64,000 nt of DNA, from positions 1-64,000 of the forward strand of contig JACVCJ010000013.1 in the NCBI GenBank assembly GCA_016742095.1, in the 5' to 3' direction. This stretch comes from Bacteroidia bacterium. Lineage in GTDB: Bacteria; Bacteroidota; Bacteroidia; CAIKAF01. The notes beneath the pieces are model-generated. The model worked only from the letters and a program-made list of their open reading frames with translations, was not told where the DNA came from and did no database searches. The position numbers and the translations under genes were made by a program. This document shows positions 1 through 64,000 of the stretch, piece by piece (the first letter of the stretch is position 1; every line of letters starts with the position of its first letter).

Positions 1-2
1 AT

Positions 3-728
3 TATATACTGAGCAAAACGGCGGCGGAACACATATCGTATGCCGTCTTGCGGTTGAAAAAACAGGAAAAAGGCTATGCAGAAAGTGACCCTACACTGGA
101 CACGGGCGGGTTCGATGCCAAGTACAAACTGCTGATCCTGGTGGCGCACGCTTTTGGACTGGTGCTGCAACCGGCAGATATTTACAACCGGGGCATCGAC
201 GGACTGGGCGAACTGGAACTGAACTACGCCCGGGATAAAGGGCTGAAAATAAAGCTGGTAGCACATGCGCACAAAAGTCCGGAAGGAAAAGTGCGCTCTT
301 TTGTACTGCCCAAGTTCGTGGCCCCGGAAGACCGGCTTTTTGCGGTGGACGATGTGTTCAACGGGGTAAAAACGCAGTCCTGTTTTTCGGATACCCAGTT
401 CTTCTCGGGCCGGGGAGCGGGGGCGCATCCTACGGCATCGGCGGTACTGAGCGATATATCGGCACTTACCTACGACTACCGTTACGAATACAAAAAACTG
501 CAGCAGTCCGCACTGGCAGAGGCCGCCGAAGACCTGCAGCTGAAAGTCCTGCTGCGGCACGGGGTAGAGGAGCAGGAACGGTACCGCGCATACTTCAGCA
601 CGGTGGAGGAATCGTTCCTGAATCACCGCTCGGGCTACATCATCGGGGATATTTCGCTGGAAAAGCTGCGGGAAGCGGGCCGGGATGAAAAGGTGTCGGT
701 CGTGGTAAAAGAAGTATATACGAACTGA
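3..728 (+). CDS. hom: Homoserine dehydrogenase, 3' part (5' end outside window)
   Basis: Reduces aspartate semialdehyde to homoserine with NAD(P)H, in the threonine/methionine branch of the aspartate pathway. The frame is open from base 3, so the N-terminal Rossmann domain lies outside the window and the TTG at 48 is not a real start. Visible family marks are GYAESDPTLD followed by GFDAKYKL, the homoserine-binding region, and GRGAGAHPTASAVLSD, the conserved C-terminal part of the catalytic domain. The last ~70 residues look like a small regulatory-type tail rather than a clear ACT domain. The upstream partner is not visible, so a fused aspartokinase (ThrA type) cannot be excluded. Confidence 0.88.
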   Translation, partial: YILSKTAAEHISYAVLRLKKQEKGYAESDPTLDTGGFDAKYKLLILVAHAFGLVLQPADIYNRGIDGLGELELNYARDKGLKIKLVAHAHKSPEGKVRSFVLPKFVAPEDRLFAVDDVFNGVKTQSCFSDTQFFSGRGAGAHPTASAVLSDISALTYDYRYEYKKLQQSALAEAAEDLQLKVLLRHGVEEQERYRAYFSTVEESFLNHRSGYIIGDISLEKLREAGRDEKVSVVVKEVYTN

Positions 729-732
729 AGCG

Positions 733-769
733 GAAAAAAGCAGGGAAGGCAAAGGCTGCGTTCCCTGCT
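733..769 (-). terminator. Rho-independent terminator of the DUF4345 gene
   Basis: AGCAGGGAA (739-747) pairs with TTCCCTGCT (761-769), a 9-bp perfect stem with a 13-nt loop. On the minus strand the stem is followed by six Ts (complement of 734-739), so it ends the leftward gene. The + side lacks a T run. Confidence 0.6.
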
Positions 770-785
770 CAAAGGTTGGTGAATA

Positions 786-1190
786 TCAGGCTTTTGATCT
801 TCGGAACAGGAGCAGCAACAGCAGGCCGGTGGCGCAGAGTATGCTTTCGGTCAGGATCCATTGGGTGCCGAATGCGCCCAGGGCCCCGTCGGCAAAAATG
901 GTAATAAGCCGGGAGAGGGCGTACATGCCCCAGAACAGGGTGAGAAAGGCAAGGCCCAGGCGGTTGTCGTGCAGCAGCAGGTAAATAAGAGCGGCTGTTA
1001 TACTCAGCCCCACTCCGCCGTACACGCCGCGTATGGAACTGGCCGCGTCGGTATTGCCCAGCTGTACCTGCACCAGGTCCATGGTAGCCTGGGGATCATA
1101 GAGCGATAAAAGACTTACGGCAGAAAGACTGAGAATGGAAAAGACGATGAATACCCGGCTGGCGATGCGAATAAACTTTTGATTTTTCAT
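786..1190 (-). CDS. DUF4345 family membrane protein
   Basis: Small integral membrane protein of 134 residues with about four hydrophobic segments. It matches the pattern of DUF4345 proteins (an early IRGVYGG motif and a later F/MYALSRL stretch), whose function is unknown. The open frame extends further upstream, but the ATG at 1190 is chosen because the protein then starts with MKNQKFIR just before the first membrane segment, and a perfect TACTTTTG box lies at 1209-1216. It is the only gene in its unit and runs toward the homoserine dehydrogenase gene, with a hairpin between them. Confidence 0.7.
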   Translation of the reverse strand: MKNQKFIRIASRVFIVFSILSLSAVSLLSLYDPQATMDLVQVQLGNTDAASSIRGVYGGVGLSITAALIYLLLHDNRLGLAFLTLFWGMYALSRLITIFADGALGAFGTQWILTESILCATGLLLLLLFRRSKA

Positions 1191-1208
1191 AAAGCGTGAA
1201 TTTTGCAG

Positions 1209-1216
1209 CAAAAGTA
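1209..1216 (-). promoter_or_regulatory. Bacteroidota -7 box (TACTTTTG)
   Basis: Perfect TAnnTTTG on the minus strand, 18 bp before the DUF4345 start. No clear -33 TTG at the usual 19-20 bp. Confidence 0.45.
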
Positions 1217-1311
1217 CAGGCGGGAGAAGGGCCGGGTGTTGGTAAATACCAAGAATAGAGGTTGGGTGCGAAAAAAGGATTTGTATCTTGTCTTTGTAAA
1301 TAGCAAGAGCG

Positions 1312-1674
1312 ATGAGTTTCAGTATGCATATTTTCCGGAAGGAAGTACAAAAGGCCCAGGAAGCGGCGGGCAACGTGGAATTTTTTGAAGATCCGGCCAA
1401 CCTGCTGCCTTTTACCGAAGAACAGAAAGAACAATTAAGCGTGCGCCTGGGGAAGTACAATTACCGGGAAACAGGGCGTGACAGCGACCGTATTTTTTAT
1501 GAGTTTGATGATGGCAACGCCTTTGCTCAGGCCATGCTTACGGCCGGCGGACTTTATTTTTCCGCCTCGGGCGAAGGTATATTCGAAATTGCGATGACTT
1601 CCTCGGAATTCACAGATTCGGGGGAGTTTGCCAAATACGATCCCCAGGAAGGGGGATGGGAAGAAGAAGTTTAA
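1312..1674 (+). CDS. Hypothetical protein, 120 aa
   Basis: Not recognised as a named family. It is a soluble, acidic protein without signal peptide or membrane segment: an N-terminal helix (MHIFRKEVQKAQEA), a middle part that looks like alternating strands (DRIFYEFDDGNAF, GGLYFSASGEGIFEI) and an acidic C-terminus. A TTGTATCTTG element lies at 1281-1290, 21 bp before the ATG, and resembles elements in front of two other genes in this window. It converges with the XRE regulator and overlaps its stop codon by 3 bp. Confidence 0.65.
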   Translation: MSFSMHIFRKEVQKAQEAAGNVEFFEDPANLLPFTEEQKEQLSVRLGKYNYRETGRDSDRIFYEFDDGNAFAQAMLTAGGLYFSASGEGIFEIAMTSSEFTDSGEFAKYDPQEGGWEEEV

Positions 1675-2480
1675 GCCTCTCCCTTGCGGATCACATTTTT
1701 TACCTGCGCCAGTTCGCGCTGCAGGTTCAGTACGGTATTGGTAAGTTCCTGCTGACCGATATTGGGCGTGCTCATTTCCTGGCTGATGAAGTTGACGAAC
1801 TTCCACACTTCCAGTATCTGTGAAGAGTGTACCTCGTAGGGTTCGTATGCGGGATTGGTGGAGCAGAGCAGCAAGGTGTCCTTGTCGTTCAGGTTGTTAT
1901 GCACGATCTTGAACACGATGCCGTCGTCCCTGGTAACTACGATGCAGGGCGTTCCGCTGCGTATGTTCAGCCAGTTGTCGATGTATTCGCCGGTAACCCA
2001 GGAGCCGTCCACGGCGGGGGGCATACTGTCCCCGCTTACGGGAAAAGTGCGGTATTTGCGTTCCTTATTGAGAAAGGGCATGCGGAAGGTGGGCAGCACA
2101 CTGATGTAGTCCGGGTCGGCATAACCGCCGGTATAGCCGGCACGCGCCTTTACGGGCACCAGTTCGATATTGGGATTATTGTCGGCATCCACGGTGGTTA
2201 CGATCACGCGCAGGTTCTTACCGCTCACGTCGGTCTCCTTATGCAGCTCTATTTCCCGGATCTTGCTTTCCGGGAACCCGGCCAGGTTCTCACGCAGGAG
2301 CATATCCACCGGTACTTTAAAGTAATCGGCGATCTTCAGCAGCATATCGTAGCCCGGTTCGGCATTGCCGATCTCGTAGGCGCTCCAGGTGGTACGTTTT
2401 ATGCCCAGTGCCCCGGAGGTTTCGTCCTGGGAACGCTTCCGGCGTTTGCGCAGGAAACGTAAGTTATCTGAAAAATACAT
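1671..2480 (-). CDS. XRE/S24-type repressor (C1/LexA-like)
   Basis: DNA-binding regulator with an N-terminal helix-turn-helix (about residues 5-62: FLRKRRKRSQDETSGALGIK, then TTWSAYEIGN) and a C-terminal S24 domain. The S24 part carries VSGDSM (Ser152) and VFKIVH (Lys191), matching the Ser-Lys dyad of LexA/C1 proteins, plus an Ala-Gly pair (114-115) where self-cleavage would occur. An in-frame ATG at 2504 would add eight residues, but that stretch is a TGACA-N7-TGTCA palindrome and abuts the promoter. I therefore prefer the ATG at 2480, giving 269 residues. Self-repression is likely from the operator-like repeats. No phage genes are nearby, so it is probably a stress or housekeeping regulator. 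Whether it self-cleaves is unknown. Confidence 0.82.
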   Translation of the reverse strand: MYFSDNLRFLRKRRKRSQDETSGALGIKRTTWSAYEIGNAEPGYDMLLKIADYFKVPVDMLLRENLAGFPESKIREIELHKETDVSGKNLRVIVTTVDADNNPNIELVPVKARAGYTGGYADPDYISVLPTFRMPFLNKERKYRTFPVSGDSMPPAVDGSWVTGEYIDNWLNIRSGTPCIVVTRDDGIVFKIVHNNLNDKDTLLLCSTNPAYEPYEVHSSQILEVWKFVNFISQEMSTPNIGQQELTNTVLNLQRELAQVKNVIRKGEA

Positions 2481-2482
2481 AG

Positions 2483-2499
2483 TGACAGTTTTTTTGTCA
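2483..2499. promoter_or_regulatory. Operator-like inverted repeat 1 of the XRE gene
   Basis: TGACA-N7-TGTCA, directly before the preferred start of the XRE gene and just past its expected transcription start. Shares the GACA/TGTC half-sites with the repeat at 2536-2549. Confidence 0.45.
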
Positions 2500-2510
2500 T
2501 TCATCGGACG

Positions 2511-2540
2511 AAAATATAAACAATCTTTTTAAAACGACAA
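2511..2540 (-). promoter_or_regulatory. Promoter of the XRE gene
   Basis: On the minus strand, TTG (2538-2540) and TATATTTT (2511-2518) are 19 bp apart, the Bacteroidota -33/-7 layout with one mismatch in the -7 box. Repeat 2 (2536-2549) covers the -33 element and repeat 1 lies just downstream, as expected for autorepression. Confidence 0.5.
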
Positions 2541-2549
2541 TTTTCTGTC
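2536..2549. promoter_or_regulatory. Operator-like inverted repeat 2 of the XRE gene
   Basis: GACA-N6-TGTC, same half-sites as repeat 1 but with a spacer one base shorter. Overlaps the -33 TTG of the XRE promoter. Confidence 0.4.
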
Positions 2550-2693
2550 CGAAAAAAATAGCTTTGCGAAGGTATTATTTTGAGCGGCCGCATTTTAGGG
2601 TTATAAACATTGTCAATAACTGTTTTCGGGCCCTTATCCGTGCGGAATTCAATGGTTCTTAACCGGATGGGAAAAAGGGCGTTCCGGGCATCT

Positions 2694-2714
2694 TATTTAG
2701 AAGGGTTCTAAATA
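2694..2714. promoter_or_regulatory. Palindrome upstream of the act promoter
   Basis: TATTTAGAA-ggg-TTCTAAATA, a perfect 9-bp inverted repeat with a 3-bp centre, about 80 bp before the expected act transcription start. A distal activator or operator site is plausible. No T run follows, so it is not a terminator. Confidence 0.4.
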
Positions 2715-2724
2715 GGCTCCGGGC

Positions 2725-2740
2725 TACCTACATTTAGGTA
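2725..2740. promoter_or_regulatory. Palindrome abutting the act -33 element
   Basis: TACCTA-catt-TAGGTA, a perfect 6-bp inverted repeat centred about 51 bp before the expected start and ending 7 bp before the -33 TTG, a typical place for an activator. Confidence 0.4.
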
Positions 2741-2746
2741 TTTTAT

Positions 2747-2777
2747 TTTGGCAGTTCCCTTCAGGTCGCTAATTTTG
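2747..2777 (+). promoter_or_regulatory. Promoter of the act-cox operon
   Basis: TTTG (2747-2750) and a perfect TAATTTTG (2770-2777) are 19 bp apart, the full Bacteroidota housekeeping promoter. Transcription should start near 2784, leaving a leader of about 45 nt before actA. A third palindrome, GTGTTA-T-TAACAC at 2790-2802, lies at the head of that leader. Confidence 0.7.
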
Positions 2778-2827
2778 CCGCGGTTTAACGTGTTATTAAC
2801 ACACTTTCGACATAATTTTAAACGTAT

Positions 2828-4195
2828 ATGATTCACGTTTTCAACAGAGTAAGTAAAATTTTTGCCGCACTTTTCATGGTATTTATGACCGTGGGAGGCA
2901 GTTTTGCGCAAGACGGGGAAGCCCTCTTCAAAAGTAACTGTGCCCGTTGTCACTATGCCAGCGACAAAAAACTGGTGGGTCCGGGTCTGGCCGGAGTTCG
3001 TTCGCGTTGGAGTTCAGAAGACAACCTGCATGCATGGATCGTTAACTCTACGGATTACCTGAAAACGGGTGATTCTTACGCAACAGACCTGTTCGAGAAG
3101 TTCAACAAGTCGGTGATGCCGGGCTTTCCCAACCTGAAAAAAGAAGAGGTTACCGCTATACTCGACTATATCGATAAAGCCGGTGCAGCCCCTGCAGGCG
3201 GAGGTTCTGATTCTACGGCCGTAGCCGGCGGCGGAGCGGGTGCCCAGGGCGGCGACAGCGGCAATACACTGATGTACGTACTTATCGTGGTGATACTGAT
3301 CCTGTCGGTACTGATCTACGCACTGTATAAAATTTCCGTTTCGCTTACCGAACTGGTGAAACAACGCGAAGGTGATGGTTCTACGGACGACCGTACCTTC
3401 CTCGACAAAGCGGAAGACTGCTTCAGGGCCTCTAAAAAATGGGCCGGAGAGAACAAGGCCATCGTAGGTGTTGCCATTTTCGTAGGTCTGTGTTTCGTAC
3501 TGAAACTGGCCTGGGACGGTCTGATGGGTATTGGTGTTTACCAGGGCTACCAGCCGCACCAGCCGATCAAGTTCTCGCACGCCAAACACGCCGGAGAACT
3601 GAAGATCGCCTGTGAATACTGTCACACGGGTGTTAAAGAATCACGTCATGCCACCATTCCTTCTTCCTCTACCTGTATGAACTGTCACAAGGCAGTAAGC
3701 GAAGGACCGCTGTACGGCAAGAACGAGATCGCCAAGATCTACGCCTCTATCGGTTTCGACCCGAATAAAGGTGCTTACATCGACAACTACAACAACCAGG
3801 ATAAAGAACAGGTACTGGCCGTATACGAAGAATGGCTGGGCGGCGATAACGACGCTTTCCGCGCCGTGGAACAATACGTTCAAAAACCGATCGACTGGGT
3901 ACAGATCCACAAACTGCCCGACCACGCTTACTTCAACCACGCGCAGCACTACCGTGTAGGCGGCGTGGAGTGCCAGACCTGCCACGGTAAAGTGGAAGAG
4001 ATGGAAGAAGTGAAACAGTTTGCCCCGCTCACCATGGGCTGGTGTATCAACTGTCACCGCGAAACCAAAGTGAAATTCGAAGAAAATCCATACTACGACA
4101 AATTACATGACTACCTGGCCGAGCGTTACAAAAAAGGCGACCAGTTTACCGTGGCCCGTATCGGTGGTCTGGAGTGTGGTAAATGTCATTATTAA
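2828..4195 (+). CDS. actA: Alternative complex III subunit ActA, multiheme cytochrome c with extra N-terminal heme domain
   Basis: Heme-bearing periplasmic subunit of the quinol:cytochrome c/oxygen oxidoreductase that replaces bc1 in Bacteroidota. Residues 1-28 form a signal peptide (GGSFAQ then DGE). A monoheme cytochrome domain follows (CARCH 38-42, candidate Met ligand M98), then a Gly/Ala-rich linker, a membrane segment near 149-169, a second hydrophobic segment near 210-230, and the classic pentaheme part (CxxCH at 262, 283, 382, 406 and 450). That makes six CxxCH motifs, one more than the pentaheme core. A stretch at about 320-350 lengthens the spacing between hemes 3 and 4. First gene of the operon, 27 bp before actB. 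Confidence 0.93.
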   Translation: MIHVFNRVSKIFAALFMVFMTVGGSFAQDGEALFKSNCARCHYASDKKLVGPGLAGVRSRWSSEDNLHAWIVNSTDYLKTGDSYATDLFEKFNKSVMPGFPNLKKEEVTAILDYIDKAGAAPAGGGSDSTAVAGGGAGAQGGDSGNTLMYVLIVVILILSVLIYALYKISVSLTELVKQREGDGSTDDRTFLDKAEDCFRASKKWAGENKAIVGVAIFVGLCFVLKLAWDGLMGIGVYQGYQPHQPIKFSHAKHAGELKIACEYCHTGVKESRHATIPSSSTCMNCHKAVSEGPLYGKNEIAKIYASIGFDPNKGAYIDNYNNQDKEQVLAVYEEWLGGDNDAFRAVEQYVQKPIDWVQIHKLPDHAYFNHAQHYRVGGVECQTCHGKVEEMEEVKQFAPLTMGWCINCHRETKVKFEENPYYDKLHDYLAERYKKGDQFTVARIGGLECGKCHY

Positions 4196-4222
4196 TATTC
4201 AGCTTTCCCTACAATAGTATAT

Positions 4223-7200
4223 ATGAGTAATCAAAAGAAATACTGGAAAGGTCTCGAGGAGTTAAACGAAACCAAAGCCTTCGTTAACCTTCGCGACAAC
4301 GAATTTGCCGAAGAACTTCCGATGGAGGAATTCCTGGGCAATGAAAAACTGGGTGAAACCAAAACAGGTCGCCGCGATTTCCTGAAATTCCTCGGGTTCA
4401 GCGTAACTGCCGCCGCTGTCGCAGCTTGCGAAACGCCGGTGCAGAAAGCGCTTCCGTATGTTATAAAGCCGGAGAACATCACACCGGGTGTTCCCAACTA
4501 TTACGCCACTACTTTCTTCGATGACGACGATTATGCCAACGTGCTGGTGAAAACCCGCGAAGGCCGTCCCATCCTCATTGAAACTTCCCTGCCTTCGGTG
4601 GCCGGGCAGCGTGGTATCTCCGCCAAGATCAGCGCCTCTGTACTGAGCCTGTACGATGGCAAGCGTACCAAAACGGCGATGAAGGCCGGCAAAGAGATCG
4701 GCTGGAATACAGCGGATACAGAGATCGGTAAATTACTGCGTGCTATTTCTGACGCCGGTAAAAAGACCGTAGTCCTTACCTCAACGATCATTTCTCCGTC
4801 TACCCGCAAGGCCATTGCTGATTTTACAGCGAAATTCCCGGGCGCGGAACATGTACAATACGATCCCATTTCTTACTCGGCCCTGCCGAAAGCCAACCAG
4901 GCCGTGAACGGTAAAGCGGTTATCCCGACGCACCGTTTCGAGAACGCCCTGGCCATCGCTTCTTTCGGCGCCGATTTCCTGGGTACCTGGCTGGACAGCA
5001 ACGCTTTCTCTGTAGGGTACTCGAAGAACCGCGATCCCAAAGGCAAAATGAACCGTATGTTCGCCTTTGAATCGGTAATGTCGCTCACCGGTGCCAATGC
5101 CGATTACCGCACGTCCGTAAAACAGTCGGAGATCGCCCTGGCGCTGATCCACCTGTATAACAAGGTGACCGGCGCTTCGGTACAGGTGCCTGCCCTGCCG
5201 TACGCCGAGCGTATCGCCAAATGTGCCGAGCACCTGAAGGCCAACCGCGGCAAAGCCCTGGTAGTTTGTGGTCTGAACGACGTGAACGCACAGATCATCA
5301 CGGCCGAGATCAACAAGGCACTGGGCGCCAACGGTACCACCCTCGACTTTAACACGCCGCTGTATACCAAACAGGGTAACGAGCAGCGTACCGAGCAGGT
5401 ACTGGCCGGGATCGCTTCCGGAGCCGTTCAGGGTGTGATCTTCTACCAGGCTAACCCGGTGTACAATGCCGCCAATGGCGACAAATGGGCCGAGGCCATC
5501 AAAAAACTGAAACTTTCGGTATCTTTTGCCGGCGACCGCGACGAGACCGCTGCCCTGGCAACCTATACCTTACCCGATCATAATTACCTGGAAAGCTGGA
5601 ACGACCACAATCCGTACGAAGGTTTCTACAGCCTTACCCAGCCTACCATCCACCCGCTGTTCGACACACGTCATGCACAGGAGAACTTTATCGTTTGGGC
5701 CGGTTTAGCCAGTCGCAGCGATAAGAACTCTACCGCATGGAGAGAATATATCAAGGAGAACTGGCGTAGCACGCTGTTCGGTCGTCAGTCGCAGCACATG
5801 CTGTTCGACGATTTCTGGAACTACAGCGTACACGACGGTGTATTCACCACAACGGCTGCTCCGGTAATTGCCCCGGTTGCTGCTGCCGCTCATGCAGACG
5901 CACATGCAGCCCCTGCTGCCGAAGCTGCCGCCCCGGCCCCGGCCGCCGGAGATGTATCTTCTGCCGCCGCTGCCCTGGTAAAAACCTACGGCGGTGCCAA
6001 AGGTGTGGAAGTGGTGCTGTACCAGAAAACCGGCATCGGTTCCGGAAGTCAGGCGGCAAACCCCTGGCTGCAGGAGTTCCCCGACCCGATCTCACGTATC
6101 ACCTGGGACAACTACATTACCATGTCGCTCGAAGACATGGAGGCACAGGGCTTCAGCACCTATATCGGTCAGAACGACCCTGCCGACCTGGCTATCCTGA
6201 AAGTGAACGGTAAAGAGATAAAACTGCCGGTAGTTGCTTCTCCGGGTCAGAAATCAGGTACCGTAGGCGTAGCTGTAGGTTATGGCCGTAAAGTATTTAA
6301 AGACGATGCTGCGGTGGGTGCCAATGCCTTCCCGCTGGCCACACTGGCAGGCGGCGAATGGAAAGGCTTTGCCTTCGGCGGTACCATCGAAAAAACGGGC
6401 GAGACCTATGAAATGGGCGCCACGCAGACCCACCACACCATGATGGGCCGCGATATCGTAAAAGAAACGTCGTACAAGCAATTCAAAGCGGATCCTGCAT
6501 CCGGCAACCATATTCACGTATTCCATACCGGTTTCGACAAGATCAAAGGCAAGGAGACCCACGGGCATCTTTCCGGCGACGAGGCCGATTTCTGGAAAAA
6601 ATTCGATCGTCCGAACCACAACTGGAAGATGTCGATCGACCTGAATGCCTGTAACGGTTGCGGCGCCTGCGTAATTGCCTGTCATGCCGAGAACAACGTT
6701 CCGGTGGTAGGTAAGGACGAGATCCGCCGTGTACGCGATATGCACTGGCTGCGTATCGACCGTTACTACAGCAGTGATGCTTCCAAAATGGACATCAAGA
6801 ACGCCAAAGGTCTGGGCGATAACCTGAGCGTGCTGCACCAGGCCGAGGTCCCGTCTGCCGAGCCGCAGGTGGTGTTCCAGCCGGTAATGTGCCAGCACTG
6901 TTCACAGGCCCCCTGCGAAACGGTTTGCCCGGTACTGGCTACCACACACAGCAACGAAGGTCTCAACCAGATGACCTACAACCGTTGTATCGGTACCCGT
7001 TACTGCGCCAACAACTGTCCCTATAAAGTACGCCGTTTCAACTGGTTCAAATACCACGACAACGATAAGTTCGACTTCTACATGAACGACGACCTCGGTA
7101 AAATGGTACTGAACCCGGATGTGACCGTACGCGGACGTGGTGTAATGGAAAAATGTTCTATGTGCGCCCAGCGTATCCAGTACGGTAAACTGGAGGCTAA

Positions 7201-7525
7201 AAAAGAAGGCCGCCGCCCGAAAGACGGTGAGATCAAAATGGCCTGTCAGCTTGCCTGCAGCACCAATGCCATTAAATTCGGCGACGCCAACGACGAAGCT
7301 TCGGAGATCCTTGCCCTGGGTAAAGAGAGCCGCGCTTACCGTCTGCTGGACGAAGTGGGTACCGAACCGAACGTATTCTACCATGTAAAAGTACGCAACG
7401 TGGAAGAGGAGTACGATCACGGTCACCACGCCGGCGGTCATGCCGAAGGTCACGGCGCAGAGCACGGTGCCGCCCACGGAGGCGAAGCCGCTCATGGTAA
7501 AAAAGAAGAGCACAAAGCACATTAA
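4223..7525 (+). CDS. actB: Alternative complex III subunit ActB, molybdopterin-oxidoreductase-like/Fe-S fusion
   Basis: Large extramembrane subunit that carries the iron-sulfur clusters of complex III. A Tat-like leader sits behind a ~45-residue N-terminal extension (GRRDFLKFLGFS at 49-60, then VAAC with Cys69 as a possible lipid site). The first ~700 residues resemble molybdopterin oxidoreductases, a fold that in ActB proteins holds no molybdenum. The last third is a ferredoxin-like unit with four cysteine groups: CNGCGACVIAC (from C810), CQHCSQAPCETVC, CIGTRYCANNC and CSMC with a later C-x3-C. An Ala/Pro-rich linker near 550-585 separates blocks of the first domain. The C-terminus is very His-rich (about 1063-1100) and could bind metal. 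At 1100 residues it is a full-length B1-B2 fusion. Confidence 0.93.
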   Translation: MSNQKKYWKGLEELNETKAFVNLRDNEFAEELPMEEFLGNEKLGETKTGRRDFLKFLGFSVTAAAVAACETPVQKALPYVIKPENITPGVPNYYATTFFDDDDYANVLVKTREGRPILIETSLPSVAGQRGISAKISASVLSLYDGKRTKTAMKAGKEIGWNTADTEIGKLLRAISDAGKKTVVLTSTIISPSTRKAIADFTAKFPGAEHVQYDPISYSALPKANQAVNGKAVIPTHRFENALAIASFGADFLGTWLDSNAFSVGYSKNRDPKGKMNRMFAFESVMSLTGANADYRTSVKQSEIALALIHLYNKVTGASVQVPALPYAERIAKCAEHLKANRGKALVVCGLNDVNAQIITAEINKALGANGTTLDFNTPLYTKQGNEQRTEQVLAGIASGAVQGVIFYQANPVYNAANGDKWAEAIKKLKLSVSFAGDRDETAALATYTLPDHNYLESWNDHNPYEGFYSLTQPTIHPLFDTRHAQENFIVWAGLASRSDKNSTAWREYIKENWRSTLFGRQSQHMLFDDFWNYSVHDGVFTTTAAPVIAPVAAAAHADAHAAPAAEAAAPAPAAGDVSSAAAALVKTYGGAKGVEVVLYQKTGIGSGSQAANPWLQEFPDPISRITWDNYITMSLEDMEAQGFSTYIGQNDPADLAILKVNGKEIKLPVVASPGQKSGTVGVAVGYGRKVFKDDAAVGANAFPLATLAGGEWKGFAFGGTIEKTGETYEMGATQTHHTMMGRDIVKETSYKQFKADPASGNHIHVFHTGFDKIKGKETHGHLSGDEADFWKKFDRPNHNWKMSIDLNACNGCGACVIACHAENNVPVVGKDEIRRVRDMHWLRIDRYYSSDASKMDIKNAKGLGDNLSVLHQAEVPSAEPQVVFQPVMCQHCSQAPCETVCPVLATTHSNEGLNQMTYNRCIGTRYCANNCPYKVRRFNWFKYHDNDKFDFYMNDDLGKMVLNPDVTVRGRGVMEKCSMCAQRIQYGKLEAKKEGRRPKDGEIKMACQLACSTNAIKFGDANDEASEILALGKESRAYRLLDEVGTEPNVFYHVKVRNVEEEYDHGHHAGGHAEGHGAEHGAAHGGEAAHGKKEEHKAH

Positions 7526-7557
7526 TTTAAACAGTACAAAAACTTTAGTTATATACT

Positions 7558-8958
<1,401 letters not shown>

Positions 8959-8976
8959 TCTCCACAAAACTGAATC

Positions 8977-9504
8977 ATGAGCAGCAAATTAATATATGCG
9001 GTATATGACGATCCGGATACTACGGTAGAAGCCGGACGTATTGTGACCGATGCGGGCATCAAAGTGAACACGGTGTATTCACCCTTCCCCGTACACGGTA
9101 TTGACGATGCCATTAAACTGCCCCGTACACGTATCTCGGTGGCCGCCTTTCTGTTCGGCGCCATGGGTACTTCGTTCGCAGCCTGGATGACCTGGTACAT
9201 GCTTATTTATGACTGGCCTATGAACGTGGGTGGTAAGCCTTCGTTCAGCTTTGCAGAGAACTTCCCGTCCTTTGTGCCGGTGATGTTCGAGCTGACCATC
9301 CTGCTGGGTGCGCACGGTATGATCTGGACCTTCTTCTTTATCAGCGGAATTCTTCCGGGAGCAAAGAACAAGAACCCCGATCCGCGTACGACCGATGATA
9401 AGTTCATTATCGAGATCGATCCGTCGAAACAGGCGCAGAAAGAAGACGAAATTATCGGCATGCTGAAAAATGCAGGCGCTATTGAAATTAACCGCGGAGA
9501 ATAA
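8977..9504 (+). CDS. actD: Alternative complex III subunit ActD (DUF3341)
   Basis: Small membrane subunit of complex III, 175 residues. The N-terminal soluble part contains the DUF3341 pattern (VYDDPDTTVEAG, then VYSPFPVHGID), and two membrane helices follow (about 50-75 and 105-130), with a soluble tail. Known ActD proteins lie beside ActC in the membrane and have no redox centre. Its place between actC and actE is the standard gene order. Confidence 0.92.
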   Translation: MSSKLIYAVYDDPDTTVEAGRIVTDAGIKVNTVYSPFPVHGIDDAIKLPRTRISVAAFLFGAMGTSFAAWMTWYMLIYDWPMNVGGKPSFSFAENFPSFVPVMFELTILLGAHGMIWTFFFISGILPGAKNKNPDPRTTDDKFIIEIDPSKQAQKEDEIIGMLKNAGAIEINRGE

Positions 9505-9510
9505 GGAGGA
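9503..9510 (+). promoter_or_regulatory. Strong Shine-Dalgarno site of actE
   Basis: AAGGAGGA nine bases before the actE ATG, overlapping the actD stop. Near-perfect SD sites are unusual among the genes of this window, so actE may be translated more strongly than its neighbours. Confidence 0.6.
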
Positions 9511-9519
9511 AGCGCAATT

Positions 9520-10197
9520 ATGAAAAAGAACTATATACAAATAGCCAGAAAAGGTGCTTTGCTGATCGGAGCGGCCGTTGTTGTTGCCTCCTGTTCCCAA
9601 AAAGATCCGCAGAGCCCGGGATTTGAGTATATGCCCGATATGTACCGCTCGGTAGGTTACGACGCCTACCAGGCAAACCCGAACTTTGCCAACGGTACCA
9701 CGGCCCAGAACATGGTAGACGGTACCATGCCCTACCAGGCCGACCGTTCTAAAATTTACAACGTACTGCCGTATCCCTTCCCGAACACGAACGAAGGATA
9801 TGAAGCGGCCGGACTTACCCTCAAAAACCCGCTCCCGTATTCAGAAGCGAACCTGAAGCAGGGCGAAGTGCTGTTCCAGACCTTCTGCCAGCACTGCCAC
9901 GGTGCCAAAGGTATGGGCGACGGTGTGGTAGGTACCAAGAACCCCGGACTGATCCCGCCGGCATACAACTCGCCCCAGCTGGTGAGCCTGCCCGAAGGAA
10001 AGATCTTCCACTCCATTACCTGGGGTAAGGGTATGATGGGCGCACACCAGTACCAGATCAGCAAGCTGGACCGCTGGAAACTGGTACACTATGTACAGAG
10101 TCTCCAGAAAACACCTGCTGCCGGCGGAGCAACGGCCGACAGCACGGCTAAACCCGCTGCGGACACTACCGCTGCGAAAAAGGTAGCCATGAAATAA
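9520..10197 (+). CDS. actE: Alternative complex III subunit ActE, monoheme cytochrome c lipoprotein
   Basis: Periplasmic monoheme cytochrome that passes electrons out of ActA. The N-terminus is a lipoprotein signal (VVASC, Cys25), so it is membrane-anchored. CQHCH (123-127) binds heme and a Met in GKGMMGAH is the likely distal ligand. A ~95-residue stretch between the lipid anchor and the heme domain should wrap along the complex. The C-terminus is Ala/Thr/Lys-rich and looks disordered. A strong SD site precedes it. Confidence 0.93.
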   Translation: MKKNYIQIARKGALLIGAAVVVASCSQKDPQSPGFEYMPDMYRSVGYDAYQANPNFANGTTAQNMVDGTMPYQADRSKIYNVLPYPFPNTNEGYEAAGLTLKNPLPYSEANLKQGEVLFQTFCQHCHGAKGMGDGVVGTKNPGLIPPAYNSPQLVSLPEGKIFHSITWGKGMMGAHQYQISKLDRWKLVHYVQSLQKTPAAGGATADSTAKPAADTTAAKKVAMK

Positions 10198-10224
10198 TTT
10201 TTAGAAACGAACAATAGTATAACG

Positions 10225-11403
10225 ATGAAATACGAGTTCTCAGGAAAGTTGAAAATAGCGTCAATAGCAGCCACCGTTATCGGCCTGGTACTGATCTTAG
10301 TTTCATTCTTTATATACGGCGATAATATTACCCGTGTGTGGGCCAACCTGCTGGTTACCTCTTTCTTCTTCACAGGTGTTGCGGTGGCCGGTATCTTTTT
10401 CGTGGCCGTGAACCTGGTAGGTGAGGGCGGATGGTACACCGTTTTTAAACGTATACCCGAAGCCATGAGCACCTTCCTGCCTTTCGGTATGTTCTTCCTG
10501 CTTATTGTAGTGGTGGCCGGTATGCTGGGCGCACACGACATCTATAAGTGGATGAACCCCGAAATTGTTGCCCAGGACGAACTTATCCAGGGAAAAAGCG
10601 GTTACCTGAACAACACGTTCTTCCTGATCCGCTTTGCCTTCTATGCCGCCATATGGATCGGTTTTGCCTTTATGCTGCGTAAAATGTCGCTGCGCGACGA
10701 TATGCTGGGCACCTATGAGCACTACATCAAGTCGCGTAACCGTGCGGCCACCTTCCTGGTGCTGTTCGCCGTTACTTCGTCCACATCGGCCTGGGACTTT
10801 ATCATGAGCGTAGACGTACACTGGTTCTCTACCCTGTTCGGCTGGTATACCTTTGCCGGTTACTTTGTGTCGGCCATTGCCATTATGCTGGTGATCGTAC
10901 TGCACCTGAAACGCAACGGATTTATGCCTACTGTGAATATGAGCCATATCCAGGACCTGGGTAAATTCCTGTTCGCCTTCTCTATCTTCTGGACATACCT
11001 GTACTTCTCGCAGTTCCTGCTGATCTGGTACGCCGATATGCCCGAAGAGATCGTATATTACATCGAGCGTTACGATACAAGCTACCGCCCCTGGGTGCTG
11101 GTGATGGTCGTACTGAACCTGGTACTGCCCCTGCTGGTGCTGATGACCCGCGACTCAAAGCGCAATGCCACCACGCTTACGATCATATCACTGCTGGTTG
11201 TGGCAGGTCACTATATGGACCTCTTCCAGATGGTTATGCCCGGTGCCGTAGGTGAAAAATGGGGCTGGTCTTTCCCCGAAATAGGTGCCTTATTATTTTT
11301 TGCAGGATTGTTTACCTTTGTAGTGTTAAATACGCTGACGAAAGCGGCTGTTGAACCAGCTAAGGGAACCTTCCTCGAAGAAAGTAAACATCACGCAATA
11401 TAA
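10225..11403 (+). CDS. actF: Alternative complex III subunit ActF
   Basis: Integral membrane subunit, 392 residues with about ten membrane helices, a distant NrfD-like paralogue of ActC. It is the second membrane scaffold of complex III. Visible marks are AWDFIMSVDVHWFSTLFGWY (about 190-209) and FWTYLYFSQFLLIWYADMPE (about 254-273), both typical of ActF. It follows actE by 27 bp and precedes coxB by 30 bp, which links complex III to the oxidase and fits the known act-cox supercomplex. Confidence 0.92.
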   Translation: MKYEFSGKLKIASIAATVIGLVLILVSFFIYGDNITRVWANLLVTSFFFTGVAVAGIFFVAVNLVGEGGWYTVFKRIPEAMSTFLPFGMFFLLIVVVAGMLGAHDIYKWMNPEIVAQDELIQGKSGYLNNTFFLIRFAFYAAIWIGFAFMLRKMSLRDDMLGTYEHYIKSRNRAATFLVLFAVTSSTSAWDFIMSVDVHWFSTLFGWYTFAGYFVSAIAIMLVIVLHLKRNGFMPTVNMSHIQDLGKFLFAFSIFWTYLYFSQFLLIWYADMPEEIVYYIERYDTSYRPWVLVMVVLNLVLPLLVLMTRDSKRNATTLTIISLLVVAGHYMDLFQMVMPGAVGEKWGWSFPEIGALLFFAGLFTFVVLNTLTKAAVEPAKGTFLEESKHHAI

Positions 11404-11433
11404 ACGGAACGTAGAATACTTAGTTTTTAGAAT

Positions 11434-12708
11434 ATGAGCCTTATAACGATTCTTTTCGTCCTTGTTTCAGCACTTACGCTGGTTACGGTTGTAAAACTGT
11501 TGAGCGTAAGCAACCTGGTGAATCGTGTCCGCGGACGTAAACCATACGAAATTACCGAAGGTGAGAATAACATAAACGCACTGATGTGCCTGTTCATGCT
11601 GTTCTTCGGGTATGCTATTTACTTCTACTTTCACTTTAAATACGTGACCACAGGTCAGCTGCTGCCGGCTTCGGCCTCCCTGCACGGCGAGGAGATCGAT
11701 ACCCTGCAGACGGTGTCTTTCGTGATCATTTCGATAGCCTATCTGCTGGTACAGCCTGTACTGTGGTACTTTGCCTTCCGTTACCGTTACCGCAAAAATG
11801 CCAAGGCTTTCCACTATTCGCACAACAACCGCCTGGAAATGGTATGGACCATCATCCCGGCCCTGGTGTTCTGCTCCCTGATCTTCTACGGTCTCAAGAT
11901 CTGGAACGATATCTTCAGCACAGAGATCGAAGGTGAAAAAATTACGATGGAACTCTACGCCAAACAGTTTGAGTGGGCCGCCCGTTATGCCGGCGCCGAT
12001 AAAGAACTGGGCGATGTGAACTATACCATGGTCAGTGATAAGAACGCCCTGGGTATGATCACCCCGGAAACGATCGATTCGCAGCTGGTACTTATCAACC
12101 GCAAACGTAGCGAGGTACTCGCCGCCCTGGCCGCTTTCCCCACACCGGAAGAACTGCCGGAACTGGAAAAACAGAGAGACCGCCTGAACCACCAGCTGAA
12201 AATGGTATCCGGCTTCAAAAAGAAGAACGAAACGGCCAAATACCTGAAAGGCCACGACGATATCATCATTCCTTCCGGCGGTGAGATCCACATACCGGTG
12301 AACCGTCCGATCGAACTGAAAATGCGTTCGCAGGACGTGATCCACTCGGCGTACCTGCCGCACTTCCGTGTGCACATGTACTGCGTACCGGGTCTGGCCA
12401 CATCGTTCACCTTTGTGCCTACCATCACTTCACAGGAAATGAAGGCCAAACTGAACAACGAAAAATTCGATTACCTGGTTTACTGTAACAATATCTGCGG
12501 CAGTGCCCACTTCAACATGCAGATGAAGATCGTGGTGGAGACCGAAGAGCAGTACAACCGCTGGCTCGAAAAACAACAGACATTCGCCCTGGCTTTCAAG
12601 GGTGAGGCTCCTGCCACAAAAGCTTCTCCGGCGCCTGCCGATTCGGCTAAGACCGACTCTGCTGCCGTTCCTGCCGCCGCACCCAAGAAAGTTGCTAAAC
12701 TGAAATAA
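11434..12708 (+). CDS. coxB: Cytochrome c oxidase subunit II (CuA subunit)
   Basis: Takes electrons from cytochrome c through the binuclear CuA centre. Three hydrophobic segments lie in the first ~160 residues and the cupredoxin domain follows. The CuA ligands C351, C355, H359 and M362 lie in YCNNICGSAHFNMQM; the usual Glu of this loop is Asn, which should not matter because that residue binds through its backbone. The distal His is expected in VIHSAYLPHF. A charged, helical insertion of ~70 residues (about 205-275) separates strands of the cupredoxin domain. The C-terminal ~40 residues are Ala/Pro/Lys-rich and probably disordered. Confidence 0.93.
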   Translation: MSLITILFVLVSALTLVTVVKLLSVSNLVNRVRGRKPYEITEGENNINALMCLFMLFFGYAIYFYFHFKYVTTGQLLPASASLHGEEIDTLQTVSFVIISIAYLLVQPVLWYFAFRYRYRKNAKAFHYSHNNRLEMVWTIIPALVFCSLIFYGLKIWNDIFSTEIEGEKITMELYAKQFEWAARYAGADKELGDVNYTMVSDKNALGMITPETIDSQLVLINRKRSEVLAALAAFPTPEELPELEKQRDRLNHQLKMVSGFKKKNETAKYLKGHDDIIIPSGGEIHIPVNRPIELKMRSQDVIHSAYLPHFRVHMYCVPGLATSFTFVPTITSQEMKAKLNNEKFDYLVYCNNICGSAHFNMQMKIVVETEEQYNRWLEKQQTFALAFKGEAPATKASPAPADSAKTDSAAVPAAAPKKVAKLK

Positions 12709-12735
12709 TAAAATTACCTGTTACTATAAGAAATA

Positions 12736-14562
12736 ATGTCCATGGATAGTACACATAACCTTTCGGCAGAAAACGCACATGTAACGCATGATGCACATGC
12801 TCATGACCACCATGAGCACAAAGAGTCCTTCATTACGAAGTACGTTTTCAGTCAGGACCATAAAATGATCGCGAAGCAGTTCCTCGTTACGGCTATTTTC
12901 ATGGCCGTGGTGGCGTTCATGCTCTCGCTGTTCTTCCGTCTGCAGCTTGCCTGGCCGGGAGAGTCATTCAAGATCTCGGAAATTTTCCTGGGTAAATGGG
13001 CTGAAGGCGGTCTGCTGGACCCGAACTTCTACCTTTCGCTGGTAACCATGCACGGTACCCTGATGGTATTCTTCGTGCTTACGGCCGGTCTTACCGGTAC
13101 CTATGCCAACCTGCTCATTCCGCTTCAGCTGGGTGTACGCGATATGGTGAACCCGTTCATGAACATGCTTTCTTACTGGTTCTTCTTTGTTTCCAGCGTA
13201 CTGATGATCGTTTCCCTGTTCATCGAGAGCGGTCCCGCCTCTGCCGGCTGGACGATCTACCCGCCGCTTTCCGCACTGCCGGAAGCGATCCCGGGTTCCG
13301 GTCTGGGTATGACCCTCTGGCTCATCGCTATGGCCCTGTTCATCATTTCTTCGCTGCTGGGTGGTCTTAACTACGTTGCCACCGTGATCAACTGCCGTAC
13401 AAAAGGTATGAAAATGACCCGTATGCCGCTTACCGTTTGGACATTTATGACGGCGGCCATCCTCGGTATCCTTTCTTTCCCCGTACTGCTGGCCGCGGCC
13501 CTGCTGCTGATCTTCGACCGCAGCTTCGGAACGGCGTTCTTCCTTTCGGATATCTTTATTTCCGGTCAGGCCCTGGAGCAAACCGGCGGTTCGCCCGTAC
13601 TGTTCCAGCACCTTTTCTGGTTCCTGGGCCACCCCGAGGTATACATCGTACTTCTGCCGGCCCTGGGTATAGCCTCTGAGATCATCTCTACCATGAGCCG
13701 CAAGCCGATCTTCGGTTACCGCGCCATGGTGGCCTCGATCCTGGCCATCGCCTTCCTGTCGTTCATCGTATGGGGGCACCACATGTTCGTAACGGGTATG
13801 GACCCCTTCATCGGTTCTATCTTTACCTTTACCACACTGCTTATCGCCATTCCGTCGGCCATTAAAGCCTTCAACTATATTACCACGCTGTGGAGAGGTA
13901 ACATCATCTTCTCCCCGGGTATGCTTTTTGCCATCGGTATCGTTTCCCTGTTCATCTCCGGTGGTCTTACCGGTATCATCCTGGGTGACAGTGCGCTGGA
14001 CATCAACGTACACCACACCTACTTCGTGGTGGCCCACTTCCACCTGGTAATGGGTGTGGCCTCCCTGTTCGGTATCATTGCCGGGGTTTACCACTGGTTC
14101 CCCAAAATGTACGGACGTATGATGAACAATAAACTGGGTTATGTACACTTCTGGGTGACCTTTATCTGTGCCTACGGCGTATTCTGGCCGATGCACTACC
14201 TGGGTCTGGCCGGTGTACCGCGCCGTTACTATTCAAACACGGCCTTCCCGATGTTCGACCACCTGCAGGACCTGAACGTACTGATCACCATCTTCGTGAT
14301 CATCGGTGGTCTGGCTCAGGTTGTGTTCATCTTCAACTTCTTCTACAGCATCTGGAGAGGACCTAAAGCCCCGCAGAACCCATGGAAAGGTACTACCCTG
14401 GAATGGACAACGCCTGTGGAACATATCCACGGTAACTGGCCGGGCGATATCCCGGAAGTTCACCGCTGGCCGTACGATTTCTCCCTGCCGGGCGAAGAAG
14501 AGGATTTCATCCCTCAGAACGTTCCACTCCGTGACCACGAAAAAGCAAACGAACATCATTAA
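12736..14562 (+). CDS. coxA: Cytochrome c oxidase subunit I
   Basis: Catalytic subunit with heme a, heme a3 and CuB, which reduces oxygen and pumps protons. It has 608 residues and about 12 membrane helices. HPEVY (from H299) is the CuB His with its cross-linked Tyr, as in type-A heme-copper oxidases. VHHTYFVVAHFHLVMG carries the CuB and heme ligands near the C-terminal helices. The N-terminus is His-rich. The start could also be the ATG two codons later. It is the last gene of the operon; subunits III and IV are found on the other strand near 60 kb. Confidence 0.95.
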   Translation: MSMDSTHNLSAENAHVTHDAHAHDHHEHKESFITKYVFSQDHKMIAKQFLVTAIFMAVVAFMLSLFFRLQLAWPGESFKISEIFLGKWAEGGLLDPNFYLSLVTMHGTLMVFFVLTAGLTGTYANLLIPLQLGVRDMVNPFMNMLSYWFFFVSSVLMIVSLFIESGPASAGWTIYPPLSALPEAIPGSGLGMTLWLIAMALFIISSLLGGLNYVATVINCRTKGMKMTRMPLTVWTFMTAAILGILSFPVLLAAALLLIFDRSFGTAFFLSDIFISGQALEQTGGSPVLFQHLFWFLGHPEVYIVLLPALGIASEIISTMSRKPIFGYRAMVASILAIAFLSFIVWGHHMFVTGMDPFIGSIFTFTTLLIAIPSAIKAFNYITTLWRGNIIFSPGMLFAIGIVSLFISGGLTGIILGDSALDINVHHTYFVVAHFHLVMGVASLFGIIAGVYHWFPKMYGRMMNNKLGYVHFWVTFICAYGVFWPMHYLGLAGVPRRYYSNTAFPMFDHLQDLNVLITIFVIIGGLAQVVFIFNFFYSIWRGPKAPQNPWKGTTLEWTTPVEHIHGNWPGDIPEVHRWPYDFSLPGEEEDFIPQNVPLRDHEKANEHH

Positions 14563-14566
14563 ATAG

Positions 14567-14599
14567 AAAAAAGCCTCCGGGAACGGGGGCTTTTTTTTT
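14567..14599 (+). terminator. Terminator of the act-cox operon
   Basis: GCCTCCG (14573-14579), loop GGAA, CGGGGGC (14584-14590): seven pairs with one T-G wobble, extended by an A6/T9 flank. Five bases after the coxA stop. Confidence 0.85.
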
Positions 14600-14942
14600 A
14601 GTCCGGAAGTCCGAGGTGAAGAGTGAAGGGGAATGAGTGAGGAGGCCATAGTCCGGCGTTAAGGAGCGGGTGGTATTTTAGGATGTAATAAGGCAGAAAT
14701 AAAGGATACAGATGCTCAAAAGATAGGCATATAAGCAGTTTAGATCGCCTTTTATTGTGCTGATAATTAAATAATTGAAAGAATGTTTGCGATATTCTGT
14801 TTAGGAAGGATCACGTGAAACATCATAAATTCAGGCCTCATTACCTATCCTTACAATCGGGCTTAAACGGGAAATGGATTATCCACTTTCCTGGCTCTTC
14901 GCTTATTACTATACTATGAACGGACTCCGGACTTCCGGACTA
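14599..14942. repeat. Noncoding segment bounded by a 15-bp inverted repeat
   Basis: TAGTCCGGAAGTCCG at 14599-14613 recurs as its exact reverse complement at 14928-14942. Both ends belong to stretches built from short GTCCGGA-like units; the right end reads CGGACTCCGGACTTCCGGAC. The ~314 bp between them contain no convincing gene and are AT-richer. A weakly similar CGGACTGCGGTCTGCGGAC stretch lies at 22767-22785. This may be an intergenic repeat family or a small non-autonomous element. No target duplication was identified. Confidence 0.45.
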
Positions 14943-14949
14943 CCGACTA

Positions 14950-16431
14950 CTACAGCTCTTTTCTAAGCCTGGCCACCGCAATATCCAGCTGTTCGCGGTA
15001 TTTGGCCACGGTGCGGCGGGCGATGTTGTAGCCCTTTTCCTGGAGAATTTCGGCCAGTTTGTCGTCGGTGAGGGGTTTGCGCTTGTTTTCGGCCCCGATG
15101 AGGTCGCTCAGGATCTTCTTTACCTCGCGGGTGGAAACTTCTTCGCCGCTGTCGGTAGAAAGGCTCTCGCTGAAAAAACTCTTGATGGGTTTGATGCCGT
15201 AGGGCGTATCGATGTATTTGTCCTGCGTAACGCGCGAAACGGTGGAAATATCCAGGTTTACGCGGTCGGAGATATTCTGCAGCACCATGGGGCGCAGGCG
15301 CGTTTCGTCACCTTCTTTAAAGTAATCGTACTGGTATTCGAGTATGGCCTGCATAACGGCCATCAGGGTATCCTGGCGCTGTTTTACGGCGTCGATGAAC
15401 CAGCGGGCGCTGTCGATCTTCTGTTTGATGAACTGCACGGCCTCCTTGTTGCTGCGGGTCTTGCTGTAATCGTCGAACATGCGCGCATAATACGGACTGA
15501 TGCGCAGCTGCGGGGCGTTCTTGGCGTTCAGGGCCAGGTGCATTTCGCCTTCTTCGATGCTGAGGATAAAATCGGGGATGATGCTGCGGTAGTTCTTGCT
15601 GCCCGTATTAAAGGCATTGCCCGGTTTGGGGTTCAGATGCAGGATCTCGTCAATGGCCAGGCGCAGCATATCATCGTCGATATTGAGGCGGCGCTGTATC
15701 TTTTCGTAATGTTTCTTGGTGAACTCGTCGTAAAAATCTTCCAGGATCTGTATGGCAAAAGCGATGGCGGGTTCCTGCACATTGTAGCGTTTCAGCTGCA
15801 AAAGCAGGCATTCCTGTAAGGAGCGGGCAGCCACCCCGGCGGGGTCGAACTCCTGCACAATATGCAGGGCTTTCTGAACTTCTTCTTCGGTACATTCCAG
15901 TCCCTGCCCGAAGGCCAGGTCGTCGGCAATCGCGTCCAGGTCACGTTTAAAATAGCCGTCGTCGTCCACGTTACCAATAATGGTGGTGGCAATGGTCACG
16001 ATCTTTTCGGGCAGTTCTTTCAGCGAAAGCTGGGTATGCAGGTGGTCCAGGAAGGTCTCCGTTTGTGAAAGCGGGGTTTCGGTGCGCTCGTCATCGCCGC
16101 CGTAATTGCCGGAATAACTGCGGTAACCGTCGTCTTCGCTGTTGAGGTAATCAGAGAGGTCGATCACTTCTTCGGTCTTCTGCAGGTCTACATCTTCGGA
16201 GGTGGCGCTTTCTTCGTAAGTGCTTTCCTCACTGTCTGAAGACGAATAATTATCCTCCCCGTTCTCGCCGGCCGAATAGTCGAGGTCGCCTTCCAGGGAA
16301 GGATTGGCCTCCAGCTCTTCTTTGATACGCTTCTCGAATTCATCGGTGGGAATTTCGAGCAGCTTTACCAGCTGAATCTGCTGTGGTGATAATTTTTGAT
16401 TGAGTTTTTGTGTTAAACCCTGCTTCAGCAT
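14950..16431 (-). CDS. rpoN: RNA polymerase sigma-54 factor
   Basis: Alternative sigma factor for -24/-12 promoters, working with AAA+ activators. The N-terminal activator-interacting region is Gln/Leu-rich (LTQKLNQKLSPQQIQLVKLL). It is followed by an acidic stretch (about 45-105), the core-binding domain and the DNA-binding domain ending in the RpoN box ARRTVAKYRE (471-480). The length of 493 residues is normal. The ATG at 16431 is chosen because GAGGT lies just upstream and the earlier in-frame start at 16470 falls inside a TATTTTTG promoter box. No activator gene is nearby. Confidence 0.95.
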   Translation of the reverse strand: MLKQGLTQKLNQKLSPQQIQLVKLLEIPTDEFEKRIKEELEANPSLEGDLDYSAGENGEDNYSSSDSEESTYEESATSEDVDLQKTEEVIDLSDYLNSEDDGYRSYSGNYGGDDERTETPLSQTETFLDHLHTQLSLKELPEKIVTIATTIIGNVDDDGYFKRDLDAIADDLAFGQGLECTEEEVQKALHIVQEFDPAGVAARSLQECLLLQLKRYNVQEPAIAFAIQILEDFYDEFTKKHYEKIQRRLNIDDDMLRLAIDEILHLNPKPGNAFNTGSKNYRSIIPDFILSIEEGEMHLALNAKNAPQLRISPYYARMFDDYSKTRSNKEAVQFIKQKIDSARWFIDAVKQRQDTLMAVMQAILEYQYDYFKEGDETRLRPMVLQNISDRVNLDISTVSRVTQDKYIDTPYGIKPIKSFFSESLSTDSGEEVSTREVKKILSDLIGAENKRKPLTDDKLAEILQEKGYNIARRTVAKYREQLDIAVARLRKEL

Positions 16432-16467
16432 GTTGACCTCTCTGCGTGTTACTTGTTTTGTTTCGAA

Positions 16468-16475
16468 CAAAAATA
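16468..16475 (-). promoter_or_regulatory. -7 box of rpoN (TATTTTTG)
   Basis: Perfect TAnnTTTG on the minus strand, 36 bp before the chosen rpoN start. It overlaps and so rules out the longer start at 16470. Confidence 0.5.
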
Positions 16476-16559
16476 CAACTAAAGCCCGATTTCAGGCTGT
16501 GGTGAAAGAAGGTTTCGGGATAAAGTTAGGTTAAAAACCCTGCCGGGCTTCACCTTGAA

Positions 16560-17099
16560 TTATTTAGGAAAACGTATGCCGTTTAAAAATGCCTTGTTGA
16601 ACTCTTTCTTATCGGCCGGTATGCGGCCCTGCATTACATACACCATGTGTACCGAAAGAAATTTGCCATTGCACCAGGCCCGTATTTCCCATTCGGCATT
16701 GCCGGCATCTGCCCACAGCTCTGCCACACCCCGGGCCTCGTGGTGTTCAGACAGCGCCAGGTTGTATTCGAAACCGCTGGACGCGCTGATATGAAACGCA
16801 CTTTTGAGGTAATTGAGGTAGTGGGTGGTCAGTGTATCGTAATCGTTGAGCGACAAGAGCTGCGCACGTACTTGCGGAGCCAGTTTTACGCAGATGATGC
16901 TGTAAAAAAGATCTTCATAAATGCATTCTACCGTATATACCTCCGAACTGTCGGGCGAATATTCGAGTACCGCCAGCGGGGCCGCACAGGGAAAAGATGC
17001 CTGGCAACCCGTTGTCCCGATGGGATAAGACCTGTAGTCCTGCGCGTAAAGCAGCAGGGGAAAGGCGCTCAGGAACAGGAAAAGAATGTGTTTCATCAT
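16560..17099 (-). CDS. Secreted hypothetical protein, 179 aa
   Basis: Family not recognised. A clear signal peptide (MMKHILFLFLSAFPLLLYAQ, then DYRSY) predicts export to the periplasm. The mature part is ~160 residues with several predicted strands and ends with GIRFPK. The start at 17099 (or the next ATG at 17096) is preferred because a perfect TATCTTTG box at 17118-17125 covers the longer start at 17120. It stands alone between rpoN and purD. Confidence 0.7.
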   Translation of the reverse strand: MMKHILFLFLSAFPLLLYAQDYRSYPIGTTGCQASFPCAAPLAVLEYSPDSSEVYTVECIYEDLFYSIICVKLAPQVRAQLLSLNDYDTLTTHYLNYLKSAFHISASSGFEYNLALSEHHEARGVAELWADAGNAEWEIRAWCNGKFLSVHMVYVMQGRIPADKKEFNKAFLNGIRFPK

Positions 17100-17117
17100 G
17101 GGGCAGGGTACTTTACC

Positions 17118-17125
17118 CAAAGATA
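17118..17125 (-). promoter_or_regulatory. -7 box of the secreted protein gene (TATCTTTG)
   Basis: Perfect TAnnTTTG on the minus strand, 18 bp before the ATG at 17099. Confidence 0.45.
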
Positions 17126-17280
17126 GGATTATAAATGAAGCCGCCGCGCAGGGCTGGTCTTTTTTCGGACGGTCATCGGGTTTTGCCGGGTTTTAGTGCG
17201 CTGCAGGCACTTTGAAATCGAAAAACCTTAGTAAATCCCGTGTTTTTTTTACATTTTTGTGCTGAATCAACATATATCTC

Positions 17281-18561
17281 ATGAATGTATTGTTATTAGG
17301 GAGTGGAGGTCGCGAGCATGCCATGGCATATTCCATCAGTCAGAGTCGCCGTATCGGCACATTGTACATTACACCGGGCAATCCGGGTACGGCACAGTGC
17401 GGCGAGAACGTAAAACCGGACCTGAAAACGGCCGCTGAGATCAAGGCCTTCTGCCTCGAAAAAAACATTGAGTGTATTGTTGTAGGTCCCGAAGTACCTC
17501 TCATCAACGGTATTTACGACCAGGTGAAATCCGACGTGGATACGGCGCATATTGCCGTGATCGGCCCTTCGCAGGCCGGCGCCATGCTCGAAGGCAGCAA
17601 GGATTTTGCCAAGGAATTTATGGAACGCCATAATATCCCCACGGCCGCGTATAAGACCTTTACGCGGGAGAACCTGTACCAGGGTTTTAATTTCATCGAC
17701 TCACTGCGGGCTCCCTATGTGCTCAAGGCCGATGGCCCTGCGGCCGGTAAGGGCGTGCTGATCCTCGACGATGCCGACGATGCCAAACGCGAACTGGCTG
17801 CCATGGTGGCCGAAAGCAAATTCGGCGATGCGGGCTCCAAAGTGGTGATCGAACAGTTCCTGAAAGGGATCGAATGCAGCTATTTTGTGGTGACCGACGG
17901 TAAGAATTACCGCCTGCTGCCCACCGCCAAAGACTACAAACGCATCGGGGAAGGCGATACCGGCCTGAATACCGGCGGAATGGGTGCTATTTCGCCCGTG
18001 CCCTTCGCTACCGAAGAACTCACGGCAAAAGTGGTCCGCCGCGTTATTGAACCTACCATCCGTGGACTGGAAGCTGAAAATATCATTTACAAGGGTTTCA
18101 TCTATTTCGGACTGATGATCGTAGGCGGAGAACCGTTCGTAATTGAATACAACTGCCGCATGGGCGACCCGGAGACCGAAGTGGTGTTCCCGCGGATACA
18201 GACCGATGTGCTCGATATTTTTGAGGCCATCGAGAACGAGACCCTCGACAGCTTCGAAATAAAGACCGATCCCCGTGCGGCCTGCACCGTAGTGGTGGCC
18301 TCGGGCGGCTATCCCGACCATTATCCTACCGGCTTCTCGATCACCGGCCTCGAAACCGTGAACAACAGCCTGGTGTTCCACGCCGGAACGCGTAAGGACG
18401 GCAACCGGGTGCTTACTTCCGGCGGAAGGGTACTGGCCGTAACCTCCTTCGGTAAAACCCTGAAAGAGGCCCTCGGAAAATCCTATGCCAGCATCGATAA
18501 TATAGCGTTTGAAGGGAAATATTTCCGGCGGGACATAGGCTTTGATGTAGATACGAATTAA
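17281..18561 (+). CDS. purD: Phosphoribosylamine-glycine ligase
   Basis: Second step of purine synthesis: joins glycine to phosphoribosylamine with ATP. The N-terminus has the family signature LLLGSGGREHAMA. The ATP-grasp region shows YVLKADGPAAGKGV near 142-155, and the metal-binding stretch EYNCRMGDPETEVV lies at about 288-301. It is full length at 426 residues. It is solitary; the related purN lies far away at 54.6 kb. A T8 tract and CATTTTTG at 17252-17259 may be its promoter. Confidence 0.96.
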   Translation: MNVLLLGSGGREHAMAYSISQSRRIGTLYITPGNPGTAQCGENVKPDLKTAAEIKAFCLEKNIECIVVGPEVPLINGIYDQVKSDVDTAHIAVIGPSQAGAMLEGSKDFAKEFMERHNIPTAAYKTFTRENLYQGFNFIDSLRAPYVLKADGPAAGKGVLILDDADDAKRELAAMVAESKFGDAGSKVVIEQFLKGIECSYFVVTDGKNYRLLPTAKDYKRIGEGDTGLNTGGMGAISPVPFATEELTAKVVRRVIEPTIRGLEAENIIYKGFIYFGLMIVGGEPFVIEYNCRMGDPETEVVFPRIQTDVLDIFEAIENETLDSFEIKTDPRAACTVVVASGGYPDHYPTGFSITGLETVNNSLVFHAGTRKDGNRVLTSGGRVLAVTSFGKTLKEALGKSYASIDNIAFEGKYFRRDIGFDVDTN

Positions 18562-18567
18562 GCAATA

Positions 18568-18598
18568 TTGAAAGTCCCCCGGGAAAATTGTAACTTGT
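18568..18598 (+). promoter_or_regulatory. Promoter of the GH3 gene
   Basis: TTG (18568-18570) and TAACTTGT (18591-18598) are 20 bp apart. The -7 box is a variant (TTGTAACTTG) also seen in front of 1312 and 31032. Confidence 0.4.
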
Positions 18599-18604
18599 GA
18601 TGCG

Positions 18605-20137
18605 ATGGCGATTATAGGAAAAGTACTGAAACGGGCCATAAAACTGCCCAAAACCATAGAAAAGGTCCGGCGAAAACCCAGCTACAAAAAGCAACAGACC
18701 AAAACGCTCGTAAAACTGCTTTCCAAAGCACAGCATACGGCATTCGGAACGTTCTACGGCTATTCGAAGATACTCGAAAGTGCCGATGTAGTGCAGGAAT
18801 TCCGCCGCAAAGTGCCCGTTTTCGATTACAATAAACTGTATAACGAATGGTGGTGCAAGACCCTGGAAGGACACGAAGACATCTGCTGGCCGGGCAAGAT
18901 CAAGTATTTTGCACTCAGCTCAGGCACTTCCGAAAGTGCTTCCAAGCGTATACCCATCACCGCCGATCTGCTGCGCTGCAATACGCGTACCAGTATGCGG
19001 CAGATACTGACTTTGTCCAATTATGACCTGCCTGATAATTTCTTTGAAAAAGGCATCCTGATGCTGGGCGGATCTACCGACCTGGTAGAGAAAGACCATT
19101 ATTACGAAGGCGACCTGAGCGGTATTTCGCAGGCCAATATTCCCATGTGGTTCCATGCTTTTTACAAGCCCGGCAAGGAAATTGCCCGCGAGCGTGACTG
19201 GAACCGCAAGATCGAAAAAGTAGTGGAAAATGCGCCCCAGTGGGACATCAGCGCCATCGTAGGCGTGCCCGCCTGGCTGCAGATCACGCTGGAAAAGATC
19301 ATACAGCGCTACAACCTGAAGAACATTCACGAAATGTGGCCCAACCTTTCCGTATACACGCACGGGGGCGTAAGCTTCGAACCCTATAAAAAAGGTTTTG
19401 AAAAACTGCTGGCCCATCCGCTGGAATACATCGAGACCTACCTGGCCTCCGAAGGTTTCCTGGCCTACCAGAGCCGCAAGAACTGCAAAGGCATGAAGCT
19501 GGTGCTCGATAACGGCATCTTTTTCGAATTTATTCCCTTCAATACCAAGAACTTTACCGATGAGGGCAACCTGGTGGAGAACCCCGAGACCCTCTGGATC
19601 GACGAAGTAAAGGAAGGCGAGGAATACGCCGTTCTCATCTCCACCTGTGCGGGCACCTGGCGTTACCTGCTGGGCGATACCGTACGCTTTACCAGCCTGG
19701 AGCATGCCGAGATCGTGATCACCGGCCGTACCAAGTTCTTCCTGAGCCTCTGCGGCGAACACCTTTCGGTAGACAATATGAACGCGGCCATCGGGCACGT
19801 GTCCGAAAAGTTCAATATACCCGTGCAGGAGTTTACCGTAGGCGGCGTGCCGCATGGCACATTATTTGCACACAAATGGTATGTGGGGGTTGACGAGCCC
19901 GTGGATAAGGCCGAACTGGCAAAGGCCATCGACGAAGAACTGTGCCGCCTGAACGACGATTATGCGGTGGAACGCCGGCATGCCCTGGCCGACATCAGTG
20001 TAGAGACCGTTCCCTCGGACCTCTTTTACCGCTACATGGAAAAAATAGGTCGTATGGGCTCTCAGAATAAATTTCCCCGTGTAATGAAGGGCGAACGTCT
20101 GCAGGCCTGGATGGATTTTTTAAAAGAAACGCGCTGA
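18605..20137 (+). CDS. GH3 family acyl-acid-amido synthetase
   Basis: Member of the GH3 family, firefly-luciferase-fold adenylating enzymes that in plants conjugate acyl acids such as auxin or jasmonate to amino acids. It has 510 residues, near the bacterial size. The ATP-binding loop is visible as YFALSSGTSESASKRIPIT (about 101-119), the later motif THGGVSFEPY lies at about 257-266, and ITGRTKFFLSLCGEHLS (about 372-388) marks the start of the mobile C-terminal lobe. The substrate is unknown. It is followed four bases later by a LysE-type exporter. Confidence 0.88.
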   Translation: MAIIGKVLKRAIKLPKTIEKVRRKPSYKKQQTKTLVKLLSKAQHTAFGTFYGYSKILESADVVQEFRRKVPVFDYNKLYNEWWCKTLEGHEDICWPGKIKYFALSSGTSESASKRIPITADLLRCNTRTSMRQILTLSNYDLPDNFFEKGILMLGGSTDLVEKDHYYEGDLSGISQANIPMWFHAFYKPGKEIARERDWNRKIEKVVENAPQWDISAIVGVPAWLQITLEKIIQRYNLKNIHEMWPNLSVYTHGGVSFEPYKKGFEKLLAHPLEYIETYLASEGFLAYQSRKNCKGMKLVLDNGIFFEFIPFNTKNFTDEGNLVENPETLWIDEVKEGEEYAVLISTCAGTWRYLLGDTVRFTSLEHAEIVITGRTKFFLSLCGEHLSVDNMNAAIGHVSEKFNIPVQEFTVGGVPHGTLFAHKWYVGVDEPVDKAELAKAIDEELCRLNDDYAVERRHALADISVETVPSDLFYRYMEKIGRMGSQNKFPRVMKGERLQAWMDFLKETR

Positions 20138-20141
20138 TCCT

Positions 20142-20786
20142 ATGTTTGAGGCAATAAGAAACGGCATTTTGTTAGGTCTGCTCCTCAGCGTACTTATCGG
20201 TCCCGTGTTCTTTATTCTCATCAACGTCAGCATCAAAGAAGGTTTCCGCTCGGCCATCTACCTCGACCTGGGCATTATTCTCAGCGATGCGCTGTGTATA
20301 CTGGTATCTTACCTGGGCATGGCGGCCCTGCTCGAAGACCGGCAGAACCGGCTTTATTTCATCATCGGCGGTAGCATCATTCTCATTGTCATGGGTGTGC
20401 TAAAGATATTGCCCGACCGTAAACTGGCTTCTGACAAGGCCAAGGACAAAGTATCCGAGCTGGAACTGCAGCGCAGTAATCCCTTTCTGCTGGCGATAAA
20501 AGGTTTTTTCTACAATCTGCTCAACCCTTCGGTGCTGCTCTTCTGGATCACCACGGTGGGTGCGGCCGTTACCCTGTACGAGGGCGATGCGGAACTGGTG
20601 TGGGGCCAGTTCGGGTCTACGCTGGGCGTGGTTTTCGGGCTGGATATCCTGAAGGCCTGGTTTGCCAAAAAGATGCGCAATTTTGTTACCCGCGATAAGA
20701 TCGATAAGGCCAACCGCATCATCGGGGTCGTTTTTGTCGCTTTTGCCATTGTACTGCTGGTACGGGCCTTTATGGGCAAAATTTAA
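20142..20786 (+). CDS. LysE family translocator
   Basis: Membrane exporter of the LysE/RhtB superfamily, 214 residues with about six hydrophobic segments. It starts with the usual GILLGLLLSVLIGPVFFILI pattern, in which a helix with a G-P kink opens the family. Such proteins export amino acids or derivatives. The start is four bases after the GH3 stop, so the two are very likely co-transcribed and may work together. Confidence 0.88.
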   Translation: MFEAIRNGILLGLLLSVLIGPVFFILINVSIKEGFRSAIYLDLGIILSDALCILVSYLGMAALLEDRQNRLYFIIGGSIILIVMGVLKILPDRKLASDKAKDKVSELELQRSNPFLLAIKGFFYNLLNPSVLLFWITTVGAAVTLYEGDAELVWGQFGSTLGVVFGLDILKAWFAKKMRNFVTRDKIDKANRIIGVVFVAFAIVLLVRAFMGKI

Positions 20787-20843
20787 TCTCCCCGCTTCGC
20801 CGGCCCGGTTCCGATTCATATTATTTTCCCTTACTTTGCAGGC

Positions 20844-21857
20844 ATGCTCAACGTGGATATTCATACGCATATCATGCCCGAAAAAATGCCCCTGTACAGC
20901 CAGAAATTCGGCTACGAGGGTTTTGTTCACCTGCACCATCACGCGCCCTGCCGCGCCCGTATGATGATCGGGGACAAGTTCTTCCGGGAGATCGAAGATA
21001 ACTGCTGGAGTCCGGCCCGCCGGCTCGAAGATATGGCCCGCACCGAAATTCATACCCAGGTGCTGAGTACCATTCCCGTGCTGTTCAATTACTGGGCCCG
21101 TCCGCAGGACACACTGGAAGTAGCGCAGTACCTCAACGACCATATTGCCGAATGCTGTGCACACGATCACAAACGCTTCATAGGTCTGGCCACCCTGCCC
21201 ATGCAGGACCCGCAGCTGGCCGCAAAAGAGCTGGAACGCTGTGCCACACAACTGGGACTGAAGGGCATCGAGATCGGTACCCACATCAACGACTGGAACC
21301 TGAACGAACCCGAACTGTTCCCCGTGTGGGAAGTGTGCGAAAAATACGACCTGAGCGTACTGGTGCACCCCTGGGACATGCCCGGCGCCGATGCCATGCG
21401 CCGCTACTGGCTGCCCTGGCTGGTAGGTATGCCCATGGAAACCTCCCGGGCCATCTGCAGCATGATCTTTGGCGGCGTGTTCGAAAAATTCCCGAAACTG
21501 CGGGTGGCCTTCTGTCACGGCGGTGGCTCTTTTCCGGGTACCATCGGCCGTATTGAGCACGGCTTTAACATGCGTCCCGACCTGGTGGCCATCGACAATG
21601 CCCGCAACCCGCGCGAATACTGCGGCCATTTCTGGGTAGATACGCTCACCTTCGACGAGCAGACCCTGCACAATATCATTAACTTATTTGGAAGCAAACG
21701 CGTGGCCCTGGGCAGCGATTATCCCTTTCCGCTGGGCGAGCTGGACCCTCCGGGTAAACTGGCGCGTACGGTAGGCCTGCCCGAACATCTGCTCGAGGAC
21801 CTGATGCAGAACGCACCGCTGGCATGGCTCAATATGCGTAAGGAAGACCTGCTTTAA
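20844..21857 (+). CDS. ACMSD-like amidohydrolase/decarboxylase
   Basis: Metal-dependent amidohydrolase-fold decarboxylase, closest in pattern to 2-amino-3-carboxymuconate-6-semialdehyde decarboxylase, which acts in tryptophan/kynurenine breakdown. It has 337 residues. Metal ligands are seen as VDIHTHIMP (His7, His9), VHPWDMPG (about 173-180) and GSDYPFPLG near the C-terminus. The fixed ACMSD stretch around FCHGGGSFPGTIGRIEHG is present. It follows lysE by 57 bp with a TTACTTTG box at 20831-20838, so it may have its own promoter. Other kynurenine genes are not visible, so the pathway is only inferred. Confidence 0.85.
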   Translation: MLNVDIHTHIMPEKMPLYSQKFGYEGFVHLHHHAPCRARMMIGDKFFREIEDNCWSPARRLEDMARTEIHTQVLSTIPVLFNYWARPQDTLEVAQYLNDHIAECCAHDHKRFIGLATLPMQDPQLAAKELERCATQLGLKGIEIGTHINDWNLNEPELFPVWEVCEKYDLSVLVHPWDMPGADAMRRYWLPWLVGMPMETSRAICSMIFGGVFEKFPKLRVAFCHGGGSFPGTIGRIEHGFNMRPDLVAIDNARNPREYCGHFWVDTLTFDEQTLHNIINLFGSKRVALGSDYPFPLGELDPPGKLARTVGLPEHLLEDLMQNAPLAWLNMRKEDLL

Positions 21858-21860
21858 GCC

Positions 21861-22661
21861 TCAGGAACGTTTTCCCGGCTGCAGCAACGGAATGATCATA
21901 CCCACAAAACCGATAATGATGAACGGGATACTGAGCAGCTGACCCATGTTCAGCAGCCAGCCGTGTTCAAAATTCTCCTGGTTCTCCTTGATGAACTCGA
22001 TAAAGAAACGGGCGCTGAAAATGCAGAACAGGAAGCGGTACAGGTAATAGCGCGGCGCCTCCAGTCCCTTACGCAGGTACAGCAGGTACATACCGGCAAA
22101 GATGCCCAGGTAACAGATGGCCTCGTACAACTGGGCAGGATGCCTCGGAAGCCCGTCCGCCTGTACAAATTCCACGGCCCAGGGCAGATCGGTCTGCAGG
22201 CCCAGGATCTCAGAATTCATAAAATTTCCCACCCGGATAAAAGCGCCCGCCAGGGGCGTGGTAATGGCCATGATATCCAGTATGGTCCAGTAATTGATCT
22301 GTTTATTGAAACGGGTCCAGATAAAAAGTGCGGTCATGAGTCCGAGTCCGCCGCCGTGGCTGGCCAGTCCGCCTTTCCAGGTGAGCAGTATCTCGTCTAA
22401 ATGCTGTGAATAGTAGGCCCAGTCGTAGAAAAATACGTGTACCAGGCGGGCAAACAGGATCGACATGCCCAGGCAGAGGAACAGCAGGGAGTCGAGCGAC
22501 TTCAGCGGCAGTTTTTCACGGATAAAGATACGCTTCGAAAAATAGTAGGCCAGCGCAAAACCCGTTACGAAAATTACGCCGTACCAGGTCAGGCTGAAAC
22601 CTTCGCCGTTGCCAATAAGATAGGGTGATGGGTCCCATCGGAAGAAGTGTGGTGTCGTCAT
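21861..22661 (-). CDS. lgt: Prolipoprotein diacylglyceryl transferase
   Basis: Inner-membrane enzyme that attaches diacylglycerol to the lipobox cysteine, the first step of lipoprotein maturation. It has 266 residues and about seven membrane helices. The Lgt signature GAFIRVGNFMNSE (about 139-151) and the GGLASHGGGLG loop with the essential His are present. It converges with the ACMSD-like gene, 3 bp apart. It serves all lipoproteins in this window. Confidence 0.95.
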   Translation of the reverse strand: MTTPHFFRWDPSPYLIGNGEGFSLTWYGVIFVTGFALAYYFSKRIFIREKLPLKSLDSLLFLCLGMSILFARLVHVFFYDWAYYSQHLDEILLTWKGGLASHGGGLGLMTALFIWTRFNKQINYWTILDIMAITTPLAGAFIRVGNFMNSEILGLQTDLPWAVEFVQADGLPRHPAQLYEAICYLGIFAGMYLLYLRKGLEAPRYYLYRFLFCIFSARFFIEFIKENQENFEHGWLLNMGQLLSIPFIIIGFVGMIIPLLQPGKRS

Positions 22662-22789
22662 ATAAAAGCAGGGTAAAGGTACACAAAGCTGTCCAAATAA
22701 AAGACAGAATGTTTAAAGCGATCTGTTAAACATTTTTTACCCTGCGGGCGCTATACCGGTCTGTCGGACTGCGGTCTGCGGACCCTTGT

Positions 22790-23170
22790 TCAGTCTGCCA
22801 CCGACGTGATCCACCAGGTATTTCCGAAAGGATCGGTTACCCCGCAGCTGCGGCCGTATTCCTTGTCGGCAGGTTCCTGTATTACCGCCGCGCCCGAATT
22901 TACTGCCAGCCGGAACGTCTTATCGGCATCGGATACATATACGAACATATTGGCCGTTTGAGGGGGCCAGTCTTCCGTGGCGTCGCAGAACATAACGGTG
23001 CCGCCGCTGATGTCCAGTTCGGCATGCATAATGATGGCGCGGGACTCGTCGCGGTGTGCGATATAATTCAGCTCGGCGCCGAAAACGTCTTTGCAGAACC
23101 TGATAAAATCGGGCGCATTACGCAGCATCAGGTAAGGCATAATGGCCTGGTGTCCTTCTGGTATATTCAT
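22790..23170 (-). CDS. VOC family (PhnB-like) protein
   Basis: Small glyoxalase/bleomycin-resistance-fold protein, 126 residues, of the PhnB-like branch. It starts with PYLMLRNAPDFIRFCKDVFG and ends with GVTDPFGNTWWITS, the two conserved ends of the fold. Some key metal ligands of true glyoxalases are not evident, so the activity is unknown. It has its own TATTTTTG box at 23191-23198, 20 bp before the ATG, though the AraC gene upstream may also read into it. Confidence 0.85.
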   Translation of the reverse strand: MNIPEGHQAIMPYLMLRNAPDFIRFCKDVFGAELNYIAHRDESRAIIMHAELDISGGTVMFCDATEDWPPQTANMFVYVSDADKTFRLAVNSGAAVIQEPADKEYGRSCGVTDPFGNTWWITSVAD

Positions 23171-23190
23171 CGTTATTTCGTTTTACAGGT

Positions 23191-23198
23191 CAAAAATA
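23191..23198 (-). promoter_or_regulatory. -7 box of the VOC gene (TATTTTTG)
   Basis: Perfect TAnnTTTG on the minus strand, 20 bp before the ATG. No good -33 element. Confidence 0.4.
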
Positions 23199-23241
23199 CG
23201 TGGCTCTCATTCGTTAAAATTGGAAAAATCCGACATTCTGC

Positions 23242-24057
23242 TCAGCGCCATTCCGTGCCTTCGGCCGCGCCGTAGAAGTAATGCCGGGGATGATGTCCTG
23301 AAAATTCCCTGAAATCGTGAATAAAATGCGACTGATCGTAATACCCGCAGTCGAGCGCTATCTGTGCCAGGTTCTTGCCGGGCAGGGTGTCGCGGCCGGC
23401 CAGGGCCGACTGAAAACGGATGATCCGTGCAAAGAGCCGGGGGCTGAACCCGGCCTGCTGTTTAAAATTCCGCTCAAACTGGCGCAGAGACAGGCAGTAT
23501 TCCGAAGCGAGCTTTTCAATGGGAATTCCGGCCCCGCCACCGTGGACAATGTGCCGGATGGCCGCCGTTACCGCGGAGGGACCGTTCTTTGCCGCAAGAC
23601 ATTTTTTTTCAAGGAAGGCCGAAAGGATCCGGGCTCTCTGCATGTTGTCCGCCGCCGGCAGGATACGTTCTTCCAGTTCCCGGCCTTCGTTACCCGGCAG
23701 CTCGTCCAGGGAGACCATGCGGTTGCTGAATTCCGCGGCCGGTATGCCCAGCAGGGCCTGTAACGCAAAAGGATACAGGTAGGCCCCGAAAATGCCAAAG
23801 CCGTTCTGTACGCGGAAGCGGCTGTATTTCCGGGCCGGACCGTGCAGTCCCGAAGTAAAGGAGGGCGCCTCGGAGCCGTCGGCATACAGTTCATCAAAAC
23901 GGTTATGATAATGAAACAGCAGTTCCGCACAGCCGTCGGCCATGGAACGGTACACATAGGGCGTACCCGGCGGCACGCTGCCTTCCAGCACCCAGTAAAA
24001 ACGTACATAGGGTGCCAGTACCGGGGGCGGAACTATGGTATAGTAACGGATATCCAT
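23242..24057 (-). CDS. AraC family transcriptional regulator
   Basis: Regulator of 271 residues. The N-terminal ~150 residues form a sensor region of the type that begins with PPPVLAPYVRFYWVLEG and includes SGLHGPARKYSRF. The C-terminal ~100 residues hold the double helix-turn-helix (LASEYCLSLRQFERNFKQQA, then LAQIALDCGYYDQSHFIHDF), with the AraC PROSITE-like end. The downstream VOC gene, 71 bp away, is its probable target or partner. Confidence 0.9.
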   Translation of the reverse strand: MDIRYYTIVPPPVLAPYVRFYWVLEGSVPPGTPYVYRSMADGCAELLFHYHNRFDELYADGSEAPSFTSGLHGPARKYSRFRVQNGFGIFGAYLYPFALQALLGIPAAEFSNRMVSLDELPGNEGRELEERILPAADNMQRARILSAFLEKKCLAAKNGPSAVTAAIRHIVHGGGAGIPIEKLASEYCLSLRQFERNFKQQAGFSPRLFARIIRFQSALAGRDTLPGKNLAQIALDCGYYDQSHFIHDFREFSGHHPRHYFYGAAEGTEWR

Positions 24058-24073
24058 GCCGGGAGGCTTTCTT

Positions 24074-24081
24074 CAAAGATA
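24074..24081 (-). promoter_or_regulatory. -7 box of the AraC gene (TATCTTTG)
   Basis: Perfect TAnnTTTG on the minus strand, 16 bp before the AraC start. Confidence 0.45.
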
Positions 24082-24202
24082 GGGTATTTTTTCCCGGCGC
24101 TTTAAATCTGAAGGGGCGTTTTTTACGTACATAACTCCGGACACAGTCTTTTTTATAGGCAGAAAGGGCCTTTTCCGGCGGGAAGAGGCTCTTTTTTGTT
24201 CG

Positions 24203-24210
24203 TATGTTTG
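24203..24210 (+). promoter_or_regulatory. -7 box of the PLP enzyme gene (TATGTTTG)
   Basis: Perfect TAnnTTTG ending only 4 bases before the ATG at 24215, so the message should be nearly leaderless. Confidence 0.45.
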
Positions 24211-24214
24211 CCGT

Positions 24215-25114
24215 ATGGAAGACTATAGCCCTGTTATCGAAGCCTGGCCCGAAGCGCTTTTTGCCTCCCGGGGTATAGAGCTGGCCCTGCTGCGCGACGA
24301 CGTGTGGGGCGGCCCCATGCAGGGCAATAAATGGCGCAAACTGAGATACAACCTGGAGGCCTTCCGGCTTTCGGGCAGAAAATACCTGCTCAGTTTCGGC
24401 GGGGCCTTCAGCAATCACCTGTATGCCACGGCCTGGGCCGGGAAAAAATACGGTATTCCTGTAAAAATGATCGTCCGCGGGGAAGAACCCGTACAATGGT
24501 CGCCCACGCTGAAAGACGCCGCCGCTTTCGGGGCAGAACTGATCTTTGTGTCCCGTACGGAATACAAACGCCTGCTGAACGGAGGCGAGACCCTCTGGCA
24601 GACCGAATTTCCCGATGCCTTTGTGGTGCCCGAAGGCGGTAACAATGCAGCCGGCGCCGCAGGCTGTGCAGAAATTGCAGCGATCGCTGTTTCGGGCGGA
24701 TTTACACACGTATGCACGGCCCTGGGCACGGGTACGACCGCGGCCGGAATTATACAGGGTGCGGAAGATACAAATTTGCGTATAGGCATCTATCCTGTAC
24801 TGAAAGGCATGGAACCGCCTTTCCCGCTCACGGACAACATACACTGGCGCGATGCCTGGCATTTCGGCGGCTATGCCCGCGTAAGCGATGAGCTGCTGCA
24901 GTTCGCGCTGGATATGTACCGGCGTTTTAGTATACCTCTCGATCCCGTTTACACAGCCAAACTGCTCTATGGCGTATACCACGACGCAGCCGCCGGACTT
25001 TTCCGGGAGGGCAGCCGGGTGCTCGTGTATCATTCGGGTGGAATGCAGGGTGCGCGCGGCTTTGAAGCCTATTATGCCGAACTTTGCCGCCTGGGCTTTC
25101 GACTGCAGGACTAA
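24215..25114 (+). CDS. PLP-dependent ACC deaminase/D-cysteine desulfhydrase family enzyme
   Basis: Fold-type II PLP enzyme, 299 residues, of the family containing 1-aminocyclopropane-1-carboxylate deaminase and D-cysteine desulfhydrase. The Schiff-base Lys lies in GGPMQGNKWRKLRYNL (about 33-48), followed by LLSFGGAFSNHLYATA (about 64-79) and the phosphate-binding GLY loop in CTALGTGTTAAG. The family cannot be narrowed to one substrate from sequence alone; D-cysteine desulfhydrase is at least as likely as ACC deaminase. It is followed by a cell-wall hydrolase with its own promoter. Confidence 0.85.
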   Translation: MEDYSPVIEAWPEALFASRGIELALLRDDVWGGPMQGNKWRKLRYNLEAFRLSGRKYLLSFGGAFSNHLYATAWAGKKYGIPVKMIVRGEEPVQWSPTLKDAAAFGAELIFVSRTEYKRLLNGGETLWQTEFPDAFVVPEGGNNAAGAAGCAEIAAIAVSGGFTHVCTALGTGTTAAGIIQGAEDTNLRIGIYPVLKGMEPPFPLTDNIHWRDAWHFGGYARVSDELLQFALDMYRRFSIPLDPVYTAKLLYGVYHDAAAGLFREGSRVLVYHSGGMQGARGFEAYYAELCRLGFRLQD

Positions 25115-25177
25115 ACTATACACAGGCAAGTGTTTACAAATGCTAAAATTGTACGGAGCAGCAACCGCCCTGCGTTG

Positions 25178-25185
25178 TATTTTTG
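25178..25185 (+). promoter_or_regulatory. -7 box of the glucosaminidase gene (TATTTTTG)
   Basis: Perfect TAnnTTTG ending 4 bases before the ATG at 25190; another nearly leaderless message. Confidence 0.45.
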
Positions 25186-25189
25186 TTAT

Positions 25190-26242
25190 ATGATGCGAAT
25201 AGTGGGTATATGTGTGTGTATGTGGGGCCTGCTGCCTGTGGTGCAGGCGCAGATGAGCTCGCAGCAGTATATTGATACGTACAAGGAAGCCGCCATGTAC
25301 AATATGCGGCACAAAAAAGTGCCGGCCAGTATCACTTTGGCCCAGGGCCTGCTGGAGAGCGGTTCGGGAAACAGCGATCTGGCCACGCTGGCCAATAATC
25401 ATTTCGGGATCAAATGCCACGACTGGAAGGGCGAGACCTATTACAAGGACGACGATGCACCCAATGAATGCTTCCGTAAATATTCCAATGTGCAGGATTC
25501 CTACGCCGACCATGCCGATTTCCTGCGCAACCGTACGCGCTATGCCCGGTGTTTTCAGCTGGAGATCACCGATTACAAAGGCTGGGCCCGCGAACTGAAA
25601 GCGGCCGGTTATGCCACCCTGCCCACCTATGCCGAAAAACTGATCGAGACCATTGAGAAATATCGTCTTATGGATTTTGACCACATGGTAGCCGGAGGGC
25701 CCGCAGAGCCGGAACAGCCCCAGGCCGAAAAACCGGAAGCGGAAAAGCCCCGGGTAACGGCCGATGTGAACAGCAAACCCGCCGTTCCCGAAACGAATAC
25801 GCAACACACTAAACCGCGTCCTGCCACGGTAGAGAACACGCGTAAGCCCCGCAACGAAGATCCTACCAAACCCGAACGCCTGCAGATCGAGGAGACCAAA
25901 GCGGTAATTCCTGCCGGGGTCATGGTCATCAACGGCCTCAATGCCGTTTACGCACAACAGGGCGATACCCGCGAAAGCCTGGCCGCCCGCTTCGGACTGG
26001 CCGAATGGCAGATACGCCGCTACAACGATATGAGTGGCGACCAGGAACCCCGCGCCGGCGATATCCTCTTCCTGGAGCCCAAGCTCGACATCTGTCAGCA
26101 GACCGCCGAACACACCGTGGAAGCCGGGGAGAACCTGTGGCAGATCGCCCAGAAATACGGGGTGCGCCTGCATACCCTGAGGTCTATGAACGGTCTCGGA
26201 AGCGGTACGCCCGCACCCGGTACCCGTATCCGCCTCAAATAA
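25190..26242 (+). CDS. Secreted glucosaminidase with two LysM domains
   Basis: Peptidoglycan hydrolase, 350 residues. It has a signal peptide (GLLPVVQAQ) and a glucosaminidase/flagellar-muramidase-type domain at about 25-160 with ASITLAQGLLESGSG (catalytic Glu) and NNHFGIKCHDWKG. A long Pro/Glu/Lys-rich linker follows (about 165-235), then two LysM modules (about 240-290 and 305-350) that bind glycan chains. The frame is open further upstream, but the ATG at 25190 gives a proper signal peptide and lies just after the promoter box. Likely involved in daughter-cell separation or wall turnover. Confidence 0.88.
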   Translation: MMRIVGICVCMWGLLPVVQAQMSSQQYIDTYKEAAMYNMRHKKVPASITLAQGLLESGSGNSDLATLANNHFGIKCHDWKGETYYKDDDAPNECFRKYSNVQDSYADHADFLRNRTRYARCFQLEITDYKGWARELKAAGYATLPTYAEKLIETIEKYRLMDFDHMVAGGPAEPEQPQAEKPEAEKPRVTADVNSKPAVPETNTQHTKPRPATVENTRKPRNEDPTKPERLQIEETKAVIPAGVMVINGLNAVYAQQGDTRESLAARFGLAEWQIRRYNDMSGDQEPRAGDILFLEPKLDICQQTAEHTVEAGENLWQIAQKYGVRLHTLRSMNGLGSGTPAPGTRIRLK

Positions 26243-26338
26243 AATCTGTTAAGAGCAGCGCTTTGGCATACGATTTGCAGATTTATAACGTTATTTAACA
26301 AATCTGTTAGCTCACTATTAAATTTTACAAAACAAACG

Positions 26339-26346
26339 TACCTTTG
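26339..26346 (+). promoter_or_regulatory. -7 box of the type-B surface protein gene (TACCTTTG)
   Basis: Perfect TAnnTTTG ending 5 bases before the ATG at 26352. An ATAACGTTAT palindrome lies 45 bp upstream (26285-26294). Confidence 0.45.
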
Positions 26347-26351
26347 CTCTT

Positions 26352-28205
26352 ATGTCGCGGCATCTTATCATTACTGTCATTCTCCTTTTCTCTGCAACGC
26401 TTGTGCGTGCCCAGGGGAATGTGCAGGATTGCGTAGGTGCCATACCAGTATGCCAGACCCAGATATCGAATCCTACTTCGTATACAGGTCCGGGTAATGT
26501 GCCCAATGAGATCAATACCACCACGTCCTGCATCGGGGGCGGGGAGACCAACAGCGTATGGTATGCACTCACCATACAGACCGCGGGAGACCTGTCTTTC
26601 CTGCTTTCGCCCATTTCTCCTTCGGATTACGACTGGGCGGTCTTTAACCTGACCAATGCCAGTTGCTCCGACATATTTACCAACGCCGCTCTGCTGGTTT
26701 CCTGCAATTTTCAGCCGGTGAACGGTCCTACGGGCCCCAACGGCAATACGGCGGCCGGTGCGGAGTTCAATGCGGTGATACCGGTGCAGGCCGGCGAGAC
26801 CTACATGATCTTTATCAATAATTACAGCAATAATAACGGGGGCTTCAACCTCGATTTTTCTACGTCCACCGCACAGATATTCGATAATCTGCCGCCCAGT
26901 ATTACGGGTCTGGCCGCGCCCCTGGTATGTAATGCCAGCACCCTTACGCTGCAGTTGTCCGAACCGGTGAGCTGCTCCGGCTTTTCGTCGGGTATGTTCA
27001 CCCTGAACGGTCCCGGCGGTAATGTGGGTATTGCTTCGGTAGGCTGTGTGGGCGGCGGTCAGCTCTCCGACCAGTTACAGATCACGCTTTCGCAGCCGCT
27101 TACGGTTTCGGGCGCGTACAGCCTTACACTCAATTCAGGTTCTATCAGCGATCTGTGCGGCAATTCCATGACGCCCGGCAGTTCAGCCCCGCTCAACTTC
27201 AATTTTACCGGCATCAGTCTCAGTAACCCGGCCACTACGGCTTCCCTCTGTTATGCACCCACGGGTTCGGCATCCGTAACGGTAAACGGGGGCGCTCCGC
27301 CGCTTACCTATACCTGGACGCCTGCCGGCGGGCCCAACGGCCCCGTGTGGAACAACATTGCCGGCGGTACCTATTCGCTGACCGTTACCGATGTGAACGG
27401 CTGCAGCGCCACGGAGACCTTTGTGGTGCCCACCCAGTACGATTTTGCCATCAGTACCGCACAGGTGCCCGACACCTGCGGTAAAGGCGCCGGTTCGGCA
27501 AGTGTAACAGTGAACGGCACCAGCGGACCTTTTACCATCTACTGGCCCCAGCTGGACACCAACCTGGCCAATGTAGGCGGACTTTATGGCGACAGTGCGT
27601 ACATAGTCACGGTTACGGACGCCAATAACTGCACGCTCAGCGACACCGTTTTTGTACAGGATATACGCAACGACAGCCTGCTGTCCGTGATCCAGTTCCT
27701 GCACGATACGGTGGACATACTCATGCCCTATGCCACGCTCATCAATGCTTCGCAGCATTACCAGGACTTTCTGTGGACCTACCTGGACCAGAGCGATTCC
27801 ATTAATGTAAGCCCGACCATCGAACTGCCCGACGGCGGCGCCTATCCCATTACGCTCATCGTGTACGACCAGAACGGCTGTACGGATACTTCCATCCGGG
27901 ATATCTACGTGGCGTCGGAAATATATTACTACATACCCAATGCCTTTACACCCAATGGCAACGGCCGCAACGAAATATGGCAGCCCAAAGGCATCGGTTT
28001 CGATTCTACCACCTATGTGCTGCGCGTGTTCGACGGCTGGGGAAATATGCTGTACATGACCCGCGATAAGAACGCCGGCTGGGACGGCAAAGACCGGCAG
28101 GGCAAAATGTGCCCGCCCGGCACCTATGTATACCGCATTACCATGGAAGGCATCGAGATCGACGATTACGGCGACTTCAAGGGACATATCATACTCATAC
28201 GCTGA
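26352..28205 (+). CDS. Gliding-motility-type surface protein with T9SS type-B C-terminal domain
   Basis: Large secreted protein, 617 residues, exported by Sec and then T9SS. It has a signal peptide (LLFSATLVRAQ). The N-terminal half resembles proteins with a lectin-like or adhesin fold (VWYALTIQTAGDLSFLLSPI). Two SprB-like repeats follow (near 295-360 and 370-440; GGTYSLTVTDVNGCSATETF is the classic form). The end is the type-B sorting domain (YYYIPNAFTPNGNGRNEIW, then GWDGKDRQGKMCPPGTYVYR). The ligand is unknown. folK overlaps its stop codon by one base. Confidence 0.9.
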   Translation: MSRHLIITVILLFSATLVRAQGNVQDCVGAIPVCQTQISNPTSYTGPGNVPNEINTTTSCIGGGETNSVWYALTIQTAGDLSFLLSPISPSDYDWAVFNLTNASCSDIFTNAALLVSCNFQPVNGPTGPNGNTAAGAEFNAVIPVQAGETYMIFINNYSNNNGGFNLDFSTSTAQIFDNLPPSITGLAAPLVCNASTLTLQLSEPVSCSGFSSGMFTLNGPGGNVGIASVGCVGGGQLSDQLQITLSQPLTVSGAYSLTLNSGSISDLCGNSMTPGSSAPLNFNFTGISLSNPATTASLCYAPTGSASVTVNGGAPPLTYTWTPAGGPNGPVWNNIAGGTYSLTVTDVNGCSATETFVVPTQYDFAISTAQVPDTCGKGAGSASVTVNGTSGPFTIYWPQLDTNLANVGGLYGDSAYIVTVTDANNCTLSDTVFVQDIRNDSLLSVIQFLHDTVDILMPYATLINASQHYQDFLWTYLDQSDSINVSPTIELPDGGAYPITLIVYDQNGCTDTSIRDIYVASEIYYYIPNAFTPNGNGRNEIWQPKGIGFDSTTYVLRVFDGWGNMLYMTRDKNAGWDGKDRQGKMCPPGTYVYRITMEGIEIDDYGDFKGHIILIR

Positions 28206-28696
28206 TGCGCTACCTGGTACTGGCCGGCGGAAATATAGGCGATACACAGCAGCTTATCCGGGAAGCTTTTTCTCAGATGGAACAGCTCGGCACTATTATA
28301 CGAAGATCTGCTTTTTACCGCTCGGAAGCCTGGGGTTTTGAATCCGATCAGTCTTTTATTAATGCGGCCGTACTGCTGGAATCGGCGCTGGACCCCGAAA
28401 ATTTGCTGCAGGAACTGCTCCGGCTGGAAAAAACGGCAGGCCGTGTCCGTAGCGGAAATGCGGGTTATGCTTCGCGTACGCTGGACCTGGACATACTTTT
28501 TGCCGGTAATTTAGTATATTCGTCAAAAGACCTCGAAGTGCCGCATCCACGCATGCATATACGAAAATTTGCACTGATGCCTGCTGTAGAAATACTGCCG
28601 GACCTTATGCATCCGGTATTCAAAAAAAAACTGGGTGATCTGCTGCATGAATGCCCCGATACATCCGCTGTGGAACGGCTTCCGGCCGCTTACTGA
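28205..28696 (+). CDS. folK: 2-amino-4-hydroxy-6-hydroxymethyldihydropteridine pyrophosphokinase
   Basis: Folate synthesis enzyme (HPPK) that moves pyrophosphate from ATP to hydroxymethyl-dihydropterin. It has 163 residues, full length. Marks: LAGGNIGDTQQLI at the N-terminus, the EAWGFESDQSFINAAV loop, and RTLDLDILF, the canonical HPPK signature. The start ATG at 28205 shares its A with the stop of the T9SS gene, so the two are coupled. The longer frame from 28109 is just upstream read-through. The 3' end overlaps the convergent EEP gene by 7 bp. Confidence 0.94.
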   Translation: MRYLVLAGGNIGDTQQLIREAFSQMEQLGTIIRRSAFYRSEAWGFESDQSFINAAVLLESALDPENLLQELLRLEKTAGRVRSGNAGYASRTLDLDILFAGNLVYSSKDLEVPHPRMHIRKFALMPAVEILPDLMHPVFKKKLGDLLHECPDTSAVERLPAAY

Positions 28697-29781
28697 ACAC
28701 TGTCTTTTTCGTTCTCTTTTATTTTGAGCCAGGCCGAAACGGGGTAATGGTCCGAGAGTTTTTTCGGCACTACTTTAAAGAGCCTCGAGTCGATGTCCTT
28801 ACTGTGAAAAATGTAGTCTATACGTAAAAAAGGTATACGTCCGGCATAACTGAACCCGAATCCGCTTCCCGCATTCAGAAAGGCATCGGTAAGATTGCGG
28901 GAGATCTTGTTATATGTATACGAAAGTGGCATATCGTTAAAATCGCCACAGATAATTACGGGATGCGGACTGGCGGCAATGGCGGCGGCTACCGTATCTG
29001 CCTGGGCCGCACGTTTTACATACCCTTTACGCAGGGCCTGCAGCAGGTCAAAGGCCATCAGCTTGGCGGTGCTGTCGCCCGCGGCAATACGTTCCAGGTT
29101 TTCGGTATGCAGGTGATTCGATTCAAAATGTACGTTGAATATACGCAGGGTGTCCTGTCTGATGCGTACATCGGTATAGATACAGATATTTCCCCTGGAA
29201 CGCGGAAACTTGATCTGTCCCTTGCCTACGATGGGCCAGCGGCTGAAGGTGGCCACACCCCAGTGATGCGTGCCGTGCAGGGTGGAAGCGGCCCCGAAAT
29301 GTACATTGCGCGCATCGAGCAGCTGGCGCAGGGTATCGGTGGTCTCAAAGTAATTGGTCTCTTCGTAAAAATATTCCTGGAAACAGATAATGTCCGGGTC
29401 TTCCTTGCGTATAAAGCGGAACATTTCGTCGCGGTGCGCCTTGTTATCTTTCCAGTTGTAAAGGCCGAACAGCTGCACATTGTAGCTCATGAACTTAAAG
29501 TACCCGTCCGGTGCGCTGTCGCCGATGGAAAAATGCGTGGCGAACTGTTTCAGGTGCAGGGGTATGCCTATGGCCAGTACGCCCAGCGGCAGCAGGCTGT
29601 AGCGCAGTTTTACAAAGATCCACAGCGGTATAAAAATAATGTTTACGCCCACCCAGATGTAATAGGTAAGTCCGAAAAACGCCGGTATGTAATTGGTTGC
29701 CGGGCTTATATAATAGGCGAGATAGGCCAGGATAAGAAAAACGGCGAAAAGGATATTTATATAGAGGAGGACTTTGCGCAA
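28690..29781 (-). CDS. Membrane-anchored endonuclease/exonuclease/phosphatase family hydrolase
   Basis: About 95 N-terminal residues make three hydrophobic helices; the rest is an EEP (DNase I-like) domain beginning with FKFMSYNVQLFG, with metal and catalytic stretches ICFQEYF, VIICGDFND and the final DYIFHS / SDHYPVSAWL motifs. Probably a periplasm-facing phosphodiesterase or phosphatase; the substrate is unknown. No ATG lies before the catalytic domain. The farthest start (TTG at 29805) falls in a TATATTTG promoter box, so I chose the TTG at 29781, giving 363 residues. Similar proteins are common in Bacteroidota. Confidence 0.85.
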   Translation of the reverse strand: MRKVLLYINILFAVFLILAYLAYYISPATNYIPAFFGLTYYIWVGVNIIFIPLWIFVKLRYSLLPLGVLAIGIPLHLKQFATHFSIGDSAPDGYFKFMSYNVQLFGLYNWKDNKAHRDEMFRFIRKEDPDIICFQEYFYEETNYFETTDTLRQLLDARNVHFGAASTLHGTHHWGVATFSRWPIVGKGQIKFPRSRGNICIYTDVRIRQDTLRIFNVHFESNHLHTENLERIAAGDSTAKLMAFDLLQALRKGYVKRAAQADTVAAAIAASPHPVIICGDFNDMPLSYTYNKISRNLTDAFLNAGSGFGFSYAGRIPFLRIDYIFHSKDIDSRLFKVVPKKLSDHYPVSAWLKIKENEKDSVQ

Positions 29782-29794
29782 GATCTCTTTTTTG

Positions 29795-29802
29795 CAAATA
29801 TA
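29795..29802 (-). promoter_or_regulatory. -7 box of the EEP gene (TATATTTG)
   Basis: Perfect TAnnTTTG on the minus strand, 13 bp before the TTG start at 29781. It forms a divergent promoter region with the ketoacyl synthase gene. Confidence 0.45.
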
Positions 29803-29817
29803 CAAAGCAAAAACAGC

Positions 29818-29851
29818 TTGTTGTTTTTTAGCTGTTTTTTAGCAAATTTTG
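29818..29851 (+). promoter_or_regulatory. Candidate promoter of the ketoacyl synthase gene
   Basis: TTG (29821-29823) and AAATTTTG (29844-29851) are 20 bp apart; one mismatch in the TA of the -7 box. Start codon 6 bp downstream. Confidence 0.35.
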
Positions 29852-29856
29852 ACTGC

Positions 29857-30966
29857 ATGAAAGCGCGCAATACCTATATACGTTCGGCGGAAGTTCTGCT
29901 GCCCCTGGGCGCCGGACTGGATGCGGCTTTCGACGCTATGGAAGCAGGCCGCTGTACGTGGGAATACCGCAATGTAGGCCCCGAAGGCAGGCGTTTCCCC
30001 TGTATGGCCTTTACACGGGAGCAGAAAAAAGCGATCGAAAAGGAAGGCGTGTCTTTCCTGGACGCCTTACTGGCAAAGGTGTCTCAGATGTTATTGCGGA
30101 AGATGGAATGCTCCTCTTTTCCACCGGATACCCTGCTTGTTTTTTGTACGACCAAGGCCGATATCGAAGCGCTGGAACTGCCGTCCAGGCAACTCTGGCA
30201 CACAGCCGCGAAACTGGCACAGCAACTGGGTCTGGCGCCGGAGCCGATCGTGGTTTCCAGTGCCTGCATCAGCGGCGTTTCGGGCGTAACCCTGGCTGCG
30301 CAGTACATCCGCAGGGGCGTGTGCGAGCGGGCCCTGGTGCTGGGCGCCGACCTGCTTACGGATTTTGTACTGTCGGGTTTCTATTCCTTTAAGGCGATGA
30401 GCGCGGAACTGTGCCGGCCTTACGATGCCTCGCGCGACGGACTGAACCTGGGCGAAGGCGCCGCCGCCATTTACCTGGACACACAACGCGAAGGTGCCCT
30501 GGCCGAAGTGCTGGGCTATGCGCAGAGCAACGACGCCAATCATATTTCGGGCCCTTCCCGCACGGGCGAAGGCCTGGCCATTGCTGTACGGAATGCCCTG
30601 CAACAGGCGCGGACCGGTATGGAACAGATCGATTTTATTTCGGCCCACGGTACGGCAACCCCGTATAACGACGAAATGGAAAGCCTGGCCCTGGAAAGCT
30701 GCGCTGCCGGTACGGTCCCGGTAACGGGCTTTAAAGCCTTTACGGGCCATACGCTGGGTGCGGCCGGTGTTATTGAACTGGCGTTCTGTCTCGAGACCAT
30801 GCGGCGAAACCGGATCATACCCAATCCCCGGGTAAAAGATCCGGACCTCGGTGGAAGTATATACGTAGATCATCCGCTCACGGAAAAGCCTGTAAATAAA
30901 GTCTTAAAGACGGCTTCGGGGTTTGGCGGGTGTAATGCGGCGATTGTAATCGGTAAAATATGTTAA
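29857..30966 (+). CDS. Beta-ketoacyl-[acyl-carrier-protein] synthase family protein
   Basis: Thiolase-fold condensing enzyme, 369 residues, of the KAS I/II (FabF/FabB) type. The catalytic triad is intact: Cys137 in SSACISGVSG, His264 in SAHGTATPYNDEME and His298 in GFKAFTGHTLGAAG, with Lys293 also present. It is ~40 residues shorter than usual FabF. No ACP, ketoreductase or dehydratase gene is adjacent, unlike flexirubin/aryl-polyene clusters. The role (fatty acid or specialised lipid) is unresolved. The ATG at 29857 begins the family region; the open frame extends upstream only as antisense to the EEP gene. Confidence 0.88.
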   Translation: MKARNTYIRSAEVLLPLGAGLDAAFDAMEAGRCTWEYRNVGPEGRRFPCMAFTREQKKAIEKEGVSFLDALLAKVSQMLLRKMECSSFPPDTLLVFCTTKADIEALELPSRQLWHTAAKLAQQLGLAPEPIVVSSACISGVSGVTLAAQYIRRGVCERALVLGADLLTDFVLSGFYSFKAMSAELCRPYDASRDGLNLGEGAAAIYLDTQREGALAEVLGYAQSNDANHISGPSRTGEGLAIAVRNALQQARTGMEQIDFISAHGTATPYNDEMESLALESCAAGTVPVTGFKAFTGHTLGAAGVIELAFCLETMRRNRIIPNPRVKDPDLGGSIYVDHPLTEKPVNKVLKTASGFGGCNAAIVIGKIC

Positions 30967-31031
30967 AAAGTTTTAAATCCGGGAAAATATTGTAGCTTGC
31001 CTGTCGTTTGCTTTATATAACGGTATAATCT

Positions 31032-31886
31032 ATGTCAGGATCAACAAGACCCGAATTTACAAAAGTAGTAGCTGTGATGGACTTTTCAGAGTCCGCGTTC
31101 CGTGCCTGTGAAGAAGCCAATCGTTTTAAATGGATGTTTGCCAATGAGGCCCGGGTCCTCTGTTCCGACGACGATATTTCGCGCAGTAACCAGAAGGCGC
31201 TGGGTATCCATGCCGCGGATGAAGCCGATGTACTTGCTAAAATAAAAGAAAAGATCAGCGGGTTTAACCTTCCCCTAAGCATGGAAAAAGGCAAATGGAA
31301 GACCGTGCTGGAAAATTATGTGGAGAAGAACGCTCCTTCCGAGATCTTTCTCGGCGTATATCCCGAAAAAACCAAGAACGCTTCGTTCACCCATGCCTGG
31401 GCGCTGAAACTGGCCAAGCAACTCAGTGTACCCGTACTGGGCTGGACGCCCAAAGCCTCCGGGCAGGTAAAAGAAATTCTGTTACCCTTCGATACCACGC
31501 CGCATTCCCGTGAGAAACTGTATTATGGTATACTCATGGCCAAGAAGTTCGGGGCGCGTCTGCACCTGCTTATCCTCAACGCACATACGGCCCGCGACGT
31601 GGTAAGCAACCTGCGCTCCGCGGCGCTGCAGATCGAAGATTATACGGTGCGCAACGGCGTGGCTTACTGGCTCGAGGAAAGAGCCGCCAAAAACATTGCC
31701 CGCGACACCATTGCGTATATTGAAGAAAAGAACATCGACCTGATGATCAATATGACCGAAATGGAACACTCTTTCGAGGAGATCTTTAAAGGGCCCTATG
31801 CCATGCAGATCGCCGAAAAGGTGAATATCCCCGTGCTCTGGGTGCCTTCCCGCGTGAGCGGTATCATGACCGAAGTTAATATTTGA
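31032..31886 (+). CDS. Universal-stress-protein-like, tandem domain
   Basis: Cytoplasmic protein of 284 residues with the shape of two USP domains in tandem: a first half from VVAVMDFSESAFRACEEA and a second half from EILLPFDTTPHSREKLYYG to VNIPVLWVPSRV. The G-2x-G-9x-G ATP motif is not clear in either half, so it may not bind ATP. The start is supported by a TTGTAGCTTG element at 30990-30999. It converges with the GIN-domain gene and overlaps its 3' end by 11 bp. Confidence 0.75.
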   Translation: MSGSTRPEFTKVVAVMDFSESAFRACEEANRFKWMFANEARVLCSDDDISRSNQKALGIHAADEADVLAKIKEKISGFNLPLSMEKGKWKTVLENYVEKNAPSEIFLGVYPEKTKNASFTHAWALKLAKQLSVPVLGWTPKASGQVKEILLPFDTTPHSREKLYYGILMAKKFGARLHLLILNAHTARDVVSNLRSAALQIEDYTVRNGVAYWLEERAAKNIARDTIAYIEEKNIDLMINMTEMEHSFEEIFKGPYAMQIAEKVNIPVLWVPSRVSGIMTEVNI

Positions 31887-32610
31887 TCAGTTTCCCCGAC
31901 GAAGCAGCGCTGTACTTACTGATAACCGGATTCCCCGTGTAGTAGATGTTTCCCGAGTGGCGTATCTCCACTTCGAGCATCTCGCATTTGCCCAGGTATA
32001 CATCGGTAGGCCCGGCATTGATCACAGAGGTCTTTACGGCGCTCAGCTCCTCGAAATGTTTGGCGGTATTGCCCGAACAGGCCGCTTCAAAAAACTGGGT
32101 ATGCCCGCTGAGCCGGCTCTGGCAGATGCCGCTGTACTCCGAAAATACCAGGTGCTCGTTCTGCACGTTCAGGTCCAGGGTACCGCTGGCGCTTTCCAGG
32201 TACACCCGGAAGTAATCCGTACGTATGGTATCGGTATTGCGTACGGCGTTATTGCCCAGTATTTCCAGGTTGTAGATGTTGGGCATGCGTACTTTCAGCG
32301 TGAACATTTCGTCGTATTTGCCCAGCCAGCGGCATTTGTTCTGGTTGCGGACAGAAAGTGTACTGGTGTCTACCGTTGCGCTTACCAGGTCCTGCAAAGC
32401 GGCCGGAGCTACGCATTCTATGCGGTTATCCGCACCCGTTTCAAACTCCAGGTCAATGCGGTCCTGTATGCGTATCGCCTGGAAAAAAGAGGAGGTATCG
32501 CGCAGTTCCGTGGTATAGTTGCCGCCTTTCTGAAAGCAGTTGCCGTCCTTTTTGCAGCCCGCGCCCGGCAGGGCCAGGAGCAGGGTGAAGATCAGGGAAT
32601 GTTTTTTCAT
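31876..32610 (-). CDS. GIN/DUF2807 domain lipoprotein
   Basis: Lipoprotein of 244 residues (LPGAGCKKD lipobox). The mature part is the head-GIN/DUF2807 beta-helix-like fold, seen in FFQAIRIQDRIDLEFETG, the repeated short strands and the closing GNIYYTGNP stretch. Such proteins are common in Bacteroidota surfaces or periplasm with unknown function, sometimes called putative autotransporter adhesin. Its ATG overlaps the stop of the PagL-like gene (ATGA at 32607-32610), so the pair is translationally coupled. Confidence 0.85.
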   Translation of the reverse strand: MKKHSLIFTLLLALPGAGCKKDGNCFQKGGNYTTELRDTSSFFQAIRIQDRIDLEFETGADNRIECVAPAALQDLVSATVDTSTLSVRNQNKCRWLGKYDEMFTLKVRMPNIYNLEILGNNAVRNTDTIRTDYFRVYLESASGTLDLNVQNEHLVFSEYSGICQSRLSGHTQFFEAACSGNTAKHFEELSAVKTSVINAGPTDVYLGKCEMLEVEIRHSGNIYYTGNPVISKYSAASSGKLIKY

Positions 32611-33737
32611 GGTTGTTTGGGTTTTCTGGTGAAGGCGATGCGGTATCCCAGTCCGAATTCTACGCAGTCGGCCGTGAACATGTGCGATTTAAGCGCCGTG
32701 GTAAGGGAAATGTTCTTCGGCAGCTGGTAACGCAGGCCGATGCGCTGGTACAGGATGCCCGTGAGCCGGTCGTAACGCAGGGCATACACCCCGAAATGGA
32801 AGAAAGCAGAAAAACGGTGTACGTAAAATTCGTAACCGGCATGGAACCCGAGCCGGAAGTTCATACGTCCACCTTTGTCGGGCAGTTGCCGGTACAGGGT
32901 TTTTGCGCGTATACTGCCGTCGTAGAAAAGATCGGCGCCCAGGCTTACTCCCGATTTGGGCGTGAGCCGTTTGCCGGCTTCGGCATACAGGGCCGCAATG
33001 GGGTATATTTTCCCTCCGGGCGGATCGATCTCTTTGTAACCTGCCGACGCCGTAATGAGCAGGGTAAAGGGCTGCCGGGAGAAGGCACGTTTCTGTTTTT
33101 CGGCATAAAAAAGGTCCCAGCCACCCTTCAGGCCCAGGGAGAAGGAGGCTACGTTCATGCCCAGGTTCGGCATTTTGAGCGCGCCGTTGCTCCAGTGTCC
33201 GAAATGCAGTCCGGCGAACAGGTCCAGGTGTTTGTGCAGGCGGAATGAACCTTCGAAGCCGAACCGGATATGGTAATTGAGCAGGGAACCGATGGCGGGC
33301 TGATCTTCGTGGATACCGCGGCGGTAACGCAGGGGAAAGAAGCCAAGCCCGACCGATGTGTTCTGCGAAAGCTGAAAATGCCGCGTGCGCACGATGGGAA
33401 AGCTCATTTCGCCACCCACCGTATAGCCCAGGCCGATAGCCTTTGGATTGGAAAAATCCGTTACCGCAAAAAAAGCACGCCAGGCGGGCAGGGCATGATG
33501 CTGATGCCAGTCTTTACGGCCGCTGGTCTGGCGTTCGTAAAAGATCTCCAGCTGCTGCACGGCGCCCCGGGGCAGACCCTGCATCACTTTGCTGTGCGGC
33601 ATAAGCATGCCTCGCGTATAGCGGGCGGCAACACGGTGACGCGGATAGTTCTCCACGGAGCGGATCATTTGGGCGTTCAGGGGTTGGAAAGCAGCCATAA
33701 GCGCACAGAACGCGGCGACAGTCCATTGGCGGGTCAT
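32607..33737 (-). CDS. PagL-like outer-membrane lipid A deacylase family protein
   Basis: Outer-membrane beta-barrel protein of 376 residues with a signal peptide (FQPLNAQ). The HWSNGALKMPNLGMN stretch carries the His-x-Ser pair of the PagL/acyloxyacyl-hydrolase family, which removes an acyl chain from lipid A. It is longer than PagL (about 170), as is usual for the Bacteroidota branch annotated as acyloxyacyl hydrolase. Barrel-like alternating hydrophobic strands run through the C-terminal two thirds. It is coupled to the GIN lipoprotein gene behind it. The activity is inferred from the motif only. Confidence 0.7.
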   Translation of the reverse strand: MTRQWTVAAFCALMAAFQPLNAQMIRSVENYPRHRVAARYTRGMLMPHSKVMQGLPRGAVQQLEIFYERQTSGRKDWHQHHALPAWRAFFAVTDFSNPKAIGLGYTVGGEMSFPIVRTRHFQLSQNTSVGLGFFPLRYRRGIHEDQPAIGSLLNYHIRFGFEGSFRLHKHLDLFAGLHFGHWSNGALKMPNLGMNVASFSLGLKGGWDLFYAEKQKRAFSRQPFTLLITASAGYKEIDPPGGKIYPIAALYAEAGKRLTPKSGVSLGADLFYDGSIRAKTLYRQLPDKGGRMNFRLGFHAGYEFYVHRFSAFFHFGVYALRYDRLTGILYQRIGLRYQLPKNISLTTALKSHMFTADCVEFGLGYRIAFTRKPKQP

Positions 33738-33777
33738 GAGGTGTGGTTGTTTGTGGTGTTTTTTAGGTATTCATGTG

Positions 33778-33785
33778 TACCTTTG
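33778..33785 (+). promoter_or_regulatory. -7 box of the mazG operon (TACCTTTG)
   Basis: Perfect TAnnTTTG, 14 bp before the ATG at 33800. A TTTG at 33750-33753 is 24 bp upstream, longer than usual. Confidence 0.45.
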
Positions 33786-33799
33786 CAAAAATAAAATTT

Positions 33800-34570
33800 A
33801 TGGACAATCGGCTGCAGGCTTTCGAAAGATTATTGAAAATAATGGACGATCTACGCGAGAAATGTCCCTGGGACCGCGAACAGACCATGGAAACCCTGCG
33901 TCAGCTGACCATAGAGGAAACCTATGAACTGGCCGATGCCATACTGGCGGAAGACATGCAGGAAATAAAAAAAGAACTGGGCGACCTGTTCCTGCACCTC
34001 GTTTTCTATGCGAAAATAGGTTCCGAAAAAGGCGCTTTTGATGTGGCGGACGTGCTCAACGGTATCTGCGACAAGCTCATCCACCGGCACCCGCACATAT
34101 ACGGCGATGTACAGGCCGACAGCGCCGAAAAGGTAAAACAGAACTGGGAAGCCATTAAACTGAAAGAAGGCAAGAGATCGGTGCTCGAAGGTGTGCCCAA
34201 CAGTCTGCCGGCCATGGTAAAAGCCAGCCGTATACAGGAAAAAGCGGCCGGCATCGGTTTCGACTGGGATAACCCCGAACAGGTGTGGGACAAGGTGCAG
34301 GAAGAACTGGGAGAACTCCGTGCCGAAGTAAAGGCCGGGGACGCATCCCGCACGGAAAGCGAGTTCGGCGACGTACTTTTTGCCCTGGTCAATTATGCCC
34401 GTTTCATTGGCGTAAGCCCCGAAAACGCCCTGGCGCGTACCAATACCAAATTCATGAACCGCTTCCGGATGATGGAAGAACAGATCGCCGCCGAAGGCAG
34501 GAACATGCAGTCTATGAGCCTCGAAGAGCTGGACAGGTATTGGAATGCCGCAAAAAAAACGTACATTTGA
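33800..34570 (+). CDS. mazG: Nucleoside triphosphate pyrophosphohydrolase
   Basis: House-cleaning NTP pyrophosphatase, 256 residues with two MazG domains. Both copies show the EExxE...ExxD metal pattern: EETYELADAI with KKELGDLFLHL in the first, and EELGELRAEV with ESEFGDVLFAL in the second. The ATG at 33800 is chosen over 33773 because the promoter box lies between them and the protein then starts MDNRLQAFERLLKIMDDLR. It is the first gene of a three-gene run with a lipoprotein and tag. Confidence 0.94.
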   Translation: MDNRLQAFERLLKIMDDLREKCPWDREQTMETLRQLTIEETYELADAILAEDMQEIKKELGDLFLHLVFYAKIGSEKGAFDVADVLNGICDKLIHRHPHIYGDVQADSAEKVKQNWEAIKLKEGKRSVLEGVPNSLPAMVKASRIQEKAAGIGFDWDNPEQVWDKVQEELGELRAEVKAGDASRTESEFGDVLFALVNYARFIGVSPENALARTNTKFMNRFRMMEEQIAAEGRNMQSMSLEELDRYWNAAKKTYI

Positions 34571-34982
34571 TCTACAAACTGTGTCTGAAACCGTGAAAAA
34601 TGGAATTTTAGGAATCCTCGCTGCCCTCATTCTAACCGCTATAACAGCTTGTAAGGAAGGCTCGCACATTTCCTATATCATTCAGAATAACCTGGAAGAT
34701 TCGCTGCATATGAACATACAGTTCATCTCCATCGGGTCGGATGTGGAAGTAAGCCTGGCGCCCGGTCAGCGCGTGGAAGTACTGCAGTACGACCAGGACG
34801 GCATCTTTGACGGCGCTTTTAAATGCAATACCTACGTAAAAAGTTCGGCAGGTTATGCAGGCTATAAGAAGCTGGCCAAAGACCTGACACTGAACGATAA
34901 CTGGTCGTATGCCTACGATAAGAAGACCGGTATGGAAACACATTACTGCACCTGTGCCATAAACGGTGCCGATCTTAAGTAA
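34545..34982 (+). CDS. Small lipoprotein, unknown function
   Basis: Not recognised. Lipobox LTAITACKEG gives a mature protein of ~110 residues with strand-rich content and a CTC pair near the end. The ATG at 34545 overlaps the end of mazG by 26 bp and gives a 17-residue leader before the hydrophobic core. A GTG at 34593 would give a more usual signal (VKNGILGILAALILT) and may be the true start. It lies between mazG and tag, 3 bp before tag, without a visible functional link. Confidence 0.7.
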   Translation: MPQKKRTFDLQTVSETVKNGILGILAALILTAITACKEGSHISYIIQNNLEDSLHMNIQFISIGSDVEVSLAPGQRVEVLQYDQDGIFDGAFKCNTYVKSSAGYAGYKKLAKDLTLNDNWSYAYDKKTGMETHYCTCAINGADLK

Positions 34983-34985
34983 AAT

Positions 34986-35552
34986 ATGAAAGAACGTTGC
35001 GGATGGTGTGGAACGGATCCCCTGTACGTGGCTTACCACGACCAGGAATGGGGCGTGCCGGTAACGGACGACCACGGGCAGTTCGAATTCCTGGTGCTGG
35101 AAACCTTCCAGGCCGGGCTCAGCTGGATCACCGTGCTGCGCAAACGTGAATATTTCCGCGAGGCCTTCGACCATTTCGATGTGGAAAAAGTGGCCCGTTA
35201 CGACGAGCATAAGATCGCGTCCCTGATGCAGAATGAACGCATTATCCGCAACGGGGCCAAGATCCGCGCTACGGTTACCAATGCACAGGCGTTTATACGT
35301 ATACGCGATGAATTCGGCAGTTTCAGCAAATACATATGGGGTTTTACGGGTGGCAGCCCTATCCTGAACAAACACCGCTCCCTTTCCGATGTGCCGCCGG
35401 TATCCCCCGAGTCGGACGCGTTATCGAAAGACCTGAAGAAACGCGGCTTTAAATTTGTGGGCAGTACCGTAATGTATGCACACATGCAGGCTACGGGCAT
35501 GATCAACGATCACCTGGTGTCCTGCTTCCGCTATACGGAAGTTCAGGGCTGA
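34986..35552 (+). CDS. tag: DNA-3-methyladenine glycosylase I
   Basis: Base-excision repair enzyme that removes 3-methyladenine from DNA. It has 188 residues, full length. The N-terminus CGWCGTDPLYVAYHDQEWG and the C-terminal NDHLVSCFR hold the Cys/His zinc-snap residues, and LETFQAGLSWITVLRKRE is the typical HhH-region stretch. The 3' end overlaps the convergent GNAT gene by 10 bp. Confidence 0.95.
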   Translation: MKERCGWCGTDPLYVAYHDQEWGVPVTDDHGQFEFLVLETFQAGLSWITVLRKREYFREAFDHFDVEKVARYDEHKIASLMQNERIIRNGAKIRATVTNAQAFIRIRDEFGSFSKYIWGFTGGSPILNKHRSLSDVPPVSPESDALSKDLKKRGFKFVGSTVMYAHMQATGMINDHLVSCFRYTEVQG

Positions 35553-36115
35553 GCCGCTTTTCTTTTTTCGTACGCTTCGCGGCTCTGTTCCAGCCAGTAT
35601 ATGGTTTCGTTATCTTCTTTGAAGGTACCTTTTTTCAGGAATCCCGCTTTTTCCAGCACCCGCTGCGACGCATAATTTTCCAGGTGCGTGCAGGCATACA
35701 GAACCTCCTGCTTCATTACGTCAAAACCATAGTCTGTAAGCGCCAGGGCGGCCTCCGTGGCATAGCCCGTTCCCCAGAACCTGCGCGCCAGGCGATATCC
35801 CAGGTCGTAAAAATCCCGGTGTCCGTTGCGTACTTCGGTATGAAATTTAAACCCTGCCCAGCCGATAAAAACGCTATCTTCCTTACGTACTGCCGCCCAG
35901 CGGGCAATGCCGAAATCTGTGTACTGCCGGCGGATCATCTGTATCACGGCCTGCATTTCTTCAAGGCTCTGCACGGGTCTGTTGCCCAGGTAACGGTGTA
36001 CTTCGGGGTCGGAATCCATCCGGAAGAGATCCGCTTCATCTCCGGGTACGATCTCCCGGAAAAGCAGGCGCGGCGATTCAAGCCGTATGAGATTCTGTGC
36101 GGGATCGTGCAGCAT
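35543..36115 (-). CDS. GNAT family N-acetyltransferase
   Basis: Acetyltransferase of 190 residues, of the RimJ/RimL-like branch. It opens with LIRLESPRLLFREIVPGD and has the acetyl-CoA loop region RLARRFWGTGYATEAALALTDYGF, then YACTHLENYASQRVLEKAGF. The ATG at 36115 is chosen because the family begins there; the longer frame to 36205 overlaps the glycosyltransferase gene. It overlaps that gene by 38 bp on the same strand, so it is read last in the RDD-VanW-GNAT run. The substrate is unknown. Confidence 0.87.
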   Translation of the reverse strand: MLHDPAQNLIRLESPRLLFREIVPGDEADLFRMDSDPEVHRYLGNRPVQSLEEMQAVIQMIRRQYTDFGIARWAAVRKEDSVFIGWAGFKFHTEVRNGHRDFYDLGYRLARRFWGTGYATEAALALTDYGFDVMKQEVLYACTHLENYASQRVLEKAGFLKKGTFKEDNETIYWLEQSREAYEKRKAAQP

Positions 36116-37859
36116 AGGTCTGTTGTATTTCAAGGTATTTTTCTTCCATGGCGGCGGCGCTGATCTTCGGAAGCACATACAGGCCTTCCTGCGGGGGAAT
36201 GCCACATGCCGCAGAGGCGATCACGGGAATGCCCGCTGCCAGGGCGCGCAGCAGTATACGGGGCTGATGTTCCACGTATGCGGGCAGCACCAGCAGCGCA
36301 ACATTTTCGAGCGAAAGCGGGGAATGCACTACATCGGTATCCTTCCAGAAACCGGGTCCTTCGGATGCATTGCCGCTAACGTGGATGCGGTGGCCGTACT
36401 TCTGTGCCCATTCGCGTACTTCGTAAGCGCCTTTGCGGGCCAGGGCCGCGGCCGGGAACAGTATTTTTCCGCCGGATGTGACCGTTTTTTTATCCGCCGG
36501 ACCTTGCATCCAGTCGCTGTACACGGTCTTTCCCGGGAAAAGAGCGGCTGTTTCCGCATGGGGCGTGAGCAGTTTACGGGCCTGCTGCAGGGCCTGGTAT
36601 TCATCGCGGGCAAAGGTTTCGTCCACCCGGAAGTCGGCGGCAGTACTGCTTTCGGGGTACAGCTGTGCCAGATCGTCGAGGCGTTGCTGCAACACATGCA
36701 GGGGCAGCCGGGTCATCAGCACATCGTAACTGCGGCCGGCCAGCACGCCGTATGGATAAAGAAAGGGCAGCAGATTCTGTGGAATGACGAGGTGGCGGAC
36801 CCCGACCGGTATACGTTTTGCCAGGCGCCGGGCTATCAGGCGGTCGTACTTCATCAGCAGGGAAGGAATGTTCCGGCCACGTTTTGCGGCATAACGTATA
36901 TGCATGGACCTGCGCAGTGCCAGGAAGGAAAAGTCAGAGGCTTTGCCGTTGCCGGTCTCCCAGCAGAGGCGGGCTATGCTAAAGCGCGAACGTTTCGTGA
37001 ACGGAAAAAACGTATAGTCATCCGGTTGAATATTTAATTTAGTATATTCATAAAATTCCGGCCATTTTTCATCACCGGCCCAGAGTGTTCTGCCGGGGTT
37101 CCCGGCCGTAGTGCCGTGTTTGTGGTGATTGCTGCACAGGGTGTTCCCGCAGGTCATACAGTCTTTGAGAAAGGCGGGACTTTCGGAGGCGAGATCCGTA
37201 TCTGCCGGTTGTCCGCCCCGGGTGCCACGCAGCTGTACGATCAGCTCCGTATCCGTCATTTGTATGTCTATACGAAAATTGTGTTCCGAACAGAAACGCA
37301 GGTCTATGTAATTCCATTTTACGGTAGCGTCGCGGTTTTGTTCGGCCAGGGAGCCTCTGACCACGCGGGAGTGGCGGTGCCGTTCCAGGATGTGGAAACC
37401 GGCTTTCAGCGCGGCGTCGTACAGGGCGTTCGACAACTGACAGAGTCCGCCGCCGGTAACGGGCACCAGGCATCCCTCGCGGATCTCTCTGCCCTGTACA
37501 TAGCCCTTGCGGCGGGTCGCTTTACCGATCTGCTTCCAGAAACTGAAGGTGCCGTTAGCGGGTACTTCCAGTCCCTGCAACTGTTTTATGGCTATACGAA
37601 GGTTCTGTACCTTGCCGGCCGTGAGTATAAAGTTGCCGGCATTGTCTTCTGTATTCCAGAGTGGACTGCGGGACTCGGCAATAAGTGGCAGCGGGGATTC
37701 CTGCGTAGATTGGGGGTATTTACGCAGCCCGCTGAACATATTCTGTCCCCGGCGCCGGGCAATGTGCAGCTGCACTTTACAGGCAAAGATAAAGCGCTGC
37801 AGGGGCGAATGTATTTCGGCTTTCTGTGTGTCGTTGAGCAGGGGTTCCATAGAGGGCAT
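36078..37859 (-). CDS. VanW domain fused to a glycosyltransferase-like domain
   Basis: Two-part protein of 593 residues. Residues ~70-220 are a VanW domain: NGTFSFWKQIG, KGYVQGREI, VTGGGLCQLSNALYDAAL and ERHRHS match the family, which is found in vancomycin-resistance and cell-wall proteins of unknown function. After a Cys/His-rich link (CMTCGNTLCSNHHKH at about 240-255) the C-terminal ~330 residues resemble a GT-B glycosyltransferase end, with LLRALAAGIPVIASAACGIP. No signal peptide or membrane segment is seen, so it is probably cytoplasmic. It starts 4 bp after the RDD gene and overlaps the GNAT gene, so the three form one unit. Confidence 0.7.
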   Translation of the reverse strand: MPSMEPLLNDTQKAEIHSPLQRFIFACKVQLHIARRRGQNMFSGLRKYPQSTQESPLPLIAESRSPLWNTEDNAGNFILTAGKVQNLRIAIKQLQGLEVPANGTFSFWKQIGKATRRKGYVQGREIREGCLVPVTGGGLCQLSNALYDAALKAGFHILERHRHSRVVRGSLAEQNRDATVKWNYIDLRFCSEHNFRIDIQMTDTELIVQLRGTRGGQPADTDLASESPAFLKDCMTCGNTLCSNHHKHGTTAGNPGRTLWAGDEKWPEFYEYTKLNIQPDDYTFFPFTKRSRFSIARLCWETGNGKASDFSFLALRRSMHIRYAAKRGRNIPSLLMKYDRLIARRLAKRIPVGVRHLVIPQNLLPFLYPYGVLAGRSYDVLMTRLPLHVLQQRLDDLAQLYPESSTAADFRVDETFARDEYQALQQARKLLTPHAETAALFPGKTVYSDWMQGPADKKTVTSGGKILFPAAALARKGAYEVREWAQKYGHRIHVSGNASEGPGFWKDTDVVHSPLSLENVALLVLPAYVEHQPRILLRALAAGIPVIASAACGIPPQEGLYVLPKISAAAMEEKYLEIQQTYAARSRTESHTA

Positions 37860-37863
37860 GTTC

Positions 37864-38349
37864 TCAGAATGTGGCTTCGGGCGGCAGGTTCAGACGGCGG
37901 TTCACGACCATGGTCTCGCTGAGTATATCGTGCCAGGCCAGGCGGCGGCGGTCGAACAATATCCAGATAAGGCCCAGGCCGAGCACGGCAAAGCTCACGA
38001 TCTTGTTCAGGTTACGCACCAGGGCCGTTTTCAGGGAGACCGGGTGCCCGTTGATATCGAGCACCTGGAGGCGCATGAGTTTTTTACCGAAGGTGGCGTG
38101 CAGGGAAGAGGCTTCCATAAGCGTACAGTACAGGATGTATAACAGGAACGAAAATGCCCGCAGTATCGTATGCCGCCACAGGTATTCGGTGTGCATTACG
38201 GGGTCCTCGCGGTTTTTCCAGGCCAGGTCGAACCCCGTGAAAAAATAGGCAAACCCGAAGCACAGCAGGTAAAGGGGAACTATATCAATAATAGCCGCCA
38301 ACAGCCTGCGTATGCGCCCTGCGGGAGTATGTAGGGGCCTGTTGTCCAT
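37864..38349 (-). CDS. RDD family membrane protein
   Basis: Integral membrane protein, 161 residues with about four hydrophobic segments. The RDD hallmark appears near the start (AGRIRRLLAAIIDIVPLYLL), with FGKKLMRLQVLD in the middle and RRRLAWHDILSETMVV at the end, a typical RDD ending. The role is unknown; some members act in ion transport. The ATG at 38349 is used; the frame starting with TTG at 38364 is less likely. First gene of a probable three-gene unit. Confidence 0.85.
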   Translation of the reverse strand: MDNRPLHTPAGRIRRLLAAIIDIVPLYLLCFGFAYFFTGFDLAWKNREDPVMHTEYLWRHTILRAFSFLLYILYCTLMEASSLHATFGKKLMRLQVLDINGHPVSLKTALVRNLNKIVSFAVLGLGLIWILFDRRRLAWHDILSETMVVNRRLNLPPEATF

Positions 38350-38448
38350 TGTATAAATATACAAAAAATGAGCAACATTAAAAAGGGCATGTGCAGACAG
38401 GCTCTGAAGGTTATTCTCCGGAAGCAGAAATGGGCATTTCGTAAAAAT

Positions 38449-38721
38449 TCAGCGGCCCTTTTTATCCGTTTTGAGTGCTTTTCCCGGTTTTCTTTGTTCC
38501 TGTTCTTCTATTTTCCTTTGTCCCTTTAGGTATACATATCCTATAACACCGATAAATCCTCCTGCAAACGGGTTCAGTATAAGTTCGATTTCAGAAGGTT
38601 CATCCGCAAAACCGAGGATCCAGGTTAAAATATTCCCCAGGCTGAAAATAACAGCGGGGAGGATGATCATCAGGAATAACGAGGATTGAATAATTTTTTG
38701 AACTTTTCTGATCTCTTTCAT
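38449..38721 (-). CDS. Small two-helix membrane protein, unknown
   Basis: Not recognised. It has 90 residues with two membrane helices (about 13-37 and 50-66) separated by a short acidic loop, and a very basic/charged cytoplasmic tail (from KGQRKIEEQEQRK). Base composition is AT-richer than the flanks, like the three genes upstream of it, so it may belong to the same acquired islet. 39 bp separate it from the thioredoxin-like gene, whose stop lies just before. Confidence 0.6.
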   Translation of the reverse strand: MKEIRKVQKIIQSSLFLMIILPAVIFSLGNILTWILGFADEPSEIELILNPFAGGFIGVIGYVYLKGQRKIEEQEQRKPGKALKTDKKGR

Positions 38722-38760
38722 AGAAGCGTAAAGTGATTTCTCTTTGCCATGATTACATTA

Positions 38761-40020
38761 CTACTTTTTAATCTTTAGTTTTTTCGTAAGCTGCTCATAT
38801 ACCCGATTTGCGAGATAATCTCCTTTTAAGTCCCTTCCTTTAATTTCTTTATAGGTTTGTTTGGCAGCTTCTTTATCACCTAACATAAACAGAATAGCGC
38901 TTTTCATGACATAGGCCTGGGATACCGGACTAAGCGAAATAGCCTGATTTATATACTTTAATCTGCGGGTTAATCGTTCTTCTTCCATACGAGTGTCAAG
39001 GTTCATAACAGCAGATAATATGAACAAAGCCTGGTAATTATTTTTCAATTTGTCAAAAAATTCATTTTCAAGACTTTCATAAGCTGCCATATCCTTCCGA
39101 AAGTAGTACTGGTAGTCCCGTTCATTCTGCAGTGGTTCAAAATAGCTGAAAACAAGTCCCTTATATGTTTTCCCGTCTTCATTCGGAATACGGTAAATAT
39201 TATCACGCCAATGCGTGGCTATTACTGTTTTAGCTGCTGTATATGCCTTTTCATCCCTTTTTTTAAATGCTTCGCCCATTTGGTTACCTGCGATAAGATT
39301 TAATGTATAGGCAACTCTTGAAGAATCAAAAGAGGCATAAAGCAATTCCGGGTGTTTTATCATAAACTGATAAGAGGCCGACGGGAAATCTAAAACAGTT
39401 CTTTGATCGTATACGGCAAAATCCATAAAGAAGTGGATAAAAAGAGAATCTGTGTATGCTTCTTCAGGAAATGAATTGAAGCCTTTGATAATCGTTTCAG
39501 AATCCAGCGTATTGGCAATATCTAAATTACGTACATGCCATTCCATGAAGACATAGTCCTGTTCCTTCAGCTTAGCCTCTTCTCTTTGTTTCTTCAATGA
39601 TTTATCGGGAGATATGGCATATTGAAGCTGCCGCAAAAAATCTGTGGATTGCATAGGTCCGCAAATCCGATGCAATTGCTGTTTTTTACTGTCAATAATC
39701 ACAAAATCCGGTTGTGGCCCTACCTGGAACATTTTTTTTATTGCTATGCCTTCTTTTGATAAAGTATTGATCGAATAATTATGAAAATTAGTATTCAAAA
39801 ATGTTACTACGGCGGAATCGACTAATGCGGTCTGATCCATCTGTACGCAACCGGGGCAACCTTTAAAGTGGAAGTAAAGCATGGAGAAAGCCTTCTCAGA
39901 GGGAATACTGTCTTTTAACAGTACCTTTTCATCTTCAAATATTACGCTGAACTTCTGCTGCGCAAAACAGCAAAGTGCAGTGAATAAACAGGCGGATAAT
40001 AAACTAAAGCGGTACAACAT
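38761..40020 (-). CDS. Secreted thioredoxin-like protein with helical C-terminal part
   Basis: Exported protein of 419 residues with a signal peptide (LFTALCCFAQ). A thioredoxin-like region lies at about 30-135 with a CPGC motif (Cys55, Cys58) behind a strand (AFSMLYFHF) and a later Pro before a strand (QPDFVIIDS). The remaining ~270 residues look all-helical with spaced repeats and may be TPR-like. Its start overlaps the end of the cysteine-rich lipoprotein gene before it by 17 bp. It probably acts on disulfides of those lipoproteins; that is inference. Confidence 0.7.
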   Translation of the reverse strand: MLYRFSLLSACLFTALCCFAQQKFSVIFEDEKVLLKDSIPSEKAFSMLYFHFKGCPGCVQMDQTALVDSAVVTFLNTNFHNYSINTLSKEGIAIKKMFQVGPQPDFVIIDSKKQQLHRICGPMQSTDFLRQLQYAISPDKSLKKQREEAKLKEQDYVFMEWHVRNLDIANTLDSETIIKGFNSFPEEAYTDSLFIHFFMDFAVYDQRTVLDFPSASYQFMIKHPELLYASFDSSRVAYTLNLIAGNQMGEAFKKRDEKAYTAAKTVIATHWRDNIYRIPNEDGKTYKGLVFSYFEPLQNERDYQYYFRKDMAAYESLENEFFDKLKNNYQALFILSAVMNLDTRMEEERLTRRLKYINQAISLSPVSQAYVMKSAILFMLGDKEAAKQTYKEIKGRDLKGDYLANRVYEQLTKKLKIKK

Positions 40021-40591
40021 TTACAGATGGTGCTTTTATTAATAAACCGGGTCCTAAAGTTACGACCTTTTCTACAAAGGTTACTTCTGCCTCACAGAAC
40101 AGGCAGGCATCGTCTACATCGCACATTGCATGGAAGTTATTGTTTACAATATACCCGTACCCTTTACATTTACCTCCGAACATAGAAGCAAGTATTGTAC
40201 ATTTACACTTTATTCTTACCTGGGTGTGTCCACCGCTTCCTACCATTATGTTAACCGGGGATTCAGGGTTGTCTGCGGGAATGTAGTAGTATTGTTGATT
40301 TACGATTAGGTTAACAACCGTTTCTTCTCCATCTTTATCAAATGAGGTTATACTCTCATCCATTATTCTAAAGGAAACAGGTTCGTCATTAGCGACTTTA
40401 GGTTTGTTTTGCCATTTTATAGTTGTAGTTTCATCCTGTTGAATCACCTGCATAACAGTTACTGTCTCTGCATTTTTCCCAATAAACACTTCTGTTATTG
40501 TAGCCTTTTTTGCACTAAATGCAGTGTTGTCTGCTTCATTACAAGCTGGCAGCAGACAAGTAATAAACAATATATGAAGTACTTTTTTCAT
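40004..40591 (-). CDS. Cysteine-patterned lipoprotein B, unknown
   Basis: Not recognised. It has 195 residues with a lipobox (CLLPACNEA, Cys17). The C-terminal part shows CKC, a third Cys 10 residues on, KGYGYIVNN, then Cys, Cys and Cys. The same order (CxC, C, GYxY/NN, C, C, C) is found in the next gene upstream, so the two are likely distant paralogues with a shared disulfide-rich domain. The first half is strand-rich. It overlaps the thioredoxin-like gene by 17 bp. Confidence 0.65.
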   Translation of the reverse strand: MKKVLHILFITCLLPACNEADNTAFSAKKATITEVFIGKNAETVTVMQVIQQDETTTIKWQNKPKVANDEPVSFRIMDESITSFDKDGEETVVNLIVNQQYYYIPADNPESPVNIMVGSGGHTQVRIKCKCTILASMFGGKCKGYGYIVNNNFHAMCDVDDACLFCEAEVTFVEKVVTLGPGLLIKAPSVNVVPL

Positions 40592-40607
40592 GCTTCTTTA
40601 AGAATTG

Positions 40608-41180
40608 TTATTTGGCATAGATCACGGTGCTTCCTGCACTAATACTTAATTCTTCACGTGAAGAAACTTTGCATTTCTTTTTACACGTACCTTGTGTGCA
40701 GGTAACGGTTACGGAGCTATGTTCCGGGTTGTTGTAAGAATAACCAATGAGACAGGTCCCGGGCTCTTCAATACCGCGGCATAGACAAGACACAACAAAA
40801 ACAGTACCGGGGGAAAGAGCCACCGGGTTTGCGGGGGCTTGGGGCGTAATTACATAAACCTGTTTTAGAAATCGTACGCTGAGGTCACTCTGAGACGCAG
40901 AAGGCAGGATCTGATAGTCCTGCGGTTTCAGCAGTAATACGGTTTTTTCTTCTGTTGGTGCTCCTTCTCCTTCAAGAACTTCATGAGTATACGTTACTTC
41001 CGGTGTATACAAATCACTAAATGAAAAACGATATGCTTTTTCAGTAGCACTATCAAAGAATTCCACAATTTCGGACGACGTACTGCTTTTAGCCGTATTC
41101 ATTGCCTGTTTTACGTCTTCCTCCCGCTTGCACGATAATACCAGCAGCAGGACTACTGCACTAAGGATTGTTTTCTTCAT
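40608..41180 (-). CDS. Cysteine-patterned lipoprotein A, unknown
   Basis: Not recognised. It has 190 residues with a lipobox (LVLSCKREE, Cys17). After a strand-rich first half comes the cysteine pattern CLC, Cys after 8 residues, LIGYSYNN, Cys, Cys and Cys (ending CKKKCK), matching lipoprotein B. It is the first gene of the AT-rich three-gene unit; 16 bp separate it from gene B. A promoter of the TAnnTTTG class is not evident upstream. Confidence 0.65.
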   Translation of the reverse strand: MKKTILSAVVLLLVLSCKREEDVKQAMNTAKSSTSSEIVEFFDSATEKAYRFSFSDLYTPEVTYTHEVLEGEGAPTEEKTVLLLKPQDYQILPSASQSDLSVRFLKQVYVITPQAPANPVALSPGTVFVVSCLCRGIEEPGTCLIGYSYNNPEHSSVTVTCTQGTCKKKCKVSSREELSISAGSTVIYAK

Positions 41181-41465
41181 AGCTTTACGTTATTAGGGGT
41201 ATTTAGTTTCCGAAGAATGAGATAAACACAGTGTAAATATATACTTTTACTTCATAAATTTTAGTTTTTATTCTTTTTTAAGAAGTATTAATTGAAATTG
41301 GCGGCAAATAAGCAATAAGAAACAGAAGAAAAAAAGAGGAAAAACCCTGTTTTTTACGGGGACTTTTCCGGGCTGCAAAATAGAAAGGTGGCAGGTGAAA
41401 TACAGGCTGTTAGCGGCTCAGGATCAGTTTTTTGACCGATCTGCCGGGAGGATGAGAACCGTGGA
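41181..41465. other. AT-rich intergenic region
   Basis: No gene, repeat or clear promoter is seen here. It is very AT-rich near 41210-41340 and is the upstream region of the cysteine lipoprotein genes on one side and the tRNA-Ala terminator on the other. Confidence 0.5.
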
Positions 41466-41503
41466 AAATAAAAAAGCCGTTTCGTCGGTTCGACAAAACG
41501 GCT
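41466..41503 (-). terminator. Terminator of tRNA-Ala
   Basis: On the minus strand AGCCGTTTTGTCG, loop AACC, CGACGAAACGGCT-type stem with one mismatch, followed by a run of Ts (complement of 41470-41475). Begins 5 bases after the tRNA 3' end. Confidence 0.75.
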
Positions 41504-41507
41504 GTAG

Positions 41508-41581
<74 letters not shown>

Positions 41582-41767
41582 GTATAAAAAGGTCCTCTAT
41601 ATAACAGAGTATTTCAATACATGAAAGAACTTCGGGTCCGTTTGCGGCCGTATACCCCGGGGCACCGCGCCGAAACTTACAAAGCGTTGTTAATTTCTTA
41701 TTACGCCCTTCGATTTCGGGAGCACAAAAATACATTTTTTTGTAATCTGAAGAAAAATATTTTGAAT

Positions 41768-42646
41768 ATGATACTTCCCGAAGTACAAGATGCACTGGAA
41801 AACATGCTGCGTCAGAGCTTTGGCTCCGGCGCGGGAATTCTCAACATGGAAAAAAGAGGGGGCGGTTCCATCAACGAAGCCCTGGTTCTGCGCACAACCG
41901 TAGGTTCTTTTTTTGCAAAATGGAATAACCTGTCGGATAAACGCGGACTTTTCCGTGCCGAGAAAAAAGGACTCGAACTCCTCGGCTCCTGCCAGTGTAT
42001 ACGCGTACCCAAGGCATACGCTGCCTACGAAGAAGGCCCGCACGGATACCTGCTCATGGAACTGCTGGAGACCGGTGACCCTGAATTCGGCTTCTGGGAA
42101 GACTTCGGACAACAGATCGCAGCCCTGCACCGCCATACGAACGATACCTTCGGACTGGATGAAGATAATTACTGCGGCTCCCTGCGCCAGGTAAATACCC
42201 CGCATACCCGCTGGAGTACCTTTTTTATTGAGAACCGCCTGCAGCCCATGCTGAAACTGGCCGTGGACAATAACAAAGCCGATGCCGGCGTGGTAAAGAA
42301 AATGGAGAGCCTGTATACGAAACTCGATGAAATTTTCCCGGAGGAAAAACCGGCCCTCCTGCACGGCGACCTCTGGGGCGGTAACTTTATGTGCACCCTC
42401 TCCGGCGAAGCCGCCATCTACGACCCGGCCGTGTATTACGGTCACCGGGAAATGGACCTGGGTATGAGCCGCCTTTTCGGTGGTTTCGACCTGGAATTCT
42501 ACGAAGCGTACGACGAGGCCTATCCCCTGCAGCCGGGCTGGCAGAAACGCCTGGACATCTGCAATATTTACCCGCTGCTGGTACACGTGAACCTGTTCCC
42601 CGGTTCCTACATACAGTCGGTTAAAAATATTCTCTCGCGTTTTTAA
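41768..42646 (+). CDS. Fructosamine kinase family protein
   Basis: Small-molecule kinase of 292 residues that in related proteins phosphorylates ketoamines (protein or amino-acid glycation products) so they fall apart. Marks: GGGSINEALVLRTTVGSFFAK, YLLMELLETG (hinge), ALLHGDLWGGNF (catalytic loop with Asp) and IYDPAVYYGHREMDLGMS (metal-binding). The ATG at 41768 starts the family region; the frame from 41621 covers the tRNA promoter area and is unlikely. It converges with recO, overlapping it by 4 bp. Confidence 0.92.
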   Translation: MILPEVQDALENMLRQSFGSGAGILNMEKRGGGSINEALVLRTTVGSFFAKWNNLSDKRGLFRAEKKGLELLGSCQCIRVPKAYAAYEEGPHGYLLMELLETGDPEFGFWEDFGQQIAALHRHTNDTFGLDEDNYCGSLRQVNTPHTRWSTFFIENRLQPMLKLAVDNNKADAGVVKKMESLYTKLDEIFPEEKPALLHGDLWGGNFMCTLSGEAAIYDPAVYYGHREMDLGMSRLFGGFDLEFYEAYDEAYPLQPGWQKRLDICNIYPLLVHVNLFPGSYIQSVKNILSRF

Positions 42647-43371
42647 GCGCCCAGTACCACGCTCAGTATTTCGTGGCTCTGTACCCGGAACCCGGCATGG
42701 AAATGCAGCTGGAAGTACAGGATCAGCTTACGCAGCAGTTCGTTGCGTTCCTCGCGGGTATAGCCTTCGGGGCACTGGTCTTCGCTGAGCATATCGCCCA
42801 GCAGCCTTGCGCAGCGGCCCTGTACGAGCATTTCGGGCATGGCGGCGGCATAATGGATAAAACGGGCTTCCCCCAGGTGAAAACAGGGCTCTTCGCAAGG
42901 CATATCGCTCAGCATGCCGAAGCCTAAAAGCCGGGCCATGCGCAGCATAAAAAGCAGGGGCAGGGCAGGCGGCAGCTCTTCGCTGTGCTCCAGTTCCAGG
43001 ATGCTTTCTTTCAGAAAATCGTAGATCTCGGCATATTCCTGGTGATGGTCGTGCTTCAGTACCTCGTAACTTACTTCGGCATAGAACATAAGTATGGCCT
43101 GCCGGGCCGGACGTGCATAGGAACGGTACAGGGGTTCGGCAAAAGCGGCTGATTTTAGTATACTAATGGAATTGCCCTGTTTTTTTAGGCTGGCTTCGAT
43201 ATGCAGCAGGGCCAGGGGCGAAAAAACGGAAGCCGGGGTTTTGCTGGCCCGGCTTTGCACGCCGCGTGCCATGTAACTCTGTAAACCGCCCGGACTGAGT
43301 AGTTTTACAATAAGACTGTTGTCGCTGTACTTTACACTGTGAATAACGATGGCTTCGGTTGCCAGTTCCAT
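42643..43371 (-). CDS. recO: DNA repair protein RecO
   Basis: Recombination mediator that helps load RecA together with RecR. It has 242 residues. The N-terminal OB fold starts with ATEAIVIHSVKYSDNSLIVKL and the C-terminal helical domain has the long segments typical of RecO; CEEPC-like cysteines (MPCEEPCF) may bind zinc in part. It is 4 bp downstream of porZ and read after it. Confidence 0.93.
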   Translation of the reverse strand: MELATEAIVIHSVKYSDNSLIVKLLSPGGLQSYMARGVQSRASKTPASVFSPLALLHIEASLKKQGNSISILKSAAFAEPLYRSYARPARQAILMFYAEVSYEVLKHDHHQEYAEIYDFLKESILELEHSEELPPALPLLFMLRMARLLGFGMLSDMPCEEPCFHLGEARFIHYAAAMPEMLVQGRCARLLGDMLSEDQCPEGYTREERNELLRKLILYFQLHFHAGFRVQSHEILSVVLGA

Positions 43372-43375
43372 ACGG

Positions 43376-45706
43376 CTATTGCATTACCAGGATTTTAGCT
43401 ACGTGCTTTACCTTTTTTTCGGTGCCGTTGGCAAATACCAGGTATATGCCGCTTTTGGCACGGTGCCCGCCGAACGATTCCATGTTCCATACCGCGGTGC
43501 CGCCGTTGGCAACGGTTTCGTAGATCAGCTGACCGTTCACGTCCGTAATTTTCACTTCGGCGTCCTGGGCCAGGTTCTTGATGGTCACATAACCCGTATA
43601 GCCCGGGCGTACCGGGTTGGGAAAGGCGTATACATCGCTGAACTGATCTTCGGCCTCCGTGGCGTCGGAGCGGTAGGCGCAGATACCGATATCGGTACTG
43701 AAATACACATCGCCCGAAACACCGTCGATATCGGCGCTGTACACAATGTCCGAAAGCAGCGGACTGTTGGCCTTGGTAAAGGATTCGAGGATGGTAAACC
43801 CGTCGTCGCTGAGCAGGGTGGCGCCGGAACCTACCATGCTGATCCATTTGCGGTTCCCTCCGTCCACGGCAATGCCGTATACGTTGGCGCCCTTCAGCAC
43901 GGGCTCGTTATTGCCGTCATCGGCCTTTACCACGGGTTGTGAGGCATCGATATTTACCCCGGATTCAAATACGGAAGAAGGATTGTAAAAAATGGTGAAC
44001 CCGTCGCCGGTGCCCACCCATATTTCACCGTCCTTATCGCGAGCCATGGACGTTACCTGCAGCGAAGGCAGTTTGCCGCTGCCGATGGCATTGGTAAGCA
44101 GGCGTATGTTCGAAATGGCGTAATCGGTATGTTTTATGGCCACGATGCCCTTGTTGTATACGGCCATCCAGAGTATTTCGTCGGTTACGGGTATAATTTT
44201 CACCACCCGGTCCGAACTGTTGATGCCCGGTACGGACACACTGCTGAAACTGCCGTCGGGCTTCATAATGGCCAGCGCTTTATTGGTGCCGGCATTGGCC
44301 ATAAGCAGGTTGCCCTGGCTGTCGAAGGCCAGCGCATGGATCGAGGTGGAATTGGTATCTCCGAGTACACCGCCGGTTGTAGCGTTATTGTAAACATCGG
44401 TACATACATTGTCCTTAAAACGAAACAGTCCGCCCTGGTAAATGGCCGAGGCGTAATACACCGTAGGATCGGTGGGATGGCGTATGATATCGTTGTAGTC
44501 GTAGGTGTTCTGCATCAGCGGCTGGTTGCTGCCGTTCTGGTATTTCCAGTCGGTACCGTCGTAAAAGAAGATCCCGTCGCTGTTGAGCACCGGTCCGAAA
44601 CCGTTGTTCAGGCTGCCGGAAGCCACGGCGAGTTTCCCCTCGTACACGTCGATCTTGCGCGACTTGTTGGTAAAGGGCCCCTGCGGGTAAATGAGCCGGA
44701 ACTCATTGGGCGCTGAACATACCAGCAAGCTGAAATACGCGTCCGGAACCCACACGCGGTTGTCACTGGTAACGATGGGCGTGCGCGGGTTCACGAAAAA
44801 GCTGTTCGAAACATTGATGTACGTAGAGCCGTCGGCATCTTTTACCACCACGCTGCCGTTGTTGCCGGAAGTGGGGGCGATGGTTATGCAGAGCCTGTTA
44901 CGACCGCTGTTGAGACCGTTGAGCGTTTTGCCGTAAAACTCCGTGAGCGGGGAAATACTGCCGCCGCCGTTCAGTACGAAAACGGTGTCCTTTTCATCGG
45001 CATTCAGGCTCAGTTTCCCGGAATACAGCGCATGGATCTTGCCGTTGTATTCGTCTACATGCGTATAGGAACCGGTATTCAGTCCGGGTACGGGTGTCCA
45101 GGACTCGAAATTTTCGAAGAGATTATTGTCCGAGTAGTAATAGACGCCCTTTTCGGTGGCGGCGTACATATTGTCGTCATCCACAAAAATGTCCTTTACA
45201 CCGATCTCCGGGGCGTTCATGGGCTGAAATTTTACGGTGCCGATGAACTTGAAGGTATTCAGGTCATAACTGCTGATGCCGAAGCCTGCGCAGATATAGG
45301 CCATGTTGCGGTAGGTGGTAATGGAATAAATTTCCTTGTCGGAAACGGAGTTGGAGTTGATGATATCGGGGTAGTTGGAGAATGTATTGTCTTTGTATAC
45401 ATCGATATTGCCGTTCTTGTAGCCGATGATCAGCGCTTCGGCGGTGCTGCTGTAGGCCAGGGCGGTAATGAACTGGTCGGCCATACCATCTTCTTTGGCG
45501 AATCTGCGTATGGAAAGATCTTCCTTCGCCACGCGGTACAGGCCGGTCTTGGTGCCTATAAACACATATTCGCCGGCTTCGGCGGCAGTGTACGATTCGG
45601 AATAGGGAAGAAAACTCTGCCAGGAAAACATGGGGCCGTTCTGTGCATACGCCATGGCCAGCAAGCCTGTCAACAGCCCTGTAAGTATGGTCTTTTTCAG
45701 GTTCAT
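43376..45706 (-). CDS. porZ: T9SS surface protein PorZ (A-LPS delivery)
   Basis: Surface component of the type IX attachment complex; in Porphyromonas it hands anionic LPS to the sortase PorU. It has ~776 residues with a signal peptide (LLAMAYAQ). Two beta-propeller blocks follow, the first with SWQSFLPYSESYTAAEAG, VFIGTKTGLYRV and later ATEKGVYYY. The end is a type-A C-terminal domain (VYAFPNPVRPGYTGYVTIKN ... YLVFANGTEKKVKHVAKILV). Length and order match PorZ, and recO follows it. A TAATTTTG box at 45721-45728 puts transcription close to 45714, so the ATG at 45706 is preferred over 45715. Confidence 0.85.
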   Translation of the reverse strand: MNLKKTILTGLLTGLLAMAYAQNGPMFSWQSFLPYSESYTAAEAGEYVFIGTKTGLYRVAKEDLSIRRFAKEDGMADQFITALAYSSTAEALIIGYKNGNIDVYKDNTFSNYPDIINSNSVSDKEIYSITTYRNMAYICAGFGISSYDLNTFKFIGTVKFQPMNAPEIGVKDIFVDDDNMYAATEKGVYYYSDNNLFENFESWTPVPGLNTGSYTHVDEYNGKIHALYSGKLSLNADEKDTVFVLNGGGSISPLTEFYGKTLNGLNSGRNRLCITIAPTSGNNGSVVVKDADGSTYINVSNSFFVNPRTPIVTSDNRVWVPDAYFSLLVCSAPNEFRLIYPQGPFTNKSRKIDVYEGKLAVASGSLNNGFGPVLNSDGIFFYDGTDWKYQNGSNQPLMQNTYDYNDIIRHPTDPTVYYASAIYQGGLFRFKDNVCTDVYNNATTGGVLGDTNSTSIHALAFDSQGNLLMANAGTNKALAIMKPDGSFSSVSVPGINSSDRVVKIIPVTDEILWMAVYNKGIVAIKHTDYAISNIRLLTNAIGSGKLPSLQVTSMARDKDGEIWVGTGDGFTIFYNPSSVFESGVNIDASQPVVKADDGNNEPVLKGANVYGIAVDGGNRKWISMVGSGATLLSDDGFTILESFTKANSPLLSDIVYSADIDGVSGDVYFSTDIGICAYRSDATEAEDQFSDVYAFPNPVRPGYTGYVTIKNLAQDAEVKITDVNGQLIYETVANGGTAVWNMESFGGHRAKSGIYLVFANGTEKKVKHVAKILVMQ

Positions 45707-45720
45707 GATCATCATTAACG

Positions 45721-45728
45721 CAAAATTA
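45721..45728 (-). promoter_or_regulatory. -7 box of porZ-recO (TAATTTTG)
   Basis: Perfect TAnnTTTG on the minus strand, 14 bp before the ATG at 45706 and 5 bp before an ATG at 45715. Confidence 0.45.
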
Positions 45729-45770
45729 GTGAAATTGGTGTGCGGGCTGCATTATATCCGCTAAAAATCC

Positions 45771-45778
45771 TACTTTTG
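45771..45778 (+). promoter_or_regulatory. -7 box of tRNA-Arg (TACTTTTG)
   Basis: Perfect TAnnTTTG, 6 bp before the mature tRNA 5' end at 45785. Confidence 0.5.
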
Positions 45779-45784
45779 CAGCAC

Positions 45785-45857
45785 GCATCCGTAGTTCAAT
45801 GGATAGAATAGCAGATTCCGGTTCTGTCGGTTGGGGGTTCGAGTCCCTCCGGATGCA
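45785..45857 (+). tRNA. tRNA-Arg (anticodon CCG)
   Basis: 73 nt. Acceptor GCATCCG/CGGATGC, anticodon stem GCAGA/TCTGT with loop TTCCGGT and anticodon CCG (45818-45820), T-arm GGGGGTTCGAGTCCCTC. Discriminator base A at 45857, CCA not encoded. Confidence 0.95.
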
Positions 45858-45887
45858 CAAAAGCTGTATAACTTTTTACACATGAAT

Positions 45888-45914
45888 ACCCGGACAGGAT
45901 CCGGGTTTTTTTTT
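45888..45914 (+). terminator. Terminator of tRNA-Arg
   Basis: ACCCGGA (45888-45894), loop CAGGA, TCCGGGT (45900-45906), then a run of nine Ts. 30 bp after the tRNA. Confidence 0.85.
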
Positions 45915-46009
45915 GCCGGTCTGTCAGAAATACTACCGATAATTTTTGCGGAAAAAATGAAATGCATTTTGTTTTTTAATTCCTTATATTGAACTCAAAT
46001 GTTATACCA

Positions 46010-47119
46010 ATGCCTTCTACTACAATATGTTCTGTTTGCCTTGAGAAAGAGAAAAAATCACTTGCCAAAAGAATAAAACGACGCATTAACAGAGCGATTA
46101 ATCGTCTTGGTTATTACTTTATGCTTAAACGACTCAGTCATGTCTGGGGGCGTTTCAGCATACTGATAATCTTATACCTGTTGCTTTGTATCTGCTGGTT
46201 CGTAATAAGAAATAATGCGGGGGGATTAAGAGGATTGCTAAATGGTCGGCTTAGGTTAAATGAGGGATTTTATGATTCCTGGTTCCCATCTTTTTCGGAA
46301 GATTTGTTTTTCTTCGGAATTGGTTTTATAGGTCTCATTCTTTCTACCAAATTGTTAAGAGAAGAGAGTTTTTACATCCGGGTGTCCTCACTTGCAAACG
46401 GCATTCATATGACAAAAGCTGCTGACAACCAGCTGCATCGGGAAATAAAAGCCATGCTTTCTTTTAACAAAATGTATAAAGTGAATCTTAAAATCAAAGA
46501 GATTGATCCTGAAAAGAAACATATTTTCGTAAATGCACATATGACTTTTACTACGGTAAACATGTGTGAGGATGATGAAATACCGGTTAATATAAAGGCG
46601 AAAGTGGAACCGGGTCCCTGTGTGAGCGGGAAATGGGGTTATATATCCAAAATGTCGGTCGAGCATATAAATGGAAGAGCTAAGAAACAGCTGGTAGAAC
46701 CAGTCCATATCTTCGATGGAGATGTTCAGGAGTTTAAGGGCCCGGAATCCTGGGAGCTTGAACTGGATTATCCTGTGCAGGGAAACGGAATGGCAAAAAT
46801 TTCTCTGTCCTTCAGTGTTTGGGTTCCCCTTGGTAGTGATTCCACGGATGAGAATAACTGGTTTTTAAGCGGAGTATTAGGTTACACGGAGAACTATAAC
46901 TTTTTTTTAGAAAATCTTTTATCCGAACCGATTGCTTTTACGTATAAGTATAAACATAGAACTCCTTTTGAAATTGATTCTGAGGATGAAATCAAAAAGG
47001 ATGGAGTCATTCGTGGAAATGGTACCGAAAAATTAGTTTCTGATGTGATTTTCAATAAAAAGGATACCTCTAAGGTCTTATTCAACACTTATAAAGAAGA
47101 TGCTCAACAAAAAAAATAA
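46010..47119 (+). CDS. Orphan two-helix membrane protein with beta-rich C-terminal region
   Basis: Not recognised. It has 369 residues: a basic N-terminal part with CSVC and a stretch of Arg/Lys (KRIKRRINRAINR), two membrane helices (about 50-72 and 100-118), then ~250 residues rich in alternating strands (VNLKIKEID, IFVNAHMTFTTVNM, AKISLSFSVWVPLG). The order of two helices followed by a beta-rich part recalls 2TM-beta effectors of nucleotide-signalling defence systems, but no cyclase or other defence gene is adjacent. Codon use is AT-rich and unlike its neighbours, and it lies just after tRNA-Arg, which suggests acquisition. The ATG at 46010 is preferred to a TTG at 45989. Confidence 0.65.
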   Translation: MPSTTICSVCLEKEKKSLAKRIKRRINRAINRLGYYFMLKRLSHVWGRFSILIILYLLLCICWFVIRNNAGGLRGLLNGRLRLNEGFYDSWFPSFSEDLFFFGIGFIGLILSTKLLREESFYIRVSSLANGIHMTKAADNQLHREIKAMLSFNKMYKVNLKIKEIDPEKKHIFVNAHMTFTTVNMCEDDEIPVNIKAKVEPGPCVSGKWGYISKMSVEHINGRAKKQLVEPVHIFDGDVQEFKGPESWELELDYPVQGNGMAKISLSFSVWVPLGSDSTDENNWFLSGVLGYTENYNFFLENLLSEPIAFTYKYKHRTPFEIDSEDEIKKDGVIRGNGTEKLVSDVIFNKKDTSKVLFNTYKEDAQQKK

Positions 47120-47171
47120 AAATCTCAGAAGCCCCGGAGGATGGGGCGGCGGTGGCGGCGGCAAACCGTAG
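47100..47171 (+). CDS. Possible 23-residue glycine-rich micro-ORF
   Basis: ATG at 47100 overlaps the 3' end of the 2TM gene in another frame and runs to TAG at 47169-47171. The product would be a basic start (MLNKKNKNLRS) and a tail PGGWGGGGGGKP. A GCCCC/GGGGC hairpin with a 7-nt loop (47131-47147) lies inside it and no T run follows. The tail is abruptly GC-rich at the edge of the AT-rich islet. It may be a real small peptide, a remnant of another gene, or chance. Confidence 0.25.
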   Translation: MLNKKNKNLRSPGGWGGGGGGKP

Positions 47172-47263
47172 CTCCGTTATATGGCTCATAGTTAATTACT
47201 TTCATTAGGTGAGCATGAAACGGCGCTTTTTATTGTGCCGCGAAATTTAATATGTAGATCTTT

Positions 47264-48061
47264 TTACCGCACACTGATCTTCGTGATCAGTTTTGCATAA
47301 ATGGCGGGAAAGAACCGGCTCATAAATATACCAAACTTCTCCTTTTTGCCGGCGATCACCGCTTCATTCTTGCGTTTGCTCACTGCCCGCAGCACTTTCT
47401 GTGCAAAATGGGCGGGGTCTATGCCGCCGTCAGTGCCTTTGTCCATCTGGTTCAGCGGACTGCCGTCGCCGGTGAGGGCGTGCATGGTAATGGGCGTGCG
47501 TACAAAGCCCGGACAGATAAGCGTAATCTGTACGGGTGTCTGGTGCAGCTCGGCCCGCAGGGAGTTGAAATAACCGTGCAGCGCATGTTTGGAGGCCGCA
47601 TAGCCCGAACGGTACGGGGTGCCCATTTTGCCCATAACGCTCGAAATAACTACGATCTGTCCGCTGCTGCTCTGCTTCAGGGCGGGGAGCAACAGTTTGG
47701 TAAGAAAGACCTGGCTGGTATAGTTCACCTGCATCAGCAGTTCGTCCACTTCGATCTTGCTTTCCTGCGCCAGGGCACGCTGACTGATGCCTGCGTTGTT
47801 CACAAGGATATCGAGCTTCTGCCCGGTCTGGACCAGTACCTCCGTAACGGCTTTCTGCACGGCAGCACGATCAGTAATGTCGAAAGGTGCCAGGAACACA
47901 CGGGCCTTCTGCATACCGGAAGCTACGCGCTGTAGTTCGGCCAGCCGGCGACTGGAAAGAATAAGCGTACTGTTTTCGTGATCGAGCGCTTTGGCAAGCC
48001 CTTCGCCGATGCCGGAAGAGGCCCCGGTGACCCAGATGGTTTTATGAGAAAAATACTGCAT
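47264..48061 (-). CDS. SDR family oxidoreductase
   Basis: Classical short-chain dehydrogenase, 265 residues. Marks: TGASSGIGEGLA (cofactor loop), VNNAG, VVISSVMGKMG with the catalytic Ser, and YAASK with the catalytic Tyr and Lys, then LICPGFVRTPI. The substrate cannot be told; the C-terminal helix region (FGIFMSRFFPAIYAKL) suggests membrane contact, as in DHRS7-like members. It stands alone, with no operon partner visible. Confidence 0.9.
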   Translation of the reverse strand: MQYFSHKTIWVTGASSGIGEGLAKALDHENSTLILSSRRLAELQRVASGMQKARVFLAPFDITDRAAVQKAVTEVLVQTGQKLDILVNNAGISQRALAQESKIEVDELLMQVNYTSQVFLTKLLLPALKQSSSGQIVVISSVMGKMGTPYRSGYAASKHALHGYFNSLRAELHQTPVQITLICPGFVRTPITMHALTGDGSPLNQMDKGTDGGIDPAHFAQKVLRAVSKRKNEAVIAGKKEKFGIFMSRFFPAIYAKLITKISVR

Positions 48062-48097
48062 ACCGTATTGTTTTATGCAGTGGAAATATACACAATT

Positions 48098-48844
48098 TTA
48101 CCAGCCGCCGGATGCGCCTCCGCCCCCGGAGGAACCGCCGCCTCCGCCACTCCAGCCACCACCGCCGGACCAGCCTCCTCCACCGCCGCCCCAGCTGCTT
48201 CCGCCCCAGCCACCATAGTAGCCGCCGCTGTACCAGGTGCCTCCGCCGCCACGGCCGCTGCCGCTTTTGGGAAGTACTACCGATAGTACAATGATCACCA
48301 GCAGGATGATCACGACCAGGTGCCAGGTCCTGAAATGAAAGCTGTTATCCGCGTCGGCCGTGTATTCGCCGTGTATGGCGCTTATTATGGAGTGTACGCC
48401 ATTTACGATGCCCTGTTCGTAATTGCCTTCGCGGAAAGAAGGGATCATGTCCTTCTGTATGATCTTGCCGCAACGTGCGTCCGGAAGGGCGCCCTCGAGG
48501 CCGTGCCCGACCTCGATACGTACCTTTTTTTCATTGAGGGCGAAGACAATAAGTATACCGTTGTCTTTATCTTTTTGTCCCAGGGCATACTGCTCAAAGG
48601 CACGTACGGAATATTCCTCGATGGTCTCGTCGCCCAGTGTGCTGAGCGTAAGTATCACGATCTGGTTGGAAGTGCTGTCCTCTTCCTGCTGTATGGTAGC
48701 CTCGAGCATGCTTTCGGTGCTGGGGTCGAGTATACCGGCCTGGTCTGTGATGTGTGTCCTGCCCAGGGGCGGAATGGCCGTCTGTCCCGGAAGCAGGGTG
48801 AGGAAAACCAGCCAGAGAAAAGCTGCAAGAGCCGTTTTTTTCAT
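48098..48844 (-). CDS. TPM domain protein with glycine-rich tail
   Basis: Secreted/membrane protein of 248 residues. It has a signal peptide (LVFLTLLPGQ) and a TPM domain (DUF477), seen in HITDQAGILDPSTESMLEATIQ, QIVILTLSTLGDETIEEYSV and LNEKKVRIEVGHGLEGALPD. A membrane helix follows (HLVVIILLVIIVLSVVLP), then a long Gly/Trp/Ser-rich tail. The ATG at 48844 fits the signal peptide; the frame is open to 48880. It lies 4 bp after a second TPM gene. Similar pairs usually have a LemA gene in front, which is missing here. Confidence 0.9.
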   Translation of the reverse strand: MKKTALAAFLWLVFLTLLPGQTAIPPLGRTHITDQAGILDPSTESMLEATIQQEEDSTSNQIVILTLSTLGDETIEEYSVRAFEQYALGQKDKDNGILIVFALNEKKVRIEVGHGLEGALPDARCGKIIQKDMIPSFREGNYEQGIVNGVHSIISAIHGEYTADADNSFHFRTWHLVVIILLVIIVLSVVLPKSGSGRGGGGTWYSGGYYGGWGGSSWGGGGGGWSGGGGWSGGGGGSSGGGGASGGW

Positions 48845-48848
48845 GTTG

Positions 48849-49514
48849 CTATGCCAGGATAATATCGTTCGGTAATTCATTGGTATCGTCGGGAGTGGCG
48901 CGGAAGCCGTTTTTCAGCAGCAGGTCGCGGCAGGCCGTAATGGCTTCCAGGGTGCCGTCGGCGGGTTTTTTACGTTTGATGCCCGCCACGATCATACCTG
49001 TGACCGCTTTCCATTCCTTGTCCTTTACGCGCGCTTTGATGCCGGTATCGGGCAATATGTATACCTGGTGCTCCAGCAGGCTTATATAGATAAGTATACC
49101 GGTGCGCTGCCGGGTGGCAAATATCTCTTTTTCGAGAAAAATGGTTTCGGCTTTTTCTTTCACGGATTCCGTACGCGATTTTTTGCGGCTGAATAAACGT
49201 TTCAGTGCAAAGGAACGCGATGTGAGCAGAGCGCCCCCGATAAATAAGATGGATTGCAGAAGTACAAGGTAATTTACCTGGAAAAAGGCGATGAATGAGT
49301 TTTTATAGAAGAGTTCTTCCACCAGCAGGTACACCAGGGTGCCCGTCCACATGAACCATACGCCGCCCCAGAGCGCCGCCGAGGTATAGGTGTTGCTGGC
49401 CGTGGCGTAGGCAATACGTATTTCGCCCGAAATTTCATGCTCGCAATCCACAATACGCTGCTGGATGGCCTGGAGCTCTACATCGCTGAAAATGAATTTT
49501 TTGTTGAATAGCAT
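48849..49514 (-). CDS. TPM domain membrane protein
   Basis: Protein of 221 residues with a TPM-domain core (FSDVELQAIQQRIVDCEHEISGEIRIAYA, then ILIYISLLEHQVYILPDTGI) split by two membrane helices (about 48-68 and 80-100). It is the shorter partner of the TPM gene behind it. In this family such pairs are thought to act at the envelope in an unknown way. Starts at ATG 49514; no TAnnTTTG box is clear. Confidence 0.86.
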   Translation of the reverse strand: MLFNKKFIFSDVELQAIQQRIVDCEHEISGEIRIAYATASNTYTSAALWGGVWFMWTGTLVYLLVEELFYKNSFIAFFQVNYLVLLQSILFIGGALLTSRSFALKRLFSRKKSRTESVKEKAETIFLEKEIFATRQRTGILIYISLLEHQVYILPDTGIKARVKDKEWKAVTGMIVAGIKRKKPADGTLEAITACRDLLLKNGFRATPDDTNELPNDIILA

Positions 49515-49590
49515 TACAAACCTGGAATGATCGTTTAGTGAAATTATTCCTAATTAACGATAAAAGTACGCTTTTTGCCTAAAATGTACA

Positions 49591-49598
49591 TACCTTTG
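49591..49598 (+). promoter_or_regulatory. -7 box of the thioredoxin gene (TACCTTTG)
   Basis: Perfect TAnnTTTG, 18 bp before the ATG at 49617. Confidence 0.45.
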
Positions 49599-49616
49599 TA
49601 TTCACTTAGGAATTAT

Positions 49617-49934
49617 ATGCCTTCTGAATCAAAATTAATGGAAGCCGTTGAAGGCAACCAGTTTGTTTTTATCGAATTCTATGCCGACTGGTGTTCACCC
49701 TGTAAGCTTATGAATTCTGTATTGAAAAAGGTGGAGTCGACCTTCGGAGACCGTATCCGGGTCATCAAGGCCGATGTGGAAAAATCGCCCGTAATGCGCG
49801 AGAAGTACAACATCGAAGGTCTGCCTACCAGTATGCTCTTTTATAACGGTGAATGTATCTGGAGACGTTCCGGTGCATTGCCCGAAAGTTACGTTATTGC
49901 CGAACTGGACGCCAAGCTGTCCGTTCAGATCTGA
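49617..49934 (+). CDS. Thioredoxin-family protein
   Basis: Cytoplasmic thioredoxin of 105 residues. WCSPCKLM is the active site (C-S-P-C, slightly different from the usual WCGPC), followed by LPTSMLFYNGE with the cis-Pro. It is full length for thioredoxin. The ATG at 49617 begins just before EGNQFVFIEFYADW; the frame from 49575 includes the promoter box. It converges with the deacetylase gene, overlapping by 10 bp. Confidence 0.9.
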   Translation: MPSESKLMEAVEGNQFVFIEFYADWCSPCKLMNSVLKKVESTFGDRIRVIKADVEKSPVMREKYNIEGLPTSMLFYNGECIWRRSGALPESYVIAELDAKLSVQI

Positions 49935-50557
49935 TCCAGCGATTTACTTTGCAGTCCGCAGCTGCCCAGGAATTCCATGTAGGCCGGTAACACCTGCCGT
50001 AACATGGGAAGACAACGCGCGCTGTCGTGAAATACGATCACGGAACCCCGTCGCGTCTGTTTTTTCAGCTTCTGCAGGCAGGCTTCTGCATGCCAGTCTG
50101 TGCGGTAATCTTCTGCGATCACGTCCCACAGCACTACGCGGTACTGGCGGCGCAAACGCAGGTACTGTGCGGGTGTGATACGTCCGTACGGCGGACGGAA
50201 CAGCGGTCTGTAGGCCGGGTTCGGAGCCAGGGCAAGCCGGCAGTGTTCGGTATCGGCCAGGTATTGCCGCAGCGGGGTATGAAAACCGTTGAGGTGCTTC
50301 ATGGTATGATTGCCCAGGCAGTGGCCCCCGGCGGCGATCTGCTCCAGCAACTGAGGATATTTCTGGGCATTTTCGCCCACCGCAAAAAAAGTGGCCTCTG
50401 CGTTGTGTGCGGCCAGGGTCTGCAGTACAAAAGCCGTGGCCTGCGGATCGGGACCATCGTCAAAAGTGAGGTATACCGCGTTTCCGCGGGCATCGCCGCG
50501 GAAGATGATCCCCGGGAACAGCCACTGGGCGGGTATGGGCGTCCGGGGCAGCGGCAT
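49925..50557 (-). CDS. Polysaccharide deacetylase family protein
   Basis: NodB-fold carbohydrate esterase, 210 residues. Motifs TFDDGPDP (catalytic base and metal Asp), GNHTMKH (metal His residues), RPPYGRITP and VIVFHDS are all present, so it is likely active. It has no clear signal peptide and starts only with MPLPRTPIPAQWLFPG. It lies 3 bp after the polyprenyl synthase gene and is read with it; the link may be envelope glycan handling, which is inference. Confidence 0.9.
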   Translation of the reverse strand: MPLPRTPIPAQWLFPGIIFRGDARGNAVYLTFDDGPDPQATAFVLQTLAAHNAEATFFAVGENAQKYPQLLEQIAAGGHCLGNHTMKHLNGFHTPLRQYLADTEHCRLALAPNPAYRPLFRPPYGRITPAQYLRLRRQYRVVLWDVIAEDYRTDWHAEACLQKLKKQTRRGSVIVFHDSARCLPMLRQVLPAYMEFLGSCGLQSKSLDQI

Positions 50558-50560
50558 GTT

Positions 50561-51535
50561 TTAGAAATTACGTTCTATGGAAAAATTAACCAGGTCGGCC
50601 AGTGATCTTTTGTATACACTGTCGGGGAAGGCATTCAGCATCTGCAAGGCCTCGTCGCGGTACCAGAACATTTTTTCCTCGGCGTATTTCAGTCCGCCGG
50701 AATGTCTTACAAAATCGAGCACTTCCTCTACTTTCTTAGGATCGTTGTTGTTGTTCTTTACCGTAGAGATCACCCGTTTTTTGGTTTTGGCGTCGGCGGT
50801 GGAAAGGGCATTGATGAGAGGCAGGGTCATTTTCTGCTCCTTTATGTCGATGCCGGTGGGTTTACCGATGAGCGACGACTGCGCATAATCGAACAGGTCG
50901 TCCTTGATCTGGAAGGCGATGCCCACGTACTCGCCGAAACGCTGCATGATTTCCACCGTTTTTTCATCGGCGCCGGTCGAGAGGGCTCCGCAGGCGCAGC
51001 AGGACGCAATGAGGGACGCCGTTTTGCGGCGGATGATCTCAAAGTAAACGTCTTCGGTAATGTCCAGGCGGCGGGCCTTTTCGATCTGCAGCAGCTCACC
51101 CTCGCTCATGAGGCGTACGGCCTCACTGGTTACGCGCAGCAGGTCGTGGTCGCTGTTGTTCACGGAAAGCAGCAGTCCTTTCGAAAGCAGGAAATCCCCG
51201 ATAAGTACGGCTATCTTGTTCTTCCACAAAGCATTGATGGAGAAGAACCCGCGGCGTTCATTGCTGTCGTCCACCACGTCGTCGTGTACCAGGGTGGCGG
51301 TATGCAGCAGTTCAATAAGGGTGGCGGCCCGGTCGGTACGCTCTGAAATGGTTCCGCAGGTGCCGGCCGATAAAAAGACGAACATGGGCCGAACCTGTTT
51401 GCCTTTACGTTTTACGATATAGCGCGTTACGGTATCGAGCAGGTATACATTGCTTTTCATACTGTCTCTGAACAGCTGATCAAAGCGTTGCATATCGGCC
51501 TTTACCGGTTCCTGAATTTGTTTTAGGGATAACAT
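50561..51535 (-). CDS. Trans-polyprenyl diphosphate synthase
   Basis: Chain-elongating prenyl synthase, 324 residues, that makes the long isoprenoid tail of menaquinone in this phylum. The first Asp-rich motif is LVHDDVVDDSNERR and the second is FQIKDDLFDYA. GKQVRPMFVFLSAG lies at about 44-57. Chain length cannot be set from sequence; octa- or heptaprenyl is likely. Its product would serve the act/cox respiratory chain in this window. Confidence 0.9.
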   Translation of the reverse strand: MLSLKQIQEPVKADMQRFDQLFRDSMKSNVYLLDTVTRYIVKRKGKQVRPMFVFLSAGTCGTISERTDRAATLIELLHTATLVHDDVVDDSNERRGFFSINALWKNKIAVLIGDFLLSKGLLLSVNNSDHDLLRVTSEAVRLMSEGELLQIEKARRLDITEDVYFEIIRRKTASLIASCCACGALSTGADEKTVEIMQRFGEYVGIAFQIKDDLFDYAQSSLIGKPTGIDIKEQKMTLPLINALSTADAKTKKRVISTVKNNNNDPKKVEEVLDFVRHSGGLKYAEEKMFWYRDEALQMLNAFPDSVYKRSLADLVNFSIERNF

Positions 51536-51857
51536 ACCGCCGGTAAAAATAGAGATTCCTCTCTGATTTTACGAATTTATACGACGGCCTGCCGGCGGAT
51601 TTTTTACCCGGAACGACAGATGGTTTTCAACACATTAAAAAACCTTGCTGCGGGCACTCAGCGTGTAAAATCGCTGAGGAAACCGTTTGTTTAACTTTAG
51701 GCTGAAAAAAGTGCGTATACGTTAATTTAATACGCCGAATGTAACCATACAGGCCTATTCCTCGTATTTTTGTATACATATTGATCAGGAACGCTCTGTT
51801 TTTCAAAAAATGCCGGTCGTTTGCCCTCCCGCATCATTTTTTGGATCTCAGAAGTTT
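51536..51857. other. Intergenic region upstream of the T9SS cargo gene
   Basis: No gene recognised. It contains a TATTTTTG box at 51765-51772, 85 bp before the ATG at 51858; otherwise nothing distinct. Confidence 0.5.
51765..51772 (+). promoter_or_regulatory. -7 box of the split T9SS gene (TATTTTTG)
   Basis: Perfect TAnnTTTG; the only one between the polyprenyl synthase gene and this gene. Confidence 0.35.
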
Positions 51858-53798
51858 ATGTTACAAGATTTTCCTCACCGTCAACACCTTCTCATCACCG
51901 CTTTTGTATGGAGTATCGCCGGTAGCCTGTCTTCCTTCGGACAGATAGGTAACCAGGTTGACGAAATTGTAACGGATTTTAACGGCTACTGGCGCAGCGG
52001 CGTGGGCAATATCAATCCGGTATTGCCTGTAAACAGTCATAACCTGCTGGCTTTTACCTACGATTCGGTGCGCTATTCCACCGGGGTGAACGATGCCGTG
52101 CTTACCGCCAACGGACTCACGTTCACGCCCCGCATCTATAAGGCCATCGGGGTATCGGCGGTTCCGGGTACGCTCACGACCAATACCAAACTGGGCCTGG
52201 GCGCCCTGTACGATGGTGTAAATCCGGGTCCTTCGGTGCCGGCGCCTTCCGCGGCATTGTCGTACTACCTGATGGACGGTCCGCAGGGCCTGAACCTGGG
52301 GACGGGCATAGCCAACCTGCCGGTGGGTTTCCTGTCTTTCGACGTGAACAATATGCAGGCGGGCAATATCGGCGACGGTATCCCCGACATTATCATTACA
52401 CAGATCGCCAGCCCTTCGGCCACAGCCGATAAGTACAGCTTCCGCAACGCTTCGGGGCAGCTGGTGGACAACGAGGTAAGCATCAACCTTTCCGCCCTGA
52501 ACGTATTGGGTAACTGGACCGCGGATTTTTATGAGACCACGCCCACCCGGACGCTCACCGCCGGTTTTACCAATACCAGCCGCCCGCTGCGGCTCTGGGC
52601 CACCGACCTGGCTGGATTTGGCATAACACCCGGAAATATAGGCAGCATTACCACCTTCCGTATTGAACTTTCCGGGCAGAGTGATGTGGCTTTTGTAGCC
52701 TATAATGCCTCGGCGCTGAGCCTGGTCCCCGAAGAACTGCCGGGTGGCGTTGTGAAGCAGCCATCGCTCTGGCTCAAGGCCAATAACGGCCCCGGTACCA
52801 TGACCAACCTGGCGCCGGTGCCCGACTGGGCCGATAAATCCGGCAAGGCAAATAATGCCAGTCAGTCCGCTACGGCGTTGCGGCCGGTATTCCTTACACA
52901 GGGACTTAACTACAATCCTTATGTACGTTTCGGGGCCCAGTACCTGAATACCTTCCAGAACCTGACCAATGGGAACGGCAATCCCTACAGTACCTTCGTG
53001 GTCTTTCAGCAGGAAAATACCACGGCAAAGAATATCCTGGGCAGTACGGGGGCCAACTGTACCACCTGTGTGCGTCAGCAGTTGAGCAATGCGGCTGTGA
53101 ACCCGGCCCTGTTCAACGGGACTGTCAATATATTCCCCAATTCGCCGCCTGCGGCCGGTCTGCAGCCCTGGATATGGACCTCGCGTTACAACGGAGCCTC
53201 GGGCAGCACCCTGTTTATGAATATGCAGAGCAGCCAGACCAGCACCACCGTACAGACCTTTACCAACCGCCCCTCGCAGATCGGCAGCCACTCCAACGGT
53301 ACCCCTGCAGGCAGCAGCCTGATCGCTGAAGTGATCACCTACCCGGAAGCCCTTACCAATAATGAAGTACAGCGTATCAGTTCGTATCTCGGCATCAAGT
53401 ATGGCATCAGCATCAGTGCGGATTATCTTTCCTGCAACGGCAGTGTCATTTTTGAGTCGGACGAAGCGGGGACCACCATTGTATACGACCGGCGGATAAC
53501 CGGTATCGGCCGGGAAAACTGCCAGCAGTTGTATCAGCGCCAGTCAAAAAGTGTGCATGCCGGCGCCCTCATCACCCTAGGCGGAGGCGGCGTGATCGCG
53601 GCTACAAATGCGGCCAATACCGGTGTACTGCCCGATAGCTGCTACCTGGTGACCGGAGATAATAACGGGGCCGTTACCTGGGGTTCGGCACCGGTGGGAC
53701 TGCCTGTTACGGAGCGCATTGCACGTACCTGGCGGGCACGCAAGAGCGGCAACCCGGGAGCGGTGCTTATCCGCATACCTTCGTCCACTTCCGCGTAA
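51858..53798 (+). CDS. T9SS cargo protein, N-terminal part (interrupted by an in-frame stop)
   Basis: 646 residues: a signal peptide (GSLSSFGQ), a ~280-residue N-terminal domain, a LamG-like domain (about 305-530; QPSLWLKANNGPG, PDWADKSGKANNASQS, EVQRISSYLGIKYGISI) and the start of the following DUF8202-like region (RRITGIGRENCQQLYQRQSK, then YLVTGDNN). It stops at a TAA (53796-53798) with IRIPSSTSA. Translation of the same frame continues without shift into the next entry, which holds the rest of that domain and the sorting signal. If the stop is real, this product lacks its T9SS signal. Confidence 0.8.
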   Translation: MLQDFPHRQHLLITAFVWSIAGSLSSFGQIGNQVDEIVTDFNGYWRSGVGNINPVLPVNSHNLLAFTYDSVRYSTGVNDAVLTANGLTFTPRIYKAIGVSAVPGTLTTNTKLGLGALYDGVNPGPSVPAPSAALSYYLMDGPQGLNLGTGIANLPVGFLSFDVNNMQAGNIGDGIPDIIITQIASPSATADKYSFRNASGQLVDNEVSINLSALNVLGNWTADFYETTPTRTLTAGFTNTSRPLRLWATDLAGFGITPGNIGSITTFRIELSGQSDVAFVAYNASALSLVPEELPGGVVKQPSLWLKANNGPGTMTNLAPVPDWADKSGKANNASQSATALRPVFLTQGLNYNPYVRFGAQYLNTFQNLTNGNGNPYSTFVVFQQENTTAKNILGSTGANCTTCVRQQLSNAAVNPALFNGTVNIFPNSPPAAGLQPWIWTSRYNGASGSTLFMNMQSSQTSTTVQTFTNRPSQIGSHSNGTPAGSSLIAEVITYPEALTNNEVQRISSYLGIKYGISISADYLSCNGSVIFESDEAGTTIVYDRRITGIGRENCQQLYQRQSKSVHAGALITLGGGGVIAATNAANTGVLPDSCYLVTGDNNGAVTWGSAPVGLPVTERIARTWRARKSGNPGAVLIRIPSSTSA

Positions 53799-53837
53799 GC
53801 CACCCGGCTTCCTGCGCTTCCTGGCTATGCCTTCCCG

Positions 53838-54515
53838 GTGATGCTGGTAAAGACCACGAACGACGACTTCAGCACGGGATACACTGTGGTAAATATGTGG
53901 CAGAACGGTGACGATTTTGAGACCCTGTATGATCTCCCGGACGGCAGCTATTTTACGTTTGCATACCGTACAATGGTGCCGCTGCCGGTAGAACTGCTCT
54001 CCTTCGATGCTCTGCCCGATGCGGCCAGGCGCCTGGTAAACCTGCAGTGGCAGACGGCCTCCGAAGTGAACAATGCCTATTTTACCATAGAGCGTTCCGC
54101 AAACAACAGCAACTGGAGCCTGCTGGGCACCGTAACGGGTGCCGGTAACTCGAACCAGCCGCTGCAGTATACTTTACAGGACGTTTTTCCGCTCAGCGGC
54201 GTTTCGTATTATCGTCTTTCACAGACCGATCTTGACGGTACCACAGAGATTAAAGGCGTTCGTTCGGTATTGTTCGGCGCGGCCGACAGCCTGCGGATCT
54301 ATCCCAATCCGGCAGAGGATCACCTGTTCCTGGAAGCGGAAAATGTAGATCATCTCGAACTGTTCGATGTTTCCGGCAAGCTCTGCCAGGTAAGGGCCCA
54401 GCAGAATTACGACCGCTGGACCATACCCGTAGGTTCACTGGCAAGAGGCGTGTATTACCTGAAGATTTACCGGACGACGGGCGTTTCCGAGACCAAAAAA
54501 GTGATCCTGCACTAA
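53838..54515 (+). CDS. T9SS cargo protein, C-terminal part with type-A sorting domain
   Basis: Same reading frame as the entry before; the frame is open from 53799 (ATRLPALPGYAFPVMLVKTT). 225 residues from the ATG at 53838. It contains the end of the DUF8202-like region (NDDFSTGY, DGSYFTFAYR), a fibronectin-like block (VPLPVELLSFDALPD, WQTASEVNNAYFTIERSAN) and the type-A C-terminal domain (LRIYPNPAEDHLFLE ... GVYYLKIY). It has no signal peptide and probably no own promoter, so it is the cut-off 3' part of one gene of ~885 codons. Confidence 0.75.
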   Translation: MMLVKTTNDDFSTGYTVVNMWQNGDDFETLYDLPDGSYFTFAYRTMVPLPVELLSFDALPDAARRLVNLQWQTASEVNNAYFTIERSANNSNWSLLGTVTGAGNSNQPLQYTLQDVFPLSGVSYYRLSQTDLDGTTEIKGVRSVLFGAADSLRIYPNPAEDHLFLEAENVDHLELFDVSGKLCQVRAQQNYDRWTIPVGSLARGVYYLKIYRTTGVSETKKVILH

Positions 54516-54532
54516 GGCTTTTGCGCCTGTTG

Positions 54533-54563
54533 TTGAATTAAAGGCCGGAGTTTCGCACCTTTG
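54533..54563 (+). promoter_or_regulatory. Promoter of purN
   Basis: TTG (54533-54535) and CACCTTTG (54556-54563) are 20 bp apart; one mismatch in the -7 box. ATG at 54587. Confidence 0.45.
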
Positions 54564-54586
54564 CAGAAAATCTGTGAAGCGGAATC

Positions 54587-55159
54587 ATGAAGAAGATCGC
54601 GGTATTTGCCTCAGGAACAGGTACAAATGCAGTTAAAATACTGGAATATGCCCGGCAGACGGGCAGTTACGAAGTAAGCCTGGCGGTGACCAACCGCACG
54701 GATTCCGTTTTTGCGTCGCGCATGCTGGCCGAGGGTGTAAAGCTCTACGTGGTAAATAATGCCTTCCTGAGCTGTGAGAAACCTTTATTGGAGGTATTGC
54801 TCGAAAAGGATATAGATCTGATCGTACTGGCCGGTTTTCTGCGTAAAATACCGGACGAGCTTATTGAGGCTTTTCCCGGCCGTATTGTGAACATTCACCC
54901 GGCCCTGCTGCCCAAATACGGCGGCAAAGGTATGTATGGCATGCACGTACACGAAGCGGTGCGTACGGCACAGGAAGCGGAAACGGGCATTACCATCCAC
55001 CTGGTGAACGAAGAATACGACAAAGGCCGTGTATTGTTCCAGGCCTTCGTTCCGGTACAGACGGACGATGATGCCGCTGCCATTGCGGCCCGCGTACAAA
55101 AACTGGAATGGGAGCATTACCCGCGCGTAATTGCGGAATACCTGCAGGAATTGCCTTAG
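54587..55159 (+). CDS. purN: Phosphoribosylglycinamide formyltransferase
   Basis: Third step of purine synthesis: formylates GAR with 10-formyl-THF. It has 190 residues. Marks: VFASGTGTNAVKIL (phosphate loop), NIHPALLPKYGG (catalytic Asn and His), and HLVNEEYDKGRVLFQ with the catalytic Asp. Full length. It is the step after purD but sits 36 kb away. The last 4 bases overlap the convergent mgtE gene. Confidence 0.95.
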   Translation: MKKIAVFASGTGTNAVKILEYARQTGSYEVSLAVTNRTDSVFASRMLAEGVKLYVVNNAFLSCEKPLLEVLLEKDIDLIVLAGFLRKIPDELIEAFPGRIVNIHPALLPKYGGKGMYGMHVHEAVRTAQEAETGITIHLVNEEYDKGRVLFQAFVPVQTDDDAAAIAARVQKLEWEHYPRVIAEYLQELP

Positions 55160-56517
55160 AAAAGTCCGTACAGGAGACGTCCGATACTAAAATAGATGAA
55201 CATCCCCGTAAGGTCGTTCCCCGTGGTTATAAAGGGGCCTGTGGCCAGGGCGGGGTCTATATTGATCTTATCGAGCAGCAGGGGAATAAGCGTGCCCATG
55301 ATGGAGGCAAAGATGATAACGGTGAAAAGCGCAATACTCACCGTAAGGCTTATGGAAAGGCTATCGGCGAAGAAAAGTGCGTAACCCAGCAGCAGCAGGG
55401 CACATACCAGGGCACTGATGAGGCCTACGCCCAGTTCTTTCAGCAGGCGCTGCCAGATGCCGTTACTCTGTATGGATTTATTGGCCAGGGATTGTACAAT
55501 GATGGCCGAGGACTGTACACCCACATTACCGCCCATGGCCGCAATGAGGGGGATAAAGAACGCCATTTCGGGGTGTATCTGCAGGGTGGACTCATGGGCG
55601 CCGATAATGCGTGAACCCGCGATACCGCCCACCAGTCCGATGAGCAGCCAGGGCAGACGGGCGCGCGAAAGTACCCACACTTTGTCGTCGGCCTCTACGT
55701 CTTCGGAGATACCGGATGCCAGCTGGTAGTCGCGTTCGGCCTCTTCCTTGATCACGTCTACCACGTCGTCGATGGTGATGCGGCCCATCAGGCGGCCCAG
55801 TTCGTCTACCACGGGCAGTACTACCAGGTCGTATTTTTCCATGATGGCGGCTGCGTCTTCACGGGTGGCCGTGGCGGTTACGGAAACCACATTGGTGTCG
55901 ATGATGCCCTGCAGGTTGGCCGTGGTCGGCGCCAGCAGCAGGCGTTTCAGGGGCAGCAGGCCTACCAGTATGTCGCGGTCGTCTACCACGTAAATGGCAT
56001 ACAGATCGTCGAGTTCCTCGGCCTGTTTGCGTATTTCGCGTACGCACTGTATCAGGGTATTTTCCAGGTGTACCTTTACCAGCTCCTTGGCCATCAGACC
56101 GCCGGCAGAGTCCTCGTCATAACCGAGCAGGTCGGCAATGTCCTTGGCCTGTTCAAAGTCGGTGATCTTGGAAAGTACTTCTTTCTGCTGTTCTTCGGGC
56201 AGGGCGGAGATGATATCGGCGGCGTCGTCGGAATCGAGGTTGTCGATCACGCGTTCGGCGATCTCCGTAGGCGTAAAAAGCTGCATGAAGCGGGGCCGGA
56301 TCTCCTCGTCGAGGAAGGTCAGCGTTTCGGCGGCCTGTTCTTCGTCAAGACAGGAGAATACGAAAATAGCTTCATCTTTCGAAAGCCTGTACAGCGTTTC
56401 GGCGATGTCGGAAGGGTGTAATTCACCAAAAATATCTTTAATGCTCGATGACTGACGTGCATCGATAGCGGAGCGGATATCTTCCAGGAAGGCTTTATTT
56501 ACGTTGAATTCCGCCAT
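55156..56517 (-). CDS. mgtE: Magnesium transporter MgtE
   Basis: Mg2+ channel of 453 residues. The N-domain (LHPSDIAETLYRLSKDEA) and a CBS pair (about 130-255) gate the channel, and the membrane part has five helices with GGNVGVQSSAII, the selectivity-filter helix, and LDKINIDPALATGPFITTGND. The start at 56517 is chosen because a TATCTTTG box at 56536-56543 covers the earlier ATG at 56538. Confidence 0.94.
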   Translation of the reverse strand: MAEFNVNKAFLEDIRSAIDARQSSSIKDIFGELHPSDIAETLYRLSKDEAIFVFSCLDEEQAAETLTFLDEEIRPRFMQLFTPTEIAERVIDNLDSDDAADIISALPEEQQKEVLSKITDFEQAKDIADLLGYDEDSAGGLMAKELVKVHLENTLIQCVREIRKQAEELDDLYAIYVVDDRDILVGLLPLKRLLLAPTTANLQGIIDTNVVSVTATATREDAAAIMEKYDLVVLPVVDELGRLMGRITIDDVVDVIKEEAERDYQLASGISEDVEADDKVWVLSRARLPWLLIGLVGGIAGSRIIGAHESTLQIHPEMAFFIPLIAAMGGNVGVQSSAIIVQSLANKSIQSNGIWQRLLKELGVGLISALVCALLLLGYALFFADSLSISLTVSIALFTVIIFASIMGTLIPLLLDKINIDPALATGPFITTGNDLTGMFIYFSIGRLLYGLF

Positions 56518-56535
56518 ATCTCTGCCTTTTGCCTG

Positions 56536-56543
56536 CAAAGATA
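56536..56543 (-). promoter_or_regulatory. -7 box of mgtE (TATCTTTG)
   Basis: Perfect TAnnTTTG on the minus strand, 18 bp before the ATG at 56517. Confidence 0.5.
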
Positions 56544-56604
56544 AAATATGCCGTCAAAGCCACAAGGCTTTTAAGCTTCTTTTTGTTTGGCGCAGGGGCC
56601 GGAA

Positions 56605-57141
56605 TTATTTTGTGGGATATACTTCCAGGTAGTGCTGCTGGCAGTATGCCAGTACGTCCAGCGCCTGGGCACGGTTGCCGAATTCCTCGATCTCTACCTT
56701 TTTCTTTTCGAGGGTTTTGTAGTCCAGGAAAAAGCGTTTCATTTCCAGCATGGTATGCGGGGGTAGTTCATTGATGTCGCTGATGTAGTTCACGGAAATG
56801 TCGTTGGCCGCCACGGCAATGATCTTGCGGTCCTGCTCGCCCTGGTCCATCATGTACATTACCCCGATGATCTTGGCGGTAACGATGCACATGGGCTCGA
56901 TACGCTCGCTGCAGATCACCAGTATGTCCAGCGGATCGCCGTCGCCGTCGAGTGTCTGGGGAATAAAACCGTAATTGGCCGGGTACATCACGGAGGAGAA
57001 CAGTACGCGGTCCAGGCGAAGAAGTCCGCTGGCCTTGTCCAGTTCGTATTTTACCTTGCTGCCTTTCGGAATTTCAATAAGACATTCTACCAGGCCCTGG
57101 GGCATTCCGGTATTGCTGAGCTCGTGCCAGGGGTGAATCAT
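56605..57141 (-). CDS. ppa: Inorganic pyrophosphatase
   Basis: Family I pyrophosphatase, 178 residues. Marks: IEIPKGSKVKYELDKASG, YPANYGFIPQTLDGDGDPLD (metal-binding Asp cluster) and the closing KKVEIEEFGN region. The ATG at 57141 overlaps the stop of the upstream CxxC membrane protein gene (ATGA), so the long frame to 57345 is not used. It is read at the end of the cox/SCO group but may use the promoter at 57430. Confidence 0.95.
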   Translation of the reverse strand: MIHPWHELSNTGMPQGLVECLIEIPKGSKVKYELDKASGLLRLDRVLFSSVMYPANYGFIPQTLDGDGDPLDILVICSERIEPMCIVTAKIIGVMYMMDQGEQDRKIIAVAANDISVNYISDINELPPHTMLEMKRFFLDYKTLEKKKVEIEEFGNRAQALDVLAYCQQHYLEVYPTK

Positions 57142-57425
57142 ATCTGTGTGTTGTTTTGCGCGTCGCGACGCATCAGTTCTTCTTCTTCTTTCTTTGCCCG
57201 GCGGTAACGCACGGCCAGTATTACGGTGCCTACCAGTATTACGTAGGGTATACCCATCAGGTACAGGATACCGTTGTTCACGCCTTTTTTCAGTTCGCCT
57301 TTGTCGCCTTCGGAATTCTCTACCGTGGCGCGGCAAACCGTACACTGGGCATGGCTTTCGGAAGCTGCAGGCGCACTAAAGGCCAGGGCCAGTAAAAGTG
57401 CGGCGTATATCCCCGTTCTTTTCAT
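57138..57425 (-). CDS. Small CxxC membrane protein of the oxidase locus
   Basis: 95 residues: a signal peptide or first helix (AALLLALAFSAPAASESHAQ), a short periplasmic part with CTVC (about 28-31), a second helix (LYLMGIPYVILVGTVILAV) and a charged tail. Similar small proteins accompany cox/SCO genes in other Bacteroidota; a metal or disulfide role in oxidase assembly is possible but unproven. TACCTTTG lies 4 bp before the ATG, so the message would be nearly leaderless. Confidence 0.7.
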   Translation of the reverse strand: MKRTGIYAALLLALAFSAPAASESHAQCTVCRATVENSEGDKGELKKGVNNGILYLMGIPYVILVGTVILAVRYRRAKKEEEELMRRDAQNNTQI

Positions 57426-57429
57426 GATA

Positions 57430-57437
57430 CAAAGGTA
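57430..57437 (-). promoter_or_regulatory. -7 box of the CxxC protein-ppa pair (TACCTTTG)
   Basis: Perfect TAnnTTTG on the minus strand, 4 bases before the ATG at 57425. Confidence 0.45.
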
Positions 57438-57486
57438 TAAAAGTGCAGACGCTTTTGTGTGTTAAACTTGCTAAAATGCTATAGAA

Positions 57487-58029
57487 TTACTGGTAGTACG
57501 GACTGATCAGTAAATACACAATGGGGCCTGTAACAGCCACGTAGAACCAGATGGGCCAGGTAATTTTGGCCAGGCGGCGGTGCCGGGGCCATTCGCCGGT
57601 AAGGGCGCGGTAGGTGGTGTACAGGATAAAGGGCATGATCACGGCCGCCAGGAAAATATGCGTGACCAGGACCACATAGTATACGATGCGTATGCTGCCC
57701 GTGCCGCCAAATTTTGCCTCGCCGGCAAACAGGTGGTGGCCGATATACGATACCAGGAACAGGCAGGAAAGTACCATGGCCGTAAGCATGATCTTTTTGT
57801 GGTTCAGGTACTGTTTCTGTTTAACGGCAATGAGTCCGAGCACCAGCAGTATGCTTACCGTGGTATTGATAATGGCATTGATCTTTGCAAATACGTGTAC
57901 GTCGAAACCGAGATCTGTTTTCAGTTGTACGCGTCCGAGGATAACGATTACGGCAAATACCACAAAGGATACCGTGCCGATGAGCAGGTTGGCCTTGCGG
58001 TCGTTCTTTTTTATAACGGGTGCTAACAT
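57487..58029 (-). CDS. DUF420 family membrane protein
   Basis: Integral membrane protein of 180 residues with five hydrophobic segments. KQKQYLNHKKIMLTAM and SYIGHHLFAGE with HIFLA are the His-bearing marks of DUF420, relatives of the CtaM assembly factor of Bacillus oxidases. It probably helps mature the cytochrome oxidase. It is 10 bp after the SCO gene in the same unit. Confidence 0.87.
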   Translation of the reverse strand: MLAPVIKKNDRKANLLIGTVSFVVFAVIVILGRVQLKTDLGFDVHVFAKINAIINTTVSILLVLGLIAVKQKQYLNHKKIMLTAMVLSCLFLVSYIGHHLFAGEAKFGGTGSIRIVYYVVLVTHIFLAAVIMPFILYTTYRALTGEWPRHRRLAKITWPIWFYVAVTGPIVYLLISPYYQ

Positions 58030-58039
58030 GAGAATTGTT

Positions 58040-58732
58040 TTATTGAGAAGCTTCTTTTTTCAGTTTGTGGATATCGCGGATCAGGTCTTCGGCCTTGCCC
58101 TGTACGGTACCGTCGTAGGCGCCGCGCAGCTGTCCGTTGCCGTCTACGAGCACCAGGAAGCCGCTGTGGATGTACCCGCCGGGTTCTTTATCACTGGGTG
58201 CGGCATGGGCCATGTAGTCCTCTTCACAGATGGCGTAAATGGAGTCCCTGTCGCCGGTGAGAAAGCGCCAGCGGGGCTCGTCGTACGCCTTGTCGCGGGC
58301 ATATTGTTTCAGGACCTCCGGGGTATCGAATTCGGGATCGATGGTGTGGGAAACAAAGTATACATTGCTGTCGTTCCGGAAGGCTTCGTAGGCCAGTTTC
58401 ATATTGCCGGTCATCTTGGGGCAGATGGAGGGGCAGGTAGTAAAGAAGAAATCGGCCACATAAATTTTGCCCTTTACCTGCTTATCAGTGAAGGGTTTGC
58501 CGTCCTGGTCGGTAAAAGAAAAGGGGCGTATGCTGTGGGGTACCTCCAGGCCGTCCACGATCTTTTTTTCGCCCAGTACGGGCAGGGGAGCGTTCTCATC
58601 AACCTGTTGCTGTACTGCTGCGGATTCTGAGGAGCCGTTCTTCTTTGCTCCGCAGGCGCTCAGCAGAAAGGTGAGTACCAGCAGCGACTTAGTTAAAATC
58701 GATGTATTTATGTGTTTTGAATGCAAGTTCAT
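58040..58732 (-). CDS. SCO1/SenC family copper chaperone
   Basis: Thioredoxin-fold copper protein for loading CuA, 230 residues. It is a lipoprotein (LLSACGAKK, Cys27). The copper site is intact: FFFTTCPSICPKM with Cys100 and Cys104, and His189 in GGYIHSGFLV. It likely serves CoxB of the operon at 11.4 kb. Its start overlaps the upstream SCO-like gene by 44 bp. Confidence 0.92.
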   Translation of the reverse strand: MNLHSKHINTSILTKSLLVLTFLLSACGAKKNGSSESAAVQQQVDENAPLPVLGEKKIVDGLEVPHSIRPFSFTDQDGKPFTDKQVKGKIYVADFFFTTCPSICPKMTGNMKLAYEAFRNDSNVYFVSHTIDPEFDTPEVLKQYARDKAYDEPRWRFLTGDRDSIYAICEEDYMAHAAPSDKEPGGYIHSGFLVLVDGNGQLRGAYDGTVQGKAEDLIRDIHKLKKEASQ

Positions 58733-59384
58733 ATTCCTTGTAAAGCATGGAAATTTCTTTTTTCAGGTTGCTGGCGTCGGATTGCAGCACGGGGTTGTAG
58801 TACCCGCGGATGTGGCCTTCCATGTCTATCAGTACCACGCTGCCGGGGTCGGTGTTCAGGGTATCCTGCGGATCTTTTTTAAAGTAGCCTTCCTTTTTAA
58901 GGTACGTGGCCAGGCTGTCGCTCGTATTCACGTAATGCCAGCGTACGTCGCAGTTGCTGAGTTTGCTGGTTTTAACGGAGGGTAGGTCTATTTTGAGCCC
59001 GGCCGGCATCTTTTCCAGGAAGCTTACAAACTCTACGCTGGGGTACAGGGGCAGGGTTTCGGCGGCCAGGTAGGTAACTTCTTTGGGAATATCCTGCAGC
59101 TGGCTCATATCGATGAAGTGGGCCAGGTAGATCTTGCCCTCTACCGTTTTAGAGCTGAAGGGTACCCCGTTGAGGTCGCTGGCGGCGGCAAAGGCCGGTA
59201 TGCTGTGATAGGTGGTATCGTATACGGTGGCGCCCCTGCGCTGGGTTTCCGTAACGGTACGCGGACCATAGAAATGTAACCTGTTTACCTTGTGCACGCC
59301 GGTATATACCATCAGGTAAAAGAGCAGGGCCGGTAGTATGAACAGGGTGAACAGTACTGCAATTTTTTTGACTTTTTGTCCCAT
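58689..59384 (-). CDS. SCO-like protein without the copper cysteines
   Basis: 231 residues with one N-terminal membrane anchor and a thioredoxin-like region. It parallels the SCO gene behind it (SSKTVEGKIYLAHFIDMS against TDKQVKGKIYVADFFFTT; GSVVLIDMEGHIRGYYN against GFLVLVDGNGQLRGAYD), but the CxxxC is replaced by SQLQDI and the His before the last strand is missing. It therefore cannot bind copper in the SCO way and may be a structural or regulatory partner. It overlaps the SCO gene by 44 bp. Confidence 0.78.
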   Translation of the reverse strand: MGQKVKKIAVLFTLFILPALLFYLMVYTGVHKVNRLHFYGPRTVTETQRRGATVYDTTYHSIPAFAAASDLNGVPFSSKTVEGKIYLAHFIDMSQLQDIPKEVTYLAAETLPLYPSVEFVSFLEKMPAGLKIDLPSVKTSKLSNCDVRWHYVNTSDSLATYLKKEGYFKKDPQDTLNTDPGSVVLIDMEGHIRGYYNPVLQSDASNLKKEISMLYKEYELAFKTHKYIDFN

Positions 59385-59397
59385 TTTTTAAAGAAAA

Positions 59398-59425
59398 AGC
59401 CCTCTTAATCGGAGTTAAGAGGGCT
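59398..59425 (-). terminator. Terminator between coxIV and the SCO genes
   Basis: AGCCCTCTTAA pairs perfectly with TTAAGAGGGCT (11 bp, 6-nt loop), followed on the minus strand by five Ts and TCTT. Likely ends or attenuates the ctaB-coxC-coxD message before the SCO genes. Confidence 0.8.
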
Positions 59426-59446
59426 ATTGAATTTTATGCCAGTAAA

Positions 59447-59926
59447 TTAGTGTGCATGACCATCCGAATGAGCTTCTCCGTGGGCTTCGTCACCGTGACC
59501 GGCCGCCGGGGCCGCATGGTGATCTTTATACGTACGGGTGAAGAAATCGGGCTCTTTCAGTTTCACATCTCTCAGTGCGTATCCTTCCATCATCATCAGT
59601 ACGATGAAGTATACCAGGAATACGGTAGTGAGTGAAATGGTGAGCTTGAAGTTGAAACGTTCGTGACCGAGGTGCATGAACGAGAAAATGATATAGTACG
59701 CCTTTACCAGGGTAAGAGCGATGAAGATCCATTTCTGAACGGTAAAGCTGATAAAACGGGTCTGTCCCATACCGGCATCGTTCGCAAAGGCAAAACCTAC
59801 CTCGACGATGGTAACGAGCAGCATGATAAAGAATACCTTCCAGATCCAGCGTGTATTCGGCTTGGCTATTTCCTGACCCGGCACGTAGGTGTGCTGGTGG
59901 TAATTGTCCATGTGAAATCCTGACAT
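59447..59926 (-). CDS. Cytochrome c oxidase subunit IV family protein
   Basis: Small oxidase subunit (COX4 of the caa3/CyoD type), 159 residues with three membrane helices (about 28-48, 66-86, 97-113) and a His/Ala-rich C-terminal tail. FSFMHLGHERFNFK is the typical loop between helices 2 and 3. It is 47 bp after subunit III and ends before the hairpin. Confidence 0.88.
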   Translation of the reverse strand: MSGFHMDNYHQHTYVPGQEIAKPNTRWIWKVFFIMLLVTIVEVGFAFANDAGMGQTRFISFTVQKWIFIALTLVKAYYIIFSFMHLGHERFNFKLTISLTTVFLVYFIVLMMMEGYALRDVKLKEPDFFTRTYKDHHAAPAAGHGDEAHGEAHSDGHAH

Positions 59927-59973
59927 ATCTTATAGCGTTTTACAGATGATTAATATTGATTTTCTTACAGGGA

Positions 59974-60702
59974 TCAGAGCAGGTAGAAGAAGGTGAATAC
60001 GAATACCCATACCAGGTCTACAAAGTGCCAGTACAGACCTACCTTTTCCACGAACTCATAGTGACCGATGCGTTCCATGCGTCCGTTCAGTACCATCAGC
60101 AGGGCAATTACGTTCAGTACCACACCCGAGAATACGTGCGAACCGTGGAAACCGGTGATAAAGAAGAAGAAGTTGGCAAACTGCTGGGCCCCGTACTCGT
60201 TGTGGTGCATATTGGCCCCGTAGATGCGTATGGTCTCCCAGACGCCCTGCTCGTTCATTACTTCTACCAGTTTACCATCGTGCGTACCGGTAATAAAGTG
60301 GTACCATTCCCAGGCCTGTGAACCTAAGAAGAACAGACCGCCTATAATGGTAAGTACAAGCCATTTAACAACTGCTTTTTTATCGAAACGGTGACCGGCT
60401 TCTACGGCCAGTACCATCGTTACCGAACTCATGATCAGGATAAAGGTCATCAGCGATACGAAGGCCAGCTTGATATGCGCATCGGTGAACGGGAAGTGGT
60501 TAAAAACCTCATCCGGCGAAGGCCAGTGCTCATTGGCCGCCTTGTTACGCATGGTGCCGTACGAGATCAGCAGCGAGCTGAAGGTAAAGGCATCCGAGAT
60601 GAGGAAGAACCACATCATCATTTTGCCGTAACTTACGTTGAAAGGAGCTACGCCTCCTCCCCAAATACTTCCTTTTGATGTAACACTTGTAGAATCTGCC
60701 AT
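59974..60702 (-). CDS. Cytochrome c oxidase subunit III, copy 1
   Basis: Membrane subunit III of the oxidase, 242 residues with about six to seven helices. Visible: WFFLISDAFTFSSLLISYG, the loop FFITGFHGSHVFSGVVLN and VGLYWHFVDLVWVFVFTFFY, the classic subunit III ending. A long loop at about 125-165 sets it apart from copy 2. It lies 93 bp after copy 2 in the same direction. Confidence 0.92.
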   Translation of the reverse strand: MADSTSVTSKGSIWGGGVAPFNVSYGKMMMWFFLISDAFTFSSLLISYGTMRNKAANEHWPSPDEVFNHFPFTDAHIKLAFVSLMTFILIMSSVTMVLAVEAGHRFDKKAVVKWLVLTIIGGLFFLGSQAWEWYHFITGTHDGKLVEVMNEQGVWETIRIYGANMHHNEYGAQQFANFFFFITGFHGSHVFSGVVLNVIALLMVLNGRMERIGHYEFVEKVGLYWHFVDLVWVFVFTFFYLL

Positions 60703-60795
60703 GTTTTATTGTATTAAAGGCAATGGAATTTCCTGCAAATAAAATCAGATTTTAACAAATTGCCAACAATTCCGCCAATTTTTAGTGAGTCTAAA

Positions 60796-61392
60796 CTACG
60801 CCGAGGTTTTAATCGTCAGGAATATAAACAAATACAGCCACAGCAGGTCCAGGAAATGCCAGAAATAGGCCGTGAGTTTCATGCCCAGGTGGTTCTGTGC
60901 GCTGTACTTACCGGCAAAGGCGCGTACGGTGCTCACCATTACGGTAATTACACCGGCCAGCAGGTGTACAAAGTGCAGGCAGGTAATGGTGTAAAAGAAA
61001 GAACCCGACACGTTCTTGCGGTCAGAAAAGTAAAGACCTCCGTCGATCATGGTCTTCCAGCCGTAGATCTGCAGAACGGCAAATACCGCCGCCAGACCCA
61101 GTACGCCCAGCAGGAACAGTCCGGCTTTTTTGCCTTCGTTCTTACGGGCCTGCTGCAGGGCAAAGTTCATCAGTACGGAACTCAGCAGCAGTACCACGGT
61201 GCTGTACCAGAAAACGGGAGGCATACTGAATTCGAACCAGTTGCGCTGACCTTCGCGTACAATAAAGGCGCTGGTGAGCCCGGCAAAGGTCATGGCCATA
61301 CTGCCTATACCCAGCCACAGCAGGAAAACCCGGCTTCTTTCGGTTTGTTTGCGGGCCAGTTCCAGTTTAATATCGGGGGATGTGGTATCCAT
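60796..61392 (-). CDS. Cytochrome c oxidase subunit III, copy 2
   Basis: Second subunit III-type protein, 198 residues with about five helices. SFFYTITCLHFVHLLAGVI and AYFWHFLDLLWLYLFIFL match the family. Bacteroidota oxidase loci often hold two such genes, this shorter one just after ctaB. It starts 12 bp after the ctaB stop and should be in the same message. Confidence 0.9.
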   Translation of the reverse strand: MDTTSPDIKLELARKQTERSRVFLLWLGIGSMAMTFAGLTSAFIVREGQRNWFEFSMPPVFWYSTVVLLLSSVLMNFALQQARKNEGKKAGLFLLGVLGLAAVFAVLQIYGWKTMIDGGLYFSDRKNVSGSFFYTITCLHFVHLLAGVITVMVSTVRAFAGKYSAQNHLGMKLTAYFWHFLDLLWLYLFIFLTIKTSA

Positions 61393-61404
61393 AATCGTGA
61401 TCCC

Positions 61405-62307
61405 TTACAGGTTTAAAAAGAGCAGTATCTGTACCACCGGCAGGTAGAAGAAAGAGGCGAACATGAGTTTGGTGGCGTCTTTGTCACTTTTGCCGCTGTA
61501 CAGTTTATATGCGTAATAAATAAAGAAAACGTTCATGATAAAGATACCCACACTGCTGTATAGTCCGCTGATGCCGAAGAAATACGGCAGCAGGGCCACC
61601 GGCAGGTTCATCAGGGTATAAAAGAAGATGGTGGCGGCATTTTCGCGGGTTTTGCCGTTACGCAGGGGCAGCAGGTAAAAACCTCCGCGCTGGTAATCTT
61701 CGTGTCCGCGCCAGGCAATGGCCCAGAAATGCGGGAACTGCCACATGAACTGGATAAAGAACCAGATCAGGGCTTCAAAGCCGATGCTGTTATCGGCCGC
61801 CGTAAAGCCCAGGAGCGGGGGCAGGGCACCGGGAATGGCGCCTACAAATACCGCCAGCGGGGTAAGCGGTTTCAGCGGGGTGTACATGTAGGCATAGATC
61901 AGCAGTGAACCCAGGCTCAGTATGGCCGTAAGCGGGTTGCAGAACCAGAAAAGCAGTATAAAACCGGCTATGGCAAAAAGAATACAGGCAATATAAGCTT
62001 CTTTTACACTGATGCGCTGCTGGGGCAGGGGACGCTGAAAGGTACGCTGCATCAGCTTGTCGCGCTCGCGTTCGTAGATCTGGTTAAGACCGTTGGCCGA
62101 GGCCGTAATAAAGGAACCGCCCAGGGTAAGGGCAATAAGCGTGAGCCAGTTCACCTGTTCGGCAGCGGCCAGGTAGCCCAGTACGGCTGAAAAAATAACC
62201 AGGCCGGCCAGGCGGAACTTGGTAAATGCCAGGTAATCCGACAGCCTGCTTACTTTGCGGTCTTCCGCTTCTTTCGTTATTTCGCCTGCGGCGCTTTCTG
62301 TGATCAC
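61405..62307 (-). CDS. ctaB: Protoheme IX farnesyltransferase
   Basis: Makes heme O from protoheme and farnesyl diphosphate, needed for heme A. It is a UbiA-family protein with 300 residues and nine helices. The prenyl-binding motif is ANGLNQIYERERDKLMQRTF with RPLP following. The start codon is GTG (62305-62307); no ATG lies before the first helix, and a TATCTTTG box is 17 bp upstream. Heme A synthase is not in the window. Confidence 0.93.
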   Translation of the reverse strand: MITESAAGEITKEAEDRKVSRLSDYLAFTKFRLAGLVIFSAVLGYLAAAEQVNWLTLIALTLGGSFITASANGLNQIYERERDKLMQRTFQRPLPQQRISVKEAYIACILFAIAGFILLFWFCNPLTAILSLGSLLIYAYMYTPLKPLTPLAVFVGAIPGALPPLLGFTAADNSIGFEALIWFFIQFMWQFPHFWAIAWRGHEDYQRGGFYLLPLRNGKTRENAATIFFYTLMNLPVALLPYFFGISGLYSSVGIFIMNVFFIYYAYKLYSGKSDKDATKLMFASFFYLPVVQILLFLNL

Positions 62308-62324
62308 GCTCTTAAAATCGGATG

Positions 62325-62332
62325 CAAAGATA
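62325..62332 (-). promoter_or_regulatory. -7 box of the ctaB-cox3-cox4 unit (TATCTTTG)
   Basis: Perfect TAnnTTTG on the minus strand, 17 bp before the GTG start of ctaB. Confidence 0.5.
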
Positions 62333-62429
62333 ACCTATACTTTTTTATTTAGTAAGAGATCGTCTAAAAACATACCCTGTTCGGGGGAGTATGCCCGTAA
62401 AAACAGGTGCAGGAGCCGTTTCGCGGGAA

Positions 62430-63374
62430 TTATTTTTTTACGATGCCCTTAAAATATTCCAGAGTCCTGCGCAGGCCTTCGCTGCGTTCCACTTTGGGTT
62501 CCCAGCCCAGTATTTGGCGGGCTTTGGTAATATCGGGGCGGCGCTGTTTGGGATCGTCCCTGGGCAGGGGTTCGTAGATGATCTTGGAGCTGGTGCCGGT
62601 AAGTGCCACAATTTCTTCGGCAAATTCCTTTATGGTTATTTCGGCCGGGTTGCCTACGTTCACCGGCAGGTGGTAATCGCTCAGCAGCAGGCGGTAAATG
62701 CCGTCCACCAGGTCGTCCACATAACAAAAGCTGCGGGTCTGCGATCCGTCTCCGAAAACGCTGATGTCCTCGCCGGTAAGTGCCTGGTACATAAAGGCAG
62801 GCAGGGCACGACCGTCGTTCAGGCGCATGCGCGGACCATAGGTGTTGAATATACGCACAATGCGGGTCTCCAGACCATGGAAATTATGATAGGCCATGGT
62901 AATGGATTCCATATAGCGCTTGGCTTCGTCGTACACGCCGCGCGGACCTACCGGGTTTACATTGCCCCAGTACTCCTCACTCTGCGGATGCACCAGGGGG
63001 TCGCCGTACACTTCAGAGGTACTGGCCACCAGTATGCGGGCATTCTTGGCCTTGGCCAGTCCCAGCAGGTTATGGGTACCCATGGCGCCCACCTTCAGGG
63101 TCTGGATCGGAATTTTAAGATAATCGATCGGGCTGGCCGGTGAGGCAAAGTGCAGTATGTAATGCAGTTCGCCGGGCACATGCACGAATTTGGTCACATC
63201 GTGGTGGTAGAACTCAAAATCGGAACGCGGGAAGAGGTGCTGTATATTGTCCATGCTGCCGGTAACCAGGTTGTCCATCCCGATCACATGATAGCCCTCG
63301 GCCAGGAAACGTTCGCAGAGGTGCGATCCTAAAAATCCGGCCGCCCCGGTAATCAGTACTCTTTTTTTTGACAT
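62430..63374 (-). CDS. UDP-glucuronate decarboxylase (UDP-xylose synthase) family
   Basis: NAD-dependent extended SDR, 314 residues. Marks: [48 protein letters not shown] (catalytic Tyr-x3-Lys) and [20 protein letters not shown], which fit UXS enzymes that turn UDP-glucuronate into UDP-xylose. The gene upstream is UDP-glucose dehydrogenase, which makes UDP-glucuronate, so the pair is a two-step route to UDP-xylose for surface glycans. Confidence 0.92.
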
Positions 63375-63412
63375 CGTGCAGGTCGTATTTTAATGTGGAT
63401 GCTTTGCAGCGC

Positions 63413-64000
63413 TTAGTTTTCGGCTTTTACCACGGAGAAATTCCGTACTTCTTCGCGGCCTATGCTCAGGTAGTCGAACAGTTGTTTTTTCATGGAATCG
63501 GGCGAGAAGATATTCCGGCCGTCGAAAATAACGCGCTCTTTCATGCGGTTCTGGATCTCGGTAAAGTCCGGGTTACGGAATTCGGCCCATTCCGTGCAGA
63601 TGATCAGGGCTTCGGCATCCTGTAACGCTTCGTACGAAGAAGAGGCATATTCGATCTGCAGGTCCTTGTCCTTCTGTGCATTCTGCATGCCTTCGGGGTC
63701 GTAGGCGCAGATGCCTGCCCCGGCGGCCACCAGATCTTTCATGATGTGGATCGACGGCGCCTCGCGGATATCGTCGGTATCGGGCTTGAACGAAATGCCC
63801 CATACGGCAAAGCGGCGGCCCTGTATGTTGCCGTTGTAGTAATCGAATATTTTGCGGGTAAAGGTATCGCGCTGCAGCTGGTTCACTGCCATTACGGCGT
63901 TCAGTATACGAAAATCGTAGGCATACTCCTCGGCGGTTTTGGCCAGGGCCTGTACGTCCTTCGGGAAACAGCTGCCCCCGTAACCGATGCCCGGGAACAG
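63413..64000 (-). CDS. ugd: UDP-glucose 6-dehydrogenase, C-terminal part (5' end outside window)
   Basis: Oxidises UDP-glucose to UDP-glucuronate with two NAD. The frame is open to the window edge. The catalytic loop GYGGSCFPKDVQAL is seen at the truncated end, followed by the dimer/UDP-binding part (WGISFKPDTDDIREAPS) and the closing VIFDGRNIF. It starts beyond 64000 and is read before the UXS gene (38 bp gap). Confidence 0.94.
   Translation of the reverse strand: MFPGIGYGGSCFPKDVQALAKTAEEYAYDFRILNAVMAVNQLQRDTFTRKIFDYYNGNIQGRRFAVWGISFKPDTDDIREAPSIHIMKDLVAAGAGICAYDPEGMQNAQKDKDLQIEYASSSYEALQDAEALIICTEWAEFRNPDFTEIQNRMKERVIFDGRNIFSPDSMKKQLFDYLSIGREEVRNFSVVKAEN

Follow-up and report, generated by a model that had tools for sequence, protein, structure and literature searches.

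The act-cox operon, which encodes alternative complex III (ACIII) and a cytochrome oxidase, has a predicted Fur box upstream of its promoter. We think it quite probable that Fur acts from this box as a class I-like activator of the operon and likewise of sdhC, and that it represses the uptake, haem and SUF genes. The window, meaning the whole stretch of DNA that was analysed, is 64,000 nucleotides long. Bacteroidota have their own type of promoter, and many of them have ACIII in place of bc1.

The act-cox promoter and its three palindromes

The original prediction placed three palindromes around a promoter of the form TTTG-N19-TAATTTTG. All three are present with the arms and loops described, as are both promoter elements, which are separated by 19 nt (Table 1). 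The genes downstream were predicted to be act and cox genes, and they do encode ActA- to ActF-like proteins and cytochrome oxidase subunits, as identified by Pfam for the first three. A TTG at the -33 place is absent from some relatives. Palindromes 1 and 2 are both found upstream of the -33 element. Palindrome 1 ends 55 nt upstream of the -7 element, with its center at about -77 relative to the inferred start, and palindrome 2 ends 29 nt upstream of it, with its center at about -49.

Table 1. Features of the act-cox promoter region and operon (window coordinates)
Feature	Coordinates	Strand	Description
Palindrome 1, predicted Fur box	2694..2714	.	TATTTAGAA-N3-TTCTAAATA, arms 9/9, loop 3
Palindrome 2	2725..2740	.	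TACCTA-N4-TAGGTA, arms 6/6, loop 4; NarL-like 7-2-7 layout
Palindrome 3	2790..2802	.	GTGTTA-N1-TAACAC, arms 6/6, loop 1; not conserved
-33 promoter element TTTG (Bacteroidota type)	2747..2750	+	19 nt from the -7 element
-7 promoter element TAATTTTG (consensus TAnnTTTG)	2770..2777	+	Reference point for the spacing analysis
actA, multihaem cytochrome c subunit of alternative complex III	2828..4195	+	Pfam Cytochrome_C7, Cytochrom_C
actB, Fe-S subunit	4223..7525	+	Pfam Fer4 families
actC, NrfD-like membrane subunit	7558..8958	+	Pfam NrfD
actD, actE, actF, three ORFs	8977..11403	+	Assigned from gene order and by eye
Cytochrome c oxidase subunit II- and I-like ORFs	11434..14562	+	Assigned by eye

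The number of palindromes was compared with chance using a first-order Markov model and shuffles of the 323-nt intergenic region. With arms of at least 6 and loops of 0 to 8, three palindromes were observed and 1.34 were expected (P 0.153), and an arm of at least 9 occurred in 3.25% of the shuffles. By number alone, the three palindromes are not beyond chance, and the evidence that does go beyond chance is comparative. Since the count was not significant, conservation was used as the criterion instead.

In close relatives, palindrome 1 was conserved in full and palindrome 2 in part. The region had been predicted to be under layered control, with two activator sites and one repressor or leader element. 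The two activator sites are supported, since palindromes 1 and 2 are conserved, recur before other genes and lie upstream of -33, while the role given to palindrome 3 is not. Palindrome 3 was found in none of the 15 family relatives, where the best copies had 3 to 5 mismatches. It was rejected as a repressor or leader element, being unconserved and expected by chance, and is probably a chance occurrence.

On the other side of the intergenic region, a divergent XRE/S24 (LexA-like) repressor gene occupies positions 1671-2504 on the minus strand. Its leader (2483-2552) contains TGACA-N7-TGTCA and a second inverted repeat, TCGGAC/GTCCGA. These repeats are likely the gene's own operators, and its true start may be the second ATG.

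Palindrome 1 is a predicted Fur box

The Fur protein of Riemerella anatipestifer recognizes a 19-bp consensus, ATTTAGAATTATTCTAAAT, and gel shifts were reported with four promoters (PMC5609570). Binding of a Bacteroidota Fur to ATTTAGAATTATTCTAAAT is taken from this published work (PMC5609570). Palindrome 1 carries both arms of the consensus, ATTTAGAA and TTCTAAAT, at equal spacing, and is therefore a predicted Fur box.

The 3.7-Mb genome to which the window belongs was searched for further copies. It has one exact copy, in the window, three copies with one mismatch, none with two and two with three; the reversed control pattern matched once in all. The copies with one mismatch are located before three genes: an IscA/SufA-type gene with sufB after it, a SufE gene with a DUF59-like ORF (assigned by eye) after it, and the gene of a NarL-type response regulator. 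One of the copies with three mismatches is before sdhC and the other is before an outer-membrane efflux-type ORF. No uptake receptor was found among the genes preceded by the sites located in this genome.

Across 16 genomes of the family, 49 sites with at most two mismatches were found, compared to 10 for the reversed pattern, and 15 of the 16 genomes had at least one. Eight sites precede actA. Of the other 41, 33 are found before suf, sdhC, haem/iron uptake or response regulator genes, or are shared between such a gene and a divergent one. Outside the window's own genome, 30 of 38 non-actA sites were assigned, some of them common to a divergent gene: 11 to sufA/sufB, six to sdhC, three to HemS, three to the response regulator, two to FecA-like receptors, four to other TonB receptors and one to a periplasmic haem/iron-binding protein. 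The remaining eight had no assigned target or lay within genes (L088, L090, L091, L092, L097, L112, L113 and L121). Target genes were named mostly by eye from sequence, with Pfam run on examples.

A wider search covered 119 genomes of the class: exact copies of palindrome 1 were found in 20 of them (25 copies), and the reversed pattern in none. Seventeen of these loci were opened. Four were before sufA, and there was one each before sdhC, an actA-like ORF, a regulator gene, a FeoA-like ORF, a TonB receptor-like ORF and the gene of a T9SS-secreted protein; the other seven had no clear target.

In two genomes of one genus, paired exact Fur boxes 43-44 nt apart precede a lipoprotein gene (L326 1501-1564; L327 1501-1565). 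At L328 (1501-1521), an exact Fur box is found between an NqrA-like ORF (by eye, minus strand) and another gene, and a further respiratory complex may thus belong to the Fur regulon.

Box position at actA and sdhC

To score actA loci, a matrix was built from 33 non-actA sites, with a threshold score of 12. It was scanned on the window, 15 family loci and 80 named actA loci, and 94 loci remained after L142 and L143 were dropped as duplicates of L010 and L013. A box scoring at least 12 was found upstream of actA in 70 of these 94 Bacteroidota loci, the 80 named loci being the best of 588 candidates and an uneven sample. In the window, palindrome 1 scored 25.7 and the next best site in the 64 kb scored 3.6. 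The 24 loci under 12 include all eight of a Chitinophagaceae-like clade. Two loci had little upstream DNA, L194 with 153 nt and L181 with 286 nt.

Distance was measured from the end of the box to the start of TAnnTTTG, using a single -7 element per locus, the first one downstream, at both actA and sdhC. At actA, 36 loci had a distance of 43-46 nt and 30 had a distance of 53-56 nt, a total of 66 out of 70, which are not 66 independent events since the 44 and 54 spacing classes need only two changes on the ActA tree. None of the 70 loci fell at 47-52 nt. The remaining loci had distances of 65 nt (L169, again one helical turn off), 102 nt and 125 nt, and one had no -7. Among seven sub-threshold loci with a -7, five had it at 44-45 or 55 nt. 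A second -7 is found at 43 nt in L277 and at 46 nt in L278.

In several Saprospiraceae-type loci (L144, L145, L146, L154, L156, L162, L166, L183 and L218), a TGACA motif, often doubled, follows the actA -7. This motif may be a further operator or leader element.

For sdhC, the sample was spread evenly across the class. A match was found in 85 of 90 genomes, giving 85 upstream regions, with a second copy in G089 kept outside the count. The box was present in 32 of 85 regions, compared to 0 of 85 in both the reversed and the Markov controls; the other 53 had no box, and L238 was under the threshold. Of the 27 regions with both a box and a -7, 20 had offsets of 33-34 (eight), 43-45 (seven) or 54-55 (five). 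One other was at 25 and six were at 87-158, and five regions with a box had no -7. Within the family, the boxes are at 30, 31, 42, 43 and 44, with two of them at 30-31 and not at 33; the matrix itself included six family sdhC sites.

The spacings at actA and sdhC are steps of one helical turn. A phase test was conducted with 16 values in the range 25-70, one per family and position class; both range and grouping were picked by hand after seeing the data, and six far sites were left out. Phase concentration was R 0.90 at 10.5 bp, and none of 400,000 uniform simulations was as high (p ~2.5e-6 or less). When the period was allowed to vary from 8 to 13, none of 40,000 simulations was as high.

The other Fur-box genes (suf, hemS, the regulator and sufE), for which the nearest -7 was counted per locus, have a different layout. 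The box was at -42 to +12 in 18 of the 19 loci with a -7, where it covers the promoter or sits just behind it. One TonB-receptor site was at +53, and TAnnTTTG was missing in range at 9 of 28 genes. Due to these exceptions, a repressor layout is not established for all Fur-box genes.

When an activator contacts polymerase from a single face of the helix, its sites leave the promoter free and shift by whole turns. A class I-type layout of this kind is present at actA and sdhC, with the site upstream of -33/-35 and positions differing by whole helical turns. The free promoter and the whole-turn steps point to an activator contacting polymerase. We infer from these positions that Fur contacts polymerase, that it activates rather than represses, and that the iron-loaded form is the active one. 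Polymerase recruitment is one of the listed modes of activation by Fur (PMC3788343).

Repression is the best-known activity of Fur (PMC3788343). Fur could repress actA and sdhC too, or displace another regulator from upstream, with iron lowering the respiration genes; in the window, a second site is found between the Fur box and -33, open to competition by Fur. This seems unlikely to us. The boxes leave -33 and -7 free, and their helical steps relative to the -7 fit polymerase contact. There is also no ready explanation for shutting down iron enzymes when iron is plentiful, and in R. anatipestifer sdh goes down, not up, when iron is restricted (PMC5609570).

The regulator and the inheritance of the box

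Fur-family proteins (PF01475) were found in all 16 family genomes. The window's own genome encodes a Fur (L052:1447-1899; PF01475, 103 bits), and the solved proteins closest to it in sequence are Fur proteins. A second Fur-family protein of this genome is Zur-like, and its gene adjoins a ZIP-like transporter gene. In G007, which is 94% complete, sufA and a TonB receptor gene are preceded by boxes, and the sole Fur-family match is short and Zur-like; a Fur of this genome was likely missed in the assembly.

Another protein could bind palindrome 1 and control iron-using genes, either an Irr-like member of the Fur family or IscR/Rrf2. The ICE motif of alphaproteobacterial Irr shares its core with palindrome 1, a target set of suf, sdh and cytochromes is also compatible, and the window genome encodes three Rrf2 proteins. 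Nevertheless, we find this quite improbable. IscR/Rrf2 was rejected on its distribution, being over the cut-off in only 3 of 16 genomes (the window's own included) compared to sites in 15 of 16. No Irr appears to be encoded, with scores far under the cut-offs: on Irr models with cut-offs of 150 and 170, the own Fur scored 37.8-37.9 bits and the Zur-like protein 20.9 or less. Five genomes (G001, G003, G004, G012 and G013) have a single Fur-family match, of the long type, and uptake genes carry the box too.

Presence of the box at actA needs 10 changes on the ActA tree by a quick method. The tree and change counts were used since collapsing actA loci at 65% identity gave only three clusters, which is useless in AT-rich DNA. 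The small number of spacing-class changes would also be expected if the actA box served another gene or were a relic, its spacing kept through inheritance of the whole promoter block, but this is highly improbable given that the spacer sequences differ widely by eye while box and spacing persist, that L169 lies one further turn away, that separate families show equal steps at sdhC, and that most of the sub-threshold loci with a -7 have the same distances.

The preferred reading, then, gives Fur a probable dual role: it represses uptake genes, and it activates ACIII-oxidase and SDH directly. Iron-loaded Fur would bind palindrome 1 on a helix face that allows contact with RNA polymerase, and this contact would activate the ACIII-cytochrome oxidase operon in a class I-like manner. 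sdhC would be activated from boxes of the same helical phase, and iron/haem uptake and SUF would be repressed from boxes over or after their promoters. Iron shortage would open the repressed genes and deprive the respiratory complexes of their activator. The iron-sparing response could thus be read from the position of the box, with no small RNA required.

Published expression data bear on direct activation. In R. anatipestifer, sdh falls under iron restriction both in the wild type and in a fur deletion, and so does a quinone-binding cytochrome c oxidoreductase subunit (PMC5609570), which we take for ActC. The fur mutant fails to support simple activation. This data set is a weak test because canonical Fur-box genes stay iron-responsive in the mutant; for example, hmuR still responds to iron in the deletion (7.89 against 8.44; PMC5609570).

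Palindrome 2 and a candidate response regulator

Among the 16 family loci, seven have palindrome 2 at actA with at most one mismatch. The 78 non-family actA loci all had at least 3 mismatches. The window's own genome has two exact copies. By number, the motif is not enriched, as only two of the 16 genomes had more copies at one mismatch than the reversed control gave, in a scan whose places were listed as far as G011. Of 18 exact copies examined away from actA, nine are before the gene of a T9SS-secreted protein, which is followed by a TonB receptor gene where read, six are before a PD40 beta-propeller gene, and three are before neither. The case for palindrome 2 is therefore made by shared gene context and not by copy number. 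HmuY was rejected as a name for the secreted protein, since Pfam yields a T9SS tail only.

From palindrome 2 to the -7, the distance is 29-30 nt at actA of the window, L005, L006 and L007, 44-47 nt before the secreted-protein gene (56 in L139) and 38 or 51 nt before the propeller gene. These distances are not all in one helical phase. At L010-L013, a copy of palindrome 2 is upstream of the Fur box. No -7 was found at the palindrome 2 loci L133, L136 and L140.

The consensus of the NarL heptamer is TACYYMT (PMC4886647). Read as TACCTAC-AT-TTAGGTA, palindrome 2 fits it at six of seven positions per heptamer, and the seventh differs. Palindrome 2 resembles a NarL site and is perhaps a candidate site for the Fur-controlled response regulator. 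Orthologues of this regulator were found in 13 of 16 family genomes (E 1e-30). A Fur box is directly before the regulator gene in G000, G002, G003, G004 and G012. In G006, G008 and G011, the box precedes a haem-degradation gene that lies ahead of the regulator gene. There was no Fur box within 1.5 kb of the regulator in G005, G007, G009 and G010, or in the 0.6 kb examined in G014. In an alignment with NarL, the receiver domain of the regulator has Gly in place of the Asp that is the phosphorylation site of NarL. Motif and regulator do not always occur together: G001 has palindrome 2 and no orthologue at E 1e-30, and G014 has the regulator and a degenerate palindrome 2 at actA.

G116 encodes a protein homologous to the secreted one (30% identity, E 4e-53), with a Fur box directly before its gene (L337 1501-1521). 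This fits a shared iron role with the palindrome 2 target, and a change of regulator at this homologue is possible.

Two further loci were seen. At L106 (2961-3021), a Fur box is common to a haem/iron-binding protein gene and a divergent PD40 beta-propeller gene, and the palindrome 2 of the propeller gene is degenerate. At L141 (3001-3016; C58 of the window's own genome), palindrome 2 with one mismatch is found 146 nt before an aconitase-like ORF (by eye), an Fe-S enzyme.

A two-step circuit can be drawn from these data, which we offer tentatively and regard as somewhat doubtful. Fur at about -77 would activate ACIII-oxidase directly and would also repress the atypical NarL-type regulator, which lacks the phospho-aspartate, so that palindrome 2 at about -49 would lose its binder. 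As a relay for iron starvation, the regulator would drive the T9SS-secreted protein with its TonB receptor and the beta-propeller protein, and it would set respiration during iron shortage. The position of the Fur box in helical steps would then be a phylum-wide code for activation or repression.

Comparison with known systems

R. anatipestifer Fur is the closest comparison, with the same 19-bp ATTTAGAATTATTCTAAAT in the same phylum and with uptake genes and HmuY/HmuR as targets (PMC5609570). When iron is short, SUF rises in this organism, and SDH and the quinone-binding cytochrome c oxidoreductase subunit fall (PMC5609570). It differs in that Fur is treated there as a repressor and that the sections consulted give no spacing rule (PMC5609570). 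Table 5 of that report is without an actA or sdhC box, and its abstract gives the E. coli consensus (PMC5609570).

In Caulobacter crescentus, iron-loaded Fur represses uptake and directly activates sdh, nuo and acnA (PMC6120978, PMC3751524), as proposed here for uptake and SDH. This organism is an alphaproteobacterium, and neither ACIII among the targets nor a helical spacing series was met in the parts of these reports that were used (PMC6120978, PMC3751524).

The layout of palindrome 2 is like that of the 7-2-7 NarL activator sites at the E. coli ogt promoter, which are at -44.5, -67.5 and -77.5 (PMC7419079). NarL senses nitrate via phosphorylation (PMC7419079), whereas the candidate regulator here has Gly for Asp. 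SsoR of Shewanella oneidensis is an orphan, phosphorylation-independent response regulator that is repressed by Fur and activates siderophore synthesis, but it is still able to be phosphorylated (PMC12442407).

A regulator site for ACIII was not found in the portions of the literature searched, in which ACIII itself was scarcely used as a query. If the proposed role of Fur is true, palindrome 1 would be a named regulator site for ACIII. Respiration would be spared at low iron without a small RNA, and the spacing rule might separate activated from repressed Fur targets in genomes of the phylum.

Follow-up and report, generated by a model that had tools for sequence, protein, structure and literature searches.

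A triplicated gene cassette of two six-cysteine lipoproteins and an exported thioredoxin-fold protein, a putative envelope redox unit in a Bacteroidia bacterium

The window, by which we mean the whole 64,000-nucleotide stretch of contig JACVCJ010000013.1 analysed here, contains a three-gene cassette on the reverse strand at the 3′ side of a tRNA-Ala gene. The features are as follows.

40608–41180, reverse strand: lipoprotein 1, 190 aa, with a six-cysteine domain at about residues 105–190 and no Pfam or NCBIfam match.
40004–40591, reverse strand: lipoprotein 2, 195 aa, with a six-cysteine domain at about residues 97–195 and an all-beta model.
38761–40020, reverse strand: exported thioredoxin-fold protein, 419 aa, with CPGC at residues 55–58, a third cysteine at residue 120 and a TPR-like helical tail at residues 142–414.
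40004–40020, reverse strand: overlap of the lipoprotein 2 and thioredoxin genes, 17 bp, of equal length in all three cassettes of the genome.
41507–41581, reverse strand: tRNA-Ala(ggc), with the cassette on its 3′ side; synteny with relatives is kept up to this point.

The three open reading frames and the 17-bp overlap of the second and third genes agree with the original prediction. A terminator and promoter scan gave results at chance level. An AT-rich ORF of 90 aa with two likely membrane helices (38449–38721) lies 39 bp after the thioredoxin gene. Neither of the other cassettes shows it, and it may be a fourth gene of the window copy. At 36078–37859 a 593-aa protein combines a VanW-like domain with a glycosyltransferase-like C-terminal region.

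Both window lipoproteins carry a lipobox cysteine at position 17, followed by six cysteines in the C-terminal half. These are found at positions 132/134/143/161/166/170 in lipoprotein 1 and 129/131/142/157/163/166 in lipoprotein 2, and when each protein was shuffled 20,000 times the spacing pattern did not occur once. Neither lipoprotein has a Pfam or NCBIfam match above cut-off, so that no unrelated family was matched in these profile searches. The similarity between the two window lipoproteins is marginal (BLAST E 0.053, a score reached by 4 of 500 shuffles), and thus from this locus alone their proposed paralogy would be unproven.

A search of the genome with the window proteins revealed a cassette of the same gene order on contigs C2 (L013) and C47 (L014). 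The 17-bp overlap is present in all three, for C47 when the ATG at L014:9246 is used. The thioredoxin copies are 43–49% identical, the copies of lipoprotein 1 35–40% and those of lipoprotein 2 27–38%, with all six cysteines retained. Because the triplication keeps gene order, overlap and cysteines, the existence of a real three-gene envelope module is strongly supported. The additional copies also make the paralogy firm. The lipoprotein 1/2 pair of C2 reaches a local score of 114, where shuffles attain 60 at most, and a lipoprotein 2 profile picks up lipoprotein 1 of C2 (5e-10) and of C47 (9e-7). By sequence comparison lipoproteins 1 and 2 are therefore paralogous, as originally claimed, and this is clear in C2. 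The order CxC...C...C...C-x2-3-C is kept in all six lipoproteins of the genome despite identities of 15–40%. In the six-way alignment the initial Met, the lipidated Cys, a P..PV....G motif and the other cysteines of the set are invariant, with only the sixth cysteine moving by one residue to give CxxC or CxxxC. Thus, the cysteine order of the predicted shared motif extends to the other four lipoproteins, but its GY-x-Y/NN element does not.

The model of lipoprotein 2 is all-beta (pLDDT 78). No convincing fold relative was found in the PDB, the best matches being weak (Foldseek E 0.2; VIA Z 2.6 with an rmsd of 9.4 over 110 residues). Searches of the six-cysteine domain against PDB sequences returned weak matches only, mostly antibodies and CD4, which we read as chance. 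The surface-export signal of Capnocytophaga is C-X-K-(D/E)2 (PMC5080379). Lipoprotein 1 continues after its lipid Cys as C-K-R-E-E-D, which resembles this signal with Arg in place of Lys. Because of this substitution and because the other five lipoprotein copies fit the signal less well, exposure of lipoprotein 1 at the surface is a suggestion only.

The third protein was predicted to be an exported CPGC thioredoxin-like protein with a long helical tail, and its model bears out the active site and the tail. The model (pLDDT 88) contains a thioredoxin fold at residues 25–139, with the active site C55-P-G-C58, and a helical tail at residues 142–414. Pro104, at the cis-Pro position, is invariant in the alignment. 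The export signal, as read from the sequence, is an N-terminal hydrophobic stretch ending in CFAQQ. For Pfam Thioredoxin_2 (gathering threshold 27 bits), the C2 and C47 copies score above threshold with 28.5 and 34.1 bits, and the window copy just below it with 24.1 bits. An additional cysteine, Cys120, is shared by the three cassette thioredoxins and lacking in the six relatives aligned with them. In the model it ends the strand 115–120, directly before Gly121. Superposition on E. coli thioredoxin (137 residues to 108) places Cys120 at the position of Val91. Val91 and Gly92 of E. coli thioredoxin lie in the substrate groove, which would put Cys120 in or beside this groove, and a role for Cys120 in the thioredoxin chemistry may be proposed.

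With three thiols close together in the thioredoxin (Cys55, Cys58 and Cys120) and CxC and CxxC pairs in the lipoproteins, the six cysteines (CxC, C, C, CxxC) could instead form a metal site. The thioredoxin would then keep them reduced or deliver the metal in a Sco/CcmG-like manner. However, no Pfam metal-domain match was obtained, no evident metal transporter or oxidase adjoins any of the three cassettes, and the even number of cysteines suits disulfides. We regard a metal site as quite unlikely.

The best whole-chain Foldseek match of the thioredoxin is E. coli YbbN/CnoX (3qou; E 2.8e-5 over 402 columns), which shares with it a thioredoxin domain followed by a TPR tail. Since the global TM score is low, the likeness is one of domain order rather than of exact arrangement. 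CnoX works in the cytoplasm together with GroEL/ES, and its E. coli form has SxxC (PMC8129009). Unlike CnoX, the cassette thioredoxin carries a signal peptide and is therefore not expected in the cytoplasm, has a CPGC site and the extra Cys120, and is encoded beside two lipoproteins. Taken alone, this match would suggest a general CnoX-like chaperedoxin of the envelope. The lipoproteins would then serve at the surface or as scaffolds, other enzymes would make their disulfides, and the genes would only be co-regulated. Relatives of the Trx-TPR family do stand alone, as this explanation would have it. Against it are the three intact triplets with their fixed overlap and the observation that the thioredoxin subfamily with CPGC and Cys120 is found only alongside the lipoproteins (3/3), and we consider it unlikely.

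The thioredoxin domain alone superposes well on DsbD-gamma (2fwe; Z 15.2, rmsd 2.4 over 112 residues) and on chlamydial DsbH (2ju5; Z 15.1, rmsd 2.2 over 113 residues). The C-terminal domain of DsbD and DsbH are exported or periplasmic, as is predicted for the cassette thioredoxin, but they are without a TPR tail. The score against the NCBIfam DsbH model (NF043050) is 16.7 bits, far below the cut-off of 190. DsbH is described as a reducing dithiol oxidoreductase, and the chlamydial envelope has two cysteine-rich proteins, OmcA and OmcB (PMC5193440, PMC6752827). DsbH and these two outer-membrane proteins may offer a parallel in function only; we claim no homology, and none between the cassette lipoproteins and OmcA or OmcB. 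Exported Bacteroidota Trx-TPR proteins of about 400 aa (for example L052) share the signal peptide, the thioredoxin domain and the helical or TPR tail. They differ in having CGGC, CGAC or CGPC sites, no Cys120 and no six-cysteine neighbours.

The distribution scans are samples and may lack the records closest to the genome of the window. Within them the cassette thioredoxin is absent from 15 other genomes of the family, and a full thioredoxin of its subfamily is absent from the rest of 395 genomes of the class. The only match in a scan of the genome collection is from Lishizhenia tianjinensis (24% identity across most of its length), and this Trx-TPR gene (L052) has no six-cysteine neighbour. 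Distant Trx-TPR relatives without six-cysteine lipoproteins are found at L018, L052, L045 and about 25 other loci in Bacteroidota. The expected co-occurrence of thioredoxin and lipoproteins therefore holds for the close CPGC subfamily and fails for these distant relatives.

For the six-cysteine domain a domain-only profile replaced the full-length lipoprotein profile in the class search, because most of the extra matches of the latter covered the lipobox region only. Two matches of the domain profile (L088 and L089) we read as out-of-frame noise and not as genes. Genome G338 encodes an exported six-cysteine protein (E = 5.8e-7), and the gene of a TlpA-type CPPC thioredoxin follows it after 59 bp. 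This pairing speaks for a link between thioredoxin and six-cysteine protein. Since thioredoxin-like genes are common in Bacteroidota, the neighbour could be due to chance, for which we estimate a few per cent. In G016 one protein has two six-cysteine domains (L095 6316–7152), and a thioredoxin-TPR gene with a CYWC site is found two genes from it. A lipoprotein of G129 shows the six-cysteine pattern and has no thioredoxin beside it. Judged by these sequence matches, the six-cysteine domain is rare but not unique to this genome. The distant Trx-TPR relatives and the six-cysteine relative of G129, which lack partner genes, count against a reading of the lipoproteins as clients of the thioredoxin.

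All three cassettes are located 46–668 bp from, and on the 3′ side of, different tRNA genes.

Window: tRNA-Ala, 41507–41581; cassette about 327 bp 3′.
C2: tRNA-Met, L013 6480–6556; cassette about 668 bp 3′, with one small ORF between.
C47: tRNA-Asn, L014 7849–7923; cassette about 46 bp 3′.

Assuming about 40 tRNA genes in 3.7 Mb, such proximity would arise by chance in roughly 1% of cases per copy. The related genomes G001 and G011 conserve a PorZ-RecO-fructosamine kinase-tRNA-Ala block, and because their genes past the tRNA differ, the cassette occupies a break in synteny. The GC content of the window genes is 0.44, 0.38 and 0.38 for lipoprotein 1, lipoprotein 2 and the thioredoxin (GC3 0.32–0.39). 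Long ORFs in the neighbourhood of the cassettes have 0.53 ± 0.04. The C2 and C47 cassettes, at 0.47–0.51, are near the genome's value. The AT-richness first attributed to the module is thus a property of the window copy only.

This setting raises the alternative of a mobile, lineage-specific cassette at tRNA sites, encoding a diversifying surface factor for competition or as a receptor, with redox chemistry serving its folding only. Such an origin would fit the tRNA positions of all three copies, the restricted distribution, the fast drift of the lipoproteins and the foreign GC of the window copy. Yet no integrase was seen beside the cassettes, and origin by tRNA-end duplication was rejected, as no repeat was found within 12 kb of the three tRNAs in the sequence examined. 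PADLOC and PHROGs gave no credible match to defence or phage families, weak TnsB and LolB matches lying on or near the signal-peptide end, and carriage by a phage, plasmid or virus found no match. We consider a mobile surface factor quite unlikely. Two other genes were noted in these regions. A 376-aa AT-rich gene in the window (45785–47119, GC 0.375) has no Pfam or PHROGs match and lies about 130 bp 3′ of a tRNA-Arg gene. Each of the two strongly AT-rich coding blocks found in the window thus comes after a tRNA gene. The protein encoded at L014 143–1480, at a distance of about 6.5 kb from the cassette of C47, has an HEAWHVVQQ motif like that of DUF4157 proteins of contractile injection loci.

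The reading that we prefer, with a probability we place slightly above even, is a translationally coupled envelope redox cassette consisting of a dedicated oxidoreductase and its two cysteine-rich lipoprotein clients. The two paralogous lipoproteins would be exported and lipidated, each with a small six-cysteine beta domain whose cysteines would most simply form three disulfides. The TPR-like tail of the exported thioredoxin may bind these clients. Its DsbD-gamma/DsbH-like CPGC site, with Cys120 beside the substrate groove, would then reduce or reshuffle their disulfides. The likeness to DsbD-gamma and DsbH would favour reduction or isomerisation over oxidation. Of the envelope redox unit originally predicted, the three-gene module is established by its triplication, while action of the thioredoxin on the lipoprotein cysteines is what we infer from this architecture. 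A bolder version would be a previously undescribed envelope system of mobile appearance. Its exported chaperedoxin, with a third cysteine at the active site, would be dedicated to a matched pair of six-cysteine lipoproteins and service them by a thiol relay. Three parallel versions, located at tRNA sites, would then coexist in the same cell, and each might be specific for its own pair. We put this forward as a speculative and rather unlikely proposal.

To our knowledge, the ways in which Bacteroidota handle disulfides in their envelope are poorly mapped, and we know of few dedicated oxidoreductase–client pairs. The cassette has the look of a unit restricted to one lineage that would manage the disulfides of its own lipoproteins, and it defines an unnamed six-cysteine domain that is rare in other Bacteroidota. 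With three parallel cassettes and the likely clients encoded next door, it would allow a direct test of whether specific lipoproteins are recognised by an exported thioredoxin.
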